A stretch of DNA of 64,000 bases from NCBI RefSeq assembly GCF_002261185.1, contig NZ_NEVQ01000021.1, forward strand, positions 62,001 through 126,000, given 5' to 3'. Every line of letters begins with the position of its first letter. Position 1 is the first letter of the stretch. The notes beneath the pieces are model-generated. The model searched no databases. It had not been told where the DNA came from and saw nothing but the letters and a program-made list of their open reading frames with translations. Shown here in pieces: positions 1-64,000 of the stretch. The position numbers and the translations under genes are program-made. The DNA is from Bordetella genomosp. 4. Lineage in GTDB: Bacteria > Pseudomonadota > Gammaproteobacteria > Burkholderiales > Burkholderiaceae_B.

Positions 1-494
1 GCTCGCAGCACATGGCTGGAGAATTGTTCAAGCAGATCACCGGCACCGACATCCTGCACGTCCCCTATCGCGGCAGCGGCCCGGCCGTCACCGATCTGCT
101 CGGCGGTCAGATCGATATGGTGATCGACACGCTGCCTGCGCTGATGCCGCAATTGGCCAGCGGCAAGATCCGTATTCTCGGCGTCACCACCGCCGAACGC
201 GCCCCTGCCCTGCCCGACGTCAAGACCCTCGCCGAACAGGGTGTCCAGGGCTATGCCGTTGCCACGACCTATGCCTTGCTGGCGCCGACAGGCACGCCGC
301 CTCAAGCCATCGAAAAAATGTCGATGGCCATGCAGAAGGCCGGTGCGCTGGCTCAACTGCGCGACGGCGCTGCCAAGCTAGGCGCCAAAGCAACGCCCAC
401 GTCACCAGCCGAGACTGACAATGTGATATCCAACGAATTGGAGAAATGGGCCGCTGTCGTGCACCGTTCGGCTACCCGTACTGCGAAAAAATGA
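1..494 (+). CDS. Bug-family periplasmic receptor (TTT system), 5' end cut by window
   Basis: This is the C-terminal part of a Bug-type solute-binding protein; the reading frame is open from base 3, so the gene begins outside the window. Visible family marks are SQHMAGELF, the HVPYRGSGPAVTDLLGGQID stretch, the ARxPALPDVKTLAEQG region and the closing lobe near the C-terminus. Bug proteins bind small carboxylates in the periplasm and, where the membrane genes exist, feed tripartite tricarboxylate transporters. No TctA/TctB gene lies in this window. The ligand cannot be told from sequence. The stop is TGA at 492-494; the 175 bases before the next gene hold nothing I can assign. Confidence 0.9.
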   Translation, partial: SQHMAGELFKQITGTDILHVPYRGSGPAVTDLLGGQIDMVIDTLPALMPQLASGKIRILGVTTAERAPALPDVKTLAEQGVQGYAVATTYALLAPTGTPPQAIEKMSMAMQKAGALAQLRDGAAKLGAKATPTSPAETDNVISNELEKWAAVVHRSATRTAKK

Positions 495-669
495 TCGAGC
501 AGCAAGATCATCATCCGGCGGCAATCAAATCCAGCGCGTGAGTAAAGCGGGCTCCGATGAAGCGGCTTGGCAGGATTTCAGGCAAACAACGCTATAGCAA
601 TGGTAAGGTTCCATATGCGCCAAGTGACGCATCGCCGAGCTCCTATCAATCACGCCACGAGTTGGATCC

Positions 670-1293
670 ATGGAATATCTATCTCAGTTGTTCACGCTGT
701 CTGGCATCGTTCTGCTGGCCTGCATCAGCCCTGGGCCGGACTTCGTCGCCGTCACGTCGAATGCCTTGAATGATCGGCGATCAGGCGTGTTCGTAGGCCT
801 GGGTATCGCATGTGCGGTAGTCGTGTGGGCGACCTTGGCCATCCTAGGATTCGGATTGCTTATCAAGGAGCTGTTCTGGCTGTATGAAGCCATCCGCTTA
901 GTCGGCGCAGCTTACCTGATCTATCTCGGCACGCGAATGCTGATGGCCTCGTTCAAAGCCAGGAACGGCGAGCCGCGCGTGGACGATGTGCCTCGAATTG
1001 GGGCGCAGCAAGCGTGGCGCCAAGGCTTCATGGTCGGCATCACGAATCCAAAGACAGCGACTTTCTTTGCCACCTTGTTCGTCACCGTACTGCCGGTCGG
1101 CGCCCCCACATGGGTGTATGTCAGCGTGGTTGCGCTGGTGGGTTTAATAACAGCTGGGTGGCTGGGGTTACTCGCCACGTTTTTTTCCGTGGGACGTGTT
1201 CGATCGGTCTATGCACGTATGAGCCGCGTGGTCGATGCAGTGATGGGGGCCGCGCTTGTATGTCTCGGGATTCGCTTGGCCAGCAGCCGCTAG
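670..1293 (+). CDS. LysE/RhtB-family amino-acid exporter
   Basis: The 207-residue protein is all hydrophobic segments (about six predicted) with the family pattern ISPGPDFVAVTSNAL near residues 16-30 and the GITNPKTATFF motif in the middle. Both are typical of LysE/RhtB translocators that export amino acids or their analogues across the inner membrane. The ATG at 670 fits the usual family N-terminus, although the ribosome site before it is weak. It ends 36 bases before the ureidoglycolate lyase gene on the same strand, so the two may be co-transcribed. The substrate is unknown. Confidence 0.9.
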   Translation: MEYLSQLFTLSGIVLLACISPGPDFVAVTSNALNDRRSGVFVGLGIACAVVVWATLAILGFGLLIKELFWLYEAIRLVGAAYLIYLGTRMLMASFKARNGEPRVDDVPRIGAQQAWRQGFMVGITNPKTATFFATLFVTVLPVGAPTWVYVSVVALVGLITAGWLGLLATFFSVGRVRSVYARMSRVVDAVMGAALVCLGIRLASSR

Positions 1294-1329
1294 GCAGCGC
1301 CGGCCCTGTAGTCGACCGGAGTGCTCTTC

Positions 1330-1878
1330 ATGAACGATCTCGAATCCCTAGATGTGCTGGTGCTGAGCGCAGAGGCATTTATGCCCTACGGCCGGATGCT
1401 CGGCAAGCCTTTTGATCCTGAGGGCGACGTTCCAGGATTCACCAACGCTGCCACTGATTTCTGGCATACCCATCTATTCGACCCTGGAGAAGGCGGCCGG
1501 ACCGAAGTGCTATGGGTCAACTATCGCAGTCAAGCCGATGTAGCAGTGCTTGAGGTACATCGCCTGACGGAACAGGCCATCGTCCCCCTGACTGGCCCGA
1601 TCATGCACGTGGTCGCCGTCAGCCTAGCCGATGGCAGCCCCGACCTGAGCAGCCTGAAAGCCTTCCGTATCGAACCCGGCCAAGGAATCTGCATGCAGCC
1701 CGGCTGTTGGCATGCCTCACGAGTCGAAGCCGGGGAAGTTACATGCCTGATGCTCACTCGGCACTCGACGACACTGGAGTTGATCGAGCATATGACAAGA
1801 GGCGCCCCGGCCAGGGAAAGTGCCTTGCAGCCCATTGCACCGCGCCGTTTGATTGAAAACAACAGCACGTCCAAGTAG
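1330..1878 (+). CDS. allA: Ureidoglycolate lyase family protein
   Basis: The 182-residue protein matches the AllA/ureidoglycolate hydrolase cupin family along its length: a start on entering the fold (FMPYGRMLGKPF), the central HxxTEQAIVPLTGP segment and the P-G-x-W-H motif (QPGCWHAS), followed by the closing beta strands. AllA splits ureidoglycolate to glyoxylate and urea in purine/allantoin breakdown. I chose ATG 1330 because a GGAG at 1318-1321 lies eight bases upstream; a GTG at 1321 in frame is less likely. No other allantoin genes are nearby, so the physiological substrate could be a related ureido acid. Confidence 0.82.
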   Translation: MNDLESLDVLVLSAEAFMPYGRMLGKPFDPEGDVPGFTNAATDFWHTHLFDPGEGGRTEVLWVNYRSQADVAVLEVHRLTEQAIVPLTGPIMHVVAVSLADGSPDLSSLKAFRIEPGQGICMQPGCWHASRVEAGEVTCLMLTRHSTTLELIEHMTRGAPARESALQPIAPRRLIENNSTSK

Positions 1879-2090
1879 GCTCGATTAAAGAATCGCAGCG
1901 AGATGACAGCCAAGTACTTGACGAAACTGTTGACGTAATTCCGCCGTAGAGATGCGTAATATGAGACTCAACGGAGCATCATAGCAAGGCACTCAAATTA
2001 TCAAGCCGAGTCCGGGTGCTGCGATTGCGCCAGCGCTATGGCCCCCTGAATAGCTGCACGTGCCGGCAGTGCGCTTTGGAGCCTGACCGA

Positions 2091-4265
2091 TCAACCAGAA
2101 TGACCACGAAACTCGACGCTGGACAAAAACTCCAGCAATGAATCCAGATCAATCGGTTTCGCCAGATGGGCGTCAAACCCGGCGTCTAACGAGGCTTGAC
2201 GATCCTCGGTCTGTCCCCAACCGCTGAATGCGAGAATGGTCAGTTGCCTGCCCCATTCCTGCTGGCGGATACGGCGGCAAGCTTCGTGTCCGCTCATCCC
2301 GGGCAGTCCGATATCCATCAGAATCACCTCCGGGCGCATTTCTTCAGCAAGTTCGATAGCGCGCGCCCCATCGTATGCGAGGCTTACCTGATGGCCTTCC
2401 ATCTCCAATAAAACAACCAGAGACTCCACTGCATCTCGGTTATCGTCCACCAGCAGAATACGGCGTGAAACGCTTGGACCTCTGAGCTTGGGTTCCGGCA
2501 CGGGCGTGTCCTGAGGTGCGGCCACAGGCAGCCGAACCACAAAGGAACTGCCTTTACCCAGCCCACCGCTATACGCCTGCACTGATCCACCGTGCATTTC
2601 AACCAATCGTTTAACCAACATCAGACCGATGCCCAAACCACCCTGCGCGCGTTCCAAGGTCCGATCCACCTGAGTGAACATCTCGAATATGTTATCGAGC
2701 TGGTCCGGTGGAATTCCCGAACCGTTATCCCGCACGGTGATTTCTACATTGTTGTCTTGCGTGCATGCAATCAGTTCAATATCACCACCGGGCGGCGTGT
2801 ATTTCGCTGCATTCGATAGCAGATTGCTGAACACCTGAGCCAGGCGTGCCGAGTCGCCCAAAAGCGTGATCGCTGCGGCTGATTGTTCTACCTTCAGGCG
2901 ATGCCCCAGTCGCTCGATCATGGGGCGACATGATTCGACGGCTTGCTGCAGCACGTTATCCAAGTTGAGCGTCTCTATGCGAAGCTCCATTTTTCCGCGA
3001 TTGATGCGGTTTATATCCAGCAGATCGTCAACCAGCCTGACCAAGTGCTTGAGCTGGCGCTCCATGCCCTCGCGTGCCCGTTTCGTAGCCCCTGTATCAT
3101 GCTCCGTCCGTTTTTGGATTTCCAACATGTTGTGCAGCGCGGCGAGCGGATTACGCAGCTCGTGCGCCAAAATGGCCAGAAACTCGTCCTTGTGCTTGCG
3201 CTCTTGAATCAGTTCGGACTCCGCCAAATGACGCTCAATGAGTTCCGCCGCCTGTCGTGCCAGGAGGTCGATATAACGCAATGCGTCGGGAGTGGGGCCG
3301 CCGCGCTGGCGATAATGGTTGTTCAACATGCCCAGCAGTTGCCCACTGCGGCTAATGAGCGGCGTGCACTGGATTGAGCGAATATCATCCCCACGGACAA
3401 TCTCGAGCCCCAAGGTACCTTCCAGTTCTTTCAGTTGCTCTATATCTTCTACAACCAATCGCCGAGCCTGCTTGGCCGCCTCTCCGCAACTCGCGTCCCA
3501 TCCGTCTTGAGCAAAATGCTCTACGAACCGGGCGCTCAGACCTTGGTGCACAGCGATCCGCAAAGTTTTCTTGACTGGATCGAAAATCTGTATGTTTCCC
3601 TTGTCCGTTCCCGAGATATCAGCGGCGGCGGCCAGGATTTTTTTCAGCAACGGATCGAGCTCGCCAGGCCCCACCAGCTCTGCGCTCAGTTCCTGCAACC
3701 TGGCAAGTGCTCGTACTTCGTTGCGCAGATGCACTGCGGCACCGTCGCGCTCCACCACGATGCTAGTGACCAGCGCACCGAACTCTGTCACACGTTGTTC
3801 CCACGCGGTAGGCTCCCTCGCCTCTGAAAAACAGAGGCAGAAAAACCCAACCGTTTTACCTCCTTGTCCGAATGTCGGATGCGCGTAGTACGCCCGGATA
3901 TCGTTCTCCAGACAAAGCGCACGCCATGTTTTGTCCCATTCCAGTGCGCTTTCGACATCGGCACACACCACGGGACGCCCCTCGTGAACGGCTGTGGCGA
4001 TAAAGGCCTCGCCAATCGGCAAACCGCGGACCGCCGCGGCAAAACCGGCCGGAAAATGGGATGAGTAGCCATCGTCCATCGCAGTGAGCTCTGCATTGGC
4101 CAGCAATACGCAAGCGCGCGTGCCCGGAATCAGCCGACCAGCGGCGAGCGTCAGCGCGTTCAGGCACGTCTTGAGTGATGCCCCCGATGCAACCAGAAGC
4201 AGAGCCTGCCGGTGTTCCTCATCCAGAGCTGTAAAACTTTCGAATTTCGATGACACTTGTTTCAA
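2091..4265 (-). CDS. Hybrid sensor histidine kinase, GAF-GAF-HisKA-HATPase-REC
   Basis: The 724-residue cytosolic protein has no membrane segment. Two GAF-like sensor regions (about 20-175 and 190-345) precede a HisKA domain with the phospho-accepting His368 in LAHELRNPL. An HATPase domain follows (N-box around 480-488, G1 box DNGSGIP near 513-519, G2 GGLGIGL near 542-548), then a C-terminal receiver with acidic pair near 607-608 and phospho-acceptor Asp651 in LMDIGLPG. It could autophosphorylate and pass phosphate to its own receiver. No output regulator gene adjoins it, so it is an orphan. The first GAF contains several cysteines, but no specific ligand is evident. Confidence 0.93.
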   Translation of the reverse strand: MKQVSSKFESFTALDEEHRQALLLVASGASLKTCLNALTLAAGRLIPGTRACVLLANAELTAMDDGYSSHFPAGFAAAVRGLPIGEAFIATAVHEGRPVVCADVESALEWDKTWRALCLENDIRAYYAHPTFGQGGKTVGFFCLCFSEAREPTAWEQRVTEFGALVTSIVVERDGAAVHLRNEVRALARLQELSAELVGPGELDPLLKKILAAAADISGTDKGNIQIFDPVKKTLRIAVHQGLSARFVEHFAQDGWDASCGEAAKQARRLVVEDIEQLKELEGTLGLEIVRGDDIRSIQCTPLISRSGQLLGMLNNHYRQRGGPTPDALRYIDLLARQAAELIERHLAESELIQERKHKDEFLAILAHELRNPLAALHNMLEIQKRTEHDTGATKRAREGMERQLKHLVRLVDDLLDINRINRGKMELRIETLNLDNVLQQAVESCRPMIERLGHRLKVEQSAAAITLLGDSARLAQVFSNLLSNAAKYTPPGGDIELIACTQDNNVEITVRDNGSGIPPDQLDNIFEMFTQVDRTLERAQGGLGIGLMLVKRLVEMHGGSVQAYSGGLGKGSSFVVRLPVAAPQDTPVPEPKLRGPSVSRRILLVDDNRDAVESLVVLLEMEGHQVSLAYDGARAIELAEEMRPEVILMDIGLPGMSGHEACRRIRQQEWGRQLTILAFSGWGQTEDRQASLDAGFDAHLAKPIDLDSLLEFLSSVEFRGHSG

Positions 4266-4377
4266 TGCGACTCTCGCAGTTTATTCCGGGGACGCGGAAT
4301 CAATACGATATCATTAGTAAAATTGTTTCACTTTGTCTCACATTGGACCAAGTCGATGCGCTCTAGCACATCGCGAT

Positions 4378-4842
4378 TCAGGCGGGCTTGATCACCATCA
4401 AAGCAAAGATGGCGAGGAACGCACCGAGCGCCGGGAAACCCAACACAAACCAGGCTCGGAAGGCGCGGTGAAAATCTGCGGATAGGGGCAATCCATTCGC
4501 CGCACTGGCCTGAGCGCTATCGCGCATTCGGATCTGCAAGCGCACCACCGGCAGCCAACAGGCGATCGCCAACGCATATAGCCCCAGTGACCACGCCACC
4601 CACGGCGTCGACAGCGGCAGCTGTGTGCGATGTACCAAATACATACCAGTGAGCGGTTGCAGCACTGCCGTTGTCGCCGTGAAGAGCCAGTCAGCCATGA
4701 CGACAAAGCGCGCCACGCTCGCGACCACCTGTACGTCGCCCTGCCTCACGACGCAAAGCAGATAGAACGCCGTGCCCACGCCGGTGCCGAACAACACAGT
4801 AGACGAGAGAATATGCAGCAGTTTGATCCAAACGTAGTCCAT
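4378..4842 (-). CDS. DUF2269 family integral membrane protein
   Basis: The 154-residue protein has about four transmembrane segments and begins MDYVWIKLLHILSSTVLFG, the typical N-terminus of the DUF2269 family. The start at 4842 is supported by AGAGGTG just upstream, which overlaps the stop of the preceding SDR-DoxX gene (2-base gap), so translation is probably coupled. A longer open frame to 5007 runs inside the preceding gene and is not used. The function of the family is unknown; pairing with a DoxX-bearing protein suggests a shared membrane redox or stress role, which is inference. Confidence 0.85.
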   Translation of the reverse strand: MDYVWIKLLHILSSTVLFGTGVGTAFYLLCVVRQGDVQVVASVARFVVMADWLFTATTAVLQPLTGMYLVHRTQLPLSTPWVAWSLGLYALAIACWLPVVRLQIRMRDSAQASAANGLPLSADFHRAFRAWFVLGFPALGAFLAIFALMVIKPA

Positions 4843-4844
4843 GC

Positions 4845-6125
4845 TCACCTCTTGCGTGCATCGTAGAACCAGAGCAGCACCAACGCGGCCAACATGGGCA
4901 GGTTCTTCGAGATGGGGCCGAAAGGATGCAGCCATTGTTCGGGTAAGCGCACCGTGATGATGAGCGTGTATCCCAGGATCAACAGGATCTGTGCCAGCCA
5001 CAGCCAACGGCGCCGGGGTGCGCTCAACGTGAGTGTCAATACGCCCAGCACGAGGTCCAACATGGCCGCACCGTAAAGTGCGATGGGCGCGAGCACTTCG
5101 CTCACACCGACCTCGCGCAACATCGCCAGGCTATGCTTTGCAGGGTAAAGACCGAACGACACGATGGCGGTCCATAGCCAGACCAGCGCAATGCAAAAGC
5201 GCAGCGCCGGCACCGTGATTGCCAGCACTGCCTGCGCGTGACGTGCCCGGCTGTCATGCTCGCCGAGGAACTGTTCAGGCGCACGTGCAGGCCGGCCCAA
5301 CAGACGCTCAAAGGGCTGCGGATCCGCGACGTTGCCTCGTTCCAGCATGATGAGGCTATCGCGGCTCAATAGCCCTCCGCTCACACGCTCGCCAATAGGC
5401 GCGACTGCCTTGCACAATGCCATCGACACCGGTATCACATACTGGCGGCCAGCGCTGCCCAGTCCGTCGCGCAACACCTGTAAGTATTCTCGTATGGAAA
5501 GCCGCGTCGGTCCGCAGAACGCGATGGTGGCGGGCGCATCCGCGGGCACATCAATGAGCGACACAATTCCCGCGACCAGATCGTCAATATGCACGGGCTG
5601 TATCAGTTGCCGCCCGCCGGCAGGCAGCAGCAGTACCGGCATCAAGGCAAGGCGCTCAAACCAGGCTGCGCTGGCGCCGCCTGGCCCGTAAACCAGCGAT
5701 GGCTGCACGATAAAAGCAGGCCCGGCACGACGACGCAAGGCCTCATCGGCAGCCGCTTTGGTGCGCAAAAAGGCCGTCTCAGCCTGGATGTTGGCGCCTA
5801 GCGCAGATATCTGGATCACACGCGTACCACGCGCCGCCTCGAACAACGCCCGTGGAGCGTGAGCGTGCACGGCTTCGAGTTCCTCGGTATTGGCAGAGAA
5901 CACGCCCACGGCGTTAATCACGCAGTCGACACCATGAAGCCACGGCAGCCAGTCATCGGGGCGGGTCATGTGCGCGAACTGTGCGGGCACGAAGCTTGCT
6001 CTGCCTATGTCAGTCTTGACAGCCACGCCGCGCACGGGACAAACCACGTCGTGACCGCGCGCGGTCAAGGCTGCCAGGATATGGCGCCCAATGAAGCCAG
6101 ATGCGCCGGTCAACAGAATCTTCAT
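4845..6125 (-). CDS. SDR-family NAD(P)-binding protein fused to a DoxX-like membrane domain
   Basis: Residues 1 to about 290 form an atypical short-chain dehydrogenase/epimerase domain with MKILLTGASGFIGRHI at the N-terminus, as in complex-I 39-kDa-like proteins. The remaining 135 residues hold four hydrophobic segments of the DoxX-like type. The 426-residue length is usual for this fusion. The start at 6125 has GAGGAAAAAC before it; the open frame reaching 6341 overlaps the divergent gene and is rejected. It is followed at once by the DUF2269 gene. It probably acts at the inner membrane on a nucleotide-linked redox reaction; the substrate is unknown. Confidence 0.88.
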   Translation of the reverse strand: MKILLTGASGFIGRHILAALTARGHDVVCPVRGVAVKTDIGRASFVPAQFAHMTRPDDWLPWLHGVDCVINAVGVFSANTEELEAVHAHAPRALFEAARGTRVIQISALGANIQAETAFLRTKAAADEALRRRAGPAFIVQPSLVYGPGGASAAWFERLALMPVLLLPAGGRQLIQPVHIDDLVAGIVSLIDVPADAPATIAFCGPTRLSIREYLQVLRDGLGSAGRQYVIPVSMALCKAVAPIGERVSGGLLSRDSLIMLERGNVADPQPFERLLGRPARAPEQFLGEHDSRARHAQAVLAITVPALRFCIALVWLWTAIVSFGLYPAKHSLAMLREVGVSEVLAPIALYGAAMLDLVLGVLTLTLSAPRRRWLWLAQILLILGYTLIITVRLPEQWLHPFGPISKNLPMLAALVLLWFYDARKR

Positions 6126-6210
6126 GTTTTTCCTCGCGGCAGAGATGGACAGTTCCGCGAGCGTTGTGTCAGCAATCCCCGTTCCCACCATCATAAACGG
6201 AGGAGACATC

Positions 6211-6708
6211 ATGTCGAGTTGGCGAACCTCGCTAGCCGAGGGCCTGCGTGCAGGTACTGCCGCCAGCGTAGTCTCTACTGCGGTGCTGATAGCGGGTGGC
6301 CGGGCCCATACCGGCCACGCGTTTTCCGCGACCAATGCCACCAGTCACTGGGTATGGGGCAGACCCGCGCTGTACGTCAATGCGCCGTCCATGCGCCATA
6401 CCGCAATCGGCTACATTGTCCATCACGGCGCATCGATATTTTGGGCGGCGTTACATGCACAGGCGACTGCACACAAGCCCAATGCCGATTCGCCTCGTGC
6501 GGTGATGACCAGCGCTATGGTTACGTCTGCCGTCGCCTGCCTGGTCGATTTCTGGCTGACGCCCGCGCGCCTCACGCCAGGCTTCGAGCACAGGCTGCCA
6601 CGCGCAACGATAGGCGTGGTCTATCTGGCGTTTGGACTCGCGATGGGAATTGGGGCGCTGTGCTGGCGGCGTAGTGCCAAGCACCGAACTAAGAAAGCAG
6701 CGCGATAA
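6211..6708 (+). CDS. Hypothetical small inner-membrane protein
   Basis: The 165-residue protein has about four hydrophobic segments (near 10-30, 60-80, 95-115 and 130-150) and a basic tail. The start at 6211 follows a strong GGAGGAG site. It is transcribed away from the SDR-DoxX gene, with 85 bases between the two start codons. I recognise no named family. His-rich patches (MRHTAIGYIVHHGAS) may bind a metal or cofactor, but that is a guess. Confidence 0.75.
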   Translation: MSSWRTSLAEGLRAGTAASVVSTAVLIAGGRAHTGHAFSATNATSHWVWGRPALYVNAPSMRHTAIGYIVHHGASIFWAALHAQATAHKPNADSPRAVMTSAMVTSAVACLVDFWLTPARLTPGFEHRLPRATIGVVYLAFGLAMGIGALCWRRSAKHRTKKAAR

Positions 6709-6773
6709 CACTCCTGACTACCCGCTTTTAGCGAGTAAGATTGGCTAATCTGTCTCGCCCCAGGAGGACCACC

Positions 6774-7184
6774 ATGCCGATATTTCAGATTAAGCACTTG
6801 GATCATGTCGTCCTCAGAGTCCAGGATATGGCGCGTAGTGTGGACTTTTACACGAAGGTCTTGGGCTGTTCCATCAAGAAAAAGAACGACAAGTACGCCA
6901 TGATTCATCTTGGTGCCGGCGGGTCCATGATCGATCTGGTCGATGTGAAAGGACCTTTAGGTGCCGCGGGCGGCGCAGCCCCAGAAAAAGAGGGGCGTAA
7001 TGTCGATCACTTTTGTCTGCGAGTCGATCCCTTCGATGAAACCGCCATCCTCGAGCACCTGCAAGCTTTCGGAATCACCGCGGACAAGGCGGTGATGCGA
7101 TACGGCGCAGAAGGAAACGGACTTTCAATCTATTGCTTCGATCCCGACGGAAATCAAATCGAGCTGAAGGGACCTGCGATCTAG
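6774..7184 (+). CDS. VOC-family (glyoxalase/bleomycin-resistance fold) protein
   Basis: The 136-residue single-module protein carries the metal-ligand pattern of vicinal-oxygen-chelate enzymes: His11 in HLDHVVLRV, His79 in VDHFCLRV and Glu130 in GNQIELKGP. It resembles the short VOC proteins often annotated as virulence-associated glyoxalase-like proteins. The ATG at 6774 has AGGAGGA eight bases upstream. It converges on the Bug gene at 7272. The substrate is not predictable from this sequence. Confidence 0.88.
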   Translation: MPIFQIKHLDHVVLRVQDMARSVDFYTKVLGCSIKKKNDKYAMIHLGAGGSMIDLVDVKGPLGAAGGAAPEKEGRNVDHFCLRVDPFDETAILEHLQAFGITADKAVMRYGAEGNGLSIYCFDPDGNQIELKGPAI

Positions 7185-7271
7185 AGCGAAAATGTCCGCC
7201 TCGCAATCATGGGGTGAGTTGATCGCGCTCGGGATATGTGCCATTGGGGATGGCGTGGGTTCAGGGAACGG

Positions 7272-8252
7272 TTACTGTCCATCCGTCAACTTAACCGCCC
7301 CACTATCCAGCAGCTTCTGCCATTTAGCGGTGTCCTCAGCGATAAATTTCTGCAGATCGTCGCGCGAACCGCCGCCTGCAACCATACCTGCGTTATTTAC
7401 CGCAGCTTGAAACGCCTGCGAGCGCACCGTCTGCTGTAATGCCGCATTCAATTGATCGAGCACCGCCGCATCAATGCCGGGCGATGCCGCAACCGAGAAC
7501 CACTGGCTGGCGTCATAACCCGCAAACCCCGCCTCTGCCACCGTGGGCACATCAGGCAACGCATCCAATCGCACGCTGGTCGTCACGGCATAAGCCTTGA
7601 GCTTGCCCGCCTTGATTTGAGGCAATACCGGCGCAGAGCCCAAAATAGCCAGTGGAATCTGCCCGCCCGCGACATCCGAAACGGCCTGCCCGCCTCCCTT
7701 ATACGGGATGTGCATGATGTGCGTACCGGCATACTGATTAAGCAACTCACCCGCCAAATGCTGCGACGTGCCGTTACCGGAACTGCCATAGCTCCAACTC
7801 TCTGGTCTCTGACGCGCATCCGCCAACACATCACGCAACGCCGGTAACGCACGCTGCGACGGCCCCACGATCACCATCGGCCCTTGAGCCATCAACATCA
7901 CCGGCGCGAGTTCTTTGCCGATCGCTGGCTGCGGCGTCGGATAGATCAGCGGTCCTGGTACAGTAATCAGGTAGCCATCACCAGCCTTGCTGCGCGCCAC
8001 CTGCTGCAAGGCAATCGCACCCGAAGCGCCGGGCTTGTTCTCGACCACCACGTTCAAGCCGGTGCGGCTGGCCAGATCCTGCGCTGCCACCCGCGTGAGC
8101 ACATCTGCCGTGCCACCCGGCACAAAGCCCACCACCCACGTAATCTGTTTGGCAGGCCAAGGCAGCGAAGGCTGCGCGTAGCCTGATAGGGGCATCATCC
8201 CGACACAGCCCAGCGCTAGCCACGCGACACCACTACGAATAGCAAACTTCAT
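7272..8252 (-). CDS. Bug-family periplasmic receptor next to a sulfatase
   Basis: The 326-residue protein has a signal peptide (cleavage near residue 26, GYAQ) followed by the family pattern WPAKQITWVVGFVPGGTADV, then ENKPGASGAIA and NGTSQHLAGELL. These are diagnostic for Bug/TctC receptors. It lies 41 bases downstream of the sulfatase on the same strand, so it is probably the uptake receptor of a sulfatase operon controlled by the divergent LysR gene. AAGGGG lies upstream of the start. The ligand may be a carboxylate formed from, or bearing, a sulfate ester; this is inference from context. Confidence 0.93.
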   Translation of the reverse strand: MKFAIRSGVAWLALGCVGMMPLSGYAQPSLPWPAKQITWVVGFVPGGTADVLTRVAAQDLASRTGLNVVVENKPGASGAIALQQVARSKAGDGYLITVPGPLIYPTPQPAIGKELAPVMLMAQGPMVIVGPSQRALPALRDVLADARQRPESWSYGSSGNGTSQHLAGELLNQYAGTHIMHIPYKGGGQAVSDVAGGQIPLAILGSAPVLPQIKAGKLKAYAVTTSVRLDALPDVPTVAEAGFAGYDASQWFSVAASPGIDAAVLDQLNAALQQTVRSQAFQAAVNNAGMVAGGGSRDDLQKFIAEDTAKWQKLLDSGAVKLTDGQ

Positions 8253-8293
8253 AATTTCCCCTTGTGATGGCGATGTCCGTCTATGCGGACCGC

Positions 8294-9625
8294 TCAGTCC
8301 CGGTCGGGCCGACCAGGCGTAGTATTGGGATGCTCGGCGCAGGTTTGATTAAACGCCTGCACCATCTTCAGCATGGGACCGAGCACCCAGGTGTTGAATA
8401 TCAGGATATCGCTTTCTTCCTTGGGATCCTGTTTCAGGTTAAAGAGGTACGGCGACTCGAGTTTTCCCTTGCCCTCATTGACCTCGGGCTCCCAGTAAAA
8501 ATGCAGTTTCCAATCGCGCCATTTCAGCGCGCGCAAGTCGTTCTTGATGTAGAACAGGAATCCCTCGCGCGCTGAATTCGGCCGCGCGCCGGTGAAAAAC
8601 TCAGTTTGATCTACACCGTCGATGGGCCGATCCTGCGGCACGCTGGCGCCGCCAATATGCGAGAGCGTGGTAAAGAGATCTGTCACGTGCACCATCTCGT
8701 TCGACACCTGACCGGGCGCGACCTTTCCAGGCCAGCGGATAATAAACGGCACACGCAGGCTGCCCTCCATCGCGGTGTGATAGGTGCCGGACCAAGGGCC
8801 CGCCGTCCCGCGATAGGGCCTGCGATATTCTGGGCCGTTGTCACTACAGAAAATGAATACCGTGTCGTCGCGCAGGCCGAGCTCATCGACCTCGGCCATG
8901 ATCTGGCCCACGCGATGATCCATTTCCACCATTGAATCGGCGAAATCGCCCGCTCCAGTGCGGCCGGCGAAATCCGGATGGGGCAGCGTCGGGAAATGCA
9001 GATGCACCAACGGCAGGTAAAGGAAGAATGGCCGCGCGTTGCGCGCTTGCTCTCGCATGAAAGTCTGGGCATGTTGCACCAGATCGGCGTCGATGCCGCG
9101 GCGGCTATCCAGGTCGTACAGCTTCACATTGGTCGAAGGCTCGCCGGCGCGGCCCTCCATGATGTACGGCAGTTCCGCCACGCTAGGATCAAAACCAATC
9201 GAAGACGTGAACTGGCTTTCATCAGTGGTGCGTGGAATTCCATACCAATGATCAAAACCGCGATCAGAGGGATAGCGTCCTGGGATATCGCCCAGATGCC
9301 ATTTGCCGTAATGGGCGGTGGCATATCCCTGCCCTGACAATTGCTGAGCCAGGGTGATCTCGTCACGTGTCAGTCCTTGCGGCAATCCTGGCGGCACAGA
9401 TTGCAGACAGCCGGTACGGATCGGATGACGGCCGCTCATCAGCGCCGAGCGGGTAGGTACGCAGTCACTTTCTACGTTGAAGTTCTGCAGCAACAGGCCC
9501 TCGGTCGCGAGCCGGTCGATATTGGGTGTAGGCGCGCCCCGCAATGCGCCGCCGCCATAGCAGCCGAGTTCGCCCCATCCAAGGTTGTCGGCGACGATCA
9601 GAACGATATTAGGGGAATTCGGCAT
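8294..9625 (-). CDS. Type I sulfatase (arylsulfatase family)
   Basis: The 443-residue protein starts PNIVLIVADNLGWGELG, where Asp13 and Asn14 sit at the calcium-binding position. It carries the sulfatase signature CVPTRSALMSGR with Cys55, the residue converted to formylglycine. The downstream HYGKWHLG and FCSDNGPE segments complete the active site. Such enzymes hydrolyse sulfate esters. I see no clear signal peptide, which points to a cytoplasmic enzyme. The gene is first in an operon with the Bug receptor and divergent from LysR (98 bases apart), suggesting substrate-induced expression. Confidence 0.93.
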   Translation of the reverse strand: MPNSPNIVLIVADNLGWGELGCYGGGALRGAPTPNIDRLATEGLLLQNFNVESDCVPTRSALMSGRHPIRTGCLQSVPPGLPQGLTRDEITLAQQLSGQGYATAHYGKWHLGDIPGRYPSDRGFDHWYGIPRTTDESQFTSSIGFDPSVAELPYIMEGRAGEPSTNVKLYDLDSRRGIDADLVQHAQTFMREQARNARPFFLYLPLVHLHFPTLPHPDFAGRTGAGDFADSMVEMDHRVGQIMAEVDELGLRDDTVFIFCSDNGPEYRRPYRGTAGPWSGTYHTAMEGSLRVPFIIRWPGKVAPGQVSNEMVHVTDLFTTLSHIGGASVPQDRPIDGVDQTEFFTGARPNSAREGFLFYIKNDLRALKWRDWKLHFYWEPEVNEGKGKLESPYLFNLKQDPKEESDILIFNTWVLGPMLKMVQAFNQTCAEHPNTTPGRPDRD

Positions 9626-9661
9626 GGGGATATATCGCAGGGAGTATGGGGTATGCCCGAA

Positions 9662-9671
9662 ATTCTAGAAT
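9662..9671. promoter_or_regulatory. Candidate LysR operator core between sulfatase and LysR genes
   Basis: The divergent intergenic region 9626-9723 contains the perfect 10-bp palindrome ATTCTAGAAT. A second, wider dyad (AGAAG...CTTCT) follows within about 50 bases. LysR-family proteins bind dyads between divergent promoters, so this is the best candidate site. A 10-bp palindrome can occur by chance in 98 bases, hence the modest confidence. Confidence 0.4.
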
Positions 9672-9723
9672 CGCCATCTCGCCGTAATATTCCCAGAAGC
9701 ACATCAATACATAACTTCTGTTC

Positions 9724-10638
9724 ATGAATCTTTCCCTGCGCGATATCGAATATTTTCTGGCCGCCGTAGAGCACGGTCACCTGGAACGCGCGGCGGCGGC
9801 CTGCGGGGTGAGTCAGCCCGCGCTGTCCAAATCTTTGCGGCGGCTGGAATCCGATACTGGGTTGGCGCTGATGCAGCGGCATGGGCGAGGCCTGAGGCTT
9901 ACCTCTGAGGGCATGGTGTTCCTGGATCACGCCAAAAAGCTTTGGGCGGAATACCGGGATGCGGTGCGCCATGCGATGGAATTGCGGGTGGGCGAGGCTG
10001 GGTTGCTGCGTATCGGCGCTACGGGGGCTACGGTCGACAGTGTCGTGATGCCGGCGCTGCAACGGTTGTTGCCGCGCCGTCCGGCGTTGCGTATTCAGCT
10101 GACACAAGGGTTATCGGATGATTTGAATGCCCAGGTAGAGAGTGGAAAGCTGGATCTCGCGGTGACACCTATTTATGCAGATGGTCCGGCTACGTTGCGT
10201 CACGAGATCATGTTCGATGATCCATTGTGCGTGGCGGCCGGGCGGCGTCACCCGTTGGCGGCGAAGTCTCGGCTGGCGCTACGGGAGTTGGAGGGGCAGC
10301 GATGGATCTTGCCTCGGCCTAGCTCAGTGGCGCGACAGATGTTGGATGTGCGGTTTGCCGAGGCTGGCTTGGCGTTGCCCGCAGGGGCGTTAGAGGTCGA
10401 GCATTTTTCCGAGGGATCGCTGCAGTTGCTGGCAGACAGCGGCATGCTGGCGGTCTTACCGCAGAGCGCCCTGGCCAAGTGTGCTGAGGTGACGCGTTTG
10501 CCGGTAACGTTGGGACCGCCGCTGCGACGCAATATTGCGTTGATATCGCGTCGTGGCACGACGTGGTCGCCGTTGATGGATGAGTTTCGGGACACGATAT
10601 TGAGAGGCAAAAAACGTCCTCTGGCCTCGTCCAACTAG
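9724..10638 (+). CDS. LysR-family transcriptional regulator of the sulfatase operon
   Basis: The 304-residue protein has an N-terminal winged helix (LSLRDIEYFLAAVEHGHLERAAAACGVSQPALSKSLRRLE, residues 2-40) and a C-terminal substrate-binding domain of normal length. It is divergently transcribed from the sulfatase-Bug operon, the usual arrangement for a LysR activator and its targets. The effector is probably the sulfatase substrate or product (inference). The start at 9724 gives a standard family N-terminus. Confidence 0.93.
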   Translation: MNLSLRDIEYFLAAVEHGHLERAAAACGVSQPALSKSLRRLESDTGLALMQRHGRGLRLTSEGMVFLDHAKKLWAEYRDAVRHAMELRVGEAGLLRIGATGATVDSVVMPALQRLLPRRPALRIQLTQGLSDDLNAQVESGKLDLAVTPIYADGPATLRHEIMFDDPLCVAAGRRHPLAAKSRLALRELEGQRWILPRPSSVARQMLDVRFAEAGLALPAGALEVEHFSEGSLQLLADSGMLAVLPQSALAKCAEVTRLPVTLGPPLRRNIALISRRGTTWSPLMDEFRDTILRGKKRPLASSN

Positions 10639-10678
10639 ACCAAACATCGACGAGGTTTCCGTAATGGCAATAAGAATG

Positions 10679-10697
10679 GATAATGGTTATCATTGCC
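10679..10697. promoter_or_regulatory. Fur box upstream of the FecI sigma-factor gene
   Basis: GATAATGGTTATCATTGCC matches the 19-bp Fur consensus at 15 of 19 positions by hand count. It sits 36 bases before the sigma-factor start codon. A wider inverted pair, AATGGCAAT (10663-10671) and ATTGCCATT (10692-10700), flanks it, so two overlapping Fur dimers could bind. This predicts iron repression of sigma factor, anti-sigma factor and receptors. Confidence 0.8.
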
Positions 10698-10733
10698 ATT
10701 TATAGCGACGCCATCCACCCTGGAGATGGGCCC

Positions 10734-11249
10734 ATGCGCCCCAGCGAACCCAGTTTGCACGAGCATACGAAAACCTTGTATTCCCAGCACCATACGTGGC
10801 TGGCAGGTTGGTTGCGGCGTCGCATGAGCGGCGCCGACTGCGCCGCGGACTTGGCCCAGGACACATTCCTGCGCGTGTTGACGGCCAAGGAGGCAACGCC
10901 CCCCGCGGAACCGCGCGCGTTCCTGGCCACCATAGCCCGTCGCTTGTTGGCCAATTACCGTCGCCGCGAGGCGCTGGAGCATGCTTATCTGGAAGCGCTG
11001 GCCAGCTTGCCGGAAGCCCTGGTGCCAGGGCCAGAAGAGTGCAAGTTGGTGCTCGAGGCGCTGTGCGCCATCGACCGCGCGCTCGGCACGTTGCCGGACA
11101 AGGCCCGCGAGGCCTTCCTGCTGGCCCGCCTGGAAGGCCTGACCTATGACGAGATTGCCGAACGGCTGGGCGTCACGACGCGCACGGTGGGCAACTACAT
11201 GGTGCGCGCCGTGCAGGCCTGCTTTTTTGCCGAACAGCAGCCGGCATGA
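10734..11249 (+). CDS. FecI-type ECF sigma factor
   Basis: The 171-residue protein shows the two ECF regions: sigma region 2 around residues 20-70 (ADLAQDTFLRVL) and region 4 helix-turn-helix near the C-terminus (LTYDEIAERLGVTTRTVGNYM). ATG 10734 is preceded by GGAG with an eight-base gap; the in-frame start at 10683 would lie inside the Fur box. The stop overlaps the FecR start by four bases (ATGA). It should direct RNA polymerase to the receptor promoter when released by FecR in response to a siderophore. Confidence 0.94.
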   Translation: MRPSEPSLHEHTKTLYSQHHTWLAGWLRRRMSGADCAADLAQDTFLRVLTAKEATPPAEPRAFLATIARRLLANYRRREALEHAYLEALASLPEALVPGPEECKLVLEALCAIDRALGTLPDKAREAFLLARLEGLTYDEIAERLGVTTRTVGNYMVRAVQACFFAEQQPA

Positions 11250-12241
11250 GCCGCGTGCCAACGACGGCCACGGCGCTGTATGCGGGTGGGGTGCCGCTCG
11301 CTCCACGCGTAGCCGAAGAGGCCTCTCGCTGGTACGTGTTGTTCATGTCAGGCTCGGCCAGCGAGGCCGACCGGCATGCCTGGGAGGCATGGCGGCACGC
11401 CAGCCCTGATCACGAGCGGGCCTGGACACACCTGACGCGCGCCGATGCACGACTGGACGCGTTGTCTGGCAGCGCCGCCTATAACGCGCTGTCACTCGAC
11501 CGGCGCAAATCCCGGCGCCGCACCGTCCTTGCCATACTGGGCGCGGCCATCTGCGGCACCCCCGCACTATGGGCAGCCGACCGGATGCGTTGGGTGCGGC
11601 TGTCACCGGACTACGAATCGGCAGTCGGACAGCAGCGCACGGTTATGCTGGCCGACGGCACCACCGTTCTATTAAACACGGACACGGCGATCGATGCGGT
11701 GTATGAGGCCAGCATGCGCCGGGTGCGGCTGCGTCAGGGCGAAATCCTGGTCAGCACGGGGCACGAGGGCGGCTACCGCGGCACGCCGTTCCTGGTGGAA
11801 ACGGCCCACGGCCGGATACGTGCACTGGGCACGCGCTTTACGGTGCGCGATGATGGCGATGCCACTACCGTAGGGCTCCTGGACGGCAATGTCGAGATCG
11901 AGGCCGCAGCCGGAGGGCGGCGGTTATTGCTGCAGCCCGGGCAGATCGTGCGTTACAACGCGACGTCGATCGAACCGGTCCGGATGCTGCAGACGCATGA
12001 CACAGCCTGGGTGCGCACGGAATTGGCCGCCGACAACATGCGGCTGGATCAATTCCTGGCCGAACTCAGCCGCTACCGGCCAGGCCTGATTTTTTGCGAT
12101 AGCGAGGTGGGAGGCCTGCGGATTTCAGGCCTATTCCCGTTGAGCGACACCGACAAAGTGCTCGCCGCAGTAGCCCGCTTGCTGCCCGTGACGGTCAGTC
12201 AGCGCACACCCTATTGGGTACACGTGTCGGCCTCGCTGTAG
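11246..12241 (+). CDS. FecR-type anti-sigma factor / sigma regulator
   Basis: The 331-residue protein has an N-terminal cytosolic DUF4880 segment (ASRWYVLFMSGSASEADRHAW), one transmembrane segment near residues 92-112, and a periplasmic FecR domain (from about 130, with MLADGTTVLLNTDTAI). The C-terminal STN-like region ends near TVSQRTPYWVHV. Such proteins hold the sigma factor and receive the signal from the plug-side STN domain of an outer-membrane receptor, here most likely the next gene. Translation is coupled to the sigma gene by the ATGA overlap. Confidence 0.94.
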   Translation: MSRVPTTATALYAGGVPLAPRVAEEASRWYVLFMSGSASEADRHAWEAWRHASPDHERAWTHLTRADARLDALSGSAAYNALSLDRRKSRRRTVLAILGAAICGTPALWAADRMRWVRLSPDYESAVGQQRTVMLADGTTVLLNTDTAIDAVYEASMRRVRLRQGEILVSTGHEGGYRGTPFLVETAHGRIRALGTRFTVRDDGDATTVGLLDGNVEIEAAAGGRRLLLQPGQIVRYNATSIEPVRMLQTHDTAWVRTELAADNMRLDQFLAELSRYRPGLIFCDSEVGGLRISGLFPLSDTDKVLAAVARLLPVTVSQRTPYWVHVSASL

Positions 12242-12361
12242 CGCGTGCCGGTGGCGTTGGCTCGCCGCCAATTATTTCTTGCCGCGGATTTTCCGGTTTT
12301 TGATTCTGGCGTGTCCTACCTGATGAGAGGACCGCAATTACAGAAAAGGAAACCCAGGCAG

Positions 12362-14725
12362 ATGGCCATTTCGGCAGGTGATCGACGGCGGACACGCATC
12401 AGACGTGGCAGCGCACAGCTGGCATTGCTGGTGTTGCTGGCGCTGACTGGGTCGCTCGCCCATGCCCAGAATGCCCCGTCACCCGCTGAACTGCGCGTTT
12501 TTCAGGTCACCCCGGGTCCGCTGGTGACTGTCCTGCAACAGATCGCGAGCCAGGCGCATGTCTTGTTGGGGTTCGACCCACAACTGGCGCGCGGCTTGCA
12601 AAGCCCGGGTTTGGCCGGCCGGTACAATCTACCGGCCGCCTTTGCGGCAGTCTTGCAACCCCATGGCTTGCAAGCCTACGAGGATGCACCGGGCAGTTTC
12701 CAGATCCGTCGCGAATGGACGCTGCCGCCCGCCCACATGCCGGCCACGCCAGTGGTGGGAGAGGAGTCGGGGCCTTTCGTGGCCCTGGACGATACTGCCG
12801 GAACCAAGACCCTGACGCCTCTGGCCCGAGTGCCGCAGTCAGTATCGGTGATCACCGCCGAAGACATGCGGGCGCGCGACGCGCGCTCGGTGCCGCAGGC
12901 ACTGCAATACACGCCCGGCGTGCAAATCAATAACTATGGCGGCAACGAAGTCCGCAACGACTGGCTAGTGCTGCGCGGCTTCGACGCAAAGCTTACCGGC
13001 GACTACCGCGACGGCTTGAGCCAGATGCCGTATGACCAGATACGCGCGCGCGTGCCTACCTATGCCCTCGAACGTATAGAAGTGGTTCGCGGACCGGTCT
13101 CCTCGCTGTATGGACAAGCGGCGCCGGGCGGTATCGTGAACCGAGTGACCAAACGGCCCACGCAGACCGTGCTGCGCGAAGCAGCGTTGCAAGCGGGTTC
13201 GTTCGATTTTCGGCAAGCCTATCTGGACCTGGGCGGGCCCTGGGATGACAGCAGCAATGGGCGCGTCAGGTTGACGGCGACCGGCAGGGTGTCGGGGACG
13301 CAGGATAAGTACGACGGCACGCACCGCTACCGCGACGACTTGGCGTATGTGGCGCCCGCCTTCAGTTGGCACGACGCCGACACGTCCATCACCGTACTGA
13401 CGCACTACCAATACGACCGTAATGACGGCGAGTCGCGAGCGTACTATCCCACCCGCGTGCTGGTGGGCGACTACCGCTACGACCGGAACCAGCGTGACTT
13501 CTTCAGTGCGGGCTATCTGTTCGAGCATCGCCTGGACGCTGCCTGGACGGTGCGTCAGAACGCTCGCTATCAGCGCGGCAACATGCTGCTGCGCAATCTG
13601 TATGCCGGAACGCTGCAGGCCGATGGCCGCACGCTGCCGCGCACGCAGTTGCAATCCCGCGAATGGGCCGAAGGCGTTGTGGTCGACAGCCAGCTCGAAG
13701 GTGTGGTGCTGGCGGCTGGTTTGCGCCACACACTGCTGGCCGGCGTGGATGTGCGCCGCCTGTCTGGCAGTCAGCACTATCGCCAGGCCGACGCGCCCAG
13801 CCTGGACTTGCGTGATCCGCGCTATGGATTGGATATCACGATGCCTGCCGATGCCACGACGGTGCTGGACGTGCGGCAGGTTAGCAGCCAATGGGGACTC
13901 TATGCACAAGATCAGGTTCAGGGCGGGCGATGGACCCTGACCTTGGGTGCACGCCGCGATGGCTACCGCGATGCCACTGAAGATCGCTTGAATCGGACCC
14001 GCACGCGAGCCGATGGCCATGCATACACCTGGCGGGCGGGCCTGTCGTATGAGTTTGCCCGAGGTGTAGCGCCCTATCTGAGCTATGCGACCGCATTCTC
14101 GCCGCAGCCCGGCACCGCCTACGACGGCGACACTTTCGAGCCCAATCGTTCGCGGCAGGTCGAGGTGGGAGTAAAGATCCAGCCGCCGCAATCACAAAGC
14201 CTGATCACGCTGGCACTGTTCGACCTGAATCAGCGCAACGTGCTGACGACGGACCCGGATCCGGCACACTTGGGTTTCAGCGTGGCAACAGGCAAGGTGC
14301 GTGCCCACGGCGCAGAACTCGAGGCGCGAATCCGCCTGGAAGCGGGTTGGGATGTCCTGGCGGCCTATACCTACAACAACGTCGAGATCCTGTCGGACGA
14401 AGCCGGCACGCGAGGCAACATGCCCGTCGTTACGCCCCGCCACATGGCCTCGCTCTGGCTGGGCCGCTCATTCGGCGCGGGCTGGAGTGCCGGCCTGGGA
14501 GTGCGATACCTCGGCTCGACGTATATCGACGCAGCCAACACGATGAAGAACAACGGCGCCGCCATGGTGGATGCCTCGCTGGGCTACGAATTCGATCAGT
14601 GGCGCTTGTCCGTCGACGCGACCAACCTGTTCGACAAGCAGGCCGTGGTCTGCCGCAACGACCGCGCCAATTGCCGCTATGGCGCAGAGCGCACGGTGCT
14701 CGCCACGGTGACCTATCGCTATTGA
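12362..14725 (+). CDS. TonB-dependent siderophore transducer-receptor with STN signalling domain
   Basis: The 787-residue protein begins with a signal peptide ending near ALTGSLAHAQ. A STN domain of about 80 residues follows (FQVTPGPLVTVLQQIASQ), then a TonB-box region, the plug (PQSVSVITAEDMRARDARSV; GPVSSLYGQAAPGGIVNRVTK) and a 22-strand barrel ending in the aromatic TVTYRY. The STN domain means it also signals to FecR. An in-frame start at 12323 (MRGPQ) is possible, but 12362 gives a cleaner leader. Near the C-terminus VCRNDRANC carries two cysteines, as seen in ferrichrome/FpvA-like receptors. The siderophore is unknown. Confidence 0.93.
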   Translation: MAISAGDRRRTRIRRGSAQLALLVLLALTGSLAHAQNAPSPAELRVFQVTPGPLVTVLQQIASQAHVLLGFDPQLARGLQSPGLAGRYNLPAAFAAVLQPHGLQAYEDAPGSFQIRREWTLPPAHMPATPVVGEESGPFVALDDTAGTKTLTPLARVPQSVSVITAEDMRARDARSVPQALQYTPGVQINNYGGNEVRNDWLVLRGFDAKLTGDYRDGLSQMPYDQIRARVPTYALERIEVVRGPVSSLYGQAAPGGIVNRVTKRPTQTVLREAALQAGSFDFRQAYLDLGGPWDDSSNGRVRLTATGRVSGTQDKYDGTHRYRDDLAYVAPAFSWHDADTSITVLTHYQYDRNDGESRAYYPTRVLVGDYRYDRNQRDFFSAGYLFEHRLDAAWTVRQNARYQRGNMLLRNLYAGTLQADGRTLPRTQLQSREWAEGVVVDSQLEGVVLAAGLRHTLLAGVDVRRLSGSQHYRQADAPSLDLRDPRYGLDITMPADATTVLDVRQVSSQWGLYAQDQVQGGRWTLTLGARRDGYRDATEDRLNRTRTRADGHAYTWRAGLSYEFARGVAPYLSYATAFSPQPGTAYDGDTFEPNRSRQVEVGVKIQPPQSQSLITLALFDLNQRNVLTTDPDPAHLGFSVATGKVRAHGAELEARIRLEAGWDVLAAYTYNNVEILSDEAGTRGNMPVVTPRHMASLWLGRSFGAGWSAGLGVRYLGSTYIDAANTMKNNGAAMVDASLGYEFDQWRLSVDATNLFDKQAVVCRNDRANCRYGAERTVLATVTYRY

Positions 14726-14735
14726 CGCCATTGCC

Positions 14736-14768
14736 GTCCGGCTGTAGCCGGACACGGGATGGTTTTTT
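14736..14768 (+). terminator. Hairpin with T-run between the two receptor genes
   Basis: GTCCGGC (14736-14742) pairs perfectly with GCCGGAC (14747-14753) around a TGTA loop; a run of six T lies at 14763-14768. The nine bases between stem and T-run are longer than in a classical intrinsic terminator, so partial read-through into the second receptor is plausible. Confidence 0.5.
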
Positions 14769-14819
14769 CTTTGCAGTGCTTTCCTTTTCCAGATGCCCTT
14801 TATTGATATCAGGCTGGCC

Positions 14820-16976
14820 ATGAAAACCAACAGCATTCCCCCGCGCGTCGCTCCTCTGATTCCTCACTATGCCTTGGCCTTGCTGCTGGGATTCGGTTGC
14901 GCTCATACAGCGCAATCCCAAACTACGTCCACGACAGGCACGGTGTCGACCTTGCCCAGCGTAGTCGTGCAAGGCAGTGGACTCGACGATGCTGGCACGG
15001 GGCCGGTGCACGGTTATGTTGCCGAAGAAACGACTACTGGCAGCAAGATCGCCACGCCACTGCGCGAGATTCCGCAATCAGTATCGGTGGTCGGAGCGGA
15101 GGAAATCCGCGACCGCGGTGCGCGGACGGTGTCGCAGGCAATCCAGTATGTGCCCGGCGTGCAGGTTAGCAATTTCGGCGGCGCCGAAGTACGCAACGAC
15201 TGGATCGTGTTGCGCGGCTTCGATGCCAAGATCACCGGCGATTACCGCGACGGCCTGAACCAACTCCCCTACGATCAGATCCGTGCGCGCACCGATCCGT
15301 ACGGGCTGGAGCGCGTCGAAGTCATACGCGGGCCGTCATCGGTACTCTATGGACAGGTCGCGCCCGGCGGCTTGGTCAACCGGATCACCAAGCGTCCAAC
15401 GCTGGATCCATTCGGCGAGGTCGTGCTGCAGGCAGGCAGCTTCGATTGGCGCCAAGCCGCCTTCGACATGGGTGGCCCCATTGATGAAGATGGCAAGTAC
15501 CTGTATCGCTTGACCGGTATCTGGCGCGATGCCGGCAACCAGGTCAAGTACGATTCCGACCATCGCTATCAGGACGATGTGGGCTACATCGCGCCCGCGT
15601 TCACATGGCGCCCGAATGCCGACACGTCGCTGACGCTGCTGACGCATTACCAGCACGACAAGACCGACGGTGAGTCGCGTCCGGTGTATCCCACACATGT
15701 GCCGGTGGGCGACTACGGCTTCAACCGCTACGATCGGAAGCAATATGCGATCGGCTATCTGTTCGAACACCGGTTCAACGACCGCGTGACAGTGCGGCAA
15801 AATGCGCGCTATCAGCGCGGCACGCTCGACCAGCGTGACCTGTACAGCCTGGGCCTGCGGCCGGACGGCCACACTCTGCGGCGCTATGCGCTCGTGTCCG
15901 AGGAAGAGGCCGACGGTGTGGTCGTCGATACGCAGGGCGAGTTCAAGTTCAACACCGGCCGGGTGTCACACACGTTGTTGACCGGCTTCGATTATCGTTT
16001 CCAGGACGGCCAGCAGTGGTATCGCCAGGGCCTGGCTCCCGACCTGGACCTGGACAATCCGGTCTATGACCAGGACATTCCCTACCCACTGGAACAGAAC
16101 ACCATCATCGACCAGAAGGATGTAAACCGGCAGTTCGGGCTATATGTGCAGGATCAGATCAAAGTTGATCAGGTCGTGGTCACGGCGGGGTGGCGCCAGG
16201 ACTGGGCACGATCTGCCAGCCGCAATCGCCTGGTGGGCGACACCACGCGGCAGAACGACACGGCATTGACGGGTCGCCTGGGCCTGGCCTATTTGTTCGA
16301 ATCGGGCATTACTCCCTACGTGAGCTACTCCACCTCGTTCCTGCCGCAGAGCGGCGTGGCGCGTGATGGCACGCCCTTCAGGCCCACCAAGGGCGAGCAA
16401 TACGAGTTCGGTATCAAGTATCAGCCGCCCGGCTCGGAAAGCTTGGTAGCGGTGTCGTTTTTTGACCTGACTCAGCGCAATGCGCTCACGCCTGATCCGA
16501 GCAATACCCAGTTCAGCGTGCAGACCGGCAAGATCCGCTCGCGCGGCATCGAATTAGAAGGCAAAGCCAGCCTGAGCCGCGGGCTGGACTTGGTGGCGTC
16601 GTACACCTTGAATGACGTTACCGTGACCCAGAGCAACAACCCCTTGGAAAAGGACAATACCCCCATCGTGACCCCTCGGCACATGGCCTCGGCATGGATC
16701 AACTACACCCTGCCCCATACCGCGCTGAGCGGACTAGGCATGGGCGTAGGCGTGCGCTATATCGGCAAGACCTACGTCGATGTAGCCAATACGATGGAAA
16801 ATGGTTCGTCGTTCATGGTGGACGCCAGCATGCACTACCAGTTAGCCCAATGGCGCTTTGCTGTTGATGCCACCAATCTTTTCAATAAAGAAACCGTCGT
16901 GTGCCGCAACAATGAGCTGAACTGCCGTTACGGGCTGGAACGCACGATCATCGCCAGCGTGGCCTATCGCTGGTGA
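14820..16976 (+). CDS. TonB-dependent siderophore receptor, paralogue without STN domain
   Basis: The 718-residue protein has a signal peptide ending near AHTAQSQ, then passes directly to the plug (PQSVSVVGAEEIRDRGARTV; GPSSVLYGQVAPGGLVNRITK) and barrel, ending SVAYRW. Plug and barrel closely resemble the preceding receptor, including FDAKITGDYRDGLNQLPYDQ and the C-terminal VCRNNELNC pair, so the two arose by tandem duplication. It lacks the STN domain and cannot signal through FecR by that route. The start could be 14793 or 14820; I prefer 14820 because the leader is then typical. Confidence 0.92.
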   Translation: MKTNSIPPRVAPLIPHYALALLLGFGCAHTAQSQTTSTTGTVSTLPSVVVQGSGLDDAGTGPVHGYVAEETTTGSKIATPLREIPQSVSVVGAEEIRDRGARTVSQAIQYVPGVQVSNFGGAEVRNDWIVLRGFDAKITGDYRDGLNQLPYDQIRARTDPYGLERVEVIRGPSSVLYGQVAPGGLVNRITKRPTLDPFGEVVLQAGSFDWRQAAFDMGGPIDEDGKYLYRLTGIWRDAGNQVKYDSDHRYQDDVGYIAPAFTWRPNADTSLTLLTHYQHDKTDGESRPVYPTHVPVGDYGFNRYDRKQYAIGYLFEHRFNDRVTVRQNARYQRGTLDQRDLYSLGLRPDGHTLRRYALVSEEEADGVVVDTQGEFKFNTGRVSHTLLTGFDYRFQDGQQWYRQGLAPDLDLDNPVYDQDIPYPLEQNTIIDQKDVNRQFGLYVQDQIKVDQVVVTAGWRQDWARSASRNRLVGDTTRQNDTALTGRLGLAYLFESGITPYVSYSTSFLPQSGVARDGTPFRPTKGEQYEFGIKYQPPGSESLVAVSFFDLTQRNALTPDPSNTQFSVQTGKIRSRGIELEGKASLSRGLDLVASYTLNDVTVTQSNNPLEKDNTPIVTPRHMASAWINYTLPHTALSGLGMGVGVRYIGKTYVDVANTMENGSSFMVDASMHYQLAQWRFAVDATNLFNKETVVCRNNELNCRYGLERTIIASVAYRW

Positions 16977-17074
16977 TGGGGGAGTGTCGCTGAGGCGGCG
17001 GCGATCGAGGACTGCCAGCAGTTGCCGCTGCCTAGCACCCGCAGGAAAACGTTGGCGACGCTCCGAAACCAGAA

Positions 17075-17278
17075 TTATTGATTTAAAGCAGCTTTCGCCG
17101 CTTCCGCAGGGGTCAGTCCCCCGTAAAACATATCAGTGAACCACTCGGCCTCGTCTTCGATATGCTGCTGGGATTCTTCGCGTGACGCGCCAGCCGCGAC
17201 GAATAGCTCTTCTACTTCAGTACACCACTGAATCAGTGCGACTTCGTCCGGATCTGGTGCCTCGGGTTTTCGGGCCAT
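17075..17278 (-). CDS. Small acidic hypothetical protein
   Basis: The 67-residue protein is acidic and predicted helical, with no signal peptide or membrane segment. ATG 17278 is preceded by AAGGAG at good spacing, which supports a real gene; an in-frame start ten codons upstream is less likely. It lies downstream of, and on the same strand as, the RlmN-like gene, with 44 bases between. I do not recognise a family. Confidence 0.65.
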   Translation of the reverse strand: MARKPEAPDPDEVALIQWCTEVEELFVAAGASREESQQHIEDEAEWFTDMFYGGLTPAEAAKAALNQ

Positions 17279-17322
17279 GATTTGCTCCTTGATAGATCTG
17301 CGCATCATACTGCTGCGCCAGC

Positions 17323-18375
17323 TCAGTGTGTTGTGGTTGCAGTTCGCTTGCGACGCAGTTCCACCACCTGCTCTGCGCCAACGGCGCGAGCGCGCAACTG
17401 GCCACAGCCGCCGTCCACATCCTGCCCAGCGCTGTTCCTCACCTTGGTCAACACCCCGCGGTTGTGCAGATAGCGCACAATCTCGCGTATGCGCTCGGCA
17501 TCGGGACGCTGGTAGTCACTCCCTTCGAGACTGTTGAAGGGAATGACGTTGAGCACGCCGTACTTGCCCTTGAGCAGACGCACGGCTGCATCGAGTTCAT
17601 CGTCGCCGTCATTGATGCCCTTGAGCAGCGTCCATTGATACTGGATCGGATAGTTGCTGTCTCGAGCGTATCTCTCGCCCAGTTCGATCAGTTCTTCGGG
17701 CGCAATCTTGGGCGCGCGCGGCAGCAGCTGTTCGCGCAGTTCGGCCTTGGTCGTGTGCAGCGACAGCGCCAGCGCGGGCTTGATGCGTTGTTGCGGCAGG
17801 GCTTCGAACACACGCCGGTCCCCCACGGTGGAAAACACGAGATTCTTGTGACCGATATTGCCTTCGGTGCCGAGCAGGTCGATTGCTTCGAGCACGTTGT
17901 CGAGGTTGTGCGCCGGTTCGCCCATACCCATGAAGACGACTTTTTTCACTGGGCGCAGACGCCGCGCCAGTACGACTTGGGCGAGGATTTCCATGCTCGT
18001 GACCTGGCGGATCAGACCGCTCTTGCCCGTCATACAGAAGCGGCAGCCGACCGCGCAGCCGACCTGGGTGGAGACGCAGAGTCCGTCGCGCGGCAACAGC
18101 ACGCTTTCCACCATCTGTCCGTCGGCGAGTTCGACGAGCAAGCGCGAGCCATCACTGCCGGCGTGTTCGGAGCGGACGCGCGTGAGACTGTCCAGTTCCT
18201 CCGTCAAAGCGGGCACAGCGGCGCGCAGCGCGAGAGGCAGAAAGTGCTCGGAACTGCGCCGTCGCGTGCCGATGTCGAGCGCTTGCCCTTTCAGCCAGAC
18301 GCGCACGATCCGGCCCCGATGGACGGGCAAGGCGCCGAGAGCGGCGAGGCGTTGGTCGAAGTCGGAGAATCGCAT
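17323..18375 (-). CDS. RlmN/Cfr-family radical SAM rRNA methyltransferase
   Basis: The 350-residue protein has the radical-SAM cluster motif CAVGCRFC (Cys107, Cys111, Cys114), the MGMGEPAHN motif near 149-157 and the methyl-carrying cysteine Cys324 in DVDGGCGQL. These are the mechanistic cysteines of RlmN and Cfr, which methylate adenosine 2503 of 23S rRNA (and tRNA for RlmN) at C2 or C8. Length fits both. It is not in the usual ndk-pilW-ispG-hisS context of RlmN, so it may be a second family member. Which carbon it methylates cannot be read from sequence. Confidence 0.9.
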   Translation of the reverse strand: MRFSDFDQRLAALGALPVHRGRIVRVWLKGQALDIGTRRRSSEHFLPLALRAAVPALTEELDSLTRVRSEHAGSDGSRLLVELADGQMVESVLLPRDGLCVSTQVGCAVGCRFCMTGKSGLIRQVTSMEILAQVVLARRLRPVKKVVFMGMGEPAHNLDNVLEAIDLLGTEGNIGHKNLVFSTVGDRRVFEALPQQRIKPALALSLHTTKAELREQLLPRAPKIAPEELIELGERYARDSNYPIQYQWTLLKGINDGDDELDAAVRLLKGKYGVLNVIPFNSLEGSDYQRPDAERIREIVRYLHNRGVLTKVRNSAGQDVDGGCGQLRARAVGAEQVVELRRKRTATTTH

Positions 18376-18431
18376 GGGAGGCGGATTTTACTCTGCATTG
18401 CTTTCTGCTCGCCTTACCGCAGCCAATCGCA

Positions 18432-18971
18432 CTACTTCAGTTCTGGAAAATCCACAACGGTGTCATTCACGCGGTTGAACACATTCGTGAATGTGATGAT
18501 GGATATCGCCAATGCGATATCCACTACAGCCTCGTCCGGAAAGCCCGCCGAGCGCAATGCAGTGAATGACTCTGCGTCGAGGGTCCCGCGGCCCTCCTGA
18601 AGACGCCGTACAAACTGGATCAACGCATCGCGCCTTGCGTCTCCGGTAGCTTCCAGCGCCCTGATAGCGCGCACCGTGTCCACGGACAGGCCAGACGCCT
18701 TAGCCGCCAAGCTATGTGCCGCGACGCAGTAATCGCAACCGGCGATCGCGCTCACCACCAGCTTGACGGTCTCGCGCTCCTGTGCGGAAAGAACACCACG
18801 CGCAAGCACCGCGTCGGCGGACAGCATCGCCTTAAGGGCCTGCGTATTCAAGGTGCCAATAGCCGCATAGGCGTTGGGGACCATTCCCACTGCTTTACGG
18901 ATACCGGCAAAAACGTCGGCGGTTTCGCCGGAGGCGCTAGTGGCTGCGGGTGTGTTGATACGGGAAGTCAT
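18432..18971 (-). CDS. AhpD-like carboxymuconolactone-decarboxylase family protein
   Basis: The 179-residue helical protein carries the redox motif CDYC (Cys79, Cys82) followed by His86, the catalytic arrangement of AhpD-type alkylhydroperoxidases. Met18971 begins MTSRINTP; the open frame continuing to 19049 overlaps the MFS gene end and lacks a ribosome site. It is the last gene of the GlxA-SDR-MFS-AhpD group, 61 bases after the MFS stop. A peroxide or reactive-electrophile defence role is likely but not proven. Confidence 0.88.
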   Translation of the reverse strand: MTSRINTPAATSASGETADVFAGIRKAVGMVPNAYAAIGTLNTQALKAMLSADAVLARGVLSAQERETVKLVVSAIAGCDYCVAAHSLAAKASGLSVDTVRAIRALEATGDARRDALIQFVRRLQEGRGTLDAESFTALRSAGFPDEAVVDIALAISIITFTNVFNRVNDTVVDFPELK

Positions 18972-19032
18972 TTTCTTGAATCCTTTTAAAGTGGTCTTGC
19001 TGGAAACGAGTGCAACAGGCGCGAAAAAAAGC

Positions 19033-20226
19033 TCAAATTTTTGGGGCAATGGCAGGATTCAGGCCCAAGGCGATCAACTCCGCCAGAGCCGCCGCCACGC
19101 CGATCGCCCAGAACGCGCCTGCGCCCAACATGACAGCCCCCAAGGCGCTGCCGACGGAAAAACCTAAATACATAGTCGACGAATTAAGCGCCAGGACAAC
19201 CGGAGCCTGCGCCGGGATACCCACGCCAATCAGCCGAGCCATCTGCGCGGGAAAGAATGACCACACGGTAAAACCCCACACAGCGACGGCGGCCAAGACC
19301 AGACCCAGCGACACGCCACGAGGTAACACCGTTGCGATGGTCAGCGCCAGGAACGACAACCCCAATAGCACGAGCGATCCGCGTACCACGCTGCCTGCCC
19401 CAAAACGGTCGTTCAAGACCCCACCGGTCATAACTCCTGCCGCCGCGCAAAGCCCCCAGAGCGAGACAGACGCGGTGATCTCCAACGGGCCGAAGGCCAG
19501 CACGGCGCTCAGATATTCGGCAATATAGGGATAGGCAACAAAGGCGCCAATGGACCAGAACAGACTGACCGCCAGCAAGCGCTGCACAGAGCGCTGACGA
19601 ACCACCGAGACACGTTGGCGCAAGCCGGCCACTTCGATACTCTGCCCCGCCTCACGATCGATGCCGGTCAAAATGCCTGCGATAGCCACGATGCTCATCG
19701 CGCCCACCAGCAGAAATGTTGCGCGCCAACCGAAGGCATGGCCGATCAGTCCGCCAAGCGGCAGGCCCAGAGCAATGGCCAGAGTCTGTCCCGCACTGAC
19801 GATGGCAAGCGCCCGCCCCCGCATTGCGGGTGGAACGATGACGCCGGCCAGTCCGTTGGCAGCCGGCACATAAAGGCCCGCCGCAACGGCCATCAGTACT
19901 CGCGCAACGATCAATACGGCGAATGACGACGATAGAGCTGCCACTACATTGCCAATGGCGAACAGGACCATGGCAATCAGCAACACCTGCTTGCGCGCCA
20001 TCCGGCCAGTGACCACCGTGGTGAGCGGCGACGACAGTGCCAACACTAGCGTGAACACAACAACCAACAGAGCGATGGTGGGAACCGGCAGCGCAAAGTC
20101 TTGCGCCATGACTGGCAGCAACGGCGCAATCATGAACCCTTCTGTACCTATGGCGAACGTCCCCAGGGCCAGGAATCCGGCCGGCAGCAACACGGCGCGC
20201 GAATCCTGGGCAAGCGTCGCGGTCAT
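19033..20226 (-). CDS. MFS transporter, drug/sugar-efflux type
   Basis: The 397-residue protein has 12 predicted transmembrane segments. The loop-2 motif (GRMARKQVLL) and the layout of AraJ/Cmr-type efflux pumps of the DHA1 family are clear. The start at 20226 is preceded by AGGAG. A strong hairpin at 20245-20273 lies between it and the upstream SDR gene. Substrate unknown; the neighbouring SDR, AhpD-like protein and GlxA regulator suggest response to a toxic organic compound (inference). Confidence 0.9.
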   Translation of the reverse strand: MTATLAQDSRAVLLPAGFLALGTFAIGTEGFMIAPLLPVMAQDFALPVPTIALLVVVFTLVLALSSPLTTVVTGRMARKQVLLIAMVLFAIGNVVAALSSSFAVLIVARVLMAVAAGLYVPAANGLAGVIVPPAMRGRALAIVSAGQTLAIALGLPLGGLIGHAFGWRATFLLVGAMSIVAIAGILTGIDREAGQSIEVAGLRQRVSVVRQRSVQRLLAVSLFWSIGAFVAYPYIAEYLSAVLAFGPLEITASVSLWGLCAAAGVMTGGVLNDRFGAGSVVRGSLVLLGLSFLALTIATVLPRGVSLGLVLAAVAVWGFTVWSFFPAQMARLIGVGIPAQAPVVLALNSSTMYLGFSVGSALGAVMLGAGAFWAIGVAAALAELIALGLNPAIAPKI

Positions 20227-20244
20227 GAAAAAACTCTCCTATAA

Positions 20245-20273
20245 ATGCAGCCCGGGCGAACGCCGGGCTGCAT
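20245..20273. other. Perfect 11-bp hairpin between SDR and MFS genes
   Basis: ATGCAGCCCGG (20245-20255) and CCGGGCTGCAT (20263-20273) form an 11-bp perfect stem with a seven-base loop. On the transcribed minus strand it falls just before the AGGAG and a short T-run ahead of the MFS start. It may attenuate transcription, stabilise an mRNA end or bind a protein. Confidence 0.7.
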
Positions 20274-20286
20274 CAATCCACGTGCT

Positions 20287-21045
20287 TTACACCGGGATGG
20301 GATTAGCTGCGATTTCAGCGTTGAAACCATCAATCAACGCGTGTTCACCAATTCCAGGGTTATCGCGCAAGGCGCGAATCGCCTCAACGAACACTTCCGG
20401 CGCGTCGGTTGCCAGCCCCTGCATCGTTTCTGCGATGAAGGCGTCAAGCGGCATGGCGCGAGGGTCGCCGCTCTTTTTGATGAGGTCGGTGTCGACCCAC
20501 GGAGGCGCGATTTCCTGGACAGTTACGCTGGTACCTTTAAGCGTGAAACGCTGTGACAAGGCATAGGAGTGCAGTGCCGCCTTGGACGCGGAGTACACCG
20601 CATTAGTGGCGATAGGCACGTAGGCCAGCACCGAGGTGTTGTGGATGATGGTGGCGCGCGGTTGAGCCTTGAGATGCTCGATCAACGCAGAAGTCAACCG
20701 GATCGGACCAAGCAGGTTCGTATCAAGAATCCGGCGCGAAACGGCATCATCGATGCGGCCGGACGGGTCGTCGAACGGCATGATGCCTGCATTATTGACC
20801 AGTACGTTCAACGCCGGATACTCGCGGATCAGTTGCGCGGCGACGCGGTCGATGTCGGCTGCATCAGAAATGTCCAGGGCCACACCCTCGATCCCGGGAT
20901 GCGCCGCAGCCACTTCATCCAGCAGAGCCTGCCGGCGCCCGGCGATGATGACTTTGTTGCCCAGAGCATGAAACTGCTCTGCCAGCGCACGGCCGATGCC
21001 CGAGGTGCCGCCGGTGATAAAGATCGTGTTGCCCGTCATTTGCAT
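20287..21045 (-). CDS. Short-chain dehydrogenase/reductase (DltE-like)
   Basis: The 252-residue protein has the classical SDR cofactor motif TGGTSGIG at residues 10-17, the NNAG motif (NVLVNNAGIMPF) and the active-site YSASK. It resembles the DltE-type NAD(P)-dependent oxidoreductases. It lies 60 bases upstream of the MFS gene on the same strand. Substrate unknown. Confidence 0.92.
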   Translation of the reverse strand: MQMTGNTIFITGGTSGIGRALAEQFHALGNKVIIAGRRQALLDEVAAAHPGIEGVALDISDAADIDRVAAQLIREYPALNVLVNNAGIMPFDDPSGRIDDAVSRRILDTNLLGPIRLTSALIEHLKAQPRATIIHNTSVLAYVPIATNAVYSASKAALHSYALSQRFTLKGTSVTVQEIAPPWVDTDLIKKSGDPRAMPLDAFIAETMQGLATDAPEVFVEAIRALRDNPGIGEHALIDGFNAEIAANPIPV

Positions 21046-21176
21046 GATTTGTCCTTGTCTGACGCCTGGATGGCGTTTTCAATGGACGTACTATGCGCGA
21101 TTCCGGAAAAGACTCAAATGTCATAGATCCGGCAATAACGGACATGTGCAATCAACGCCGCAAGAAAGCCCAGCAG

Positions 21177-22127
21177 TCAGGCTGACTCGCGTTCTTGCAT
21201 CGGCATCAGGCCCCGCTTCACACTGGCTGGTGGCTGGCCCAGGTTACGCAGAAAAGCGCGCCGCATCCGGTCTCGGTCCGCAAAGCCTGTGTCGCGCGCC
21301 ACAATTTCCAGGGGATAGCGGCCGTCTTCCAACATAACGCGGGCGGCTTCCAGCCGCAGCATTTCCACGGCTTTGGCGGGAGACCTTCCGGTCTCTTCGC
21401 GAAATACTCGGCTGAACTGGCGCGGAGACAGGTTGGCAGATTCGGCAAGCTCTTCAACAGACAAGGAACTGCGCAGGTTTTCTCGGGCATAGGCCAGCGC
21501 ACGTTTGACCCGGTCCGAACGAGGTTCCAGCGCCAGCATCGCCGAAAACTGCGACTGCCCGCCGTGGCGGCGATGGTAGACAACGAGTTTCCGAGCCAAC
21601 AGCCGAGAAAGCGTGGACCCATGGTCTTCCTCAATCAGCGCCAGAGTCAGATCAATGGCGGATGACATGCCGGCGGATGTCCAGATGTTCCCGTCACGGA
21701 CAAAAATGCGGTCCTCTTCGACTTTTATCTTCGGAAAGCGCTTCTGAAGCGCGTGTGCATGTGCCCAATGCGTCGTGGCGGTGCGGCCATCGAGCAGGCC
21801 CGCCTGCGCCAGCACAAAAGCGCCAGTGCACACCCCAGCCACGCGGCGGGCCTCATTACCCGCAAGGGCGACATACGCGCGCAGCCCAGGCGAAATATCC
21901 TGGGGCGCCAATTGCCCGGCGACCATCAGCGTGTCGGGCATGAACCCTAGCGGCGCCGTTTCAATACCTGCATTCATTGATGACCTGATCGTGCCTCCCT
22001 TCTCGGACAACACCGTCAGCCGATAGCCCATATCGCCTAGCTCGGCGTTGGCCAGTTCAAAGGCCGAAAGGGCTGCCAAGCCCATCAATTGGAAGCCATC
22101 TTCGAGGATCAAACCAACATGCCGCAT
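21177..22127 (-). CDS. GlxA-family AraC-type regulator (DJ-1/PfpI domain plus HTH)
   Basis: The 316-residue protein has an N-terminal DJ-1/PfpI-like domain (about 1-180, with VAGVCTGAFVLAQAGLLDG around the nucleophile-elbow cysteine) and a C-terminal double AraC helix-turn-helix (SVEELAESANLSPRQFSRVFREETG). Two adjacent ATGs occur; the second, at 22127, is better spaced from GAAGGA. It is upstream of, and on the same strand as, the SDR-MFS-AhpD genes, its likely targets. The effector is unknown. Confidence 0.9.
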   Translation of the reverse strand: MRHVGLILEDGFQLMGLAALSAFELANAELGDMGYRLTVLSEKGGTIRSSMNAGIETAPLGFMPDTLMVAGQLAPQDISPGLRAYVALAGNEARRVAGVCTGAFVLAQAGLLDGRTATTHWAHAHALQKRFPKIKVEEDRIFVRDGNIWTSAGMSSAIDLTLALIEEDHGSTLSRLLARKLVVYHRRHGGQSQFSAMLALEPRSDRVKRALAYARENLRSSLSVEELAESANLSPRQFSRVFREETGRSPAKAVEMLRLEAARVMLEDGRYPLEIVARDTGFADRDRMRRAFLRNLGQPPASVKRGLMPMQERESA

Positions 22128-22280
22128 CATGCGTCCTTCGGGAAACGGAAGATCAGAATAATCCCCCTCCGCGGCAGCATCCACTTGTTGATGAGCATCG
22201 GCCTACTTTGTTGCATTATTCTGACGTAGGGATACGACCTTCATTCTCCCCGCTCGCGCAATATGCGTGTTGGAACCACA

Positions 22281-22727
22281 TCACAATTTGGCAGCAACAG
22301 GAAGCCGAAACGGCGCGCCCAGTCGGTTGAACGCATTCATTGCGGCGATCGTGATCGTGAGGTCGACAAGGTCTTTGGGTGTGAACGCTGCCGAGGCGGC
22401 GGCATACGCCTCATCCGAGGCATGCGTTTCGCTGACACGGGTCACTTCCTCTGCCCAGGCCAGCGCGGCTCGCTCCTGGTCGGAGAACAGGTGGTGCACC
22501 TCGTCCCAAACCGGCACCAACGTGATCTTGTCGATCGACATGGTTTTCCTGAGATCTCGGCTGTGCATGTCGATGCAGTGGGCACAGCCGTTGATTTGCG
22601 ACACGCGGAGGAACACAAGGTGGATGAGCTCCTCGGGGAGACTCGTCTTCCTCGTGACGTAGTGATGAATACCAAAAAGGGCCTTCGCGCCATCAGGTGC
22701 GATCTCCTGCCAGTTCAAGCGGATCAT
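22281..22727 (-). CDS. AhpD-like carboxymuconolactone-decarboxylase family protein
   Basis: The 148-residue protein carries the CAHC redox motif (Cys48, Cys51) and His55 in QINGCAHCIDMHSRDLR, typical of AhpD-like peroxidases. The start at 22727 follows GGAAAG; the longer open frame to 22856 runs into the divergent promoter. It is divergent from a MocR-type regulator gene (154 bases apart), a common arrangement in which the regulator controls this gene. Confidence 0.9.
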   Translation of the reverse strand: MIRLNWQEIAPDGAKALFGIHHYVTRKTSLPEELIHLVFLRVSQINGCAHCIDMHSRDLRKTMSIDKITLVPVWDEVHHLFSDQERAALAWAEEVTRVSETHASDEAYAAASAAFTPKDLVDLTITIAAMNAFNRLGAPFRLPVAAKL

Positions 22728-22881
22728 CTCAGTTCTTTCCTGTTGTTGATGGTGAGTAGCGTTGCGGTCGGCGCGCCCGGGTCGGCTATCGACTTCGGCC
22801 GCGATCCATGTCATAACTCCACGATACTCCGCCGGAAGTTGGAGAAACAGGCCCAAAAACTACCGAAACGACTGATCCAAG

Positions 22882-24300
22882 ATGACTGACCCGAACACGC
22901 CTGCTGTGCTTTCCATCCAGGTCGACCGTACCACCGCGGTGCCTATCGGCGACCAGATCCATGCGAACCTGCGACGGGCAATCGTCGACGGCCGGCTTGC
23001 ACCCGGACAGCGTTTGCCTTCCGGTCGGGACCTCGCCGTGCAGCTTGGCGTCGCGCGCGGCACCATCCGCGTGGCCTACGATCGACTGATGGCCGAGAAC
23101 TTGGTGTTCGGTGCTGGCCCCGCCGGTACACGCGTATGTGCACGGCTGCCTATCAGCCGAACGGACGACGGGACGTCGCTCGACGGGCCTTTAGCAGGTT
23201 TCACCCGCCCATACTCCAGCGCCCCGCTACCGTTCCAGATGGGCGTACCCGCTCAAGATGCGTTTCCCGCCAAGCTCTGGGCCCGCATGCGGGCGCGTGC
23301 CGCACGCGCCGATGCCATCGCTTACACGGCCTACTCCGACCCGCGCGGCGAACCTGCATTGCGGGCGCATATCGCGAGCCACCTGGCCGTCAGCCGACGA
23401 ATGCAATGTCATCCTGATCAGATTATCGTCACCAGCGGATACCGGCACGGCCTGATGATTGCGCTGACGGCACTGCGCGCGCATGGACGCAAGGCGTGGA
23501 TTGAGGAGCCAGGTTTTCCGCTAGCGAGACGCGCACTGGAACTGATCGGAGCCGTGATAGAACCCGTACCCGTCGATGCGGAGGGCGTGCGTGTGGAAGA
23601 TGGCATCGCCAGCGCGCCAGACGCGCTGCTGGCGCTGGTCACCCCGGGCCAGCACGCACCGCTGGGCGTGCCTCTGTCGTCGGCACGAAGGCACGCCCTG
23701 CTCGATTGGGCAGCAGCAAGTGGCGCCTGGATCATCGAAGACGATTACCTCGGAGAACTACAGCTCGATGGCCGGGCGGCACCGGCCCTTGCCGCAGGCG
23801 CAGGCGCCGAGCGCGTGATTCACATTGGCGCGTTCAGCAAGACGATCAGCCCGGCGCTCGGCCTTGGTTTCGTCGTTGCTCCACTCTCCGTGGCGGAGCG
23901 TCTGGTCGAGGTCTCAGCCGTGTTGGCCCCCGCTCCGAACCAGACCACCCAATTGGCGATCACGGAGTTTCTGGCGGGTGGACATTTCCTGCGGCATTTG
24001 CGTCAAATGAAGGCGCTCTATGCCGAGCGCCGCAGCCTCGCGCTACAACATGTCAGCGAGTTTCTACCGGGCACACTGACGGCTGGCCTAGGCCTGATCG
24101 CACCGCTTCCACAGACCGCCAACGACAGCACCATTGTCGGCATTGCCCGCGCACGCGGCCTCGCACCGTCTGCACTGTCTTCCTGGTATCTCCGCCGCAC
24201 TCACGCGCAACGTGGCTTGCTACTCAGCGTGACGAACCTGCGCCTCGACAACATCGATGCCGCTTGCGCGACGCTTGCAAAAATCGTTGCGTCTTATTGA
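22882..24300 (+). CDS. MocR-type regulator (GntR HTH fused to aminotransferase-like domain)
   Basis: The 472-residue protein has a GntR winged helix near residues 15-80 (ANLRRAIVDGRLAPGQRLPS) and a fold-type I aminotransferase-like domain. In that domain the PLP-binding lysine is retained in HIGAFSKTISPALGLGFV and the cofactor Asp in WIIEDDYLGEL. Some MocR proteins (PdxR, GabR) sense PLP or amines. The divergent AhpD-like gene is the likely target. Confidence 0.92.
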   Translation: MTDPNTPAVLSIQVDRTTAVPIGDQIHANLRRAIVDGRLAPGQRLPSGRDLAVQLGVARGTIRVAYDRLMAENLVFGAGPAGTRVCARLPISRTDDGTSLDGPLAGFTRPYSSAPLPFQMGVPAQDAFPAKLWARMRARAARADAIAYTAYSDPRGEPALRAHIASHLAVSRRMQCHPDQIIVTSGYRHGLMIALTALRAHGRKAWIEEPGFPLARRALELIGAVIEPVPVDAEGVRVEDGIASAPDALLALVTPGQHAPLGVPLSSARRHALLDWAAASGAWIIEDDYLGELQLDGRAAPALAAGAGAERVIHIGAFSKTISPALGLGFVVAPLSVAERLVEVSAVLAPAPNQTTQLAITEFLAGGHFLRHLRQMKALYAERRSLALQHVSEFLPGTLTAGLGLIAPLPQTANDSTIVGIARARGLAPSALSSWYLRRTHAQRGLLLSVTNLRLDNIDAACATLAKIVASY

Positions 24301-24322
24301 TTCGTAACCCGCGTTTCATACC

Positions 24323-24820
24323 TCAACGCTCGCCACCTCCAGTCTGTGTGCCCTGCTCCAGCGCCTCTGCGAACTTGCGCATCAAACGCACCAAGTCCGT
24401 GATGTCTTCTGCAGTCCAGTCCTGAAAGATCTCCCGTGCCAGACGCTCGCGGGCCTGGTCAAGCCGGTCAGTCACGGCCTTGCCTTTGGCAGACACCACC
24501 GCTTCGCGCATGCGGCGATCTCCGGCATTCTCATGCCGCATCACCATCCCCATGCTTTCGAGTTTGGCCAGCTGGCGACTGATGGTCGTGTAATCCCTGC
24601 CCAGGCGATCCGCCAGATCCACCACGCCGATCGGGCCCACTCGTTCGATCACCACCAAGAGGCGAAAAAGCGCTTGGTCCAGCTGCACGCCGGCTTCCGC
24701 GATCAGCCGCTCGTCGTTTCGCGGGCGGTTCATGACGCTCACGATCGAGATCAAGGACCGATGGAGGTCCTTCAGCTGCGCCGAAATATGTGTATCTTGC
24801 ACTTTCTTTTTGGCGGTCAT
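24323..24820 (-). CDS. MarR-family transcriptional regulator
   Basis: The 165-residue protein has the MarR winged helix (VDLADRLGRDYTTISRQLAKLE, about residues 65-90) and the following basic wing (GDRRMREAVVSAKG). ATG 24820 follows AGGAGGG; the frame open to 25006 overlaps the divergent gene. A palindrome at 24836-24854 lies between the two divergent starts and is the obvious operator. It probably represses the FAD monooxygenase until an aromatic ligand binds. Confidence 0.92.
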   Translation of the reverse strand: MTAKKKVQDTHISAQLKDLHRSLISIVSVMNRPRNDERLIAEAGVQLDQALFRLLVVIERVGPIGVVDLADRLGRDYTTISRQLAKLESMGMVMRHENAGDRRMREAVVSAKGKAVTDRLDQARERLAREIFQDWTAEDITDLVRLMRKFAEALEQGTQTGGGER

Positions 24821-24835
24821 AAACTGCCCTCCTAA

Positions 24836-24854
24836 TATGTGCATTTTACACATA
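24836..24854. promoter_or_regulatory. Candidate MarR operator (TATGTG-N7-CACATA)
   Basis: TATGTGCATTTTACACATA is an inverted repeat with perfect six-base arms lying in the 49 bases between the divergent MarR and FAD-monooxygenase start codons. A related half-site, TATGTGTA, occurs inside the MarR gene start near 24787-24794. Position and symmetry fit a MarR dimer site that would control both genes. Confidence 0.7.
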
Positions 24855-24869
24855 ATTCGGAGAAACGAT

Positions 24870-26390
24870 ATGCGTGAGCCTGTTGACGTCCTGATCTGCG
24901 GTGCGGGTGCTGCTGGCCTGACCCTGGCAATAGAACTGGCGCGACGCGGCGTGCGCTTTGCCCTCATCGAAAAACTCGCCTCCCCCTTTTTGGGCTCGCG
25001 TGGCAAAGGGATTCAACCGCGCACCCAGGAGGTCTTTGAAGACCTGGGTATCCTGGACCGAGCCATGGCTGCGGGGGGGATCTACCCGACGATTCGCAAA
25101 TACTCGAATGACGGCAGCCATGTGGATCAGGAAGTGACACGTATTGCTGACCCTACGCCTGCCGAGCCCTATCCGTTGCCGTTGATGGTCCCTCAGTTCA
25201 AGACCGAAGCGATCATGCGAGAGCGCCTGGTTGAACTGGGCCACGCGCCGGAATTTGGTGTCGAGCTCACCAGGATGGCGGTCAGCGCCGACGGAATAGA
25301 AGCCCAGCTCCTCACACCCGAGGGCGAGCAGACTCTCCACGCCCGCTATCTGGTGGGCACCGACGGCGGGCGCAGCCTGGTGCGCCGCATCCTGGGGATC
25401 GGCTTTCCGGGCAAGACCTTGGGCGTGCGAGCCATCGTGGCCGATGTCGTGCTGGAAGGGTTGTCGCGCGATGTGTGGCATCAATTTGGTGGTGGGGACG
25501 CAGGCCCCATGGCCATCTGCCCGCTCGCAGGCACCGATCTGTTCCAGATCCAGGCGCCCGTTCCGCTGGAGGGCGACATCGATCTCTCTGCGGCGGCGCT
25601 GACCGAACGCGTTGCCCTGCACACGCAGCGCGCGGACATCACAGTCCATTCGGTTGCCTGGTCCTCCACCTACAACATGAATGCCAGGCTCGCCGATCGT
25701 TACCGGGATGGTGCCGTGTTCCTGGTCGGCGATGCGGCGCATGTCCATCCTCCCACTGGTGGACAAGGCCTCAACACCAGCGTGCAGGACGCCTACAACC
25801 TGGGTTGGAAGCTGGCGGCCGTACTTGCCGGCGCGCCTGAAGAACTCCTAGAGACCTACGAAGCCGAACGCCGGCCTGTGGCTGAGGACGTACTCGGCCT
25901 GTCCACACGGCTGCTTGCTGGTTTCAAGAGCGGAGACAACAGGCGGACTCGTGAAGTCCAGCAACTGGATATCGGCTACCCGACCTCACCGCTATCCCTC
26001 CCGTCGCAAGCCGCGAGCAGACTTGCTCCGGGCGATCGCGCACCTGATGCCATTGTGCGTGGCGCAGGCGGCAGCCCAACACGCCTGTTCAACCTGATCA
26101 AGGGCACGCACTGGACCTTGCTGGTCAACGGCCCCTCGACCTTTCCGCCACGCGCTGGCTTGCACATCCACAGCATCGGGCCCGGCATGGAGATCGAAGA
26201 TCACTTGGGACTGTTCGCCAGGTTCTATGGCCTCGGTGAAGGCGCCGCCGCACTGGTCAGGCCAGATGGCTATTTGGCGGGAATCTTTCACAAGGATAGT
26301 GAGGCAGCGTTGCGAGAGCACCTAGACCGGTATTGCAAAATCGGCTTCGCAAGACGCGGCAGTCAGCACACGATAAGCAGATCTCATTAA
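24870..26390 (+). CDS. FAD-dependent monooxygenase, TfdB/PheA type, with a replaced C-terminal tail
   Basis: The 506-residue protein has the FAD dinucleotide-binding motif GAGAAGLTLAIELARRG near residues 9-25, the mid-chain DG motif (VGTDGGRSLVRR) and the second FAD motif GDAAHVHPPTGGQGLNTSVQ. This is the pattern of group A flavin monooxygenases that hydroxylate aromatics using NAD(P)H. The last 19 codons (from about 26334) lie in sequence homologous to an AraC gene elsewhere in the window, so the original end has been replaced by a rearrangement. The MarR gene is divergent. Confidence 0.88.
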   Translation: MREPVDVLICGAGAAGLTLAIELARRGVRFALIEKLASPFLGSRGKGIQPRTQEVFEDLGILDRAMAAGGIYPTIRKYSNDGSHVDQEVTRIADPTPAEPYPLPLMVPQFKTEAIMRERLVELGHAPEFGVELTRMAVSADGIEAQLLTPEGEQTLHARYLVGTDGGRSLVRRILGIGFPGKTLGVRAIVADVVLEGLSRDVWHQFGGGDAGPMAICPLAGTDLFQIQAPVPLEGDIDLSAAALTERVALHTQRADITVHSVAWSSTYNMNARLADRYRDGAVFLVGDAAHVHPPTGGQGLNTSVQDAYNLGWKLAAVLAGAPEELLETYEAERRPVAEDVLGLSTRLLAGFKSGDNRRTREVQQLDIGYPTSPLSLPSQAASRLAPGDRAPDAIVRGAGGSPTRLFNLIKGTHWTLLVNGPSTFPPRAGLHIHSIGPGMEIEDHLGLFARFYGLGEGAAALVRPDGYLAGIFHKDSEAALREHLDRYCKIGFARRGSQHTISRSH

Positions 26391-26571
26391 TACTGGAAAC
26401 CTCACACATCTATATCCAGCATCGCAACGAAGCAGGTCACCCTCTTCCGCATCATGTCCTGCAACGCCCCGCCACTCAGTCAAATCGAACTCCACGGACA
26501 GCCTTGAAAGTGCGAGTTCGAAATCACGTCGTTGGCCACAAAGATAGGTATAACTTTGGCCTCCCCAGCCA
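26334..26571 (-). pseudogene. Remnant of an AraC-family regulator/EamA locus
   Basis: Bases 26334-26503 align with 34331-34502, inside the intact AraC gene; read on the minus strand they give LSVEFDLTEWRGV and MRSAYRVLTAASCEADF, as in that gene. Bases 26504-26530 align with the AraC/EamA intergenic region (about 34754-34781), and 26532-26563 with the end of the EamA gene (about 35662-35694). Order and orientation match the intact locus, with two internal deletions of roughly 250 and 880 bases. It is therefore a decayed copy, not a gene. Confidence 0.85.
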
Positions 26572-27300
26572 CTACACATCGCAGGCAGCATCTTGCAGTG
26601 CGATCACCTCTTCGAGCGGAACAAACCCTTTCATTGCGCCACTGCCGGCCGCCGGTTCGCCGTCTTCGACCGCCAACGCAAAGCGAAACGCGGGATCGGC
26701 CTCGATGCGCTGGCGTAGCGCCAGGATGCGCGGATAGTCTCGCGGATCGATCGCCTGATGAAAGTCCGCCCAGCGTGCTACACCGACGAACACCGCGTCC
26801 GCCAGCGTTGGCTTGTTGCCCAATAGATAGTCGGTGTCCCCTATCATCGCCTCCAGCTGTTCATGCCGAAGAGCAACGAAACTGCGGCCAAACTTGCGCA
26901 GCGTTTCCCGCTCGCCTTCAGTGGCCTCCTGCGCTTCCAGTGCGACCCACAAGGGATAAAAGGCGCCGGTGAAACTGGTATTGAGGAAAGCGAGGTACTG
27001 ATGCATCCGGTCAGCCTGCGGTGTGCCGGGCTCGAAACTGATGCGGCGCTCGGTGTCCCGCGCCTCCAGCCACAGGGCGATCGCCATTGTCTCGGTGATG
27101 ACGTCGCTTTGTTCGGTGATCAGTACAGGGGTTTCCACCCTGCCATTCAAGCGTTTGTAGGCGTCGGTGCGCATCTCCCCCAGCATGTCCACCCGGGTAA
27201 TGCGATAAGGCTGGCCAAGCCATTCGAAGGCGGTGACGAGTCCAGCCGAGCTGCCGAGGGGGAAACCGGCGATGAAGATCGGTTCAGATGTGGAATTCAT
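26572..27300 (-). CDS. Glutathione S-transferase family protein
   Basis: The 242-residue protein has an N-terminal thioredoxin-like domain (FPLGSSAGLVTAFEWLGQPYRITRVDML) including the VETPVLITEQSDVITET segment with the cis-proline and glutathione-contacting residues. The C-terminal helical domain contains GNKPTLADAVFVGVARWADF, the conserved N-capping region of GSTs. ATG 27300 follows GGAG. It is divergent from a LysR gene whose likely operator lies between them. Detoxification of an electrophile is probable. Confidence 0.9.
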   Translation of the reverse strand: MNSTSEPIFIAGFPLGSSAGLVTAFEWLGQPYRITRVDMLGEMRTDAYKRLNGRVETPVLITEQSDVITETMAIALWLEARDTERRISFEPGTPQADRMHQYLAFLNTSFTGAFYPLWVALEAQEATEGERETLRKFGRSFVALRHEQLEAMIGDTDYLLGNKPTLADAVFVGVARWADFHQAIDPRDYPRILALRQRIEADPAFRFALAVEDGEPAAGSGAMKGFVPLEEVIALQDAACDV

Positions 27301-27331
27301 TTCATTTCTCCGTTGTCGATGCTGGGAAATA

Positions 27332-27391
27332 TACATACGTGGACGTTTATCAAAAAGACGGGTAAATTGCGACTCAATGTCCACATATGTA
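27332..27391. promoter_or_regulatory. Long inverted repeat between GST and LysR genes
   Basis: TACATACGTGGAC (27332-27344) and GTCCACATATGTA (27379-27391) are inverted copies matching at 12 of 13 positions, 34 bases apart. They lie in the 98-base region between the divergent start codons. Two separated sites on the same DNA region fit the paired recognition and activation sites of LysR-family regulators. Confidence 0.65.
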
Positions 27392-27398
27392 GACCTAA

Positions 27399-28304
27399 AT
27401 GCTGAACCTCAATGATCTGCATTTTTTCGCTCAGGCAGTTGAGTGCGGCGGTTTCGCGGCGGCAGCTCGGCGTCTCGGCTGTCCAAAATCGACGGTCAGC
27501 AAGCGGGTCGCTACGCTGGAAGCAACGCTCGGCGTGCAGTTGCTCCACCGCACGTCGCGCAGTTTCACGTTGACCGACGTGGGACGCGATGTGTACGACC
27601 ACGCCCGCGCGGTAATGATCGAAGCAGAGGCCGCCGAGACAGTCGTGCATCGACGGCTGGCGGAGCCTAGCGGCACAGTACGTATCACGGCGTCGGTACC
27701 TATCGCGCAATTTCAGTTGGCGGATCGGTTGCCTATCCTTGCGCGGCAATATCCAAAACTACGCATTCAGTTGCACGTCACAGACCGCTTCATTGACCTG
27801 GTGCAGGAAGGATTCGACATCGCGATCCGCAGCCATTTCACGACGCTGCCTGATTCCGATTTGGTGCAGCGACGCATGAGTGAGGAGCCGATTACGCTGG
27901 TGGCCGCGCCCTCCTACATCGCAGAGCGCGGCGAGCCGCCAACGCCAGAGGCCCTGAGCGATCACGATGGGCTGATGACCAGCGCGACGATGAAGCTCTG
28001 GCGATTGGGCGATGCAAGTGGCCGTATCGTGGAGGTCGCACCGCGGCCGCAGCTATATGCCGATGAATCCGTGTCGTTGGTGAAGGCAGCGGAGATGGGG
28101 CTCGGCATTGTCTGCTTACCGGAAATGATCTCTGCACAGGCGGTCAGGGAGGGACGACTGGTACGCGTGTTGCCGGCATGGACGGCCGGCAGCGTGATGA
28201 CGACGATCTTGACACCACACAAACGTGGCCAGCTTCCTGCGGTACGCGCGGTAATCGATTTTTTGATGCAGGAGCGACCAGCAGCATTGCGGCACTCTAG
28301 CTAG
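27399..28304 (+). CDS. LysR-family transcriptional regulator
   Basis: The 301-residue protein has the standard N-terminal winged helix (LNDLHFFAQAVECGGFAAAARRLGCPKSTVSKRV) and a LysR substrate-binding domain of usual size. It is divergent from the GST gene and shares the operator-bearing promoter region with it, so it probably controls that gene and itself. Effector unknown. Confidence 0.92.
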   Translation: MLNLNDLHFFAQAVECGGFAAAARRLGCPKSTVSKRVATLEATLGVQLLHRTSRSFTLTDVGRDVYDHARAVMIEAEAAETVVHRRLAEPSGTVRITASVPIAQFQLADRLPILARQYPKLRIQLHVTDRFIDLVQEGFDIAIRSHFTTLPDSDLVQRRMSEEPITLVAAPSYIAERGEPPTPEALSDHDGLMTSATMKLWRLGDASGRIVEVAPRPQLYADESVSLVKAAEMGLGIVCLPEMISAQAVREGRLVRVLPAWTAGSVMTTILTPHKRGQLPAVRAVIDFLMQERPAALRHSS

Positions 28305-28384
28305 AATGGATCAGGCGTGGACGCTCATAGTGCGTTCAAAATGTGAAAAACTATCGATTCGAGTTTTGGCCTCAAGAGGACCTC

Positions 28385-28846
28385 ATGGAGATTCGTCGGT
28401 TCAGGTTGGGTGACGAAGCAGCGTTGTTTCGCGTGTATTTCACTGCCATCCATGACGTTGCGGCCGGCGACTACTCATCAGAGCAAGTCGAGGCATGGGC
28501 CCCGCCCGACTTGGACATGGATCTGTGGGCAAATCGAATTCAAGGAATCCAGCCCTTTGTTGTTGAGATTGACGGCGAAATTGCCGGCTATGCGGACGTT
28601 CAGCAAGACGGATACATCGACCACTTCTTTGTGTCAGGCGCTCATCAGCGGCAAGGAATCGGGGCGCGGCTGATGGCTCGTATCCACGAGGAGGCCGGGT
28701 CCCTTGGTCTCACCGAGTTGACGGCTAATGTGAGTAAGACAGCCGAGCCCTTTTTTTCCCTGTATGGATTTCAGGTGATCGAACGACGATTTCCAATAAT
28801 TCGGGGGGTGACCCTTCAGAATGCCCTGATGCGCAAGGAGCTTTAG
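28385..28846 (+). CDS. GNAT-family N-acetyltransferase
   Basis: The 153-residue protein shows the GNAT acetyl-CoA-binding motif A in HFFVSGAHQRQGIGARLMARI and the following YGFQV strand near the C-terminus. The start at 28385 follows AGAGGA; an upstream in-frame ATG-less extension to 28343 lacks a ribosome site. The acceptor substrate is unknown and the neighbours give no clue. Confidence 0.9.
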   Translation: MEIRRFRLGDEAALFRVYFTAIHDVAAGDYSSEQVEAWAPPDLDMDLWANRIQGIQPFVVEIDGEIAGYADVQQDGYIDHFFVSGAHQRQGIGARLMARIHEEAGSLGLTELTANVSKTAEPFFSLYGFQVIERRFPIIRGVTLQNALMRKEL

Positions 28847-28942
28847 CATGGCGATGCGGTAATTCCGCTCCCCGCGCAACGACTCTGCACGCGTTCGTCC
28901 ATCGTTAAGCAAATTTCTCAACTAGCATAGGAAACATCGACA

Positions 28943-29662
28943 TTGTCACGCACCCTTCGATATCTCTCGTCGCCGGCCTTGCGCTGGGCATTGCCGACGC
29001 TGGTCCTTTTGGCCGCCGCCGGGTGCGGATCTAATTACGCCGATAGCCCGGCCAAGGCTGGCATTGCATCCAACGCAGCCAAGCCGCCGCTGCGCAAGCT
29101 GAACCCCGCTCCGACACAGGCCTATGAGATACGACTCACACTTGCCAATGCGTCGGATCTTTCAAGCGCAGCCGACGGCAAATCGCCGTTTACGGTGGTA
29201 GAGGGCACTGTGCAGTTCGACGCCAGCAACGGCGCCCGCTGTGGAAAATCCAACGCCCTGTCCGGCCACGTGCCGAGCTTATCCAGCCACGAACCGTTCC
29301 GCCTTTCCCGTATATCCGCCACCGAGTACGTGGGCACCATTTATGCCGACATGCTGCTCGACGAAAACTATTACGGGCGCGAGGTATGCCATTGGACATT
29401 GACCGAGGCCCGAGTCGCTTTGCGAGCGAGGGCGGACATCGCCGATACGCGCTTCGTAGCCGGGCTGCCTGCGAAAAAAGTGCTCGCGGGCAGTACACAG
29501 GCGCGCTATTTCTGGAAAGGGTATTACCCTCGATTCCAGGACGGGCAACATGCTGATTATGGAACCAACCAGTTGGATGCCGTTCCGGCCGATAAGCTTG
29601 ACGAGTTTTTCACCGCGACGCTGACGGCTAGGAAGATCGGTGACGACGCGCAAGGCAAGTAA
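28943..29662 (+). CDS. Hypothetical lipoprotein
   Basis: The 239-residue protein starts with TTG and has a signal peptide ending in the lipobox LAAAGC, so it should be lipid-anchored. No ATG gives a leader, which supports the TTG at 28943; AGGA lies ten bases upstream. The mature part has one or two conserved-looking cysteines and no recognisable domain. Function unknown. Confidence 0.7.
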   Translation: MSRTLRYLSSPALRWALPTLVLLAAAGCGSNYADSPAKAGIASNAAKPPLRKLNPAPTQAYEIRLTLANASDLSSAADGKSPFTVVEGTVQFDASNGARCGKSNALSGHVPSLSSHEPFRLSRISATEYVGTIYADMLLDENYYGREVCHWTLTEARVALRARADIADTRFVAGLPAKKVLAGSTQARYFWKGYYPRFQDGQHADYGTNQLDAVPADKLDEFFTATLTARKIGDDAQGK

Positions 29663-29684
29663 ATAACAGGCGGAGAATACCGAA

Positions 29685-29723
29685 GCCGCCCCCGGCCCGT
29701 GGGAATGCTTCGGGCCAGGCGGC
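29685..29723 (+). terminator. GC-rich interrupted hairpin after the lipoprotein gene
   Basis: GCCGCC (29685-29690) pairs with GGCGGC (29718-29723), and GGCCCG (29694-29699) with CGGGCC (29711-29716), forming a strong interrupted stem 22 bases after the stop codon. The following AAGGTTT gives only a short T-run, so termination is likely but not certain. Confidence 0.5.
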
Positions 29724-29799
29724 AAGGTTTCTGATAAATTGACGCCTCGAAAATCAAGCACTCAGCTTTCAACAGTCAAACTTTTGGGTAACAGTCAAA

Positions 29800-30165
29800 A
29801 TGAGAAAACTCGCGCTGTTTGTTGTTCTGTCATCACTGCTCGCGGGATGTACGTCTGCACAAATGAATATGCTGACGGGCAAGCGGAATAAAACCTACAA
29901 CGACGTGAATGCGACTTGGGTGGGCAGCACAGAAGAGAAATTGGTTTCCAAGTGGGGACCTCCCAAAAAGAGCTATACGCTTGAAAGCGGGGCAAAAATT
30001 ATTTCGTACGAAGATATCTGGGGCCCTATTTCCTCATATCACGTGTGCGTAGAGAAATTCATGATCGAGAAGGGTATGGTGACCAAGTGGGGGATCTCGG
30101 GTTGCCCGGCGCGCATTTCGGGAACGCTGCCGAAAGACACGCCGATTCCGGAACCGACCCTGTAG
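29800..30165 (+). CDS. Small lipoprotein, BamE/OmlA-like in appearance
   Basis: The 121-residue protein has a lipoprotein signal peptide with lipobox LLAGC and a mature part beginning SAQMNMLTGKRN. The pattern WVGSTEEKLVSKWGPPKKSY followed by an aromatic strand resembles the short DUF/BamE-like folds, in which a glycine-rich turn precedes a Gly-x-Pro. The match is by eye only. Outer-membrane or inner-membrane anchoring is not decidable. Confidence 0.75.
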   Translation: MRKLALFVVLSSLLAGCTSAQMNMLTGKRNKTYNDVNATWVGSTEEKLVSKWGPPKKSYTLESGAKIISYEDIWGPISSYHVCVEKFMIEKGMVTKWGISGCPARISGTLPKDTPIPEPTL

Positions 30166-30186
30166 GGCGAGCGTCGTGAGGTCCCC

Positions 30187-30984
30187 ATGTCCCTCATGCT
30201 CCCAGCTCTACACAGCCAGTACTTGGAAACAGTCCGCACGGCAGTTGCTGCAGATGCGCGACTGACCGCGCTGCTGGCAGCGGGCTCGTATATACACGGC
30301 GGCTTTGACCAATATTCGGATCTGGATTTCGTCATTGTCTGCGAGGACAACAGCTACGACGAGGTCATGGCCTCACGGCTGGCGTTCGCGCAGCGGATAG
30401 GCGGGCTGCTCTCGGCTTTTACCGGAGAGCATGTGGGCGAGCCGAGACTGCTGATCTGCTTGTACGGGCCGCAGCTGCTGCATGTGGATTTCAAATTCGT
30501 GACGCTGGGCGATCTGGATCAGCTGGTGGAGTGCCCAGCCGTGCTGTTTGCACGTGACGCACAAGTCATCGAGGCCCGGCTGGATTCGGCGGCGATTGCA
30601 TGGCCAGAGGCTACGCCCGATTGGCTGGAGCGCCGAGCATGGATCTGGCTGCATTACGGCGCCAGCAAGCTGGCACGCGGCGAGGTCTATGAGGCCATCG
30701 GTATTCTCGGATTCTTTCGCGAGCAGGTGCTTGGCCCCATGCTGCATCGCAGGGCGGGACAACGGCAGCGCGGAGTCAGGAGGATAGAGACGGTGGCTGG
30801 GGACGCTGGGGCGCAGCTGGCGACGACGGTGCCAACGTCTGATAAGGCGTCAGTCCACGCAGCGCTATTGGCCGCGATTGCGCTCTATGTTGAACTGCGC
30901 GCAGATGAGCCGCCGTCTGAAGCCGTCAGTCATATGCCGGAAGCGCTATACGATTATGTGAGCAGACATGCTGGCGCTTCATGA
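30187..30984 (+). CDS. Nucleotidyltransferase-fold protein
   Basis: The 265-residue protein has the nucleotidyltransferase signature GSYIHGGFDQYSDLDFVIV near residues 39-57, with the paired aspartates of the metal-binding D-x-D, as in aminoglycoside nucleotidyltransferases and minimal NTases. The C-terminal half is helical and shares HAALLAAIALYVEL-type segments with such proteins. It starts at 30187, 21 bases after the lipoprotein. The substrate is unknown; no antitoxin-like partner is seen next to it. Confidence 0.82.
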   Translation: MSLMLPALHSQYLETVRTAVAADARLTALLAAGSYIHGGFDQYSDLDFVIVCEDNSYDEVMASRLAFAQRIGGLLSAFTGEHVGEPRLLICLYGPQLLHVDFKFVTLGDLDQLVECPAVLFARDAQVIEARLDSAAIAWPEATPDWLERRAWIWLHYGASKLARGEVYEAIGILGFFREQVLGPMLHRRAGQRQRGVRRIETVAGDAGAQLATTVPTSDKASVHAALLAAIALYVELRADEPPSEAVSHMPEALYDYVSRHAGAS

Positions 30985-31074
30985 AAATGAACTGCTGGGA
31001 CAGCGTCACAAATTAGCATGGGTCTCGCCTAAGTAGCGACAGCTACGCGTCACGCCTGCCACGTTATCCCTTGT

Positions 31075-31728
31075 TTAACCCCTGGCAGGGAGCAAGACAC
31101 CCAGCTCCTGTAACCGGGCAACCAACTCATCAGCGTTCTGGAAATGAATGCCGTGAAGGCCTTCTCGCTCTGCCGCGTCAACGTTGCGGACGTTGTCATC
31201 AATGAAGACCGTTTTCTCGGGGCTCAGATGGTAGCGCTCGATGATCAGCTTAAAGATGGCTGGATCGGGTTTGATGATACGTTCGCGGCCGGAAACCACG
31301 ATTCCCTCAAACCAATTCAAGAATGGGAACCGTGCCTCCGCAATGTGGAACGTCTCTGCCGACCAATTTGTCAACGCCAGCAATCGGAGGCCGAGGCTAC
31401 GCAACTGCGCGAGAACCTTGACGGTCCCCTCGACCTCGCCCGGTATCATTTCTGACCAACGATCGAAATAGGCATTGATGTTCGACTCGTGTTCCGGATG
31501 TCGTGCGGCCGCTTCTGCAATAGCGTCCTTCCATAGACGGCCACGGTCCTGTTCCTCGTTCCATTCCGGAGTGCACACGACGGATAGGAAATGTTCCATT
31601 GCGACTTCGTCAGAACCAAAGATTTTTCTGAACAGATGGCGTGGGTCCCACTGGATGAGAACATTACCCAGGTCAAAGATGATCGTATCTATACAATGAG
31701 ACGACGGCCGTGCAATGCGATGGATCAT
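31075..31728 (-). CDS. HAD-superfamily hydrolase (YihX-like)
   Basis: The 217-residue protein has HAD motif I in IIFDLGNVLIQWDPR (nucleophile Asp), motif II (LLALTNWS), motif III lysine in RERIIKPD and motif IV in VFIDDNVRNVDAA. The sequence follows the YihX/haloacid-dehalogenase-like subgroup, often alpha-D-glucose-1-phosphate or sugar phosphatases. The ribosome site AAGGAGG lies about 11 bases from ATG 31728. The substrate is unknown. Confidence 0.9.
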   Translation of the reverse strand: MIHRIARPSSHCIDTIIFDLGNVLIQWDPRHLFRKIFGSDEVAMEHFLSVVCTPEWNEEQDRGRLWKDAIAEAAARHPEHESNINAYFDRWSEMIPGEVEGTVKVLAQLRSLGLRLLALTNWSAETFHIAEARFPFLNWFEGIVVSGRERIIKPDPAIFKLIIERYHLSPEKTVFIDDNVRNVDAAEREGLHGIHFQNADELVARLQELGVLLPARG

Positions 31729-31828
31729 GTTTTTCGGGTCCTCCTTGTCAGTGGCTATGCGGTGGGACTGGACCTATTGTAGGAGTCTTCGATTTAACCC
31801 AAAATAGCCTGATAACGAGGGGAAAGTC

Positions 31829-32692
31829 TTGAACATTAAATTCTTGTCGGCAGCGGCCGGCTTTTCGATACTGGTGGCATCTATGTCTTCAAGCCTGGCC
31901 GGCCAGATTGGCTATCTCGGACCTGCTGGATCGTGGACGCACCAGGCATGTCTCGATTTGTTTGGTGCCAGCGAACTTGTCGCATTGTCACGGGATGAGC
32001 TCTTCAATGGCTATAAGTCCGGTAGCCTTGAGCGCGCTTGTGTTCCAGTAACCACATCTGTAGTTGGTGTGACTCCGTACATGGATGCTGTACTGGACTT
32101 GCCCAATGTGATGATTGTTGGAGAGTATCCAAAGATGCTGGGTTATAGCTTGCTGGCCAAACCCGGCACGAAGCTGTCCGACGTCAAGGAGGTGCTTGCA
32201 CACCCCGTGGCGTTCGAAGAGGTAAAACCCTGGCTGGATCGAGAAATGCCTACGGTTAAACGCACTGAGGCCGCTAGCGGAGGGGCTGCGGCAAAAACTG
32301 TCGCGGGCAGCGAAACCACCGAGAAAGCATCCTTTGGTCCCAAGGTTGGCGCTTCAGTGTATTCGCTCGTCTCTTTGGTCGACGGCATTGAAGAAGGTCC
32401 GCACAACGTGACGCGATGGTGGGTTCTCGGGCGATCTATGCCCGCCCCGAGCGGCAAGGACAAGACGTCGCTAATGGTGGACACTTCTGACGATGACTTT
32501 AATGCAGTGCTTGCTGCGCTAGTCAATGCAAAGATACCGGTCTTGACGATATACGAAAGGCCGAGCAAGAAGACGTTGGACATGCATCGATATTTGATCG
32601 AGGTCGCCGGCCACGCCCGGGAGGAGCCTCTTGCTTCTTTGCTGAACGCCAACCAGAGAATCCGTCTGTTGGGTTCATACCCGCGAAAATAG
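31829..32692 (+). CDS. Exported prephenate-dehydratase-like protein with ACT domain
   Basis: The 287-residue protein begins at TTG with a signal peptide ending near SSSLAG, then IGYLGPAGSWTHQAC, the start of the prephenate dehydratase fold. HPVAFEEVKPWL, EAASGGAAAKTVAG and NVTRWWVLGR, with the catalytic-type Thr-Arg, follow in family order. The family's Glu-Asn-Ser motif is replaced by VTTSVVG. The last 75 residues resemble an ACT regulatory domain. Cytoplasmic PheA normally converts prephenate to phenylpyruvate; export and the lost motif suggest altered activity or ligand sensing (inference). Confidence 0.75.
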   Translation: MNIKFLSAAAGFSILVASMSSSLAGQIGYLGPAGSWTHQACLDLFGASELVALSRDELFNGYKSGSLERACVPVTTSVVGVTPYMDAVLDLPNVMIVGEYPKMLGYSLLAKPGTKLSDVKEVLAHPVAFEEVKPWLDREMPTVKRTEAASGGAAAKTVAGSETTEKASFGPKVGASVYSLVSLVDGIEEGPHNVTRWWVLGRSMPAPSGKDKTSLMVDTSDDDFNAVLAALVNAKIPVLTIYERPSKKTLDMHRYLIEVAGHAREEPLASLLNANQRIRLLGSYPRK

Positions 32693-32760
32693 ATATCGTG
32701 TTGCCAATTGCTTGGGAGCCTCGCTGTCAGGCAAAAGAAACCGCCGAGAAATCGTCGCTT

Positions 32761-33204
32761 ATGAATCTGACCTTTGCCAGTACAGACTCGTCCGATGCTG
32801 ATGTCCTAGTCGACATTCGTATTGCTGCAATGCGCGACAGCCTGGAGCGCATTGGGCGTTTTGACCCACAACGCGCCCGAGAGCGTTTTCTGGCATCTTT
32901 TGACCCTCCTCTGTGCCGATTCATAGTCGCTGATGGTGTTCGAGTAGGCTTCATTTTGATTCGCCCACGAGAGGACCACTGGCTTCTGGACCATTTTTAT
33001 ATCCTGCCCAACCATCAAGGAAACGGTATTGGCGCCGCAGTCTTGCGCGCCGTATTCAAGGATGCAGACGCCCATCGCATGGAAATCCGCTTAGGAGCCT
33101 TGCGCGATAGTGATTCAAACCGTTTCTATCAGCGCCATGGCTTCGTGCCGACTTCTGAAGGGGAATGGGATATCTACTACGTTCGAAAGCCGAGTAGAGA
33201 ATGA
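32761..33204 (+). CDS. GNAT-family N-acetyltransferase
   Basis: The 147-residue protein has the GNAT motif A in FYILPNHQGNGIGAAVLRAVF and the closing FYQRHGF strand. ATG 32761 is chosen for the typical family N-terminus; a GTG at 32698 in frame is possible. It converges on the phosphatase gene at 33222. The acceptor is unknown. Confidence 0.88.
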   Translation: MNLTFASTDSSDADVLVDIRIAAMRDSLERIGRFDPQRARERFLASFDPPLCRFIVADGVRVGFILIRPREDHWLLDHFYILPNHQGNGIGAAVLRAVFKDADAHRMEIRLGALRDSDSNRFYQRHGFVPTSEGEWDIYYVRKPSRE

Positions 33205-33221
33205 ACTCGCCACCCAAACGG

Positions 33222-33914
33222 TTACTCGTCATTGAGCAAAGCGACGCAAGCGTCCACTAGATCATCAAAGTGATGCAGCAGAATGTCCGGGGCTAGTTCA
33301 GCGGCGGGGATTTCGGTATAGCCGAAGTCGACCAAGATCAGAGACGTCCCAGCAGATCTTGCGGCTCCGGCGTCGGTGTCGGCGTCACCTACCATGATCG
33401 TGCGCGCAAGATCGCCGCCTACGGCATCCACGGCCTCAATAAGATGGGCGGGATTAGGCTTGGCCGCTGTTACGGCGTCCAACCCTACTATTCCGTCAAA
33501 CAAATCTGCCATATCTAACTTGGCCAGCAACGTTCGTGACAGATCGGTGGGTTTATTGGTGCATACCACCAGCTTCGCTCCTGCGGATTTGAGGACCCTC
33601 AGAGCATCAATCACGCCAGGGAAGGGTTTACTTTCGTCCGCAATATGCTCGGCATAGTAACTAATGAAACGGCCAAACAAAGCCGCCGTGCGGGCTGCTG
33701 GATCTGAATCACCAGCGTTCTCAAGACCCCACTGCAACAGCCACCGCGCGCCACGACTAATAAATGGACGGCCTGCTTCATACGCTAGCGGCTTAAAGCC
33801 TTCCGACATAAGGATTGCGTTCACAGCGCCAATCAGATCGGGAGCTGACTCGACCAGGGTGCCGTCCAGGTCGAATGCGACGGTTGCTCCGTTAAGAATG
33901 CTTAGATTCCTCAT
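33222..33914 (-). CDS. gph: Phosphoglycolate phosphatase-like HAD hydrolase
   Basis: The 230-residue protein has HAD motif I in VAFDLDGTLVESAPD, motif II in LVVCTNKP, motif III lysine in AAKPNPAH and motif IV in MVGDADTDAGAARSAG, the order and spacing of Gph phosphatases. Gph removes 2-phosphoglycolate made by DNA repair or oxygenation. It starts ten bases after the AraC gene stop on the same strand, so the two may be co-transcribed. Exact substrate preference is inferred. Confidence 0.85.
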   Translation of the reverse strand: MRNLSILNGATVAFDLDGTLVESAPDLIGAVNAILMSEGFKPLAYEAGRPFISRGARWLLQWGLENAGDSDPAARTAALFGRFISYYAEHIADESKPFPGVIDALRVLKSAGAKLVVCTNKPTDLSRTLLAKLDMADLFDGIVGLDAVTAAKPNPAHLIEAVDAVGGDLARTIMVGDADTDAGAARSAGTSLILVDFGYTEIPAAELAPDILLHHFDDLVDACVALLNDE

Positions 33915-33924
33915 CTTTTAAAAA

Positions 33925-34713
33925 TCAATGGAAGACAATTCGACGGTAAATCGTCGGCGAAACCCCGAACCTGGAGGCGAACGCGGAAGTGAGATGCGCA
34001 TGACTTGAAAAGCCACAATCCAGGGCTACGGTGGTGACCGGCACATTTGCGTTTCGCAGCAGCTTCTGAGCTCTGTTCAGGCGCCGACTGACAATGTACT
34101 GATAGGGCGTAACGCCGGTTGCGCGGCAAAAAGCAGTGGTGAAGTGGAATTTGCTTAATCCCGCTTCATTCGCCATTTGTTCCAGTCCTATGTCCCGATG
34201 CAAGCATTCTTCGACCAAATCTGCTAGCCGTTTTACCATGGTCGAACTTAGCGAACTTGGACGCTGGTCTCGAGATGCTGAACCTATGCACCGGCGGTAT
34301 TGATTCGCCAATTCGGCTCCCAACTCCTGCCGCAAAAAATCTGCTTCGCAAGGTGCGGCAGTCAGCACGCGATAAGCAGATCTCATTAACGCCGGAAAAT
34401 TCACGCATCTATGTCCAGCATCGCAACGAAGCAAATCACGCTCCGCCGCGTCACGCCCCATAACGTCCCGCCACTCAACCACGTCGAACTCCACCGACAG
34501 CCAGTCCGCATCCAGACCTGTTGTATGAACATGCTCTGTTGCGGGAGGAACGAACTCCAACGCCCCGGCGGGCCAACTCACCGAGCGTAGCGCTTGACCA
34601 TGGTATGCCTCTGCGCCATATCCGACGCCCATACGAATTCTGATGGTCGGAGCCGTATTCATGATCGAGCGCGGCGCACTATGGGCTGCGCCCGGAACCC
34701 ATTTGAACCTCAT
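33925..34713 (-). CDS. AraC-family transcriptional regulator
   Basis: The 262-residue protein has an N-terminal cupin-like sensor region and a C-terminal double AraC helix-turn-helix (LSKFHFTTAFCRATGVTPYQYIVSRRLNRAQ; VALDCGFSSHAHLTSAFASRFG). ATG 34713 follows CAGGGGA. It is divergent from the EamA transporter gene (111 bases apart), its probable target. A decayed copy of this gene pair lies at 26334-26571. Confidence 0.93.
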   Translation of the reverse strand: MRFKWVPGAAHSAPRSIMNTAPTIRIRMGVGYGAEAYHGQALRSVSWPAGALEFVPPATEHVHTTGLDADWLSVEFDVVEWRDVMGRDAAERDLLRCDAGHRCVNFPALMRSAYRVLTAAPCEADFLRQELGAELANQYRRCIGSASRDQRPSSLSSTMVKRLADLVEECLHRDIGLEQMANEAGLSKFHFTTAFCRATGVTPYQYIVSRRLNRAQKLLRNANVPVTTVALDCGFSSHAHLTSAFASRFGVSPTIYRRIVFH

Positions 34714-34824
34714 AGAATCCCCTGCAAATAATCTGCGCAGCAAACCGCAATTTCTTGAAAGCGCGAGGTTGAAATCACGTCGTAATCTCTGCTCTCACCA
34801 TACCATGGGAGCAATTCTCAAACC

Positions 34825-35730
34825 GTGCCATCGAACACCAACTATCAACGGATGCAAGTACAAGGTGCCTCGAACCTGGGCGGCGTGCTGTGGGCGCTCG
34901 CTGGCATGGGGTTGTTTTCCTTTATTTATGTATCCGGAAAACTTAGCGGGACCGGCGCCTCCGCCCTGCAGATCATGTGGCTTCGATATGTCGGCGGGTT
35001 CGCGACGATGGCACTGGCCCTATTGACGCAACGCGACATCGCCCGGGCGCTCTCCACAGCCCAGCCGGTTCTACATGCATGCCGGGCGGCGGCAGGAGGT
35101 CTAGGCGGTGTTGCCGCCATATTCGCCGCCGCCCACATGCCTGTCGCGTCTGCGAGCGCCATTGGCCTAATGGACGGACTCCTTACCGTTCTATTGGGTG
35201 TCATTGTTCTGCGCGAACATGTGTCGCTGCGTCAATGGATGGCCACGATAGTGAGCTTGGCTGGTGCGATGACGGTGGTAGGCTCACAAGGAGCGTTCTC
35301 TGCATGGGGCACAGACTCCGCCGGGCCAGCATTCATCGCGCTGTTGGGAGCGCTGCTCGTCGCACTCGAAAGCATCCTGATCAAGACCCTCGTTCATGCC
35401 GAATCCACCTTCACTGTGCTCTTCTATGTGAACTTTTTTGGATCATTGATTCTCGCCTGGCCAGGGCTCGCAAACTGGCATGGCATACCGGTACAGTGGC
35501 TACTCGCTTTCCTGATGCTGGGTCCCGTGGCGATTCTGGCGCAGTACTGCAACATCAACGCATTCAGACGAGCGAGTGCCAGCGTAGTTGGCCCCATTCG
35601 ATACAGTTGGGTCGTCTACGGTGCTGCGTTCGGGATGTTGTTCTTTAATGAGCCAATCTCTTTAGCCACAGGTATAGGTATAACCTTGGTCCTCGTTGGA
35701 GGAGGATGGCTTGCTACCTCAAAAGCCTGA
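34825..35730 (+). CDS. EamA/DMT-family transporter
   Basis: The 301-residue protein has ten predicted transmembrane segments in two EamA repeats. The first has the motif SGKLSGTGASALQIMWLRY and the second is marked by PIRYSWVVYGAAFGMLFFNE. These are drug/metabolite transporters that usually export small metabolites or amino acids. The start is either GTG 34825 or ATG 34852 (27 bases later); neither has a strong ribosome site. It is divergent from the AraC gene. Confidence 0.85.
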   Translation: MPSNTNYQRMQVQGASNLGGVLWALAGMGLFSFIYVSGKLSGTGASALQIMWLRYVGGFATMALALLTQRDIARALSTAQPVLHACRAAAGGLGGVAAIFAAAHMPVASASAIGLMDGLLTVLLGVIVLREHVSLRQWMATIVSLAGAMTVVGSQGAFSAWGTDSAGPAFIALLGALLVALESILIKTLVHAESTFTVLFYVNFFGSLILAWPGLANWHGIPVQWLLAFLMLGPVAILAQYCNINAFRRASASVVGPIRYSWVVYGAAFGMLFFNEPISLATGIGITLVLVGGGWLATSKA

Positions 35731-35796
35731 AGTTGTTGTGCGTCGCGGTACCACCTGATCTTTCCGAACTGGTGCCCAAGGCCAGATGAAACATCG

Positions 35797-35813
35797 GTCC
35801 ACGCAGCGCTATT
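35797..35813 (+). repeat. 17-bp repeat of a nucleotidyltransferase-gene segment
   Basis: GTCCACGCAGCGCTATT here is identical to 30853-30869 inside the nucleotidyltransferase gene. The flanking codons also agree: PDETSVHAALF here against SDKASVHAALL there. It lies in the convergent EamA/TetR gap and looks like a fragment of a related gene. Confidence 0.5.
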
Positions 35814-35844
35814 CAATTACCCGAAAAATTGACTCCGCCGAGCG

Positions 35845-36573
35845 TCATGTAGCATCCGAAGTTTTGTCAATAATCTTCTCGAGATAGTCAAGGTCCTCCC
35901 GAACCAAGCGCAGAGATTCCCGTGCATCTGCTGGCGAGCGCGATCTTCGCGCCTCATCACGCAATAGCGCATTAACTCCCATTTCCGCCATCAGGTCGGC
36001 GACTTCAGCAATGCTCAATCTGCCGGACGGCTTGTACCACCAAGCCGACCAATTGCACATGCCGATGAGACTGAAGGCGGCTACGTGCGCATCAACCATC
36101 CGGAATTGACCTTCACGGATCCCTCGCTCAATTACGCTACTGAAGTTATCGAGCACATTGCGCCGCGCACTTTGCATCGCGGCGCGCTGCTTGCTAGTCA
36201 TATCGGCTTGCGTGCGATCCGCAACTCGAAATTCAGCGGGACGCGACAGTATCAATTGAGCATGTTGAGCCACTAGCGCGCGTAACGCGGACACTGGATC
36301 GAGATCGTCGCGCGCGACCGTATCTCCTGCCAGCTTTCGCGCATCGGCCAGCACCTCTTCTGTCAGCGCTCGCTGAATCGCATCCTTGCTCTTGAAATAG
36401 TAGTAGACGGCAGTACGGCTCAGTCCCAGCCGTTCGGCGATGTCTTGAATACTTGTGCCGGCCGATCCCCTCTCAATGAACAGCTTTGCTGCCACGTCCA
36501 GAATCGCACTTCGCAACGCGTCACCCTTCAGGTTGACCTTTGTCGAAATGTCATTCACCACGATTTTCCTCAT
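35845..36573 (-). CDS. TetR-family repressor of the aromatic-CoA operon
   Basis: The 242-residue protein has the TetR helix-turn-helix at residues 22-66 (AAKLFIERGSAGTSIQDIAERLGLSRTAVYYYFKSKD). The larger C-terminal helical domain is of the type that binds small ligands or CoA thioesters. It is divergent from the aromatic-acid operon; two identical-pattern operator sites (36640-36653 and 36670-36683) lie between them. Release by an aromatic acid or its CoA ester is likely. Confidence 0.93.
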   Translation of the reverse strand: MRKIVVNDISTKVNLKGDALRSAILDVAAKLFIERGSAGTSIQDIAERLGLSRTAVYYYFKSKDAIQRALTEEVLADARKLAGDTVARDDLDPVSALRALVAQHAQLILSRPAEFRVADRTQADMTSKQRAAMQSARRNVLDNFSSVIERGIREGQFRMVDAHVAAFSLIGMCNWSAWWYKPSGRLSIAEVADLMAEMGVNALLRDEARRSRSPADARESLRLVREDLDYLEKIIDKTSDAT

Positions 36574-36639
36574 TGCGATCGTGCATAGCGCCGATACCTG
36601 TCCCTAATTCATCTTTTGCAGTCTCTATTGTCCTCAAAC

Positions 36640-36683
36640 TGACGTACGCGTCAAATTGCTCAAATCAATTGACACTACTGTCA
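36640..36683. promoter_or_regulatory. Two TGAC-N6-GTCA operator sites for the TetR regulator
   Basis: TGAC-GTACGC-GTCA lies at 36640-36653 and TGAC-ACTACT-GTCA at 36670-36683; the second has longer perfect arms (ATTGACA...TGTCAAT, 36668-36685). Their centres are exactly 30 bases apart, about three helical turns, so two TetR dimers would bind the same DNA face. They lie between the divergent TetR and hydrolase genes. Confidence 0.78.
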
Positions 36684-36737
36684 ATAATTCGTCTAATGAG
36701 ACAAATTCGATGCGAGGCACATCTGAAGGAGACCAAT

Positions 36738-37997
36738 GTGACCAAAGAACTGACCACAAATGGGGTCAATGCGGGCTTCCTGAATACCGACTGGAATCCG
36801 CGCGACCTGCCGTCGGGGGCCACGACCCGCAACGTCGTGCTACGCACTGATGACAACGCCGCAACTTCTGGATCTCTGTACTTACCGGCTGGGTATCGGC
36901 CGGATACCGTCGTCTGCGTAATGCATCCCCGCGAGTTCATGGCGTGTCACTACCTCATTCCCGACATCGTGGGATCAGGATGTGCAGCATGGTCGCAAGG
37001 CGCGCGATCCGTCGGTAATGACCTGCGACTGGAGCACGAGATTGCCCTGCATGACGTTGCCGCGGGCATGCGCTTTTTGCGTGATCAAGGTTTCAAGAAC
37101 ATCGTGTTGCTGGGCAACTCAGGAGGCGCGGGCCTCTACAGTCTGTATATCCAACAGTCATCTCTTCCTGCTGCCCAACGAATTGCCCGTACGCCAGGCG
37201 GCAAGCGCAGCGGTCTTCCGGAGTTGGACATGCCCGCAGTCGACGGCATGGTGCTCGTCGGCCCTCACCCTGGCCAGGGCGCGCTGCTCCTTAATTGCAT
37301 CGACCCCTCGGTTGCTGATGAAGATGACGCCCTGTCAGTCGTCGCTGCGCTCGATCCGCTCAGTCCCGACAACGGGTATCGGAAGGCGGGTGAGGCGCGG
37401 TATTCCGCCGAATTCATTGCCAACTACCGCGCAGCCCAACGGAATCGGGTCGCACGACTGGATCAACGCGCCCGCGAGATCATTGCCATGCGGCTTGATG
37501 CGCGCGAGCAGATCAAGACCGGAGCCAACACCTCCGCAGAAGTTCGGAGACGGGCAGCTCACACCCCGGTCATGACTGTCTGGCGTACAGACGCAGACTT
37601 GCGCTGTTTAGATCTCAGCATCGACCCCTCGGATCGTCACCCGGGCTCGCTGTGGGGCAAGGATCCCTACGCATCCAACTTCGGAGCCGTTGGTTTCGCC
37701 CGCTTCTGTACCCCCGAGAGCTGGCTGTCCACATGGTCAGGCCTATCGTCCAACGCCACCCTCGCGTTGACTGCCCCCGCAATCATCCAGCCGACATTGA
37801 TCATCGAATACACCGGCGACCAAGCCTGCTTTCCTGCTGATGTCAGAGACATCCATAACGCGATCAACGCGCAGGATAAACAGCACTTGCGCATCCGAGG
37901 CGATCATCACGGACGCGCATTACTGGAACAGGAAGAGCCCGGCCGATATCAAGCGGGCCGCGAACTTGCCTCCTGGCTGCAAGCACGCTTTCTTTAA
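36738..37997 (+). CDS. Alpha/beta hydrolase of the aromatic-CoA operon
   Basis: The 419-residue protein has an alpha/beta hydrolase pattern: nucleophile Ser128 in LLGNSGGAGL, an acidic residue in EYTGDQACFP and His390/His391 in RGDHHGR. A long middle region separates the two halves. GTG 36738 is the best start because AAGGAG lies about eight bases upstream; the longer frame overlaps the TetR gene. It heads the operon, with the VOC gene 20 bases on. It could open an ester or a ring-cleavage product. Confidence 0.85.
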   Translation: MTKELTTNGVNAGFLNTDWNPRDLPSGATTRNVVLRTDDNAATSGSLYLPAGYRPDTVVCVMHPREFMACHYLIPDIVGSGCAAWSQGARSVGNDLRLEHEIALHDVAAGMRFLRDQGFKNIVLLGNSGGAGLYSLYIQQSSLPAAQRIARTPGGKRSGLPELDMPAVDGMVLVGPHPGQGALLLNCIDPSVADEDDALSVVAALDPLSPDNGYRKAGEARYSAEFIANYRAAQRNRVARLDQRAREIIAMRLDAREQIKTGANTSAEVRRRAAHTPVMTVWRTDADLRCLDLSIDPSDRHPGSLWGKDPYASNFGAVGFARFCTPESWLSTWSGLSSNATLALTAPAIIQPTLIIEYTGDQACFPADVRDIHNAINAQDKQHLRIRGDHHGRALLEQEEPGRYQAGRELASWLQARFL

Positions 37998-38017
37998 CTC
38001 TACATCGGAGTAGCTCA

Positions 38018-38914
38018 ATGATTTCAACTCCTCCCACGCCCCGGTCTTTGGCGCTACATGGCGTTGACCACACGGCACGCCCGACCTGGCGTCTGCGCGA
38101 AACGATCAACTTCTATCGCGATATCTTGGGCCTGCCACTAGTGCACGTTATTTCGGCGCGCGGCTGGGGACCCGAAACGCATCCTGACTTCCTGCACTTT
38201 TTCTTTGACAGCGGCCAGGGCAGCACGATTGCTTTTTTCTACTACCTGGGATCCGACGAGCCAGATTCGGTACGTGCACGCCGTAGCATGCGCCCTCTCC
38301 CTGACGACCATGTCGGCGATGCGACCCATACCGCGTGGCTCGTCCGAGACGAAGACGAACTGAAGGCGTGGAAGCACCGGCTGGAATCCGCCGGGCTGGA
38401 CGTCTCCGTCGAAACCCGTCACGAGGTCATTGAATCCATCTACGTTCGTGATCCCAACGGATATTTCATTGAATTCACTCGCAAGCTTCGCCCCCTGGCG
38501 GCAGTAGATGCCATCGACGCTGCCCTGACCATCCAAGCCGCCATCGAACTCGAAGATGAAGCGATATCCGCCGGCCTGCGCGTCTCCCAAGTGGATCACA
38601 TCTGGGCGCGTAAAGCCGCGCTGCTGGCGTCCGCTGAAGGAGTGGGCTCGAAGCAACTGTCGGGCGTTCGAATCTTTGTGCCACGTGTCGAAGAATTTTC
38701 CGCCCTGGTGCGTAATGCCGAATCGCGTGCTGAATGCGAGGTGCAAGCCGGTGAGTTCTTCGACTGCATACAAAGCACCGGTCCCCTGGAATTCCGGCGC
38801 AAGACGTTGGGACTAAAGCCTGCAGTTTGGTATGGCCTTTTCACCGGTGGCGTAAGCGGAAACATCACCACTATGGACCGAGACCTGGTTCGAATTGAAC
38901 CCGCTGAAGCTTGA
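38018..38914 (+). CDS. Two-module VOC (extradiol-dioxygenase-like) protein
   Basis: The 298-residue protein contains two VOC-like modules. The first keeps a metal triad: His18 (GVDHTARPT), His104 (DATHTAWLV) and Glu152 (GYFIEF). The second starts at VDHIWARK, but I see no matching glutamate. Extradiol dioxygenases of this size usually keep the metal site in the C-terminal module, so this arrangement is unusual. Its place in the operon suggests ring cleavage or a related step on a hydroxylated aromatic. The ribosome site CATCGGAGTAGCTC precedes 38018. Confidence 0.82.
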   Translation: MISTPPTPRSLALHGVDHTARPTWRLRETINFYRDILGLPLVHVISARGWGPETHPDFLHFFFDSGQGSTIAFFYYLGSDEPDSVRARRSMRPLPDDHVGDATHTAWLVRDEDELKAWKHRLESAGLDVSVETRHEVIESIYVRDPNGYFIEFTRKLRPLAAVDAIDAALTIQAAIELEDEAISAGLRVSQVDHIWARKAALLASAEGVGSKQLSGVRIFVPRVEEFSALVRNAESRAECEVQAGEFFDCIQSTGPLEFRRKTLGLKPAVWYGLFTGGVSGNITTMDRDLVRIEPAEA

Positions 38915-38932
38915 TAACGGGGGAGGAGACAC

Positions 38933-40609
38933 ATGCGAGATATTAAATTCCCCATAGAGGGCGTTACGTACCACTCGGACGAACGATCGCAAGCCTATTT
39001 CAAGAGTGGCGCCTGGCGTGCGCAAACAGTCGGTCAAGTCCTGCGCGATACCGCGACTCGTTGCGGCGAGCGCCCTGCACTCATTACCGATCAGGGCACC
39101 CTAACCTTCGCCGAGCTAGACGCGCAAAGTGAAAGACTGGGCGCAGCCCTGCTAGATATCGGGTTAAGTCCAGGCGACCGCGCAATCTTTCAAATGGGCA
39201 CGACCCTTGAGACTGCGGTGACCCTTTTGGCCTGCTACAAGGCTGGAATCATTCCGGTCTGCTCGCTGCCCCAGCATCGCGCGCTCGAGATCGGCCAGCT
39301 TGTCCGGCAATCCGCCGCGCGCTGCTATTTCGTTCAAGCGGACTTCGGCTCCTTTGATCTCGTCGGTTTTGCTAAGGAAATGATGAGATCGCACGACAGC
39401 CTGGAACACCTCATTGTCGCCCGAGGTACTGCCAATGACGCAACCTTGCTTCAGGCGCTAATTGACGACATGCCACTTGAGCAAGCGCGCGCGCGTCTTG
39501 CAAAGGACCAGCCTGGATCCGAAGACGTCTTGGCCTTTCAATTATCCGGCGGCACCACTGGCATTCCGAAGATCATTCCTCGCTTTCACGCTGAGTACCT
39601 GGCACACGCCCTCGCGTGCGCGCGCTTGTACGAAATGGAGGAAGACGATCGAATCATCTGGGCATTGCCGCTCTTGCACAACGCCGCTCAAGTCTACGTG
39701 CTGATGCCCATGATTCTTATAGGGCTTTCCGCGGTCTTGATGCCGCGCGTGGATGTCCCGCGCATGCTGGAATTGATCGAAGAACATCGCGTCACCCGCG
39801 CTATTTCAATTGGTCCCATCGCGCCGCAGTTAATGGCCTACGAGAACTTGGCGCGGCATGATCTGTCGTCTCTGCGGTTATTCACCACGATGAGTGCCGC
39901 CGACCGATTGGAAGATCATCTCAAGGTGCGTTGCTCCAACCTCTTTGGAATTACAGAAGGCTTGCTGCTGGGTACACCTCATACGGCTTCCGAATTTGTC
40001 CGTCACCGGACACAAGGGCGGTCAGGCTGTCCGGAGGACGAAATCCGACTGCTTGATCCAGCTAGCGAACGTCTGGTCGAAGCCGGTCAGATGGGAGAAC
40101 TCTGCTTCCGTGGTCCGGCAACCATACCTGGCTTCTTCGATGCGTCCGAAGCCAATGCGAAAGCATTTACGTCCGACGGCTTCTACCGCACCGGTGACAT
40201 GATGACCGAGGTGGTACATGACGGAAAAACCTATTACGCATTTCAGGGACGGCTACGCGACAACATCAATCGTGGTGGCGAAAAGATCGGCTGCGAAGAA
40301 GTCGAGGCGTTGGTGGGCGCCCACCCGGCAGTGTCTGAGGCGCGACTAGTCGCCATGCCAGACGAGCTATACGGCGAGAAAGGGTGCATTTTCATTGTCC
40401 CTCGGCCTGGCCATCACGCCCCGAGCGTCGAGGAGCTCCTGACGTATCTCGTCGCCCAGGGCCTTGCGAAATACAAATGCCCGGAACGCGTAGAAGAAAT
40501 CGCAGCTTTCCCAGTGACGAAGGTCGGCAAGCTCGACAAGGCAGCACTGCGCAAAACGATCGCCGAAAAGCTCAACAACGAAGCTGAAGCCGCAGGACGA
40601 AAACCATGA
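38933..40609 (+). CDS. EntE/DhbE-like aryl-acid AMP/CoA ligase
   Basis: The 558-residue protein has the adenylation P-loop LSGGTTGIPK (204-213), with the extra glycine seen in EntE/DhbE, and LPLLHN with Asn250 at the place where DhbE binds the 2-hydroxyl group of its substrate. GRLRDNINRGGEKIGCEEVE and the catalytic lysine of KVGKLDKAAL follow. The substrate is therefore likely a 2-hydroxybenzoate such as salicylate, activated as AMP then CoA ester. GGGGGAGGAG precedes the start. No carrier protein or synthase gene is near, favouring catabolism over siderophore synthesis. Confidence 0.88.
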   Translation: MRDIKFPIEGVTYHSDERSQAYFKSGAWRAQTVGQVLRDTATRCGERPALITDQGTLTFAELDAQSERLGAALLDIGLSPGDRAIFQMGTTLETAVTLLACYKAGIIPVCSLPQHRALEIGQLVRQSAARCYFVQADFGSFDLVGFAKEMMRSHDSLEHLIVARGTANDATLLQALIDDMPLEQARARLAKDQPGSEDVLAFQLSGGTTGIPKIIPRFHAEYLAHALACARLYEMEEDDRIIWALPLLHNAAQVYVLMPMILIGLSAVLMPRVDVPRMLELIEEHRVTRAISIGPIAPQLMAYENLARHDLSSLRLFTTMSAADRLEDHLKVRCSNLFGITEGLLLGTPHTASEFVRHRTQGRSGCPEDEIRLLDPASERLVEAGQMGELCFRGPATIPGFFDASEANAKAFTSDGFYRTGDMMTEVVHDGKTYYAFQGRLRDNINRGGEKIGCEEVEALVGAHPAVSEARLVAMPDELYGEKGCIFIVPRPGHHAPSVEELLTYLVAQGLAKYKCPERVEEIAAFPVTKVGKLDKAALRKTIAEKLNNEAEAAGRKP

Positions 40610-41082
40610 TCGCCACCGAATACATCGTCAGCGACTCGCCTTTTGTGATTCGCAGGCGCGTCAAATGGGGCGACTGCGACCCGGCTGGCGTCGTATACAC
40701 CGTCACGTTTAGCGAGTACGTCATCTCCGCAGCGGAGCTTTTCTACGAACGCCTGCTCGGAAATACCCCGCAATCATCCAAGGACGAGCATGGCTTCGGC
40801 ACTCCCACGCGGGCGCTCACCTTCGATTTCCATGCCACCCTTTGGCCCGACCAAGAATTCGACATGACCGTCTCTGTCGAACATATCGGCGAACACACGT
40901 ACACCCTGAACATTACGGGTACTGTGCACGGCAACCCCGCATTTGTGGCGAAGCTCACCCCCATCTGCGTTGCGCGCGGTGAACGCCGGGCAATCCCCAT
41001 TCCCGCCATCATGCGCGACGCCTTGCTCACGTATCAGGCCGCCAATCCGATGGCGGCCCCCTTCCGGAGTCCCCAAATATGA
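40606..41082 (+). CDS. 4-Hydroxybenzoyl-CoA thioesterase-family (hot-dog) protein
   Basis: The 158-residue protein has the hot-dog catalytic pattern WGDCDPAGVVY with Asp25, as in 4HBT-type acyl-CoA thioesterases. It starts inside the stop of the ligase gene (ATGA, 40606) and ends in an ATGA overlap with the monooxygenase (41079). This tight coupling suggests it hydrolyses the hydroxylated aromatic-CoA made by its neighbours, for example gentisyl-CoA (inference). Confidence 0.9.
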   Translation: MIATEYIVSDSPFVIRRRVKWGDCDPAGVVYTVTFSEYVISAAELFYERLLGNTPQSSKDEHGFGTPTRALTFDFHATLWPDQEFDMTVSVEHIGEHTYTLNITGTVHGNPAFVAKLTPICVARGERRAIPIPAIMRDALLTYQAANPMAAPFRSPQI

Positions 41083-42242
41083 AAATTGCAATCATTGGGG
41101 CTGGTCCCGCCGGCCTGTATTTTGCTCTTCTGGCTAAGAAGAACGACCCAGGTCATGACATTCAAGTGTACGAACAGAACCCTCAGGGCGCCACGTACGG
41201 TTGGGGCGTAGTCTTTTCAGACATTGGACTGAACTTTCTGCGGGATGCAGACCCGGATTTCTTCAAAGATTTTATCGCGCATCATGAACGATGCGACTAC
41301 ATGGAGATCGTTCACCGGGACGAGCGGATCCAAGTTCACGGCAATCACTTCTCCCGTACCGCTCGACTCAAAATGCTTCAAGTGCTGGAAAAAGCTTGTG
41401 TCCAGGCCGGCGTTCGAATCAAGTACGACCACCGCGTGGGAGACGTGTCGCTCCTGGCCGCAGAATTCGACATGGTCGTCGCCGCAGACGGATCCAACAG
41501 CCAAACCCGCACTCAACTCGCTCAACACTTTCAACCCACATTCGAAAAGCGACGCAACAAATTCGCCTGGTATGGCACACGCCAACGCTTCCATCCGGTG
41601 TCCTTGATCTTTCGTCAGACTGGACACGGGATCTTTATCGCCCATAGTTATCAATACAGCCCCGAGCTCAGTACCTTTTTGGTCGAGGTCGACCCTGACA
41701 CATGGACACGCGCCGGTCTGAACAACGCCAGCGAAGAGGAAAGCCGCCGTTATTGCGCGGACGTATTTCGCAACGACCTGGGCGCCAACGAGCTTCTCGG
41801 CAATCGCTCGCTCTGGTTCGAAGCGAACATCGTGCGCAATGAAAACTGGTCGCACGGCAACGTCGTGTTGCTCGGCGACGCTCTGCGCACCGTGCACTTC
41901 TCGCTTGGCTCGGGAACACGCATGGCCATGCAGGACGCTATCGCGCTGCACCAGGGGCTTCGACAGTATCCGTCTGATGCACGCGCCGCATTCTCGGTCT
42001 TTGAGTCTCTGCGTCGGTCGCCGTCTACAAGCTTTCAAACCGCCGCCGCGCGCAGCTTGGATTGGTATGAAAACGTTGCAGACAAAATGTACCTGGACCC
42101 CGTTTCCTTCGCCTACGACTACATGCGACGCACAGGACAAGTCAGTCACGAAGACCTGCGTCACCGAGACCCCATCTTTACCGCAGCCTATGAAGCGAGA
42201 ACCGAGCGTACGGGCAAAAAGGACGTCCGGCTCGTCCCATAA
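41079..42242 (+). CDS. FAD monooxygenase resembling salicylyl-CoA 5-hydroxylase
   Basis: The 387-residue protein has the FAD motif IIGAGPAGLYFALLAKK at the N-terminus, GATYGWGVVFSDIGL shared with aromatic acyl-CoA hydroxylases, the DG motif VAADGSNS, and the second FAD motif NVVLLGDALRTVHFSLGSGT. This set is typical of salicylyl-CoA 5-hydroxylase (SdgC type) and the monooxygenase half of 2-aminobenzoyl-CoA monooxygenase/reductase. With the ligase and thioesterase upstream it should hydroxylate an aryl-CoA thioester. Start ATG 41079 overlaps the previous stop. Confidence 0.88.
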   Translation: MKIAIIGAGPAGLYFALLAKKNDPGHDIQVYEQNPQGATYGWGVVFSDIGLNFLRDADPDFFKDFIAHHERCDYMEIVHRDERIQVHGNHFSRTARLKMLQVLEKACVQAGVRIKYDHRVGDVSLLAAEFDMVVAADGSNSQTRTQLAQHFQPTFEKRRNKFAWYGTRQRFHPVSLIFRQTGHGIFIAHSYQYSPELSTFLVEVDPDTWTRAGLNNASEEESRRYCADVFRNDLGANELLGNRSLWFEANIVRNENWSHGNVVLLGDALRTVHFSLGSGTRMAMQDAIALHQGLRQYPSDARAAFSVFESLRRSPSTSFQTAAARSLDWYENVADKMYLDPVSFAYDYMRRTGQVSHEDLRHRDPIFTAAYEARTERTGKKDVRLVP

Positions 42243-42266
42243 AACCACCCATACAATGGGGGAGAC

Positions 42267-43238
42267 ATGAAGAAAACTCTGATTTTTTCCTTGATTGCGT
42301 TCACTGCAGCTTGGAACGCCTACGCGCAAGCACCCGCATATCCCGACCGAAGCGTACGGGCCGTTCTCCCCTACTCCGTAGGAAGTGGCCCCGATGCGGT
42401 CGCTCGAATGGTAGGGGAACAACTCTCGAACGCGTGGAAGCAGCCATTCATCGTCGAAAACAAGCCCGGCGCCAATGGCTGGCTCGCCATCGGCGAGGTC
42501 AAACGGTCCGCCCCGGATGGCTATTCGATTGCCATCGTCGACAACACCCATATGACGTTGCAGCCCCACCTATATAGCAAGATGCCGTTCGACCCCATAC
42601 AGGACTTCACGCCTGTCGCGCCCATATACACGACGAACTTCTTCATTGTCGTCGCAGCGAATTCCCCATGGAAAAACGTGGCCGATCTCGTTGAGGCAGC
42701 GCGTAGGGCCCCGGAGACCTTGACTTATGGAAGTTGGGGAATCGGCAGCGTTGCACACGTCGGAACCACGCTCTTTCAGCAGAAAACGCAGACGTCCATG
42801 GTCCACGTCCCCTTCAAGGAATTGCCGCAGCTGTATACGGCTGTTGCTAACGGAGAGATCAGTTGGGCCTTCGGTACAGCAGCGACCGTGCAGAACCTGT
42901 ACCAGGCCAAACGTGTGAAGCTATTAGCCCTGGCGGCACCGCAACGCCTAAGCCTCTATCCTGATATTCCCACGGTATCTGAGGCTGGAGGGCCCGCGGA
43001 TTTCACGCTCAAGACCTGGGTTGCCGCATTTGTTCCAAAAGGAACGCCATCAGACGTTATTCAAAAAATCGGCGGGTCCATCGCCACCGCGTTGACCACG
43101 CCGGCTTTGCAAGAGCGCTTTCGAACTTTCGGGTTCGAACCCTGGCCCACGGACCCAGCGGGCGTTGCTCGCGCGCAAGAACAAGACTCCGCTCATTTCG
43201 CCGACGTCGTCAAGCAAGCAAACATCTCCCTCAATTGA
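42267..43238 (+). CDS. Bug-family periplasmic receptor of the aromatic-CoA operon
   Basis: The 323-residue protein has a signal peptide ending at AYAQ and the Bug marks YPDRSVRAVLPYSVGSGPD, ENKPGANGWLA and GSVAHVGTTLF. It follows the monooxygenase by 24 bases on the same strand with GGGGGAG upstream, so it is probably the uptake receptor for the aromatic carboxylate metabolised by this operon. That link is inference from position. Confidence 0.93.
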   Translation: MKKTLIFSLIAFTAAWNAYAQAPAYPDRSVRAVLPYSVGSGPDAVARMVGEQLSNAWKQPFIVENKPGANGWLAIGEVKRSAPDGYSIAIVDNTHMTLQPHLYSKMPFDPIQDFTPVAPIYTTNFFIVVAANSPWKNVADLVEAARRAPETLTYGSWGIGSVAHVGTTLFQQKTQTSMVHVPFKELPQLYTAVANGEISWAFGTAATVQNLYQAKRVKLLALAAPQRLSLYPDIPTVSEAGGPADFTLKTWVAAFVPKGTPSDVIQKIGGSIATALTTPALQERFRTFGFEPWPTDPAGVARAQEQDSAHFADVVKQANISLN

Positions 43239-43335
43239 TTCGTATAGGGCTCGCTATGACAAATTCGTTATGGATAGGGTAAATCGTACCTAGTCGATGC
43301 GTGCGCTGGTTCGGAAGTGGAGCACCGTAGCTACG

Positions 43336-43815
43336 CTACGGCGCCCAATGCTCCTTGCCACTCCATTCCGGCCCATGCGCACACAACTTCTGCAACAGTC
43401 TCTCGAAAGTCTGCCGCTCGGCGGATGATAAACACGCCATCATGTCATCCTCTCGCTGCTTCAGTGCTGGCATGAAGGTGTCATGCAGCCGTCGCCCCGC
43501 GGCGGTGATGTAGATGATGAGCCGGCGTTGGTCCTGCGGGTCGGCCTTGCGGCGCACGAGGCCTTTGGACTCCAGGGCCGTGATGGCTCGGCTGATGTTG
43601 TTCTTCAGGTGACCGGAAAAATCGCAGATGTCTGCAGCAGAAATCCCGTCTCTGAAGTACAGAAATATCAGCGAAAGAATTTCGGGCCGCGTCAGACCAT
43701 GGCGGGCCTCAATGGCCCGAAACGACGGCTCGCGGTACGAGTTGATCATGTACCCCAACTTGTAGGCGAACGGAATCGTCACCCCATCGAGGATGTCACT
43801 GAGTGGCTGGTTCAT
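43336..43815 (-). CDS. MarR-family transcriptional regulator
   Basis: The 159-residue protein has the MarR winged helix (ISAADICDFSGHLKNNISRAITALESKG, about residues 54-81) and the basic wing RRKADPQDQRRLI. It is divergent from the alpha/beta hydrolase-Bug operon; the 24-bp perfect palindrome at 43885-43908 lies between the genes and is its probable operator. A 7-bp hairpin (43325-43341) overlaps its stop codon. Confidence 0.92.
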   Translation of the reverse strand: MNQPLSDILDGVTIPFAYKLGYMINSYREPSFRAIEARHGLTRPEILSLIFLYFRDGISAADICDFSGHLKNNISRAITALESKGLVRRKADPQDQRRLIIYITAAGRRLHDTFMPALKQREDDMMACLSSAERQTFERLLQKLCAHGPEWSGKEHWAP

Positions 43816-43884
43816 GGCGTGGTGGCGTTGAGCATCCTACGAGTATAGAACTCTTGCCTGCTCCTAAGGAAAACCCGACCTTCA

Positions 43885-43908
43885 ATATAGTTCCATATGG
43901 AACTATAT
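43885..43908. promoter_or_regulatory. Perfect 24-bp palindrome, MarR operator
   Basis: ATATAGTTCCAT is followed directly by its exact inverted copy. A TATACT at 43914-43919 could be the -10 box of the hydrolase promoter, and the -35 position about 17 bases before it would fall at 43891-43896, inside the palindrome. Binding there would block RNA polymerase, so repression by the MarR protein is expected. Confidence 0.82.
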
Positions 43909-43956
43909 GAGTCTATACTCCGATGCGTTCACACGAAAAAAAAGCAGTCGGAGACA

Positions 43957-44844
43957 ATGAAGCGGACATACCTCTATTCCGGAACGGCGGAACACCCGGT
44001 GTACGCCGATGTGGTGGCATCCGCTGGCGGTGTGCGCAAGCCGCCCATCGTCATGCTGCATGGCGGCTTTCACAATGGCACGGCCTTTTTGGCAACGCCC
44101 GACGGGCGCGAAGGGTGGGCTACTTTCTTTTCGCGCCGGGGCCATGACGTGTATGTCATGGATTGGCCTGGCCACGGCCGCTCTCCGAGTACGCCTGCCT
44201 TCTCGCAACTTTCGATGGCCGACGTCGGGAGGTCCTCGGGCGCCCTGCTGCAGGAAATTGGCCCCGCCATTGTGTTTGCGCACTCTGCAAGCGGACCTGT
44301 TGCCTGGTGGGTGGCAGAGAACTACCGGGCCTTTGTCGTCGCAGTGGTCGGCCTGGCACCTGGTGCACCGGCAAACCTCGTACCTGCGCTTCCACCTGAG
44401 CCTGTTGCCCCTATCGATGGCGACACCACCGGCCATCCCATCTATGCACCGACCGACCGTCCCGCGTTTGTCGACCGAGCGTTCATGAAAGCCTTCTGGG
44501 CCAACAGCCCACGCTTTCCACACGAGGCGTTCGAAGCCTATGCGCGCTCCATCGGACCCGAGAGTCCGCGCATTTTGAATGAACGTTTCAACATTGGCGC
44601 CAGCGGCTTGCACCTGACGGATACCGCACAACTCCATGGCCTGCCCATGCTCGTGCTGACGGGCGATCAGGACCCTCGTCATCCGAAAGACGTCGACGGC
44701 GCACTTGCCGCGTTCCTGGGGGCCGACTTTGTCTGGCTGCCTGATGTGGGCATCACAGGCAATGGTCATATGTTGATGATGGAAGACAACCACGAACAAC
44801 TGGCGGAACTCATCAGCCGCTGGCTCGCCGAAAAAGGCCTTTAA
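43957..44844 (+). CDS. Alpha/beta hydrolase
   Basis: The 295-residue protein has the nucleophile elbow FAHSASGP with Ser110, an oxyanion HGG motif (MLHGGFHNG), Asp237 in TGDQDPRHP and His271 in GNGHML, forming the usual triad. ATG 43957 follows CGGAG; the frame open to 43897 would start inside the operator. It is followed 21 bases later by a Bug receptor and controlled by the divergent MarR gene. The substrate is unknown, probably an ester taken up through the Bug receptor or its product. Confidence 0.9.
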   Translation: MKRTYLYSGTAEHPVYADVVASAGGVRKPPIVMLHGGFHNGTAFLATPDGREGWATFFSRRGHDVYVMDWPGHGRSPSTPAFSQLSMADVGRSSGALLQEIGPAIVFAHSASGPVAWWVAENYRAFVVAVVGLAPGAPANLVPALPPEPVAPIDGDTTGHPIYAPTDRPAFVDRAFMKAFWANSPRFPHEAFEAYARSIGPESPRILNERFNIGASGLHLTDTAQLHGLPMLVLTGDQDPRHPKDVDGALAAFLGADFVWLPDVGITGNGHMLMMEDNHEQLAELISRWLAEKGL

Positions 44845-44865
44845 GGCTGAAAAAAAGGAGACAAC

Positions 44866-45852
44866 ATGCCATCACACTTCACACGCCGCAAGGCGCTGCG
44901 CGCCCTGACCCTGCCGGCGCTTGGCGTCGCGCTGGCTGGCTGGGCGCAAACCAGCGTCTCCGCCTCACGTCCCATCAAGATCATCGTCCCATGGGCGGCT
45001 GGCGGCGGTGGTGATGCCTTGGTCCGTGTCATAGGGCCGGTGTTGTCAAAGCGCCTCGGGCAGTCGGTCATCATAGAGAATCGTCCCGGAGCCATCGGCA
45101 CAATCGGTAGCCTCGCGGGCGCCAGAAGTCCGGCGGATGGCCACACCCTGATTTATGGCAGCGCAGACTCGCACTCCATTGCGCCGCACATTCTCAACCC
45201 GCCGCCATTTGATGCAAAGAAGGACTTCGTGGCGATAGCCGCCCTGGGCTTCACGCCGCTGACGGTGATGGTGCACGCCTCGCATCCGGCAAAAACCTTG
45301 GAAGAATTCCTGCAAATGGCCCGCCAGGCCACAGAGTCCTTGACCTACGGCTCCTGGGGCCAGGGCAGCTCCGGGCACATCATCATGGAAGTCCTCAAGC
45401 AGACCACCCATACCCCGCTGCTGGCAGTGCCCTACAACGGCACGGCCCCTCTGATGCAGGCGCAACTCGGCCAACAAATCGACTGCGCCATCATCCCCAC
45501 CATGGTGGCGGAACAACATGTGGCGGCAGGCACGATCCGGATGCTCGCCGTTACCGCCCCCCAGCGCCTGTCGGCGCATTCCGATGTCCCGACCCTGAAA
45601 GAGTTCGGTGTAGATATCGACATTGGACCTTGGCTGGGATTCGTGGCGCCTGCAAAAACGCCCGCCGATGTGGTGGCACGCCTTCACGCTGCTATCGCAA
45701 GTGCATTGACCGATGCTGGGTTGGCAGAGAGCATGCGTCAAATGTCGATGGTGATGACGCCGATGAGCGTTGGTGAGTACCAGGAGTTTTACGAGCGTGA
45801 GTATGACCGGTGGGGTAACTACATCCGGGCGGCAAACATCTCGTTGAGTTAA
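44866..45852 (+). CDS. Bug-family periplasmic receptor downstream of the hydrolase
   Basis: The 328-residue protein has a twin-arginine-like leader (RRKALRALTLP), then the Bug pattern IKIIVPWAAGGGGDALVRV, ENRPGAIGTIGS and QGSSGHIIMEV. AAAAAGGAG precedes the start. The two-gene unit hydrolase-Bug is under the divergent MarR gene. It converges on the GlxA-type gene with a gap of only 15 bases. Confidence 0.93.
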   Translation: MPSHFTRRKALRALTLPALGVALAGWAQTSVSASRPIKIIVPWAAGGGGDALVRVIGPVLSKRLGQSVIIENRPGAIGTIGSLAGARSPADGHTLIYGSADSHSIAPHILNPPPFDAKKDFVAIAALGFTPLTVMVHASHPAKTLEEFLQMARQATESLTYGSWGQGSSGHIIMEVLKQTTHTPLLAVPYNGTAPLMQAQLGQQIDCAIIPTMVAEQHVAAGTIRMLAVTAPQRLSAHSDVPTLKEFGVDIDIGPWLGFVAPAKTPADVVARLHAAIASALTDAGLAESMRQMSMVMTPMSVGEYQEFYEREYDRWGNYIRAANISLS

Positions 45853-45867
45853 AGCAAGCGCGGCGCG

Positions 45868-46848
45868 TTAATCCGCACGTTTCAACGTCATCGCGCTGTG
45901 GCCGAATTTTTCCCGGTAGGCGGTGGGACTCGTCCGTACGATACGTCGAAAATGCCTGCGCATTGATTCCTCGGAGCCAAACCCTGCCAACTCGGCAATA
46001 CGACTGATCGGCAAGGGGTTCTGCGCCTCGAGCATCTCACGAGCCGCCGCCACGCGTTCGCGTACAAGCCATTCATACGGCGCCATGCCAGTGGCATCAT
46101 GAAACTGGCGCTGCAACGTGCGCGGACTCATCGCCGCGCGCTCCGCGAGCGAGCGCAAGGTGTGCGACAAAGCGGAGTGCTGGCGCATCCAGTCCATCAG
46201 CTTCGTGAGGCGCCCACTCTCGTCTTGCGGCATGGGACGTGGCACGAACTGCGCCTGCCCGCCCTCTCGATGCGGGGCCACCACAAGCCGCTGCGCGACC
46301 CGATTCGCCACTGATCCACCGTAATCGCGTCGCACCAGATGCAGCAACATATCCAGCCCTGCTGCGGAGCCTGCGGAGGTGATGATTTGTCCTTCGTCGA
46401 CATATAAGGCATCCGGCTGAACGCGTACGTTCGGGTGGCGCTGCTGCAGCTTTGCGGCGTATCGCCAGTGGGTGGTCACGGTCTTTCCGTCCAGCACACC
46501 GGCCGCTGCCAGTACGAACACGCCAGAGCAAATCGAGCAAAGCCGCGCCCCGCGCTCGTAGGCCAAACGGATTTTCTTTAGCAGTGCCTCAGGCGGTAAC
46601 TCGTCCGCATCGCGCCAACCAGGCACCACGATCGTATCCGCACGATCGAGCAGCCGCAGTGTGTAGGGCGCGGCGATCGTGATTCCGCCGGCGGCGCGCA
46701 GCGGGCCAGGCTCGCCCGCGCAAACGGCAAAACGATACCAATCGACGCCGAGCTCTGGACGCTCGAGCGCGAAAAGCTCGGTCACGCAGCCGAATTCGAA
46801 CGTACAGAGCCGGTCGTAGGCCAGCGCGACGATAAGATGTTTGCCCAT
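45868..46848 (-). CDS. GlxA-family AraC-type regulator
   Basis: The 326-residue protein has an N-terminal DJ-1/PfpI domain (LCSICSGVFVLAAAGVLDG region) and a C-terminal AraC double helix-turn-helix (LAERAAMSPRTLQRQFHDATG; IAELAGFGSEESMRRHF). It is divergent from the rhodanese gene; an inverted repeat with 8-bp perfect arms lies immediately upstream of its start codon and is a likely autoregulatory site. The regulated compound is unknown. Confidence 0.93.
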   Translation of the reverse strand: MGKHLIVALAYDRLCTFEFGCVTELFALERPELGVDWYRFAVCAGEPGPLRAAGGITIAAPYTLRLLDRADTIVVPGWRDADELPPEALLKKIRLAYERGARLCSICSGVFVLAAAGVLDGKTVTTHWRYAAKLQQRHPNVRVQPDALYVDEGQIITSAGSAAGLDMLLHLVRRDYGGSVANRVAQRLVVAPHREGGQAQFVPRPMPQDESGRLTKLMDWMRQHSALSHTLRSLAERAAMSPRTLQRQFHDATGMAPYEWLVRERVAAAREMLEAQNPLPISRIAELAGFGSEESMRRHFRRIVRTSPTAYREKFGHSAMTLKRAD

Positions 46849-46881
46849 GGCGTAATGTTACCGGTGTTTGTCGATTACGCC
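46849..46881. promoter_or_regulatory. Inverted repeat adjoining the GlxA-type start codon
   Basis: GGCGTAAT (46849-46856) and ATTACGCC (46874-46881) are perfect inverted copies separated by 17 bases, directly next to the GlxA-type start codon and upstream of the rhodanese gene. The length suits an AraC-type dimer binding the DNA on one face over about three turns. Confidence 0.6.
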
Positions 46882-46971
46882 ACTTACCCGGAACGCCTTC
46901 TGACGCGAAAATGAGGCTCCTGGATCAATTTGCCAGGCGTTTTTTCCGGACAATCCGCTCAGAGTTGCAAC

Positions 46972-47379
46972 ATGTCGACCACTAACGCCGTTAACACCAT
47001 CCCCGCTGCCGACCCCGCAATCGCGGTTGCCCATTTTCGCGCCGCGCTGCAATTCGAAACTGATTGCTCAGACGTCGCCAGCGCCCTCGCGACCGGCACG
47101 CCCGGTTTTGTCTTGCTGGACGTGCGCAGCCCTGCGCTATTCGCACAGGGCCACGTGCCGGGCGCGGTGAATCTGCCTCACGGCAAGATAGTTGAATCGA
47201 AACTCGTGGACTATCCCGCCGATACGCTCTTTGTCACGTACTGCGCGGGCCCGCACTGTAACGGTGCGACACGTGGCGCGTTGCGGTTCGCTCAGCTGGG
47301 ACGACCGGTAAAGGTCATGATCGGGGGAATTACAGGATGGCTCGACGAAGGTTTCAGACTCGCGACCGGTGATGCCTGA
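46972..47379 (+). CDS. Rhodanese-like sulfurtransferase
   Basis: The 135-residue single-domain protein has the rhodanese fold, with the active-site cysteine Cys91 in VTYCAGPHCNGATRGA, a six-residue loop fitting sulfur acceptors, and the N-terminal substrate-entry motif HVPGAVNLPHG. It could move sulfane sulfur to thiols or cyanide. The start at 46972 is supported only weakly by a ribosome site. It is divergent from the GlxA-type regulator. Confidence 0.9.
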   Translation: MSTTNAVNTIPAADPAIAVAHFRAALQFETDCSDVASALATGTPGFVLLDVRSPALFAQGHVPGAVNLPHGKIVESKLVDYPADTLFVTYCAGPHCNGATRGALRFAQLGRPVKVMIGGITGWLDEGFRLATGDA

Positions 47380-47495
47380 CATAGAATCGAGATTGCGGAG
47401 TCATATAGGCAGGAAACGGTCGTTGAGGTAGACGGCGCCTTTGAAAAGCCGAACAGACTAATTCGGGACTTGGCGCCGCACTGCGCTGCCACGGG

Positions 47496-48482
47496 CTAGT
47501 TGATGCGTGCCCCGGCCTGCTCTACTACCTTGCCCCAACGATCGTATTCCGACTTGATATAGGCGCGGTACTTTTCAATCGAACCGCCCAGTACGATGGT
47601 GCCTTGCTGGTCCAGTTTTTGCCGCACCTCAGGCGAGGCCAGCGCATTGTTGATGGCGGTGTTGATCTTCGCGAGCACCGGCTCGGGCGTTCCGGCCGGC
47701 GCCACGATGCCCTGCCAGGCCAGGCTCTCGAAGCCCGGAATCAGAGTTTCCGCCACAGTCGGCACATCGGGCATGCCCGACCAGCGTTCTTTGCTGGTGA
47801 TGGCCAGTGCGCGCAGCTTGCCGGCCTGCACCGGCGAGATCACCGTATTCAGTGTGGTTGTGGTGAACTGCGTGGCGCCTGCAATCAGGTCTACCTGGGC
47901 CGGCGCCGTGCCTTTGTAGGCCACGTGGGTCGCTTTCAGGTCCAACATGCTCAAGAGCTGGGCGGCGGTCAGGTGTTCGATCGCGCCCACGCCCGAGGAT
48001 GCATAGTTGTATTTGCCGGGCGCGGCTTTGATCATCTCGACCAGGGCCTTGGGGTTCTGAGCCGGCACCTGCATGTTTACCGCCAGTACCAGCGGCACTG
48101 CCGCCGTCAGGCCGGCCGGCGCGAAATCCTTCAAAGGATCGAAGCCAGGCGACTGATAGACCCAGGGCGCGATGACGATGGACGAGGTGTTATAGAGCAA
48201 CGTGTAGCCATCGCCGGTGGCCTGCGTCAACGCGGTAGCGGCGATATTGCCCGCCGCGCCTGCCTTGTTCTCGACGATAACCGGCTGCCCCAGTTCGCTG
48301 CCCATTTTCTCGGCCAGGATGCGTGCCACGTTGTCGGTCGGTCCGCCCGGCGCAAAGCCTACCAGTAGGCGGATGGGCTTGGACGGCCAGTTGTTAGCCT
48401 GGGCAACGGCGTTATTACCTGCGGCAAGCGTGGCAACGCTGCACAACAGTGTGGCCCGCAGGATTCCGATTAGTTGTTTCAT
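47496..48482 (-). CDS. Bug-family periplasmic receptor
   Basis: The 328-residue protein starts MKQLIGILRATLLC with a signal peptide ending near NNAVAQ, then WPSKPIRLLVGFAPGGPTDNV, ENKAGAAGNIAAT and the typical ARxLSMLDLKATHVAYKG region. ATG 48482 follows AAGGAGAG. It lies 100 bases downstream of the cyclase gene on the same strand, so it probably belongs to the IclR-linked operon and imports its substrate. The longer frame to 48548 lacks a signal peptide. Confidence 0.93.
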   Translation of the reverse strand: MKQLIGILRATLLCSVATLAAGNNAVAQANNWPSKPIRLLVGFAPGGPTDNVARILAEKMGSELGQPVIVENKAGAAGNIAATALTQATGDGYTLLYNTSSIVIAPWVYQSPGFDPLKDFAPAGLTAAVPLVLAVNMQVPAQNPKALVEMIKAAPGKYNYASSGVGAIEHLTAAQLLSMLDLKATHVAYKGTAPAQVDLIAGATQFTTTTLNTVISPVQAGKLRALAITSKERWSGMPDVPTVAETLIPGFESLAWQGIVAPAGTPEPVLAKINTAINNALASPEVRQKLDQQGTIVLGGSIEKYRAYIKSEYDRWGKVVEQAGARIN

Positions 48483-48582
48483 GTCTCTCTCCTTGTTGAA
48501 ATCGTCGTTCTTATACGATGCGCGGAGTCTTGCGCCCTGACATGCCATCGGCCTCCTGAATTTCCAATGGCATGGCGGGCTG

Positions 48583-49602
48583 TTATACGGTGGCGATCGG
48601 GTTCAGCGGCGAGCCCACCGCACCGGGCAGATGCAACGGCGGCGCGGTCAGCAGAAATGCATGACGCTCGTGCCGTGCCAGCCAATCGGCCAGCGGGGTC
48701 AGATGCCACAGCTCGCCTAAATGCAGGCCCAACTTGAACAGGCAACGCTCGTGCAACGGCAGCAGCGCATGGCAGCCATCGCCCTTGAAATCGTAGGGCC
48801 GATCCTCGACCGCATAGTTGTCGGCGATCAGCGCAGCAATGCCACTATCGTCGATCCAGTCCAGCAATCGGCTGTCCGAGCCGTCGAGCACGGCGCACGA
48901 ACGCGCCAGCCGCTGCGCGTCGGGCTTGCCGCCCATGCCCAGCACCACATCGGCGAAACCGGTGTGCAGGCACAGCATGTCGCCCTTGCGCACCTCGACG
49001 TGGTCATGGTCAATCACGCGCATCAGATCGTCGTACCCAACGCGCTTGCGCTCGTCGCCGAAATGGCGTCGCAGGTCGAGCAACACGCCACGTCCCTGCA
49101 CCCCTTTGGCCGCCATGTGTTCGATGCCCAGCCTATGCGCGCGCGACGGGCTGTCGCGGTCTTCGTGTTGGTGCGAGAAATTTTGCTTGCCGGTGTAGCC
49201 GTTGTAGAACACGATCTCGGCCACCCCATCGCCATCGGCATCGAAATGCGAGCCGATGTGCGACAGCGCGTCCCATTGCGTCGAGTACTGCAGGCTCATG
49301 GCTACCATGTCGTCGCACGCCACGTCGGTAGTGTTGTGGTCGTGCTGAAAGGCGTGCAGGTACATGGGCTTGTCATCGCGCCGGGTCGGCATCAGGCGCG
49401 GTGGATGGCGCGCCGGGTTCAGTACGTTGCCGCCCGGCAGGTCCAGCGGCAGGCTCAGACTGAACACGATTCCCTCCTTCACCTCGGCCACGGCCTCGCG
49501 CACTTTCTCGGGAGTCAGCAGATTGAGCCGGCCCAGTTGGTCGTCATCACCGAAATCGCCCCAGTTCGAGCCCGGGGGTCGTTGTTTCCATCGTCTGGTC
49601 AT
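48583..49602 (-). CDS. Cyclase-family metal hydrolase (kynurenine-formamidase-like)
   Basis: The 339-residue protein has the metal-binding motif HIGSHFD (His115, His119, Asp121) of the cyclase/KynB-like family, which hydrolyse cyclic imides, formyl-kynurenine or isatin-type amides. It is longer than KynB and forms a separate subfamily often linked with Bug receptors. AGGAGAC precedes ATG 49602. It lies 31 bases after the CoA ligase in the IclR-associated operon, whose substrate it may open first. Confidence 0.9.
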   Translation of the reverse strand: MTRRWKQRPPGSNWGDFGDDDQLGRLNLLTPEKVREAVAEVKEGIVFSLSLPLDLPGGNVLNPARHPPRLMPTRRDDKPMYLHAFQHDHNTTDVACDDMVAMSLQYSTQWDALSHIGSHFDADGDGVAEIVFYNGYTGKQNFSHQHEDRDSPSRAHRLGIEHMAAKGVQGRGVLLDLRRHFGDERKRVGYDDLMRVIDHDHVEVRKGDMLCLHTGFADVVLGMGGKPDAQRLARSCAVLDGSDSRLLDWIDDSGIAALIADNYAVEDRPYDFKGDGCHALLPLHERCLFKLGLHLGELWHLTPLADWLARHERHAFLLTAPPLHLPGAVGSPLNPIATV

Positions 49603-49633
49603 GATTGTGTCTCCTGTGTTATCGGTGCAGGGG

Positions 49634-51142
49634 TTAGCGGCGCGCCGCATTCAGGTCGACGACCTGCGTTGGCAGGTCGGCCAGTAAATGGCGCTTTACT
49701 TTCTGCGTTTCGGTTTTGGGAATGGCGGGCACGAACGAAAAATAGCGCGGCGCCATATAGGCTGGCAGGCGCTCCTTTAGAAAGGCCTGCAGGGCCTTGG
49801 CATCAGGATCGCCCTGCAGCACCACGTATGCATGGACCTCCTCGCCCATGATGTCGTCGGGCACGCCGACCACTGCGCAGTCGCGAACCTGCTCGTGCTT
49901 GAGCAACTGTTGCTCTATCTCGGTGGGCGCAATCATTTCGCCGCCGCGCCGGATCAGTTCCTTTTGGCGTCCGTCGAAATACAGGAAGCCGTCTTCGTCC
50001 AGATAGCCGCGGTCGCCGGTGTGCAGCCAACCCTGCTTAAGTGTGCCGGCCGTGGCCTCGGGATTGCGCCAGTACTCAGAGAAAAACACGTGCGGGCGTT
50101 TGGAGCGTGCCACGATTTCGCCCTTGACGCCGGTGGCTACCGGCGCGCCCGCGTCGTCTACCACGGCCACCTCGATGCCCTCGCGTGCGTATCCCACCGA
50201 GCCGAAGCGTGCGCGCTGAGGCGTGTTCATCGACACCCAGCCGCCGGTTTCCGTCATGCCGTACAGCTCGCGCACCGCGATGCCGAAGCGCGATTCGATC
50301 GCTTCCCACACGCGGGCCGGCGCGCCACCACCTACGCACCAACGCAGAGCATGATCACGGCGCGGCTCGGGATAATGTTTGTCCAGGATGGACAGCACTG
50401 TGCCCACATACGTAAAACCCGTGGCGCCATGCGCTATCGCTTCGTCAAAGAAGCGGCTGGCCGAGAAATTCCGCAACAGCACCAAGGTGGCACCGCAGCC
50501 CAACACCGATGCCACCGCGTACATCTGTGGGTTGGCGTGAAACAGCGGCAGGAACACCAGGATGCGATCGGCGCGGGTCAATTCCAGCGAGTGCATCATG
50601 TCGTCGCTGGCAGCCACATACGCGCCGTGCGGCAGCGTCACGCCTTTTGGCAAGCCGGTCGTGCCCGACGTGAACAGGATGCTGTTCACATCGCCCGCGG
50701 CGCGCGATGGTCCGGCCCAACGTGCCGGCGATTCGGCTGGCGGCAGATCCATCGCGGCGTCGATCTCCAGCACCGGCGGTGCGCCTTCCATATTCTCGAG
50801 CGTGTCGCGGCGTGGCGCCAGCAGCTCGGGCTCGATGATCAGCAGACGCGATTCGCTCTTGGCCAGCGAGTAGCAAAACCCCTCGCCCACTAGCCCAGTG
50901 TTCAGCGGCACGCACACCGCGCCCAGCTCGCTCAGCGCGAACCAGCAGGCCAGAAAGGCCGGGCGGTTGCCGCACATCAACGCGACATGATCGCCCGGCC
51001 GCACCCCGGCGTCGTGCAGGCGTACCGCCATGGCGCTGACCATGTCTGCCAGTTCCCGATAGCGGTACTGGCGGGTTTCAAAAACGAGCGCAATGGCGTC
51101 GGGCTGGCTCTCGGCCAGGCTATACAGGCGGTCGGTGATCAC
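49634..51142 (-). CDS. AMP-forming acyl/aryl-CoA synthetase
   Basis: The 502-residue protein has the adenylation P-loop FTSGTTGLPKGVTLP and the motif YGMTETGGW, then GDRGYLDEDGFLYFDGRQKELIRRGGE and the catalytic lysine near PKTETQKVKR. It belongs to the acyl-CoA synthetase class that activates carboxylic acids. Its start overlaps the acyl-CoA dehydrogenase stop by four bases (51139-51142), so the pair is translationally coupled. The acid is probably the product of the cyclase or the Bug ligand. Confidence 0.92.
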   Translation of the reverse strand: MITDRLYSLAESQPDAIALVFETRQYRYRELADMVSAMAVRLHDAGVRPGDHVALMCGNRPAFLACWFALSELGAVCVPLNTGLVGEGFCYSLAKSESRLLIIEPELLAPRRDTLENMEGAPPVLEIDAAMDLPPAESPARWAGPSRAAGDVNSILFTSGTTGLPKGVTLPHGAYVAASDDMMHSLELTRADRILVFLPLFHANPQMYAVASVLGCGATLVLLRNFSASRFFDEAIAHGATGFTYVGTVLSILDKHYPEPRRDHALRWCVGGGAPARVWEAIESRFGIAVRELYGMTETGGWVSMNTPQRARFGSVGYAREGIEVAVVDDAGAPVATGVKGEIVARSKRPHVFFSEYWRNPEATAGTLKQGWLHTGDRGYLDEDGFLYFDGRQKELIRRGGEMIAPTEIEQQLLKHEQVRDCAVVGVPDDIMGEEVHAYVVLQGDPDAKALQAFLKERLPAYMAPRYFSFVPAIPKTETQKVKRHLLADLPTQVVDLNAARR

Positions 51143-52332
51143 GTCTTCTTGGGTCCGGACAGATGGTTGGCGGCAAAGGCGAGCAATTGCTTGCCAATGG
51201 TGTTCTTGAGAATTTCGGACGAGCCGCCGGCGATCTCATAGGCCTTGGCGTCGCGCAGATAACGGCCGAACGGCGCGTGTTCGGTCACGCCATAAGCGCC
51301 GCAGATTTGAATCGCCTGCTCGGCCGCGCGCGTGGCGACTTGGCTGGCTGCGAGCTTCGCCTCGCTGGCATAGCGCGCGATCTCGCGGTGTTCGTCCAAC
51401 GCCACGCAGGCCTCGTACACCAGCAGACGGGCAGCGTCGATCTGGGTCGCCAGGTCGGCGAAATACCACTGAATACCTTGGAAACCCAGCACCTTTTGAT
51501 CGAACGCTTCGCGGCCGGCTGCATAGGCCAGCGCGTTGTCGAATGCGGCGCGGGCGATGCCCAGGCTGATGGCACCGGCCATCGTGCGGGAAAAATCCAA
51601 CGTAGTCACAGCCTGGCGCACGCCCTTGCCTTCGACGCCGATCAGGTGATCGTCGGGCAGGACCACGCCGTCCAGGATCAGATCCACGTGCGGACCGTTG
51701 CGCAGACCGAACGTGCCAGATGTCGGGCCGTTGAACGTCGATACCCCCGGCATGTCGCGGCGTACGAAAAACGTGGACACGCCATGGTCAGTCTCGGCCA
51801 GGACGATATAGGCCTCGGCGGCCGAACCCGAGGTGATGAACGACTTGCGGCCATTCAGCGTCCATCCGCCAGCGCTGCGTTGCGCCTTGGTATCCAGGCT
51901 GCGGATATCGCTGCCGTGATTCGCCTCTGTGAGCGCGTAGGCCGTGATCAGACCCTGGGCGAACTCCGGCAGCACGGCCGCCTTTAGCGACTCGGCGCCG
52001 AACTGGTTGATCAAGGTCTGCGCCTGCAAAATGGTGATGAGGCTGATCCCTACTGCTGCACTGCCGTACGAGGCCTCCTCGAACACCGCGGCGCAGTGCC
52101 CGTATGGGGCCGCGCCGCCGCCCCACTGGCGCGGCAGCGTCAGACTGGTATAGCCGTGGCGCGCCATGGTCTTGATGATGTGCACGGGGTACACGTCCTG
52201 CCGGTCGATGGCCTCGGCCTCGGGCAACACGGTATCGGCCACCACGCGCCGCAGCTCGTGCAGGAACGCCGGATCCACTCTGTCGCGCCACAGCGCGGGA
52301 CTGCATTGGTATGACTTCGCGATGTCGATCAT
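51139..52332 (-). CDS. Acyl-CoA dehydrogenase family protein
   Basis: The 397-residue protein shows YALTEANHGSDIRSL (flavin-binding region) and a C-terminal GGSSEILKN in place of the medium-chain YEGT motif; this variant is found in members whose catalytic glutamate lies on another helix. It oxidises a CoA thioester at alpha-beta using FAD and electron-transfer flavoprotein. It is the first gene of the operon and divergent from the IclR regulator, overlapping the CoA ligase downstream. Confidence 0.92.
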   Translation of the reverse strand: MIDIAKSYQCSPALWRDRVDPAFLHELRRVVADTVLPEAEAIDRQDVYPVHIIKTMARHGYTSLTLPRQWGGGAAPYGHCAAVFEEASYGSAAVGISLITILQAQTLINQFGAESLKAAVLPEFAQGLITAYALTEANHGSDIRSLDTKAQRSAGGWTLNGRKSFITSGSAAEAYIVLAETDHGVSTFFVRRDMPGVSTFNGPTSGTFGLRNGPHVDLILDGVVLPDDHLIGVEGKGVRQAVTTLDFSRTMAGAISLGIARAAFDNALAYAAGREAFDQKVLGFQGIQWYFADLATQIDAARLLVYEACVALDEHREIARYASEAKLAASQVATRAAEQAIQICGAYGVTEHAPFGRYLRDAKAYEIAGGSSEILKNTIGKQLLAFAANHLSGPKKT

Positions 52333-52423
52333 GTCCTTGCCTCCTCCCGAACGCGGTGACGCCGCCGGGTTGGGTTTGGACTATAGAAACGAAACGCGGC
52401 AAAATCGCGGATACCTATAAAAA

Positions 52424-52440
52424 GTTCCGCACTGCGGAAC
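52424..52440. promoter_or_regulatory. Perfect palindrome, IclR operator
   Basis: GTTCCGCACTGCGGAAC has two perfect 8-base arms around a central C. It lies between the divergent acyl-CoA dehydrogenase and IclR genes, about 90 bases from one start and 75 from the other. This GTTCCGCA-type palindrome is the typical shape of IclR-family sites. Confidence 0.85.
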
Positions 52441-52514
52441 ACTAGTACCAGCAGTCAGAAAAAAGGCGGCGCTCCGGGTGGCACGCCAGCACAACGACCA
52501 GGCAGGAGACAGCA

Positions 52515-53297
52515 ATGGAGGACAACGGCACCCCGCGGGCCGGCGGCGATACCGTGCAAAGCGTCAGGCGCGCGCTGGAGATTCTGCGCATCCTTTCCTA
52601 CAGTTCGTCATCGAGCGGCATGCGGTTTTCTGATCTGCAGGCGCAGAGCGGGCTGAGCAAGGGCACGCTACATCGTTTTCTGAAAACCCTGAGCGCTGAG
52701 GGTTTTGTCGAGCAGGCTGCGGGTAGCCGCGTTTATTACCTGGGGTTGGAGTTTCTGTCCATGGGCGAGCGCGCGTCCAATCGCCTCGACATCCAGGCCG
52801 TGACGCGGCCGGCGCTGGAGCGGCTGGCACATAGCACTGGCGACACGGTCATGCTGACGATACGCAGCGGGCTGGATGCGGTTTGTATTGACCGTAAAGA
52901 AGGCTCTTTTCCGGTCAAAGTGTTGACCCAGAACATCGGTACTCGCCGCCCGCTGGGTGTGGGTTCGGGTAGTCTGGCGCTGCTGGCTGCGTTTGACGAT
53001 GGTGAGGTGGAGAATGTGCTGCGCCGTATCCAGGGGCGTTTGCAGCCCTACCCTAGTCTGGACGTGGAGAAGTTGCGTGCGATGGTGGCTGATACGCGCG
53101 AACGGGGGTATGCATTCAACCCGGGACATCTTCTCAAGGGGATGTATGGGATTGGCGTTGCGATTTACCTCGCTCGTCAGCCTGTTGCTGCGCTGAGTGT
53201 TGCTGCGCACTACGGCCGCATGGGGCCGGAGCGCCGCAGGGCTATTGCAGCGGCGCTCAAGCGAGAAGCGGATGGGGTGACTGAAGAACTCGGGTGA
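52515..53297 (+). CDS. IclR-family transcriptional regulator
   Basis: The 260-residue protein has an N-terminal winged helix (SGMRFSDLQAQSGLSKGTLHRFLKTL, about residues 34-60) and the C-terminal IclR effector domain (LGVGSGSLALLAAF; RGYAFNPGHLLKGMYGIGV). AGGAGACAGC precedes the start. It is divergent from the acyl-CoA dehydrogenase operon and a perfect IclR-like operator lies between them, so it very likely controls that operon. Confidence 0.94.
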   Translation: MEDNGTPRAGGDTVQSVRRALEILRILSYSSSSSGMRFSDLQAQSGLSKGTLHRFLKTLSAEGFVEQAAGSRVYYLGLEFLSMGERASNRLDIQAVTRPALERLAHSTGDTVMLTIRSGLDAVCIDRKEGSFPVKVLTQNIGTRRPLGVGSGSLALLAAFDDGEVENVLRRIQGRLQPYPSLDVEKLRAMVADTRERGYAFNPGHLLKGMYGIGVAIYLARQPVAALSVAAHYGRMGPERRRAIAAALKREADGVTEELG

Positions 53298-53416
53298 CGA
53301 TCGGGGTGTGCGGATGAGATAGTCTGGCGAGGTTCGCTACAAACTTTTTTCCAGGGGCATGTCGATTTTCGAGCATCAGGTTCGTCGTTAGGGCATTAAC
53401 CCTAAAAGGATCTCTC

Positions 53417-53788
53417 ATGAAATATCTCGGCCTGGCTTACTTCACTCCCGAAAAGTTTGCCGCGATGGCGCCAGATGACATCAAGGAACTGGAGAACCAA
53501 TGTCCAGAGTTGGACGAAAGGATGCGCGCCACCGGCAAGGTTCTGGTTTCTACGTCGCTTGGTGATGTCGAGAGCTGGAAGACGCTCCGCCCGCGCAATG
53601 GTAAGACGAGTATCACCGACGGGCCTTACACCGAGTCGAAGGAAGTGGTGGGCGGGTTGTTCATTATTGAGGCGGACAGCCAGGAGGAGGCGCTGCGGAT
53701 TGCGTCCATGCATCCGGCTGCCACGATCGGCGAAGAAGGCGGGTGGGCCGTGGAGCTTATTCCTATGGATTTCTACTTGGCCCTGTGA
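53417..53788 (+). CDS. YciI-like (YCII/DGPF) domain protein
   Basis: The 123-residue protein has the YCII-related signature TDGPYTESKEVVGGLFIIEADSQEEAL, with the DGPF-type turn (here DGPY) used by the family. Proteins of this type are small ferredoxin-like folds often paired with ECF sigma factors; none is adjacent here. GGATCTC precedes the start. Its activity is unknown. Confidence 0.9.
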   Translation: MKYLGLAYFTPEKFAAMAPDDIKELENQCPELDERMRATGKVLVSTSLGDVESWKTLRPRNGKTSITDGPYTESKEVVGGLFIIEADSQEEALRIASMHPAATIGEEGGWAVELIPMDFYLAL

Positions 53789-53942
53789 GAGTTTGGAAAT
53801 CACAGTAAGTCCATTCCGAAGGAATCTCAGTGCTACCTATCCGCCCACGCGCGGGTACAGCGCTTGCTGGCGGCGTGATGTTCCCAGCTATACACCGATG
53901 GACCGCGGCGATGTTTTCTCTCCGCCTCGCAGGAGATATCCA

Positions 53943-54572
53943 ATGACCGACCAAGCCCAATTCCTTGTGTTCCTCGCAGCCGCGGGCACGCTAGCCGTCA
54001 TGCCGGGTCCCGGGTTGCTTTATCTGACCGCTCGCGCTCTGGCCGAGGGGCGTGCCGTGGCCCTGCGGTGCTGTGTGGGATCTTTCGGTGGTGGCCTGGT
54101 GCACGTCGTGGCTGGTTCGGCAGGCTTGTCAGCCTTGTTGCTAGCGAGCTCCACAGCTTTCAGCGTCCTCAAAATGGCGGGCGGTTTTTATCTGCTGTGG
54201 CTGGCATGGAAAACATGGCACCGCGCTGGCGCTTCGCAGAGCGTGCCTGGCACTTGGGGTCGCGGCGGACCGGCGATCCAGGGGTTCATTGTCGAAGCCA
54301 CCAATCCGAAAACGGCTTTGTTCTTCCTCGCCTTCATCCCGCAGTTCATCGATGTGAAAGCAGGCCATGTCGCGATGCAGTTCATCGCTTTGGGCGTCAC
54401 ATCTGTGGTGCTGAACACCGCTGTGGCACTGATCGTAATTTTCACGGCGGCGAATATGCAGCAACGCATCGCTCATCATCGTGGCATGATGGGGTACACG
54501 CAAAAGGGCTCAGCGCTATTGCTCGCAGCGCTCGGATTTGCCACTTTGCTCGTTCGCAAGCCGCAAACGTAA
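53943..54572 (+). CDS. LysE/RhtB-family amino-acid exporter
   Basis: The 209-residue protein has about six hydrophobic segments, the motif MPGPGLLYLTARALAEG near residue 20 and the central EATNPKTALFFLAFIPQF motif of LysE/RhtB exporters. ATG 53943 has CAGGAGATATCC before it; the open frame extending back to 53457 overlaps the YciI gene and is a shadow. The substrate is unknown. Confidence 0.9.
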   Translation: MTDQAQFLVFLAAAGTLAVMPGPGLLYLTARALAEGRAVALRCCVGSFGGGLVHVVAGSAGLSALLLASSTAFSVLKMAGGFYLLWLAWKTWHRAGASQSVPGTWGRGGPAIQGFIVEATNPKTALFFLAFIPQFIDVKAGHVAMQFIALGVTSVVLNTAVALIVIFTAANMQQRIAHHRGMMGYTQKGSALLLAALGFATLLVRKPQT

Positions 54573-54834
54573 AGGTTTAAACACCGTTTGACGGCATCTC
54601 TGCGCTGCTTGGTGTTCGGTTCTGGCCGGGAGCGGACGGATGAGTACGGCTTCTTGCTGGCTGACGGAATTAGTCAGTGTCGCCTTGCCACCACCGGGAC
54701 GCCCCGCTATCAAATCGGCCTGTTCAGTTGTGTAACTGCTGATGCAGCACCTGGCTGGCGAAGCCGTGGCGAAACGGCACGTCGATCAGGGCTTTACCTC
54801 TGGTCCTGCACGAAACAAGCTGAGCGGCAGGCTC
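54573..54834. other. Gene-free stretch between LysE and TetR genes
   Basis: I cannot assign a gene here. A minus-strand frame (about 54732-54834) reads LIDVPFRHGFASQVLHQQLHN before a stop, and a neighbouring frame reads ADLIAGRPGGGKATLTN; both could be remnants of a broken gene, but I recognise no family with confidence. Confidence 0.3.
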
Positions 54835-55512
54835 TCAGGCTTTGCGCGACTTCTTGGCGGCCGTCACTACCTTGTTTGCCGCCAAGCCTGTCGCCTGCTG
54901 TCCAGGGCCGTCATTCAGCGTCGTCGTCAGACCGATGATAAGGGCCTGCATGCCCTGATCGAGTTCGACCTCCATTTCGGATTCTTCTGCTGCACGCGCC
55001 GCGTCGACGATCGGCTCCAGCCCCGCAACCGAATACACCGTGTCCGCCACCGCAAGGCCGTGAAACGCCACGGTCGCCAGCAGGATGCGCGATTGTTCCT
55101 TTGAGATGCCATAGGCGTCGGCGATGTGGCGCTGATGCCCGTCAATCTTCGCCAGCATGGACGGCGTCGCAGCCAGCCGCCGGATGACGTAGGGCGTGAC
55201 GCCCGGATGCGCCTTGACGAACTCGCGCACGGATGTCGCGAACACCGTCAGGTAGTCCTTGAGGTCGCCGCGATCGCGGCTACAGGCCTGCGGAATCTGC
55301 CACCGCTTGAAGATCTCTTCGGCGACCAGGCGCTTGAGCTCTTCCAGGCTGGCCACGTGCTTGTACAGCGCCATGTGGCTGACGCCCAGCGCCGCTGCGA
55401 CGCCGACGAAGGTGATGTTGGGCAGGCCCACGGCGATGCCGGCATCGGCGATCCGCTCGCGGGTGATGGTGGGAGGGCGTCCCCGCGCGGGGCGGCGCTC
55501 TGGCGGCTGCAT
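54835..55512 (-). CDS. TetR-family regulator of the siderophore operon
   Basis: The 225-residue protein has a TetR-like helix-turn-helix in residues 19-65 (ITRERIADAGIAVGLPNITFVGVAAALGVSHMALYKHVASLEEL), with an LYKHV recognition helix, and a C-terminal ligand domain. It is divergent from the siderophore transport operon. ATG 55512 is preceded by AGGGATCAGAC. Repeats at 55568-55609 may be its operator. A siderophore or its precursor could be the effector (inference). Confidence 0.9.
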   Translation of the reverse strand: MQPPERRPARGRPPTITRERIADAGIAVGLPNITFVGVAAALGVSHMALYKHVASLEELKRLVAEEIFKRWQIPQACSRDRGDLKDYLTVFATSVREFVKAHPGVTPYVIRRLAATPSMLAKIDGHQRHIADAYGISKEQSRILLATVAFHGLAVADTVYSVAGLEPIVDAARAAEESEMEVELDQGMQALIIGLTTTLNDGPGQQATGLAANKVVTAAKKSRKA

Positions 55513-55567
55513 GTCTGATCCCTGTTGTTGGCTTCGGCGATCCCGCACTTTAACCCGTCCCGCAATT

Positions 55568-55609
55568 ATTTAGTTTATTACTATGCAACTATTTCAGGAT
55601 TTAGTTTAT
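55568..55609. repeat. Direct repeat of ATTTAGTTTAT before the siderophore operon
   Basis: ATTTAGTTTAT occurs at 55568-55578 and 55599-55609, 31 bases apart, in the AT-rich divergent region between the TetR gene and the siderophore operon. The spacing of about three turns fits two regulator sites. An operator role is inferred. Confidence 0.55.
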
Positions 55610-55628
55610 AGTAATGCAAATAATTATC
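55610..55628. promoter_or_regulatory. Fur-like box before the siderophore operon
   Basis: AGTAATGCAAATAATTATC agrees with the 19-base Fur consensus at 14 positions by hand count. It begins 42 bases upstream of the first ABC gene start (55652). It suggests iron repression of the whole uptake operon. Confidence 0.6.
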
Positions 55629-55651
55629 AACCTCGTCCTGGTACTTCGTTC

Positions 55652-57439
55652 ATGAGCACTTCCGGAGCCGCGCCGGCCCACGCTAAACAACCCGGCCCGC
55701 TCAGCCTGGTGTTGACCCCGATCCGCGGGCAACTTATTGCCGCAGCCGCGCTTGCCGCAGTTGGCACCATGCTCACGCTGGCGCCGCTGGTCGCCATCGC
55801 GCACATTGCACGCCTCGTCCTGGAAGGTCCCGCGTCCACGGCTCCCGAGTTGTGGTGGTCCGTCGCCGCCGCCGTCGCGTGCCTGTTCACTGGGATGGCG
55901 CTGGTGTCGGCTGCCGAACTGACCGCCCACCTGGCCGACAACCGGATCACGCATCATCTGCGCCTGGCCGGTGCGCGGCGGTTGGCGCAGGTGCCGCTGG
56001 GCTGGTTCACGGAGCGGGCCTCGGGCGAGGTCAAACAGGCATTGCAGGACGACATGGCGACGCTGCACAGCCTTACCGCGCATTTCTTCACGGCGGCGGG
56101 GCGGGCCGGCGGCGCCATCGCGGCGTCGGCGGTCTACCTGTTTGCGCAGGACTGGCGCCTTGCCATCGCGGCGCTGCTGCCGTTCCCGGGCTTCTTCCTC
56201 TTTCTGCGCCGGGCCATGAAGGCCGGCGGCGCGAACATGCCTGTGTTCATGGAACGCCTCGGCCGCCTCAACGGCGCGACCGTCGAATTCGTCAATGGCA
56301 TACCCGTGGTCAAGGCGTTTGGCGATGCAGGCAAGGCTCATCGCGGCTACCGGGACGCGGTAGACGACTTTGCCGCGGCATTTGCCGACTTCACCCGGCC
56401 ATTGGTCGCCGCGATGGCGCGGGCTCACGCGCTGATCGCGCCGGTCACGGTTCTGGGCGTGGTGCTGGGCGCGGGCGCGCTGTTCGTGGCGCTGGACTGG
56501 ATGGCGCCGGTGGACGTGCTGCCTTTCGCATTGGTGGCGCCGGGCATCTGCGCGCCGATGCTGTTGCTGCACACGCTGTTGCACGATCTGGGCAGCGCCG
56601 CGGGCGCGGCGCAACGGGTGCTGGCGCTGTTGAATACCCCCGTTCTCGAGATGCCGCCGGCGGGGTGCGGACAACTGCCCGAAGGCCATGAAGTCCGGTT
56701 TGAAAACGTGGGCTACCGCTATGGCGACGGCCACGAGGCCGTGTCCGGCATCACGTTCACGCTGGCGCCCGGCACGGTGACCGCCATCGTCGGCCCGTCC
56801 GGCGCCGGCAAATCCACGCTTGCCCGCCTGCTGGTGCGGTTCTTCGACCCGGCGCAAGGGCGCATCACGCTCGGCGGCGTGGACCTGCGCCAGATCGAGA
56901 GCGCGCAGCTCTACCGGCGCATCGGCTTCGTGCTGCAGGAGGTGCGGCTCATCCACGCCAGCGTGCGTGACAACATCGCGCTAGGCCGGCCGGGCGCCAC
57001 CCAGCAGGAAATCGAAGCCGCCGCGCGCGTCGCAAACATCCACGAACGCATCCTGGCCTTGCCGCGCGGCTATGACGCCGTGATCGGCGAAGACGCGCAG
57101 CTCTCGGGCGGCGAACGCCAGCGCGTGAGCATTGCGCGCGCCGTCCTGCTCGATCCGCCCGTGCTGGTGCTGGACGAGGCCACGGCTGCGGCCGATGCCG
57201 GCAACGAGGTGGCCGTCCAGGAAGCGCTGTCGCGCTTTGCGCGGGGTCGCACGCTGCTGGTGATCGCGCACCGGCTGGACACGGTGGTGCATGCCGATCG
57301 CATCCTGGTGCTGGAGGGTGGGGTCATCACCGAACAGGGGCGGCATGACGCGCTGCTGGCGCAAGGCGGCTGCTATGCGCGGCTGTGGGCGCAGGGCGGT
57401 CATGCATTGGCTACGGCGCAAGAGGAGCCGGCATGCTGA
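55652..57439 (+). CDS. ABC transporter permease-ATPase fusion (YbtP/IrtA-like)
   Basis: The 595-residue protein has an N-terminal six-helix ABC membrane domain and a C-terminal ATPase with Walker A GPSGAGKST, signature LSGGERQR and Walker B LVLDEAT. It belongs with the exporter-fold half-transporters that, in YbtPQ and IrtAB, import iron-siderophore complexes. Start ATG 55652 (MSTSGAAP). It overlaps the next ABC gene by seven bases, so the pair should form a heterodimer. Confidence 0.9.
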   Translation: MSTSGAAPAHAKQPGPLSLVLTPIRGQLIAAAALAAVGTMLTLAPLVAIAHIARLVLEGPASTAPELWWSVAAAVACLFTGMALVSAAELTAHLADNRITHHLRLAGARRLAQVPLGWFTERASGEVKQALQDDMATLHSLTAHFFTAAGRAGGAIAASAVYLFAQDWRLAIAALLPFPGFFLFLRRAMKAGGANMPVFMERLGRLNGATVEFVNGIPVVKAFGDAGKAHRGYRDAVDDFAAAFADFTRPLVAAMARAHALIAPVTVLGVVLGAGALFVALDWMAPVDVLPFALVAPGICAPMLLLHTLLHDLGSAAGAAQRVLALLNTPVLEMPPAGCGQLPEGHEVRFENVGYRYGDGHEAVSGITFTLAPGTVTAIVGPSGAGKSTLARLLVRFFDPAQGRITLGGVDLRQIESAQLYRRIGFVLQEVRLIHASVRDNIALGRPGATQQEIEAAARVANIHERILALPRGYDAVIGEDAQLSGGERQRVSIARAVLLDPPVLVLDEATAAADAGNEVAVQEALSRFARGRTLLVIAHRLDTVVHADRILVLEGGVITEQGRHDALLAQGGCYARLWAQGGHALATAQEEPAC

Positions 57440-59187
57440 CGACCTTTGTGCGCCTGCTTGGCAAGGACGTTGCGTTCCTGTTTCACTACGGGCGGCTGGC
57501 CGCCGCCTATGGGCTGGCCTGCGGGCTGACCATGGCGGCCACGGCGCCGCTGTTTACGCATCTGCTGGCCGGCGACACGCGGCAGGCCGCTCCGTGGCTG
57601 GCTGCGCTGCTCGCCGGGGTGGTGTGCTGCGGGGCGCTGCGCCTGCCGGTCGAACGGGCCGGCGTGCGTGTGGGCGTCGCCATCCTGCAGGCCGGCCGCC
57701 ATCGGCTGGGCGACCACGTGGCGCGCCTGCCTGTCGGCTGGTTCACGCCGCAGAACACCGCGCGTCTCAGCCATGTCGTCACGCAGGGCATGATGACGGT
57801 GGCCCAATTGCCCGCGCACGTCTTCACGCCGCTCATCGCGGGCGTGGCCGCGCCCCTCGTGCTGGTGGCGGCCCTGTTCGCGCAGCATTGGCTGCTGGGG
57901 CTGATCGCACTGGCGGCGCTGCCGCTGCTGGCGGGCGTGCTGGCGCTGACCGCGCGGCTGGCGGGGCGCGCCGACGCCGCGTTTCATCGGCGCTTTGCCG
58001 AAACCAGCCAGCGCGTGGTGGAGTTTGCGCAGGCGCAGTCGGTGCTGCGCGCCTTCAGCGCGGAAGGCGGCGGCATGCGGTACATCGAGCAATCCCTCGA
58101 CGCGCAGCGCCGATCGGGCACGCGCCTGATCTGGCGGTCGGCGGCCGCGGCCGTGCTCAACGTTTGGGCGGTCCAGGCCGTCTTTGCCGCCTTGCTGATC
58201 GCGGCGGCTCTGTGGCTTAACGAACTGCTCGGCGCCGGCGCCACTACCGGGGAAATGGTGGCCGCCGTTGTCGCGATGCTGCTGGCGGTGCGCTACATCG
58301 ACGGCTTGCTCGAGGTTGCCGGCTATGGCGAGGTGCTGCGCGGCGCGCGCGCCCAGCTTGAAGCGATCGATGCGCTCTTTGCGGCCGCGCCGTTGCCGGA
58401 ACCCACCGTACCGCATAAGCCAGGCGACGCGTCCATCGAATTGCGCGGTGTGCGCTTCCGCTACGCGCACGATGCGCCGAACGTGTTGCACGGTGTGAAC
58501 CTGCGTATCGAGCCGGGCAGCATGGTCGCCCTGATCGGCGCGTCAGGGTCCGGCAAGACGACGCTGGTGCGGTTGATGGCGCGATTCTTCGACGTGACGC
58601 AAGGCAGCGTGCACATCGGCGGCGTCGACGTGCGGCAGATCGCCAGCACGCAACTGGCCGGGCACATCAGCCAGATATTCCAGGACACGTATCTCTTTAC
58701 CGGCACCATTGCCGACAACATCCGCGGCGGCCGGCCGGGCAGCAATGATGACGATATCCTGCAGGCCGCGCGCGAAGCGGGCGTGGACGAGATTGCCGCG
58801 CGCCTGCCGCAGGGCATGGACACGCCGGTGGGCGAAGGCGGCGCGCGGCTGTCGGGCGGCGAGCGCCAGCGCATCGCCATCGCCCGCGCGCTGCTCAGTG
58901 AGGCGCCTATCCTGCTGGTGGACGAAGCGACCGCAGCGCTGGACGCGGGCAATCAGGCCGTCATCGCCGGCACGCTGGCGCGCTTGCGCGGCAAGCGGAC
59001 GCTGGTGGTCATTGCGCATCAGTTGTCGACGGTGGCGATGGCTGATGAGATCGCGGTGGTGGAGGACGGCCGGATCGTCGAAGCGGGTGCGCCGGCGGCG
59101 CTGCGCGCGAGCGGCGGACGGTACGCGCAATTCCTGACACAGCGCGAGGCCGCCAAGGGTTGGCGCATCGCCGGAGACCGCGTCTGA
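57433..59187 (+). CDS. ABC transporter permease-ATPase fusion (YbtQ/IrtB-like partner)
   Basis: The 584-residue protein has the same layout as its neighbour: six-helix membrane domain (about 1-300), Walker A GASGSGKTT, signature LSGGERQR and Walker B LLVDEATAALD. ATG 57433 lies inside the end of the previous gene and the stop overlaps the following permease start by one base (59187). With its partner it should form a heterodimeric half-transporter pair. Import is suggested by the adjacent siderophore uptake genes; export cannot be excluded. Confidence 0.9.
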   Translation: MLTTFVRLLGKDVAFLFHYGRLAAAYGLACGLTMAATAPLFTHLLAGDTRQAAPWLAALLAGVVCCGALRLPVERAGVRVGVAILQAGRHRLGDHVARLPVGWFTPQNTARLSHVVTQGMMTVAQLPAHVFTPLIAGVAAPLVLVAALFAQHWLLGLIALAALPLLAGVLALTARLAGRADAAFHRRFAETSQRVVEFAQAQSVLRAFSAEGGGMRYIEQSLDAQRRSGTRLIWRSAAAAVLNVWAVQAVFAALLIAAALWLNELLGAGATTGEMVAAVVAMLLAVRYIDGLLEVAGYGEVLRGARAQLEAIDALFAAAPLPEPTVPHKPGDASIELRGVRFRYAHDAPNVLHGVNLRIEPGSMVALIGASGSGKTTLVRLMARFFDVTQGSVHIGGVDVRQIASTQLAGHISQIFQDTYLFTGTIADNIRGGRPGSNDDDILQAAREAGVDEIAARLPQGMDTPVGEGGARLSGGERQRIAIARALLSEAPILLVDEATAALDAGNQAVIAGTLARLRGKRTLVVIAHQLSTVAMADEIAVVEDGRIVEAGAPAALRASGGRYAQFLTQREAAKGWRIAGDRV

Positions 59188-60128
59188 TGCGTGCCGGGCT
59201 GTCGGTGCTGTTCGTCGTGCTGTGCGGCGCGTCCCTCCTGGTCGGCGCGCGGCAGTTGGCCTGGACGCAGCAGTTTACGCTGTCCGGCGACGCGTGGCTG
59301 ACGCTGACCGCCAGCCGCCTGCCGCGGCTGGCCGCGCTGGTGCTGACGGGCGTCGGCCTGTCGGTGTGCGGCGTGATCCTGCAGCACATCGTGCGCAACA
59401 AGTTCGTCGAACCCGCCACGTGCGGCGGGCTGGACGCCGCCAAGCTGGGCATCCTGGTTGCGCTGACGGTGGCGCCGTCGATGGGGCCGGGCGGGCGGAT
59501 GGCGTTTGCGCTGGCATTCTGCTTTGCCGCCAGCCTGGTCTTCGTCATGATCGTGCGCCGCATCCGGTTCAAGAACACGGTACTGGTGCCCGTGATGGGA
59601 CTGATGTTCGGCGGCGTGCTGAGCGCGCTGGCCGAATTCCATGCCTACCGCAACAACATCCTGCAAAGCATGCAGGGCTGGCTGCTGGGCGACTTCTCAA
59701 AGATCGTGCAGGGCAATTACGAGATCATCTATCTCATCCTGCCGATCGTCGTGCTGACGTACCTTTATGCGCACCGGTTCACGGTGGCCGGCATGGGCGA
59801 GGACATGGCCGCAAGCCTGGGGCTGAATTATCCGGCCACCGTCGCGCTGGGCCTGATGCTGGTGGCGGTCACGGTGTCGACCACGGTCATCACGGTGGGC
59901 GCGATTCCGTTCGTGGGTTTGGTGGTGCCCAATCTGGTCGCGCTCCACTATGGCGACAACCTGAGCCGTACGCTGCCCGTCGTCGCCTTGGGCGGCGCGT
60001 CGCTGCTGCTGGTCTGCGACATCCTGGGGCGCGTGCTGATCTATCCGTTCGAAGTGCCCATTGGCCTGACGGAGGGGGGCGTGGGCGGCGTCCTGTTCCT
60101 GGCGCTGATTCTCTGGAAGCACCGATGA
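59187..60128 (+). CDS. FecCD-type siderophore ABC permease 1
   Basis: The 313-residue protein has about nine hydrophobic segments and FecCD-family marks including TASRLPRLAALVLTGVGLSV, GLDAAKLGILVAL and the cytoplasmic loop NLVALHYGDNLSRTLPVVALGG. It starts at the last base of the previous stop (59187). It pairs with the next permease to form the membrane channel. The stop overlaps that gene by four bases. Confidence 0.92.
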   Translation: MRAGLSVLFVVLCGASLLVGARQLAWTQQFTLSGDAWLTLTASRLPRLAALVLTGVGLSVCGVILQHIVRNKFVEPATCGGLDAAKLGILVALTVAPSMGPGGRMAFALAFCFAASLVFVMIVRRIRFKNTVLVPVMGLMFGGVLSALAEFHAYRNNILQSMQGWLLGDFSKIVQGNYEIIYLILPIVVLTYLYAHRFTVAGMGEDMAASLGLNYPATVALGLMLVAVTVSTTVITVGAIPFVGLVVPNLVALHYGDNLSRTLPVVALGGASLLLVCDILGRVLIYPFEVPIGLTEGGVGGVLFLALILWKHR

Positions 60129-61075
60129 TGCGCGCAGCTTCCCGGAACGCGGTCTGGATGGCGGTCATCGCGTTGGCCGTGGTGTTCCTGTTTTTCCGGT
60201 CGGGCCTGGACTTCGACTACGTCATCCCCAAACGCCTCGCGCGGCTGGCGGCCATGGTGATCGGCGGCGTCTGCATCGCGTGGTCGTCGATCGTGTTCCA
60301 GACCCTGACCGGCAACCGGATCCTCACGCCCGCCATCATGGGCTACGAGGCGGTGTACCTGCTGCTGCAGTCCGTGTTGATCCTGGCGCTGGGCACGCAA
60401 AGCCTGGTGCTGCTGGGGCCGAACGGCAACTTCCTGATCTCGGTCCTGGTGATGCTGGCGTATTCGTGGATTCTGCATCGCTGGCTGTTCCGCCGCGGCA
60501 GGAAGAACGTGTATTTCCTGCTGCTGGTGGGGCTGGTGCTGACCATGGTGATCGGCACCTTCACGCAGTTCGTGCAACTGAAGACCAGTCCGGGCGAGTT
60601 CTCGATCCTGCTGGGCTTTACCCAGGCCTCGTTCGGCAAGGCCGCGCCGGCGCAGTTGCTGGCATCCGCCGCCGTTGTTGCCGCGGTATGCCTGGCCGGA
60701 CGCAGGCAATTGCCGACGCTGGACGTCCTGGCGCTGGGGCGTGACCAGGCGATGTCGCTGGGTGTTGACCATCCGCGGGCCGTGCAACTGCATCTGGCCT
60801 TGATCGCGGTGCTGGTTGCCGTTTCCACCAACCTGCTGGGACCCACGGCGTTCATGGGCATCTTCGTGGCCAACACCGCGTATGCCCTGGCAGGCACACG
60901 CCGGCATCGCGTCACATTGCCCACCGGCTGCGCAATCGCCGTCGGCATGTTCATCCTGGCCCAGCTCGCGGTCGAGCACATCTTCAACTACAAGACCACC
61001 GTCGGGATCCTGGTCAACCTGGTGTGCGGCGGCTGGTTTCTCGCGCTGATGGCGCGCACGCGGGGCACCGCATGA
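60125..61075 (+). CDS. FecCD-type siderophore ABC permease 2
   Basis: The 316-residue protein has the FecCD pattern KRLARLAAMVIGGVCIAWSSIVFQTLTGNRILTPAIMG and the conserved GPTAFMGIFVANTAY loop. It starts at ATG 60125 (a second ATG follows at once) in an ATGA overlap with the preceding permease. A longer open frame extending back to 59222 is a frame-shadow of that gene. It ends in an ATGA overlap with the ATPase gene. Confidence 0.92.
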   Translation: MMRAASRNAVWMAVIALAVVFLFFRSGLDFDYVIPKRLARLAAMVIGGVCIAWSSIVFQTLTGNRILTPAIMGYEAVYLLLQSVLILALGTQSLVLLGPNGNFLISVLVMLAYSWILHRWLFRRGRKNVYFLLLVGLVLTMVIGTFTQFVQLKTSPGEFSILLGFTQASFGKAAPAQLLASAAVVAAVCLAGRRQLPTLDVLALGRDQAMSLGVDHPRAVQLHLALIAVLVAVSTNLLGPTAFMGIFVANTAYALAGTRRHRVTLPTGCAIAVGMFILAQLAVEHIFNYKTTVGILVNLVCGGWFLALMARTRGTA

Positions 61076-61848
61076 TCACGACCAGAAATCTTTGCAAAAT
61101 CCATGGCGCGAAAGCCGTCTTGCGCGACGTGAGCCTGCAGTTCCCCGAAGGCAAGCTGACATCGCTCATCGGCCCGAACGGCGCGGGCAAGACCACGCTC
61201 CTGATGATGATGGCGCGGTTGATGGAACCGACGCAGGGCGACGTCTTCATTGGCGACCGCAACGTGGCGGACATGCGCCGCGCCGATTACGCGCGGCGCG
61301 TCGCCACCTTGCGCCAGTCTCCCGACTTCAACCTGCGGCTCACAGTGGAAGACCTGGTGGCATTCGGGCGCTTTCCCTACAGCCGCGGCGCCTTGACGCC
61401 GCAGGACATGCAGGCGATCGACGAGGCCATCACGTTTCTATCGCTGGATCCGCTGCGCCGCGCCTACCTGGACGAGCTGAGCGGCGGCCAGCGGCAGATG
61501 GCGTTCATGGCCATGACCATCGCGCAGCAGACCGATTGCCTGCTGCTGGACGAGCCGCTGAACAACCTGGACATCCGGCACGCGGTCCAGATCATGCGTG
61601 CGCTGCGCCGCCTGTGCGACGACCACGGCCGCACCGTGATCCTGGTCGTGCACGACATCAACTTCGCGGCCAGCTATTCGGACCATGTCGTCGCGCTGAA
61701 GGGCGGGGTGGTGCATTGCGCGGGCGCGGTACATGAGGTCATGACCGAAGACCGGCTGCGCGAACTGTATGGACTGGATTTCGAGATCACGCAGGGCGAT
61801 CGCGGTCGTCTGTGCAACTACTTCAATCCCCCTGGAGAACTGAAATGA
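61072..61848 (+). CDS. FecE-type siderophore ABC transporter ATPase
   Basis: The 258-residue protein has Walker A GPNGAGKTT (about residues 34-42), the signature LSGGQRQM near 139-146 and Walker B CLLLDEPLNNLD, the standard order of FecE/FhuC-type ATPases. ATG 61072 overlaps the permease stop. It should energise the FecCD channel. The end overlaps the binding-protein start (61845) by four bases. Confidence 0.94.
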   Translation: MITTRNLCKIHGAKAVLRDVSLQFPEGKLTSLIGPNGAGKTTLLMMMARLMEPTQGDVFIGDRNVADMRRADYARRVATLRQSPDFNLRLTVEDLVAFGRFPYSRGALTPQDMQAIDEAITFLSLDPLRRAYLDELSGGQRQMAFMAMTIAQQTDCLLLDEPLNNLDIRHAVQIMRALRRLCDDHGRTVILVVHDINFAASYSDHVVALKGGVVHCAGAVHEVMTEDRLRELYGLDFEITQGDRGRLCNYFNPPGELK

Positions 61849-62858
61849 TCCTGTCGCACTGGCCGAGGGCGCTGCTGCTTGCCGCGGCGTTGGCCACAAC
61901 AGCGGCGCTGCACGGCTGCGGCCAAGCCACGGACACGCCCAAGGCGGCGGCGGCAACGGCCGCCGCGGCACCCGCTGATGCGCCATCGCAGAATGCCTAT
62001 GTCCCGATCACCGTCAAACACAAGCTGGGCGAGACCGTGATCGACCGGCTGCCGCAGCGCGTGGTGGCCCTGGACATGAACGAAGTCGATTTTCTGGACG
62101 AGCTGGGCGTCCCCGTCGTGGGCATGCCCAAGGACTTCGTGCCGCACTTCCTGGCCCGCTACCGCGACGCGCCCGAAGTGCAGGACATGGGCGCCATCGT
62201 CCAGCCGAATCTGGAGCGCGTGCACGCGGCAAAGCCGGATCTCATCCTGATCACCTCGCTGCAGGCGAACCACTACAAGGAGCTGAGCCAGATCGCGCCG
62301 ACCATCCACTTCGACGTGGACTACCGCGACAGTCAGGCCGATCACATCGAGATCGTCAAGGACCATCTGCTGACGCTGGGACGCATTTTCGGCAAGGAGG
62401 ACCTTGCCCGCACGAAGGCGGCCGATCTGGACGCCAAGGTTGAAGCGGCCCGCGCGCTCATCCGCGATCGTCCGGAAACGGCGCTCGTCGTGCTGCACAA
62501 CAACGGCGCCTTCAGTTCATTCGGCGTGCATTCCCGCTACGGCTTCATCTTCGAGGCGCTGGGCGTGAAACCGGCCAGTCCCTTGGCCGATGGCGGCCTG
62601 CATGGCCAGCCGATCTCCAGCGAATTCATCCAGCAGGCGAACCCGGGCATCGTCTACGTGGTCGACCGCACGGCCGTGATGGAACGCCGGCCGGCCCTGA
62701 ACGCCGAGACGCTGGGCAACCCGCTGCTGCGTCAGACCGCCGCGTGGCAAGACGGCCGCGTGGTCTTTGCCGACGCTGAAGCCTGGTATGTCACTGCCGC
62801 CAGCGTGAAGTCGCTGCATCTCATGATCGATGAAGTCATGAGGCCTTACCGGAACTGA
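61845..62858 (+). CDS. Siderophore-binding lipoprotein (FatB/CeuE-like)
   Basis: The 337-residue protein has a lipoprotein signal peptide with the modified cysteine at Cys25 (ALHGC) followed by an alanine-rich linker, then a periplasmic siderophore-binding fold (TVIDRLPQRVVALDMNEVDFLDELGV; PDLILITSLQ). It delivers the ferric siderophore to the FecCD/FecE transporter. ATG 61845 is inside the stop of the ATPase gene. Confidence 0.92.
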   Translation: MILSHWPRALLLAAALATTAALHGCGQATDTPKAAAATAAAAPADAPSQNAYVPITVKHKLGETVIDRLPQRVVALDMNEVDFLDELGVPVVGMPKDFVPHFLARYRDAPEVQDMGAIVQPNLERVHAAKPDLILITSLQANHYKELSQIAPTIHFDVDYRDSQADHIEIVKDHLLTLGRIFGKEDLARTKAADLDAKVEAARALIRDRPETALVVLHNNGAFSSFGVHSRYGFIFEALGVKPASPLADGGLHGQPISSEFIQQANPGIVYVVDRTAVMERRPALNAETLGNPLLRQTAAWQDGRVVFADAEAWYVTAASVKSLHLMIDEVMRPYRN

Positions 62859-62911
62859 TTTCTCAAGACGCCCCGCGCGTCATTGCCGATCCAAACGCAA
62901 ATGATTCCCAG

Positions 62912-62931
62912 TCGCCCGGATTGCCGGGCGA
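62912..62931 (+). terminator. Hairpin between binding-protein and receptor genes
   Basis: TCGCCCGG (62912-62919) pairs perfectly with CCGGGCGA (62924-62931) around an ATTG loop. No T-run follows, so it is more likely an mRNA stability or attenuation element than a strong terminator. It separates a tightly coupled block from the receptor gene. Confidence 0.4.
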
Positions 62932-62958
62932 TCCCAGCTCAACTGAACGGAGCATTCC

Positions 62959-64000
62959 ATGAGCAAACGTCGCCATAGCGGCCGCGTCGCACGTCCTTCG
63001 TCGCTAGCCGGGCAGGCAAAGCCCGCCTTTTCCTTGAACCCTCTCGTCGCCGCCGTGTTCGGCCTTACGCTGGGCGCCGCGGTTGCGGCGCCAGCGTGGG
63101 CGCAGCAGGAGGCGGGTGTGAAGACCCTGCCCACGGTGACGGTCACGGGTCAGGCCGACGCGCAGGAAGCGCCGTCAACGCCCTACGCCGGTGGCCAGGT
63201 CACGTACGGCGGCCGTGTGGGCTTCCTGGGCGACAAGGACTTCATGGACACGCCGTTCTCCGTCATCAACTACACGGAAAAGTACATCGAGGACCTGCAG
63301 GCCAAGGACATCACCGATGTCATCGCCCGCACGGACCCGTCGGTGTTCAGCAACGGCGTGTCGGGCGCGTGGAGCGAAAACTACTCGATCCGCGGCTTCT
63401 CGTCCGCCACCACCGACATGACGTTCAACGGACTGGCCGGCATGGCGCCTTACTACCGGACATCGCCCGAGATGTTCGAGCGGATCGAGGTCTTGAAGGG
63501 CCCGTCCGCTTTGCTGAACGGCATGCCTCCCGGCGGTTCGGTCGGCGGCACGGTCAACCTGGTGTCCAAGCGCGCCGGCGCCGAGCCCCTGACGCGCCTG
63601 ACGGCCACCTACATGTCGGACGCGCAGTTCGGCGGGCACCTGGACATGGGGCGGCGCTTCGGCGAGAACCAGCAGTTCGGCATCCGGTTCAACGGCATGT
63701 ACCGCAACGGCGACGGCCCCGTCGACGACCAGAAAAAGCGTGCGCAACTGGCGTCGCTGGGCCTGGACTGGCGCGGCGAGCGGGTCCGCATCTCCGCCGA
63801 TCTGTACGACACCGATGAGCGCATCGACGGCGTGACGCGCGGCATCAACCTGGCGCCCGGCATCGGCGTGCCCAAGCCGCCCAAACCCGAAACTCTGTTG
63901 AACCCGGATTGGGCCTACGTGAAGAACCAGGATCGTGGCGCCATGATCCGCGGCGAATTCGACGTCACCGACAAGCTGATGGCGTACGCGGCCATCGGCA
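62959..64000 (+). CDS. TonB-dependent siderophore receptor, 3' end cut by window
   Basis: The frame is open to the window end with 347 complete codons. The protein has a long leader ending near AAPAWAQ, a TonB box-like LPTVTVTGQ, the plug (DTPFSVINYTEKYIEDLQA; FERIEVLKGPSALLNGMPPG) and the beginning of the barrel. Glycine-rich GSVGGTVNLVSKRA is typical of siderophore receptors. There is no STN domain. CGGAG precedes ATG 62959. It is probably the outer-membrane gate of the uptake operon upstream. Confidence 0.92.
   Translation, partial: MSKRRHSGRVARPSSLAGQAKPAFSLNPLVAAVFGLTLGAAVAAPAWAQQEAGVKTLPTVTVTGQADAQEAPSTPYAGGQVTYGGRVGFLGDKDFMDTPFSVINYTEKYIEDLQAKDITDVIARTDPSVFSNGVSGAWSENYSIRGFSSATTDMTFNGLAGMAPYYRTSPEMFERIEVLKGPSALLNGMPPGGSVGGTVNLVSKRAGAEPLTRLTATYMSDAQFGGHLDMGRRFGENQQFGIRFNGMYRNGDGPVDDQKKRAQLASLGLDWRGERVRISADLYDTDERIDGVTRGINLAPGIGVPKPPKPETLLNPDWAYVKNQDRGAMIRGEFDVTDKLMAYAAIG

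Follow-up and report, generated by a model that had tools for sequence, protein, structure and literature searches.

The window, a 64,000-nucleotide stretch of Bordetella genomosp. 4 DNA, carries what is read here as a catabolic operon for a salicylate-type acid, in which the aromatic ring is opened by a VOC enzyme with an effector domain as opposed to a cupin. This reading is held with a little less than even confidence. The gene set is widespread among bacteria and probably degrades salicylate-like compounds.

The pathway that we infer, from its substrate and metal through every reaction, the order of hydrolysis and cleavage and the role of the effector, would run as follows. After uptake into the cell, a salicylate-type (2-hydroxybenzoate-type) acid would be joined to CoA as a thioester, the step of the EntE-like ligase. 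The FAD enzyme would hydroxylate the ring para to the 2-hydroxyl, giving 2,5-dihydroxybenzoyl-CoA, from which the thioesterase would release the free acid. The VOC enzyme, as a 2-His-1-Glu metal-dependent dioxygenase, would open the ring instead of a cupin, with the MmoB/DmpM-like domain (C-terminal or separate) acting as an effector on active-site access or O2 use. The alpha/beta hydrolase ABH1 would split the maleylpyruvate-type product into maleate and pyruvate. Maleate would go on to fumarate through a maleate isomerase, whose gene lies within the operon in many relatives and outside it in the window’s genome. A more speculative proposal is that this represents a two-component oxygenase of a new kind: a mononuclear-metal VOC ring-cleaving dioxygenase, dependent on a fused or separate MmoB/DmpM-type effector, that might cleave gentisate or gentisyl-CoA as part of a second gentisate pathway, one without a cupin, across Proteobacteria and Actinobacteria.

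Gene content and conservation of the operon

The original prediction placed a TetR gene opposite an operon of hydrolase, VOC protein, ligase, thioesterase, hydroxylase and Bug receptor, and gene positions and family profiles confirm these genes (Table 1). Ligase and thioesterase genes share 4 nt, as do thioesterase and hydroxylase genes; the other gaps in the operon are 18–24 nt. Scans for sigma-70 promoters and terminators returned no more than in shuffled sequences.

Table 1. Features of the operon and its divergent regulator, in window coordinates
Feature	Position	Strand	Remarks
TetR-family regulator gene	35845..36573	-	divergent from operon; Pfam PF00440 and PF17932
Palindrome, 5-bp arms	36640..36653	.	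candidate TetR operator (putative function)
Palindrome, 7-bp arms	36668..36685	.	candidate TetR operator (putative function)
ABH1, alpha/beta hydrolase, 419 aa	36738..37997	+	proposed ring-cleavage-product hydrolase; no Pfam family above cut-off
VOC protein, 298 aa	38018..38914	+	proposed ring-cleaving dioxygenase; VOC module and effector-like domain
VOC (glyoxalase/dioxygenase) module, residues ~10–160	38045..38497	+	PF00903, 3.1e-15; proposed metal ligands H18, H104, E152
MmoB/DmpM-like effector domain, residues 215–298 of VOC protein	38660..38911	+	
EntE/DhbE-like aryl-acid ligase	38933..40609	+	HN pair
Hot-dog thioesterase (4HBT_2)	40606..41082	+	PF13279, 4.4e-14
FAD hydroxylase, salicylyl-CoA 5-hydroxylase / VioD group	41079..42242	+	NF006101, 8.2e-113; VioD; tree
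Bug/TctC periplasmic receptor	42267..43238	+	PF03401, 2.5e-62; probably for substrate uptake

The ligase is EntE/DhbE-like by its TIGR02275 score (362 bits, under the 723.55 cut-off). The HN pair predicted in it is present and is conserved in all 84 ligases aligned, and the residues that follow are unlike those of DhbE, PchD and salicylate-AMP ligase. The best of 50 families for the 387-aa hydroxylase is NF006101, salicylyl-CoA 5-hydroxylase/oxidoreductase (378 bits, residues 1–378; cut-off 1078 bits), a 768-position bifunctional model whose oxidoreductase half is absent here. VioD is the next profile (236 bits) and also the best PDB match by sequence. With an aryl-CoA profile in first place, the monooxygenase does not fall away from the aryl-CoA hydroxylases. 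The original suggestion that a 2-hydroxy aromatic acid is hydroxylated in a CoA-dependent way is the best reading. A hydroxylase tree, a weak test of placement with 34 of the 78 hydroxylase loci and one outgroup row, has the VOC-operon enzymes in several positions, which rules out a single clade for all of them; the single outgroup, like rows L111 and L119, sits on a very long branch, and none of the three is interpreted. The ABH1 fold matches esterases and lipases, and an invariant triad is also present.

The make-up of the operon is not peculiar to this genome. The loci are those of the 80 top-ranking matches among 186 confirmed VOC matches; each ends at 10 kb or at a contig end, and a gene missing from a locus may still be present in its genome. 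Within them the ligase occurs in 80 of 80, ABH1 in 79, the hydroxylase in 78, a TetR relative in 73, the thioesterase in 56 (missing from 22 by a separate count) and a maleate isomerase in 51. Chance is far from explaining this content and clustering, given that the gene set recurs in 80 loci, 51 of them with the isomerase. A Bug relative, sometimes distant, is present in only 31 loci. Versions of the gene set are also found in Rhodococcus, Tsukamurella, Streptomyces and Tistrella, and in Pseudomonas and Paraburkholderia the operon is adjoined by varied additional genes. By eye, the gene clusters present in at least 12 loci add only regulators, transporters and the isomerase to the core.

The window’s operon is without the isomerase; one relative, 60% identical, is encoded elsewhere in the genome. 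The 29 isomerase-less loci lie in 26 genomes, each with an isomerase relative elsewhere. Among 61 relatives, all 7 that have the long VOC protein also have an isomerase, vs. 12 of the 54 others. The operon isomerase of the relatives is closest to the solved maleate isomerase 4fq7 (E 1.9e-88; arylmalonate decarboxylase, 1.3e-11), and no NCBIfam model is above its cut-off, the best being EutA (82.8 of 318 bits). The maleate cis-trans isomerase 4fq7, which we take to be NicE of nicotinate breakdown, is thus a close relative of the isomerase in these loci, whereas no pyridine-pathway genes were noticed in the operons by eye. A pyridine (nicotinate-like) substrate, which the isomerase suggests, is not favoured, as the clusters in at least 12 loci include, by eye, no amidase or deformylase. 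The isomerase link was not visible to the original prediction.

The VOC protein and its effector-like domain

The VOC protein had been described as two-module. This is ruled out: Pfam finds one glyoxalase module (residues 16–153), and residues ~215–298 have the MmoB/DmpM effector fold by structure comparison. H18, H104 and E152 are invariant in 42 aligned rows and align with the H, H and E of 9u42; judged by this alignment, they are the proposed 2-His-1-Glu metal ligands of the VOC fold. Titled homogentisate 1,2-dioxygenase, 9u42 is the nearest solved relative both by sequence (profile match E 9.1e-20, positions 12–163) and by the Foldseek E-value of the structure model (pLDDT 92.6), where E 2.0e-10 comes with a poor superposition (TM 0.22/0.37, rmsd 17.8). 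It is absent from the VIA rows listed for the model, where the top matches include epimerases and glyoxalases and where methylmalonyl-CoA epimerases stand slightly above dioxygenases.

The Acinetobacter enzyme 9u42 shares the VOC module and H-H-E pattern with the window protein, and its substrate by title is a 2,5-dihydroxyphenyl acid, as proposed here. However, its 182 residues leave no room for an effector domain, whereas the window protein has 298 and an extra domain. Its short relatives adjoin hppD, fahA or maiA, in hppD-VOC-fahA and fahA-maiA-VOC gene orders, whereas the window protein has other neighbours. No fitting paper title for 9u42 is among the matches listed in the open literature. 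Type I extradiol dioxygenases (BphC, XylE type), which act on catechols, share the VOC fold and 2-His-1-Glu pattern but have two tandem VOC modules, compared with one here; TIGR03213 and TIGR03211 score 21.9 and 16.7 bits on the window protein, below cut-offs of 366.45 and 320.2.

The effector-like domain was not recognised in the original prediction. Its profile match scored 41.1 vs. 18.5 for the best of 100 column shuffles, and five unrelated profiles gave probabilities below 1%, which together rule out a chance match. The profile alignments span 48–49 columns and so cover the domain’s first half; for the second half the evidence is structural. PF02406 matches 5 of 23 domain members, the window’s not among them, with a best score of 16.2 bits (a Rhodococcus subunit) against a gathering score of 25 bits. 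The effector-like part is fused to the VOC module in the window and is a separate gene in some other genomes, such as those of Cupriavidus pinatubonensis and Rhodococcus qingshengii, while 17 VOC relatives are without it. Because two of the six search peptides lie in this domain, finding it in every one of the 80 loci partly reflects how they were selected, a bias that touches the split cases and the 17 domain-less relatives less.

Known effector proteins (MmoB, DmpM, T4moD; PF02406) serve diiron hydroxylases, and to our knowledge this type has so far been tied to diiron monooxygenases. Here a VOC protein, in many cases part of one chain with the effector, would take the partner’s place, and no diiron hydroxylase is among the 10 window proteins scanned (seven being TetR and the operon). 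The open literature gave no precedent for a VOC-type enzyme with an MmoB-like effector, no paper joining MmoB with glyoxalase, and none joining three of MmoB, effector protein, extradiol and vicinal oxygen chelate; an account may exist in subscription work, mostly outside this scope.

Cupin dioxygenases and known salicylate routes

The CoA-mediated salicylate route of Streptomyces is sdgABCD, and gentisate from routes of this and the Rhizobium type is opened by a cupin dioxygenase. In the text that cites it, the CoA-mediated salicylate route of Rhizobium sp. X9 leads to gentisate (Zhou et al. 2021, cited in PMC11335346). Both routes have in common with the window an acid ligase, an FAD 5-hydroxylase acting on the CoA ester and a thioesterase; the cupin opening there contrasts with the VOC protein and effector domain, ABH1 and maleate isomerase here. 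In the open literature, no account joins maleate isomerase, salicylate and glyoxalase, and among the matches listed gentisate and vicinal oxygen chelate appear together only in bacillithiol transferase work.

As predicted, a cupin gentisate 1,2-dioxygenase is lacking: TIGR02272 has no match at E <= 0.001 in the window’s genome (23 contigs, completeness 100). The same holds for 3 of 49 carrier genomes, a count drawn from 50 of the 80 loci, whereas 38 of the 49 encode a cupin above the cut-off, which rules out its replacement everywhere. Among the 61 relatives, a cupin is present in 6 of 7 with the long VOC protein vs. 12 of 54 without it. As the cupin is found in most carriers and is associated with the long VOC protein, its loss is established only for the window’s genome and a minority of others. 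In Streptomyces chartreusis a cupin/FAH/maleylpyruvate isomerase set adjoins the VOC set.

The VOC protein and hydrolase had been proposed to stand in the cupin’s place. Five loci that encode a hydroxylase of this group were picked for comparison from the 40 listed of 178 records, and three bear this out by having a cupin: Rhizobium AB2/73 (with FAH), RW1 and Caballeronia SBC1 (with FAH and an Asp/Glu racemase-family gene). In the remaining two, of which one is a beta-oxidation-like cluster, the sequence read contains no cupin.

Alternative readings and significance

Several findings weigh against the main reading: the cupin kept by most carriers, the Streptomyces chartreusis set, the two comparison loci lacking a cupin, the ligase residues after HN, the loci with no thioesterase, the esterase- and lipase-like fold of ABH1, the poor superposition on 9u42 and its absence from the VIA rows, the rank of the epimerases there, and an effector match under the Pfam gathering score. 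Could the ring be cleaved at the CoA level? The VOC enzyme would then act on 2,5-dihydroxybenzoyl-CoA and ABH1 on the product thioester, leaving the thioesterase as a helper or rescue enzyme, in line with its absence from more than a quarter of the loci, where ABH1 is nearly constant. A different ring-cleavage substrate would also explain a cupin beside the operon in most carriers. Nonetheless, this is unlikely, as alpha-keto thioester products of ring cleavage would be unusual and the thioesterase gene overlaps both of its neighbours. An analogue substrate for the VOC protein and ABH1 (a substituted or amino-salicylate, or a larger 2-hydroxyaryl acid), with the chemistry unchanged, would suit the divergent ligase residues after HN, the gentisate cupin that many carriers own besides and the varied genes adjoining it in Pseudomonas and Paraburkholderia. 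Its probability is low, given that the clusters in at least 12 loci add, by eye, only regulators, transporters and the isomerase and that a maleate end product fits an unsubstituted ring.

It is very improbable that the VOC protein is instead a lyase, isomerase or binding protein, with gentisate exiting the operon to be cleaved by a cupin elsewhere. VOC folds do serve many reactions, epimerases and glyoxalases rank high among the structural matches, and most carriers have the cupin; yet the window’s genome and three carriers show no TIGR02272 match, and the solved structure closest in sequence bears the title homogentisate dioxygenase.

The original prediction therefore stands in part: its gene content, HN pair and missing cupin were confirmed while the two-module VOC protein was not, and its interpretation is partly supported. 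If ring opening by the VOC enzyme with its effector is true, many soil and plant-associated bacteria would have a second, unrelated opening of gentisate-type rings, hidden under the annotations “VOC family protein”, “hypothetical protein” and “alpha/beta hydrolase”. Where VOC protein and effector are encoded by separate genes, the role of the effector can be tested directly. If the reading holds, effector proteins of the kind known from methane, phenol and toluene monooxygenases would also be able to work with an oxygenase of quite another type.

Organization of the operon and distribution of the gene set

The reading frames named in the original prediction are all present and unbroken, with family matches to the named genes. 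The ligase/thioesterase and thioesterase/hydroxylase genes overlap by 4 bases, and the remaining gaps measure 18–24 bases. From the sequence, the start of the alpha/beta hydrolase gene (ABH1) is most likely a GTG codon preceded by AAGGAG, rather than the mechanical TTG start within tetR. The intergenic region between tetR and ABH1 contains two palindromes. Downstream of the operon and outside the conserved set, there is a second small unit of a MarR gene (−) and an alpha/beta hydrolase with another Bug/TctC receptor (+). The genome comprises 5.5 Mb in 23 contigs.

A search of reference genomes using the VOC protein as query returned 186 confirmed relatives, the best 80 of which were kept as loci, with stretches of up to 10 kb fetched per side. 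Among these 80, relatives of the ligase (80), ABH1 (79), the hydroxylase (78), TetR (73), the thioesterase (56; 58 by profile), the maleate isomerase (51) and the Bug receptor (31) were found. The gene set is widespread, with versions carried by Rhodococcus, Tistrella, Tsukamurella, Pseudosulfitobacter and Streptomyces plasmids; in some of these, one or another member is not annotated within the stretch, the hydroxylase being unannotated in two. At locus L078, the ligase copy is located approximately 8 kb away on the opposite strand. Transporters differ between loci, being Bug receptors, relatives of aromatic-acid/proton symporters, or ABC uptake genes. As the long VOC gene, which includes the effector-like domain, occurs in 2 of 9 genomes searched of the same genus, the operon is patchy.

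A divergent cluster type (L093, L096, L098, L099, L101–L105) has other gene orders, with ligase and hydroxylase approximately 37–41% identical to those of the window, and possibly serves another substrate. In four Pseudomonas loci (L036, L037, L045, L061), genes read as an aldehyde dehydrogenase, a ketosteroid-dehydrogenase-like FAD protein, two SDR-type proteins and a small NTF2-like protein reside 5′ of ABH1, the family scan having been done on L045. These perhaps feed the operon from a larger substrate.

Coordinates of the features discussed
Feature	Location	Identity
Window	G000:C22:62001-126000	
ABH1 start codon	window 36738	
Second small unit	window 43336-45852	
Isomerase of the window's genome	G000:C1:19223-19954	60%
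Receptor and isomerase pair	G000:C1:18142-19969 (L154:6143-7970)	
Isomerase, type example	L056:15612-16373	
Variovorax sp. SRS16 cluster	L149:3853-8533	
Mycobacterium avium plasmid pP7a cluster	L113:4514-9384	

The VOC protein and its partner enzymes

The VOC protein had been described as two-module, a description that Pfam corrects to a single module. Its AlphaFold model has a mean pLDDT of 92.6 and a pTM of 0.89. Both sequence and Foldseek E-value place an Acinetobacter protein titled homogentisate 1,2-dioxygenase (9u42) as the best solved relative of the VOC protein; the Foldseek superposition is poor (TM 0.22/0.37). H18, H104 and E152 are invariant across 42 aligned proteins and are matched in the alignment to H, H and E of 9u42. 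Short VOC relatives lacking the additional domain are flanked by hppD and fahA in Ideonella, and in an Acinetobacter they follow fahA and maiA. This kinship, the aligned residues and these neighbours support a putative role as the opener of a 2,5-dihydroxyphenyl acid ring. Ranked by Z, methylmalonyl-CoA epimerases (11.7) are level with BphC (11.0), so that the fold leaves the reaction undecided.

The Variovorax cluster is a related mini-module that combines a Bug receptor, a short VOC lacking the effector domain, an alpha/beta hydrolase, an FAD oxidoreductase and a DUF2783 protein. On plasmid pP7a, a VOC gene and a separate effector-like gene adjoin a P450 and an FAD oxidoreductase; ligase and ABH1 are not annotated in that stretch.

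ABH1 has an esterase fold and a Ser/Asp/His set invariant in 41 rows, and family scans assigned it no named family. The HN pair noted earlier in the ligase is present in all 84 aligned ligases. The residues that follow it differ from those of DhbE, PchD and salicylate-AMP ligase, and salicylate is thus just the leading candidate substrate. The window's hydroxylase falls in a fully supported clade of 27 rows. Hydroxylases from VOC operons are scattered over several parts of the tree, making the VOC, effector and ABH1 the steadier core.

Proposed ring opening and lower pathway

Five loci lacking the VOC set, each encoding a hydroxylase from the same group (39–44% identical to the window's), were used for comparison. 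A cupin gene is present in three: Rhizobium AB2/73, with annotated maleylpyruvate isomerase and FAH; RW1, where it is annotated as gentisate 1,2-dioxygenase; and Caballeronia SBC1, with a thioesterase, FAH and an Asp/Glu racemase-family gene. The other two loci have none in the stretch examined: that of Rhizobium leguminosarum Norway, whose hydroxylase annotation falls within a ligase protein, and that of Phyllobacterium T1293, a beta-oxidation-like cluster. By gene content, the VOC and ABH1 occupy the places of the cupin and FAH in window-type operons. The lack of a cupin gentisate dioxygenase, as originally predicted, extends to the window's genome, in which a TIGR02272 search gave no match. 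A general replacement of the cupin is disfavoured, since most carriers possess one: across 50 of the 80 loci, representing 49 genomes, 46 genomes had some TIGR02272 match and 38 exceeded the cut-off. Across 61 genomes related to the window's, the cupin also accompanies the long VOC (6/7 with it versus 12/54 without), and the cupin and VOC sets adjoin in Streptomyces chartreusis.

It is most likely that the pathway passes through maleate, as indicated by an isomerase gene in operons, its presence elsewhere in genomes and its co-occurrence with the long VOC. The nearest solved structures to the type example are maleate cis-trans isomerases (4fq7, E 1.9e-88); in an NCBIfam scan, no model reached its own cut-off. 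The gene lies within the operon in several genomes; in L079, for example, it is flanked by the ligase and thioesterase genes. All 29 loci that lack it were included in a wider search; they represent 26 genomes, and each of the 26 has a relative elsewhere. Among the same 61 relatives, the isomerase occurs in 7/7 with the long VOC versus 12/54 without. In the window's genome, a Bug-like receptor and maleate isomerase pair is accompanied by a divergent LysR-like gene, as assigned by reading.

Catabolism of a salicylate-type acid, with the ring opened by the VOC enzyme, is a tentative reading with a nearly even chance of being correct; that the VOC is an effector-dependent dioxygenase is a more doubtful proposal. 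The ligase, hydroxylase, thioesterase and Bug receptor are ordinary parts. What is unusual is the lower pathway, in an operon without cupin and FAH, and a VOC enzyme bearing an effector-like part.
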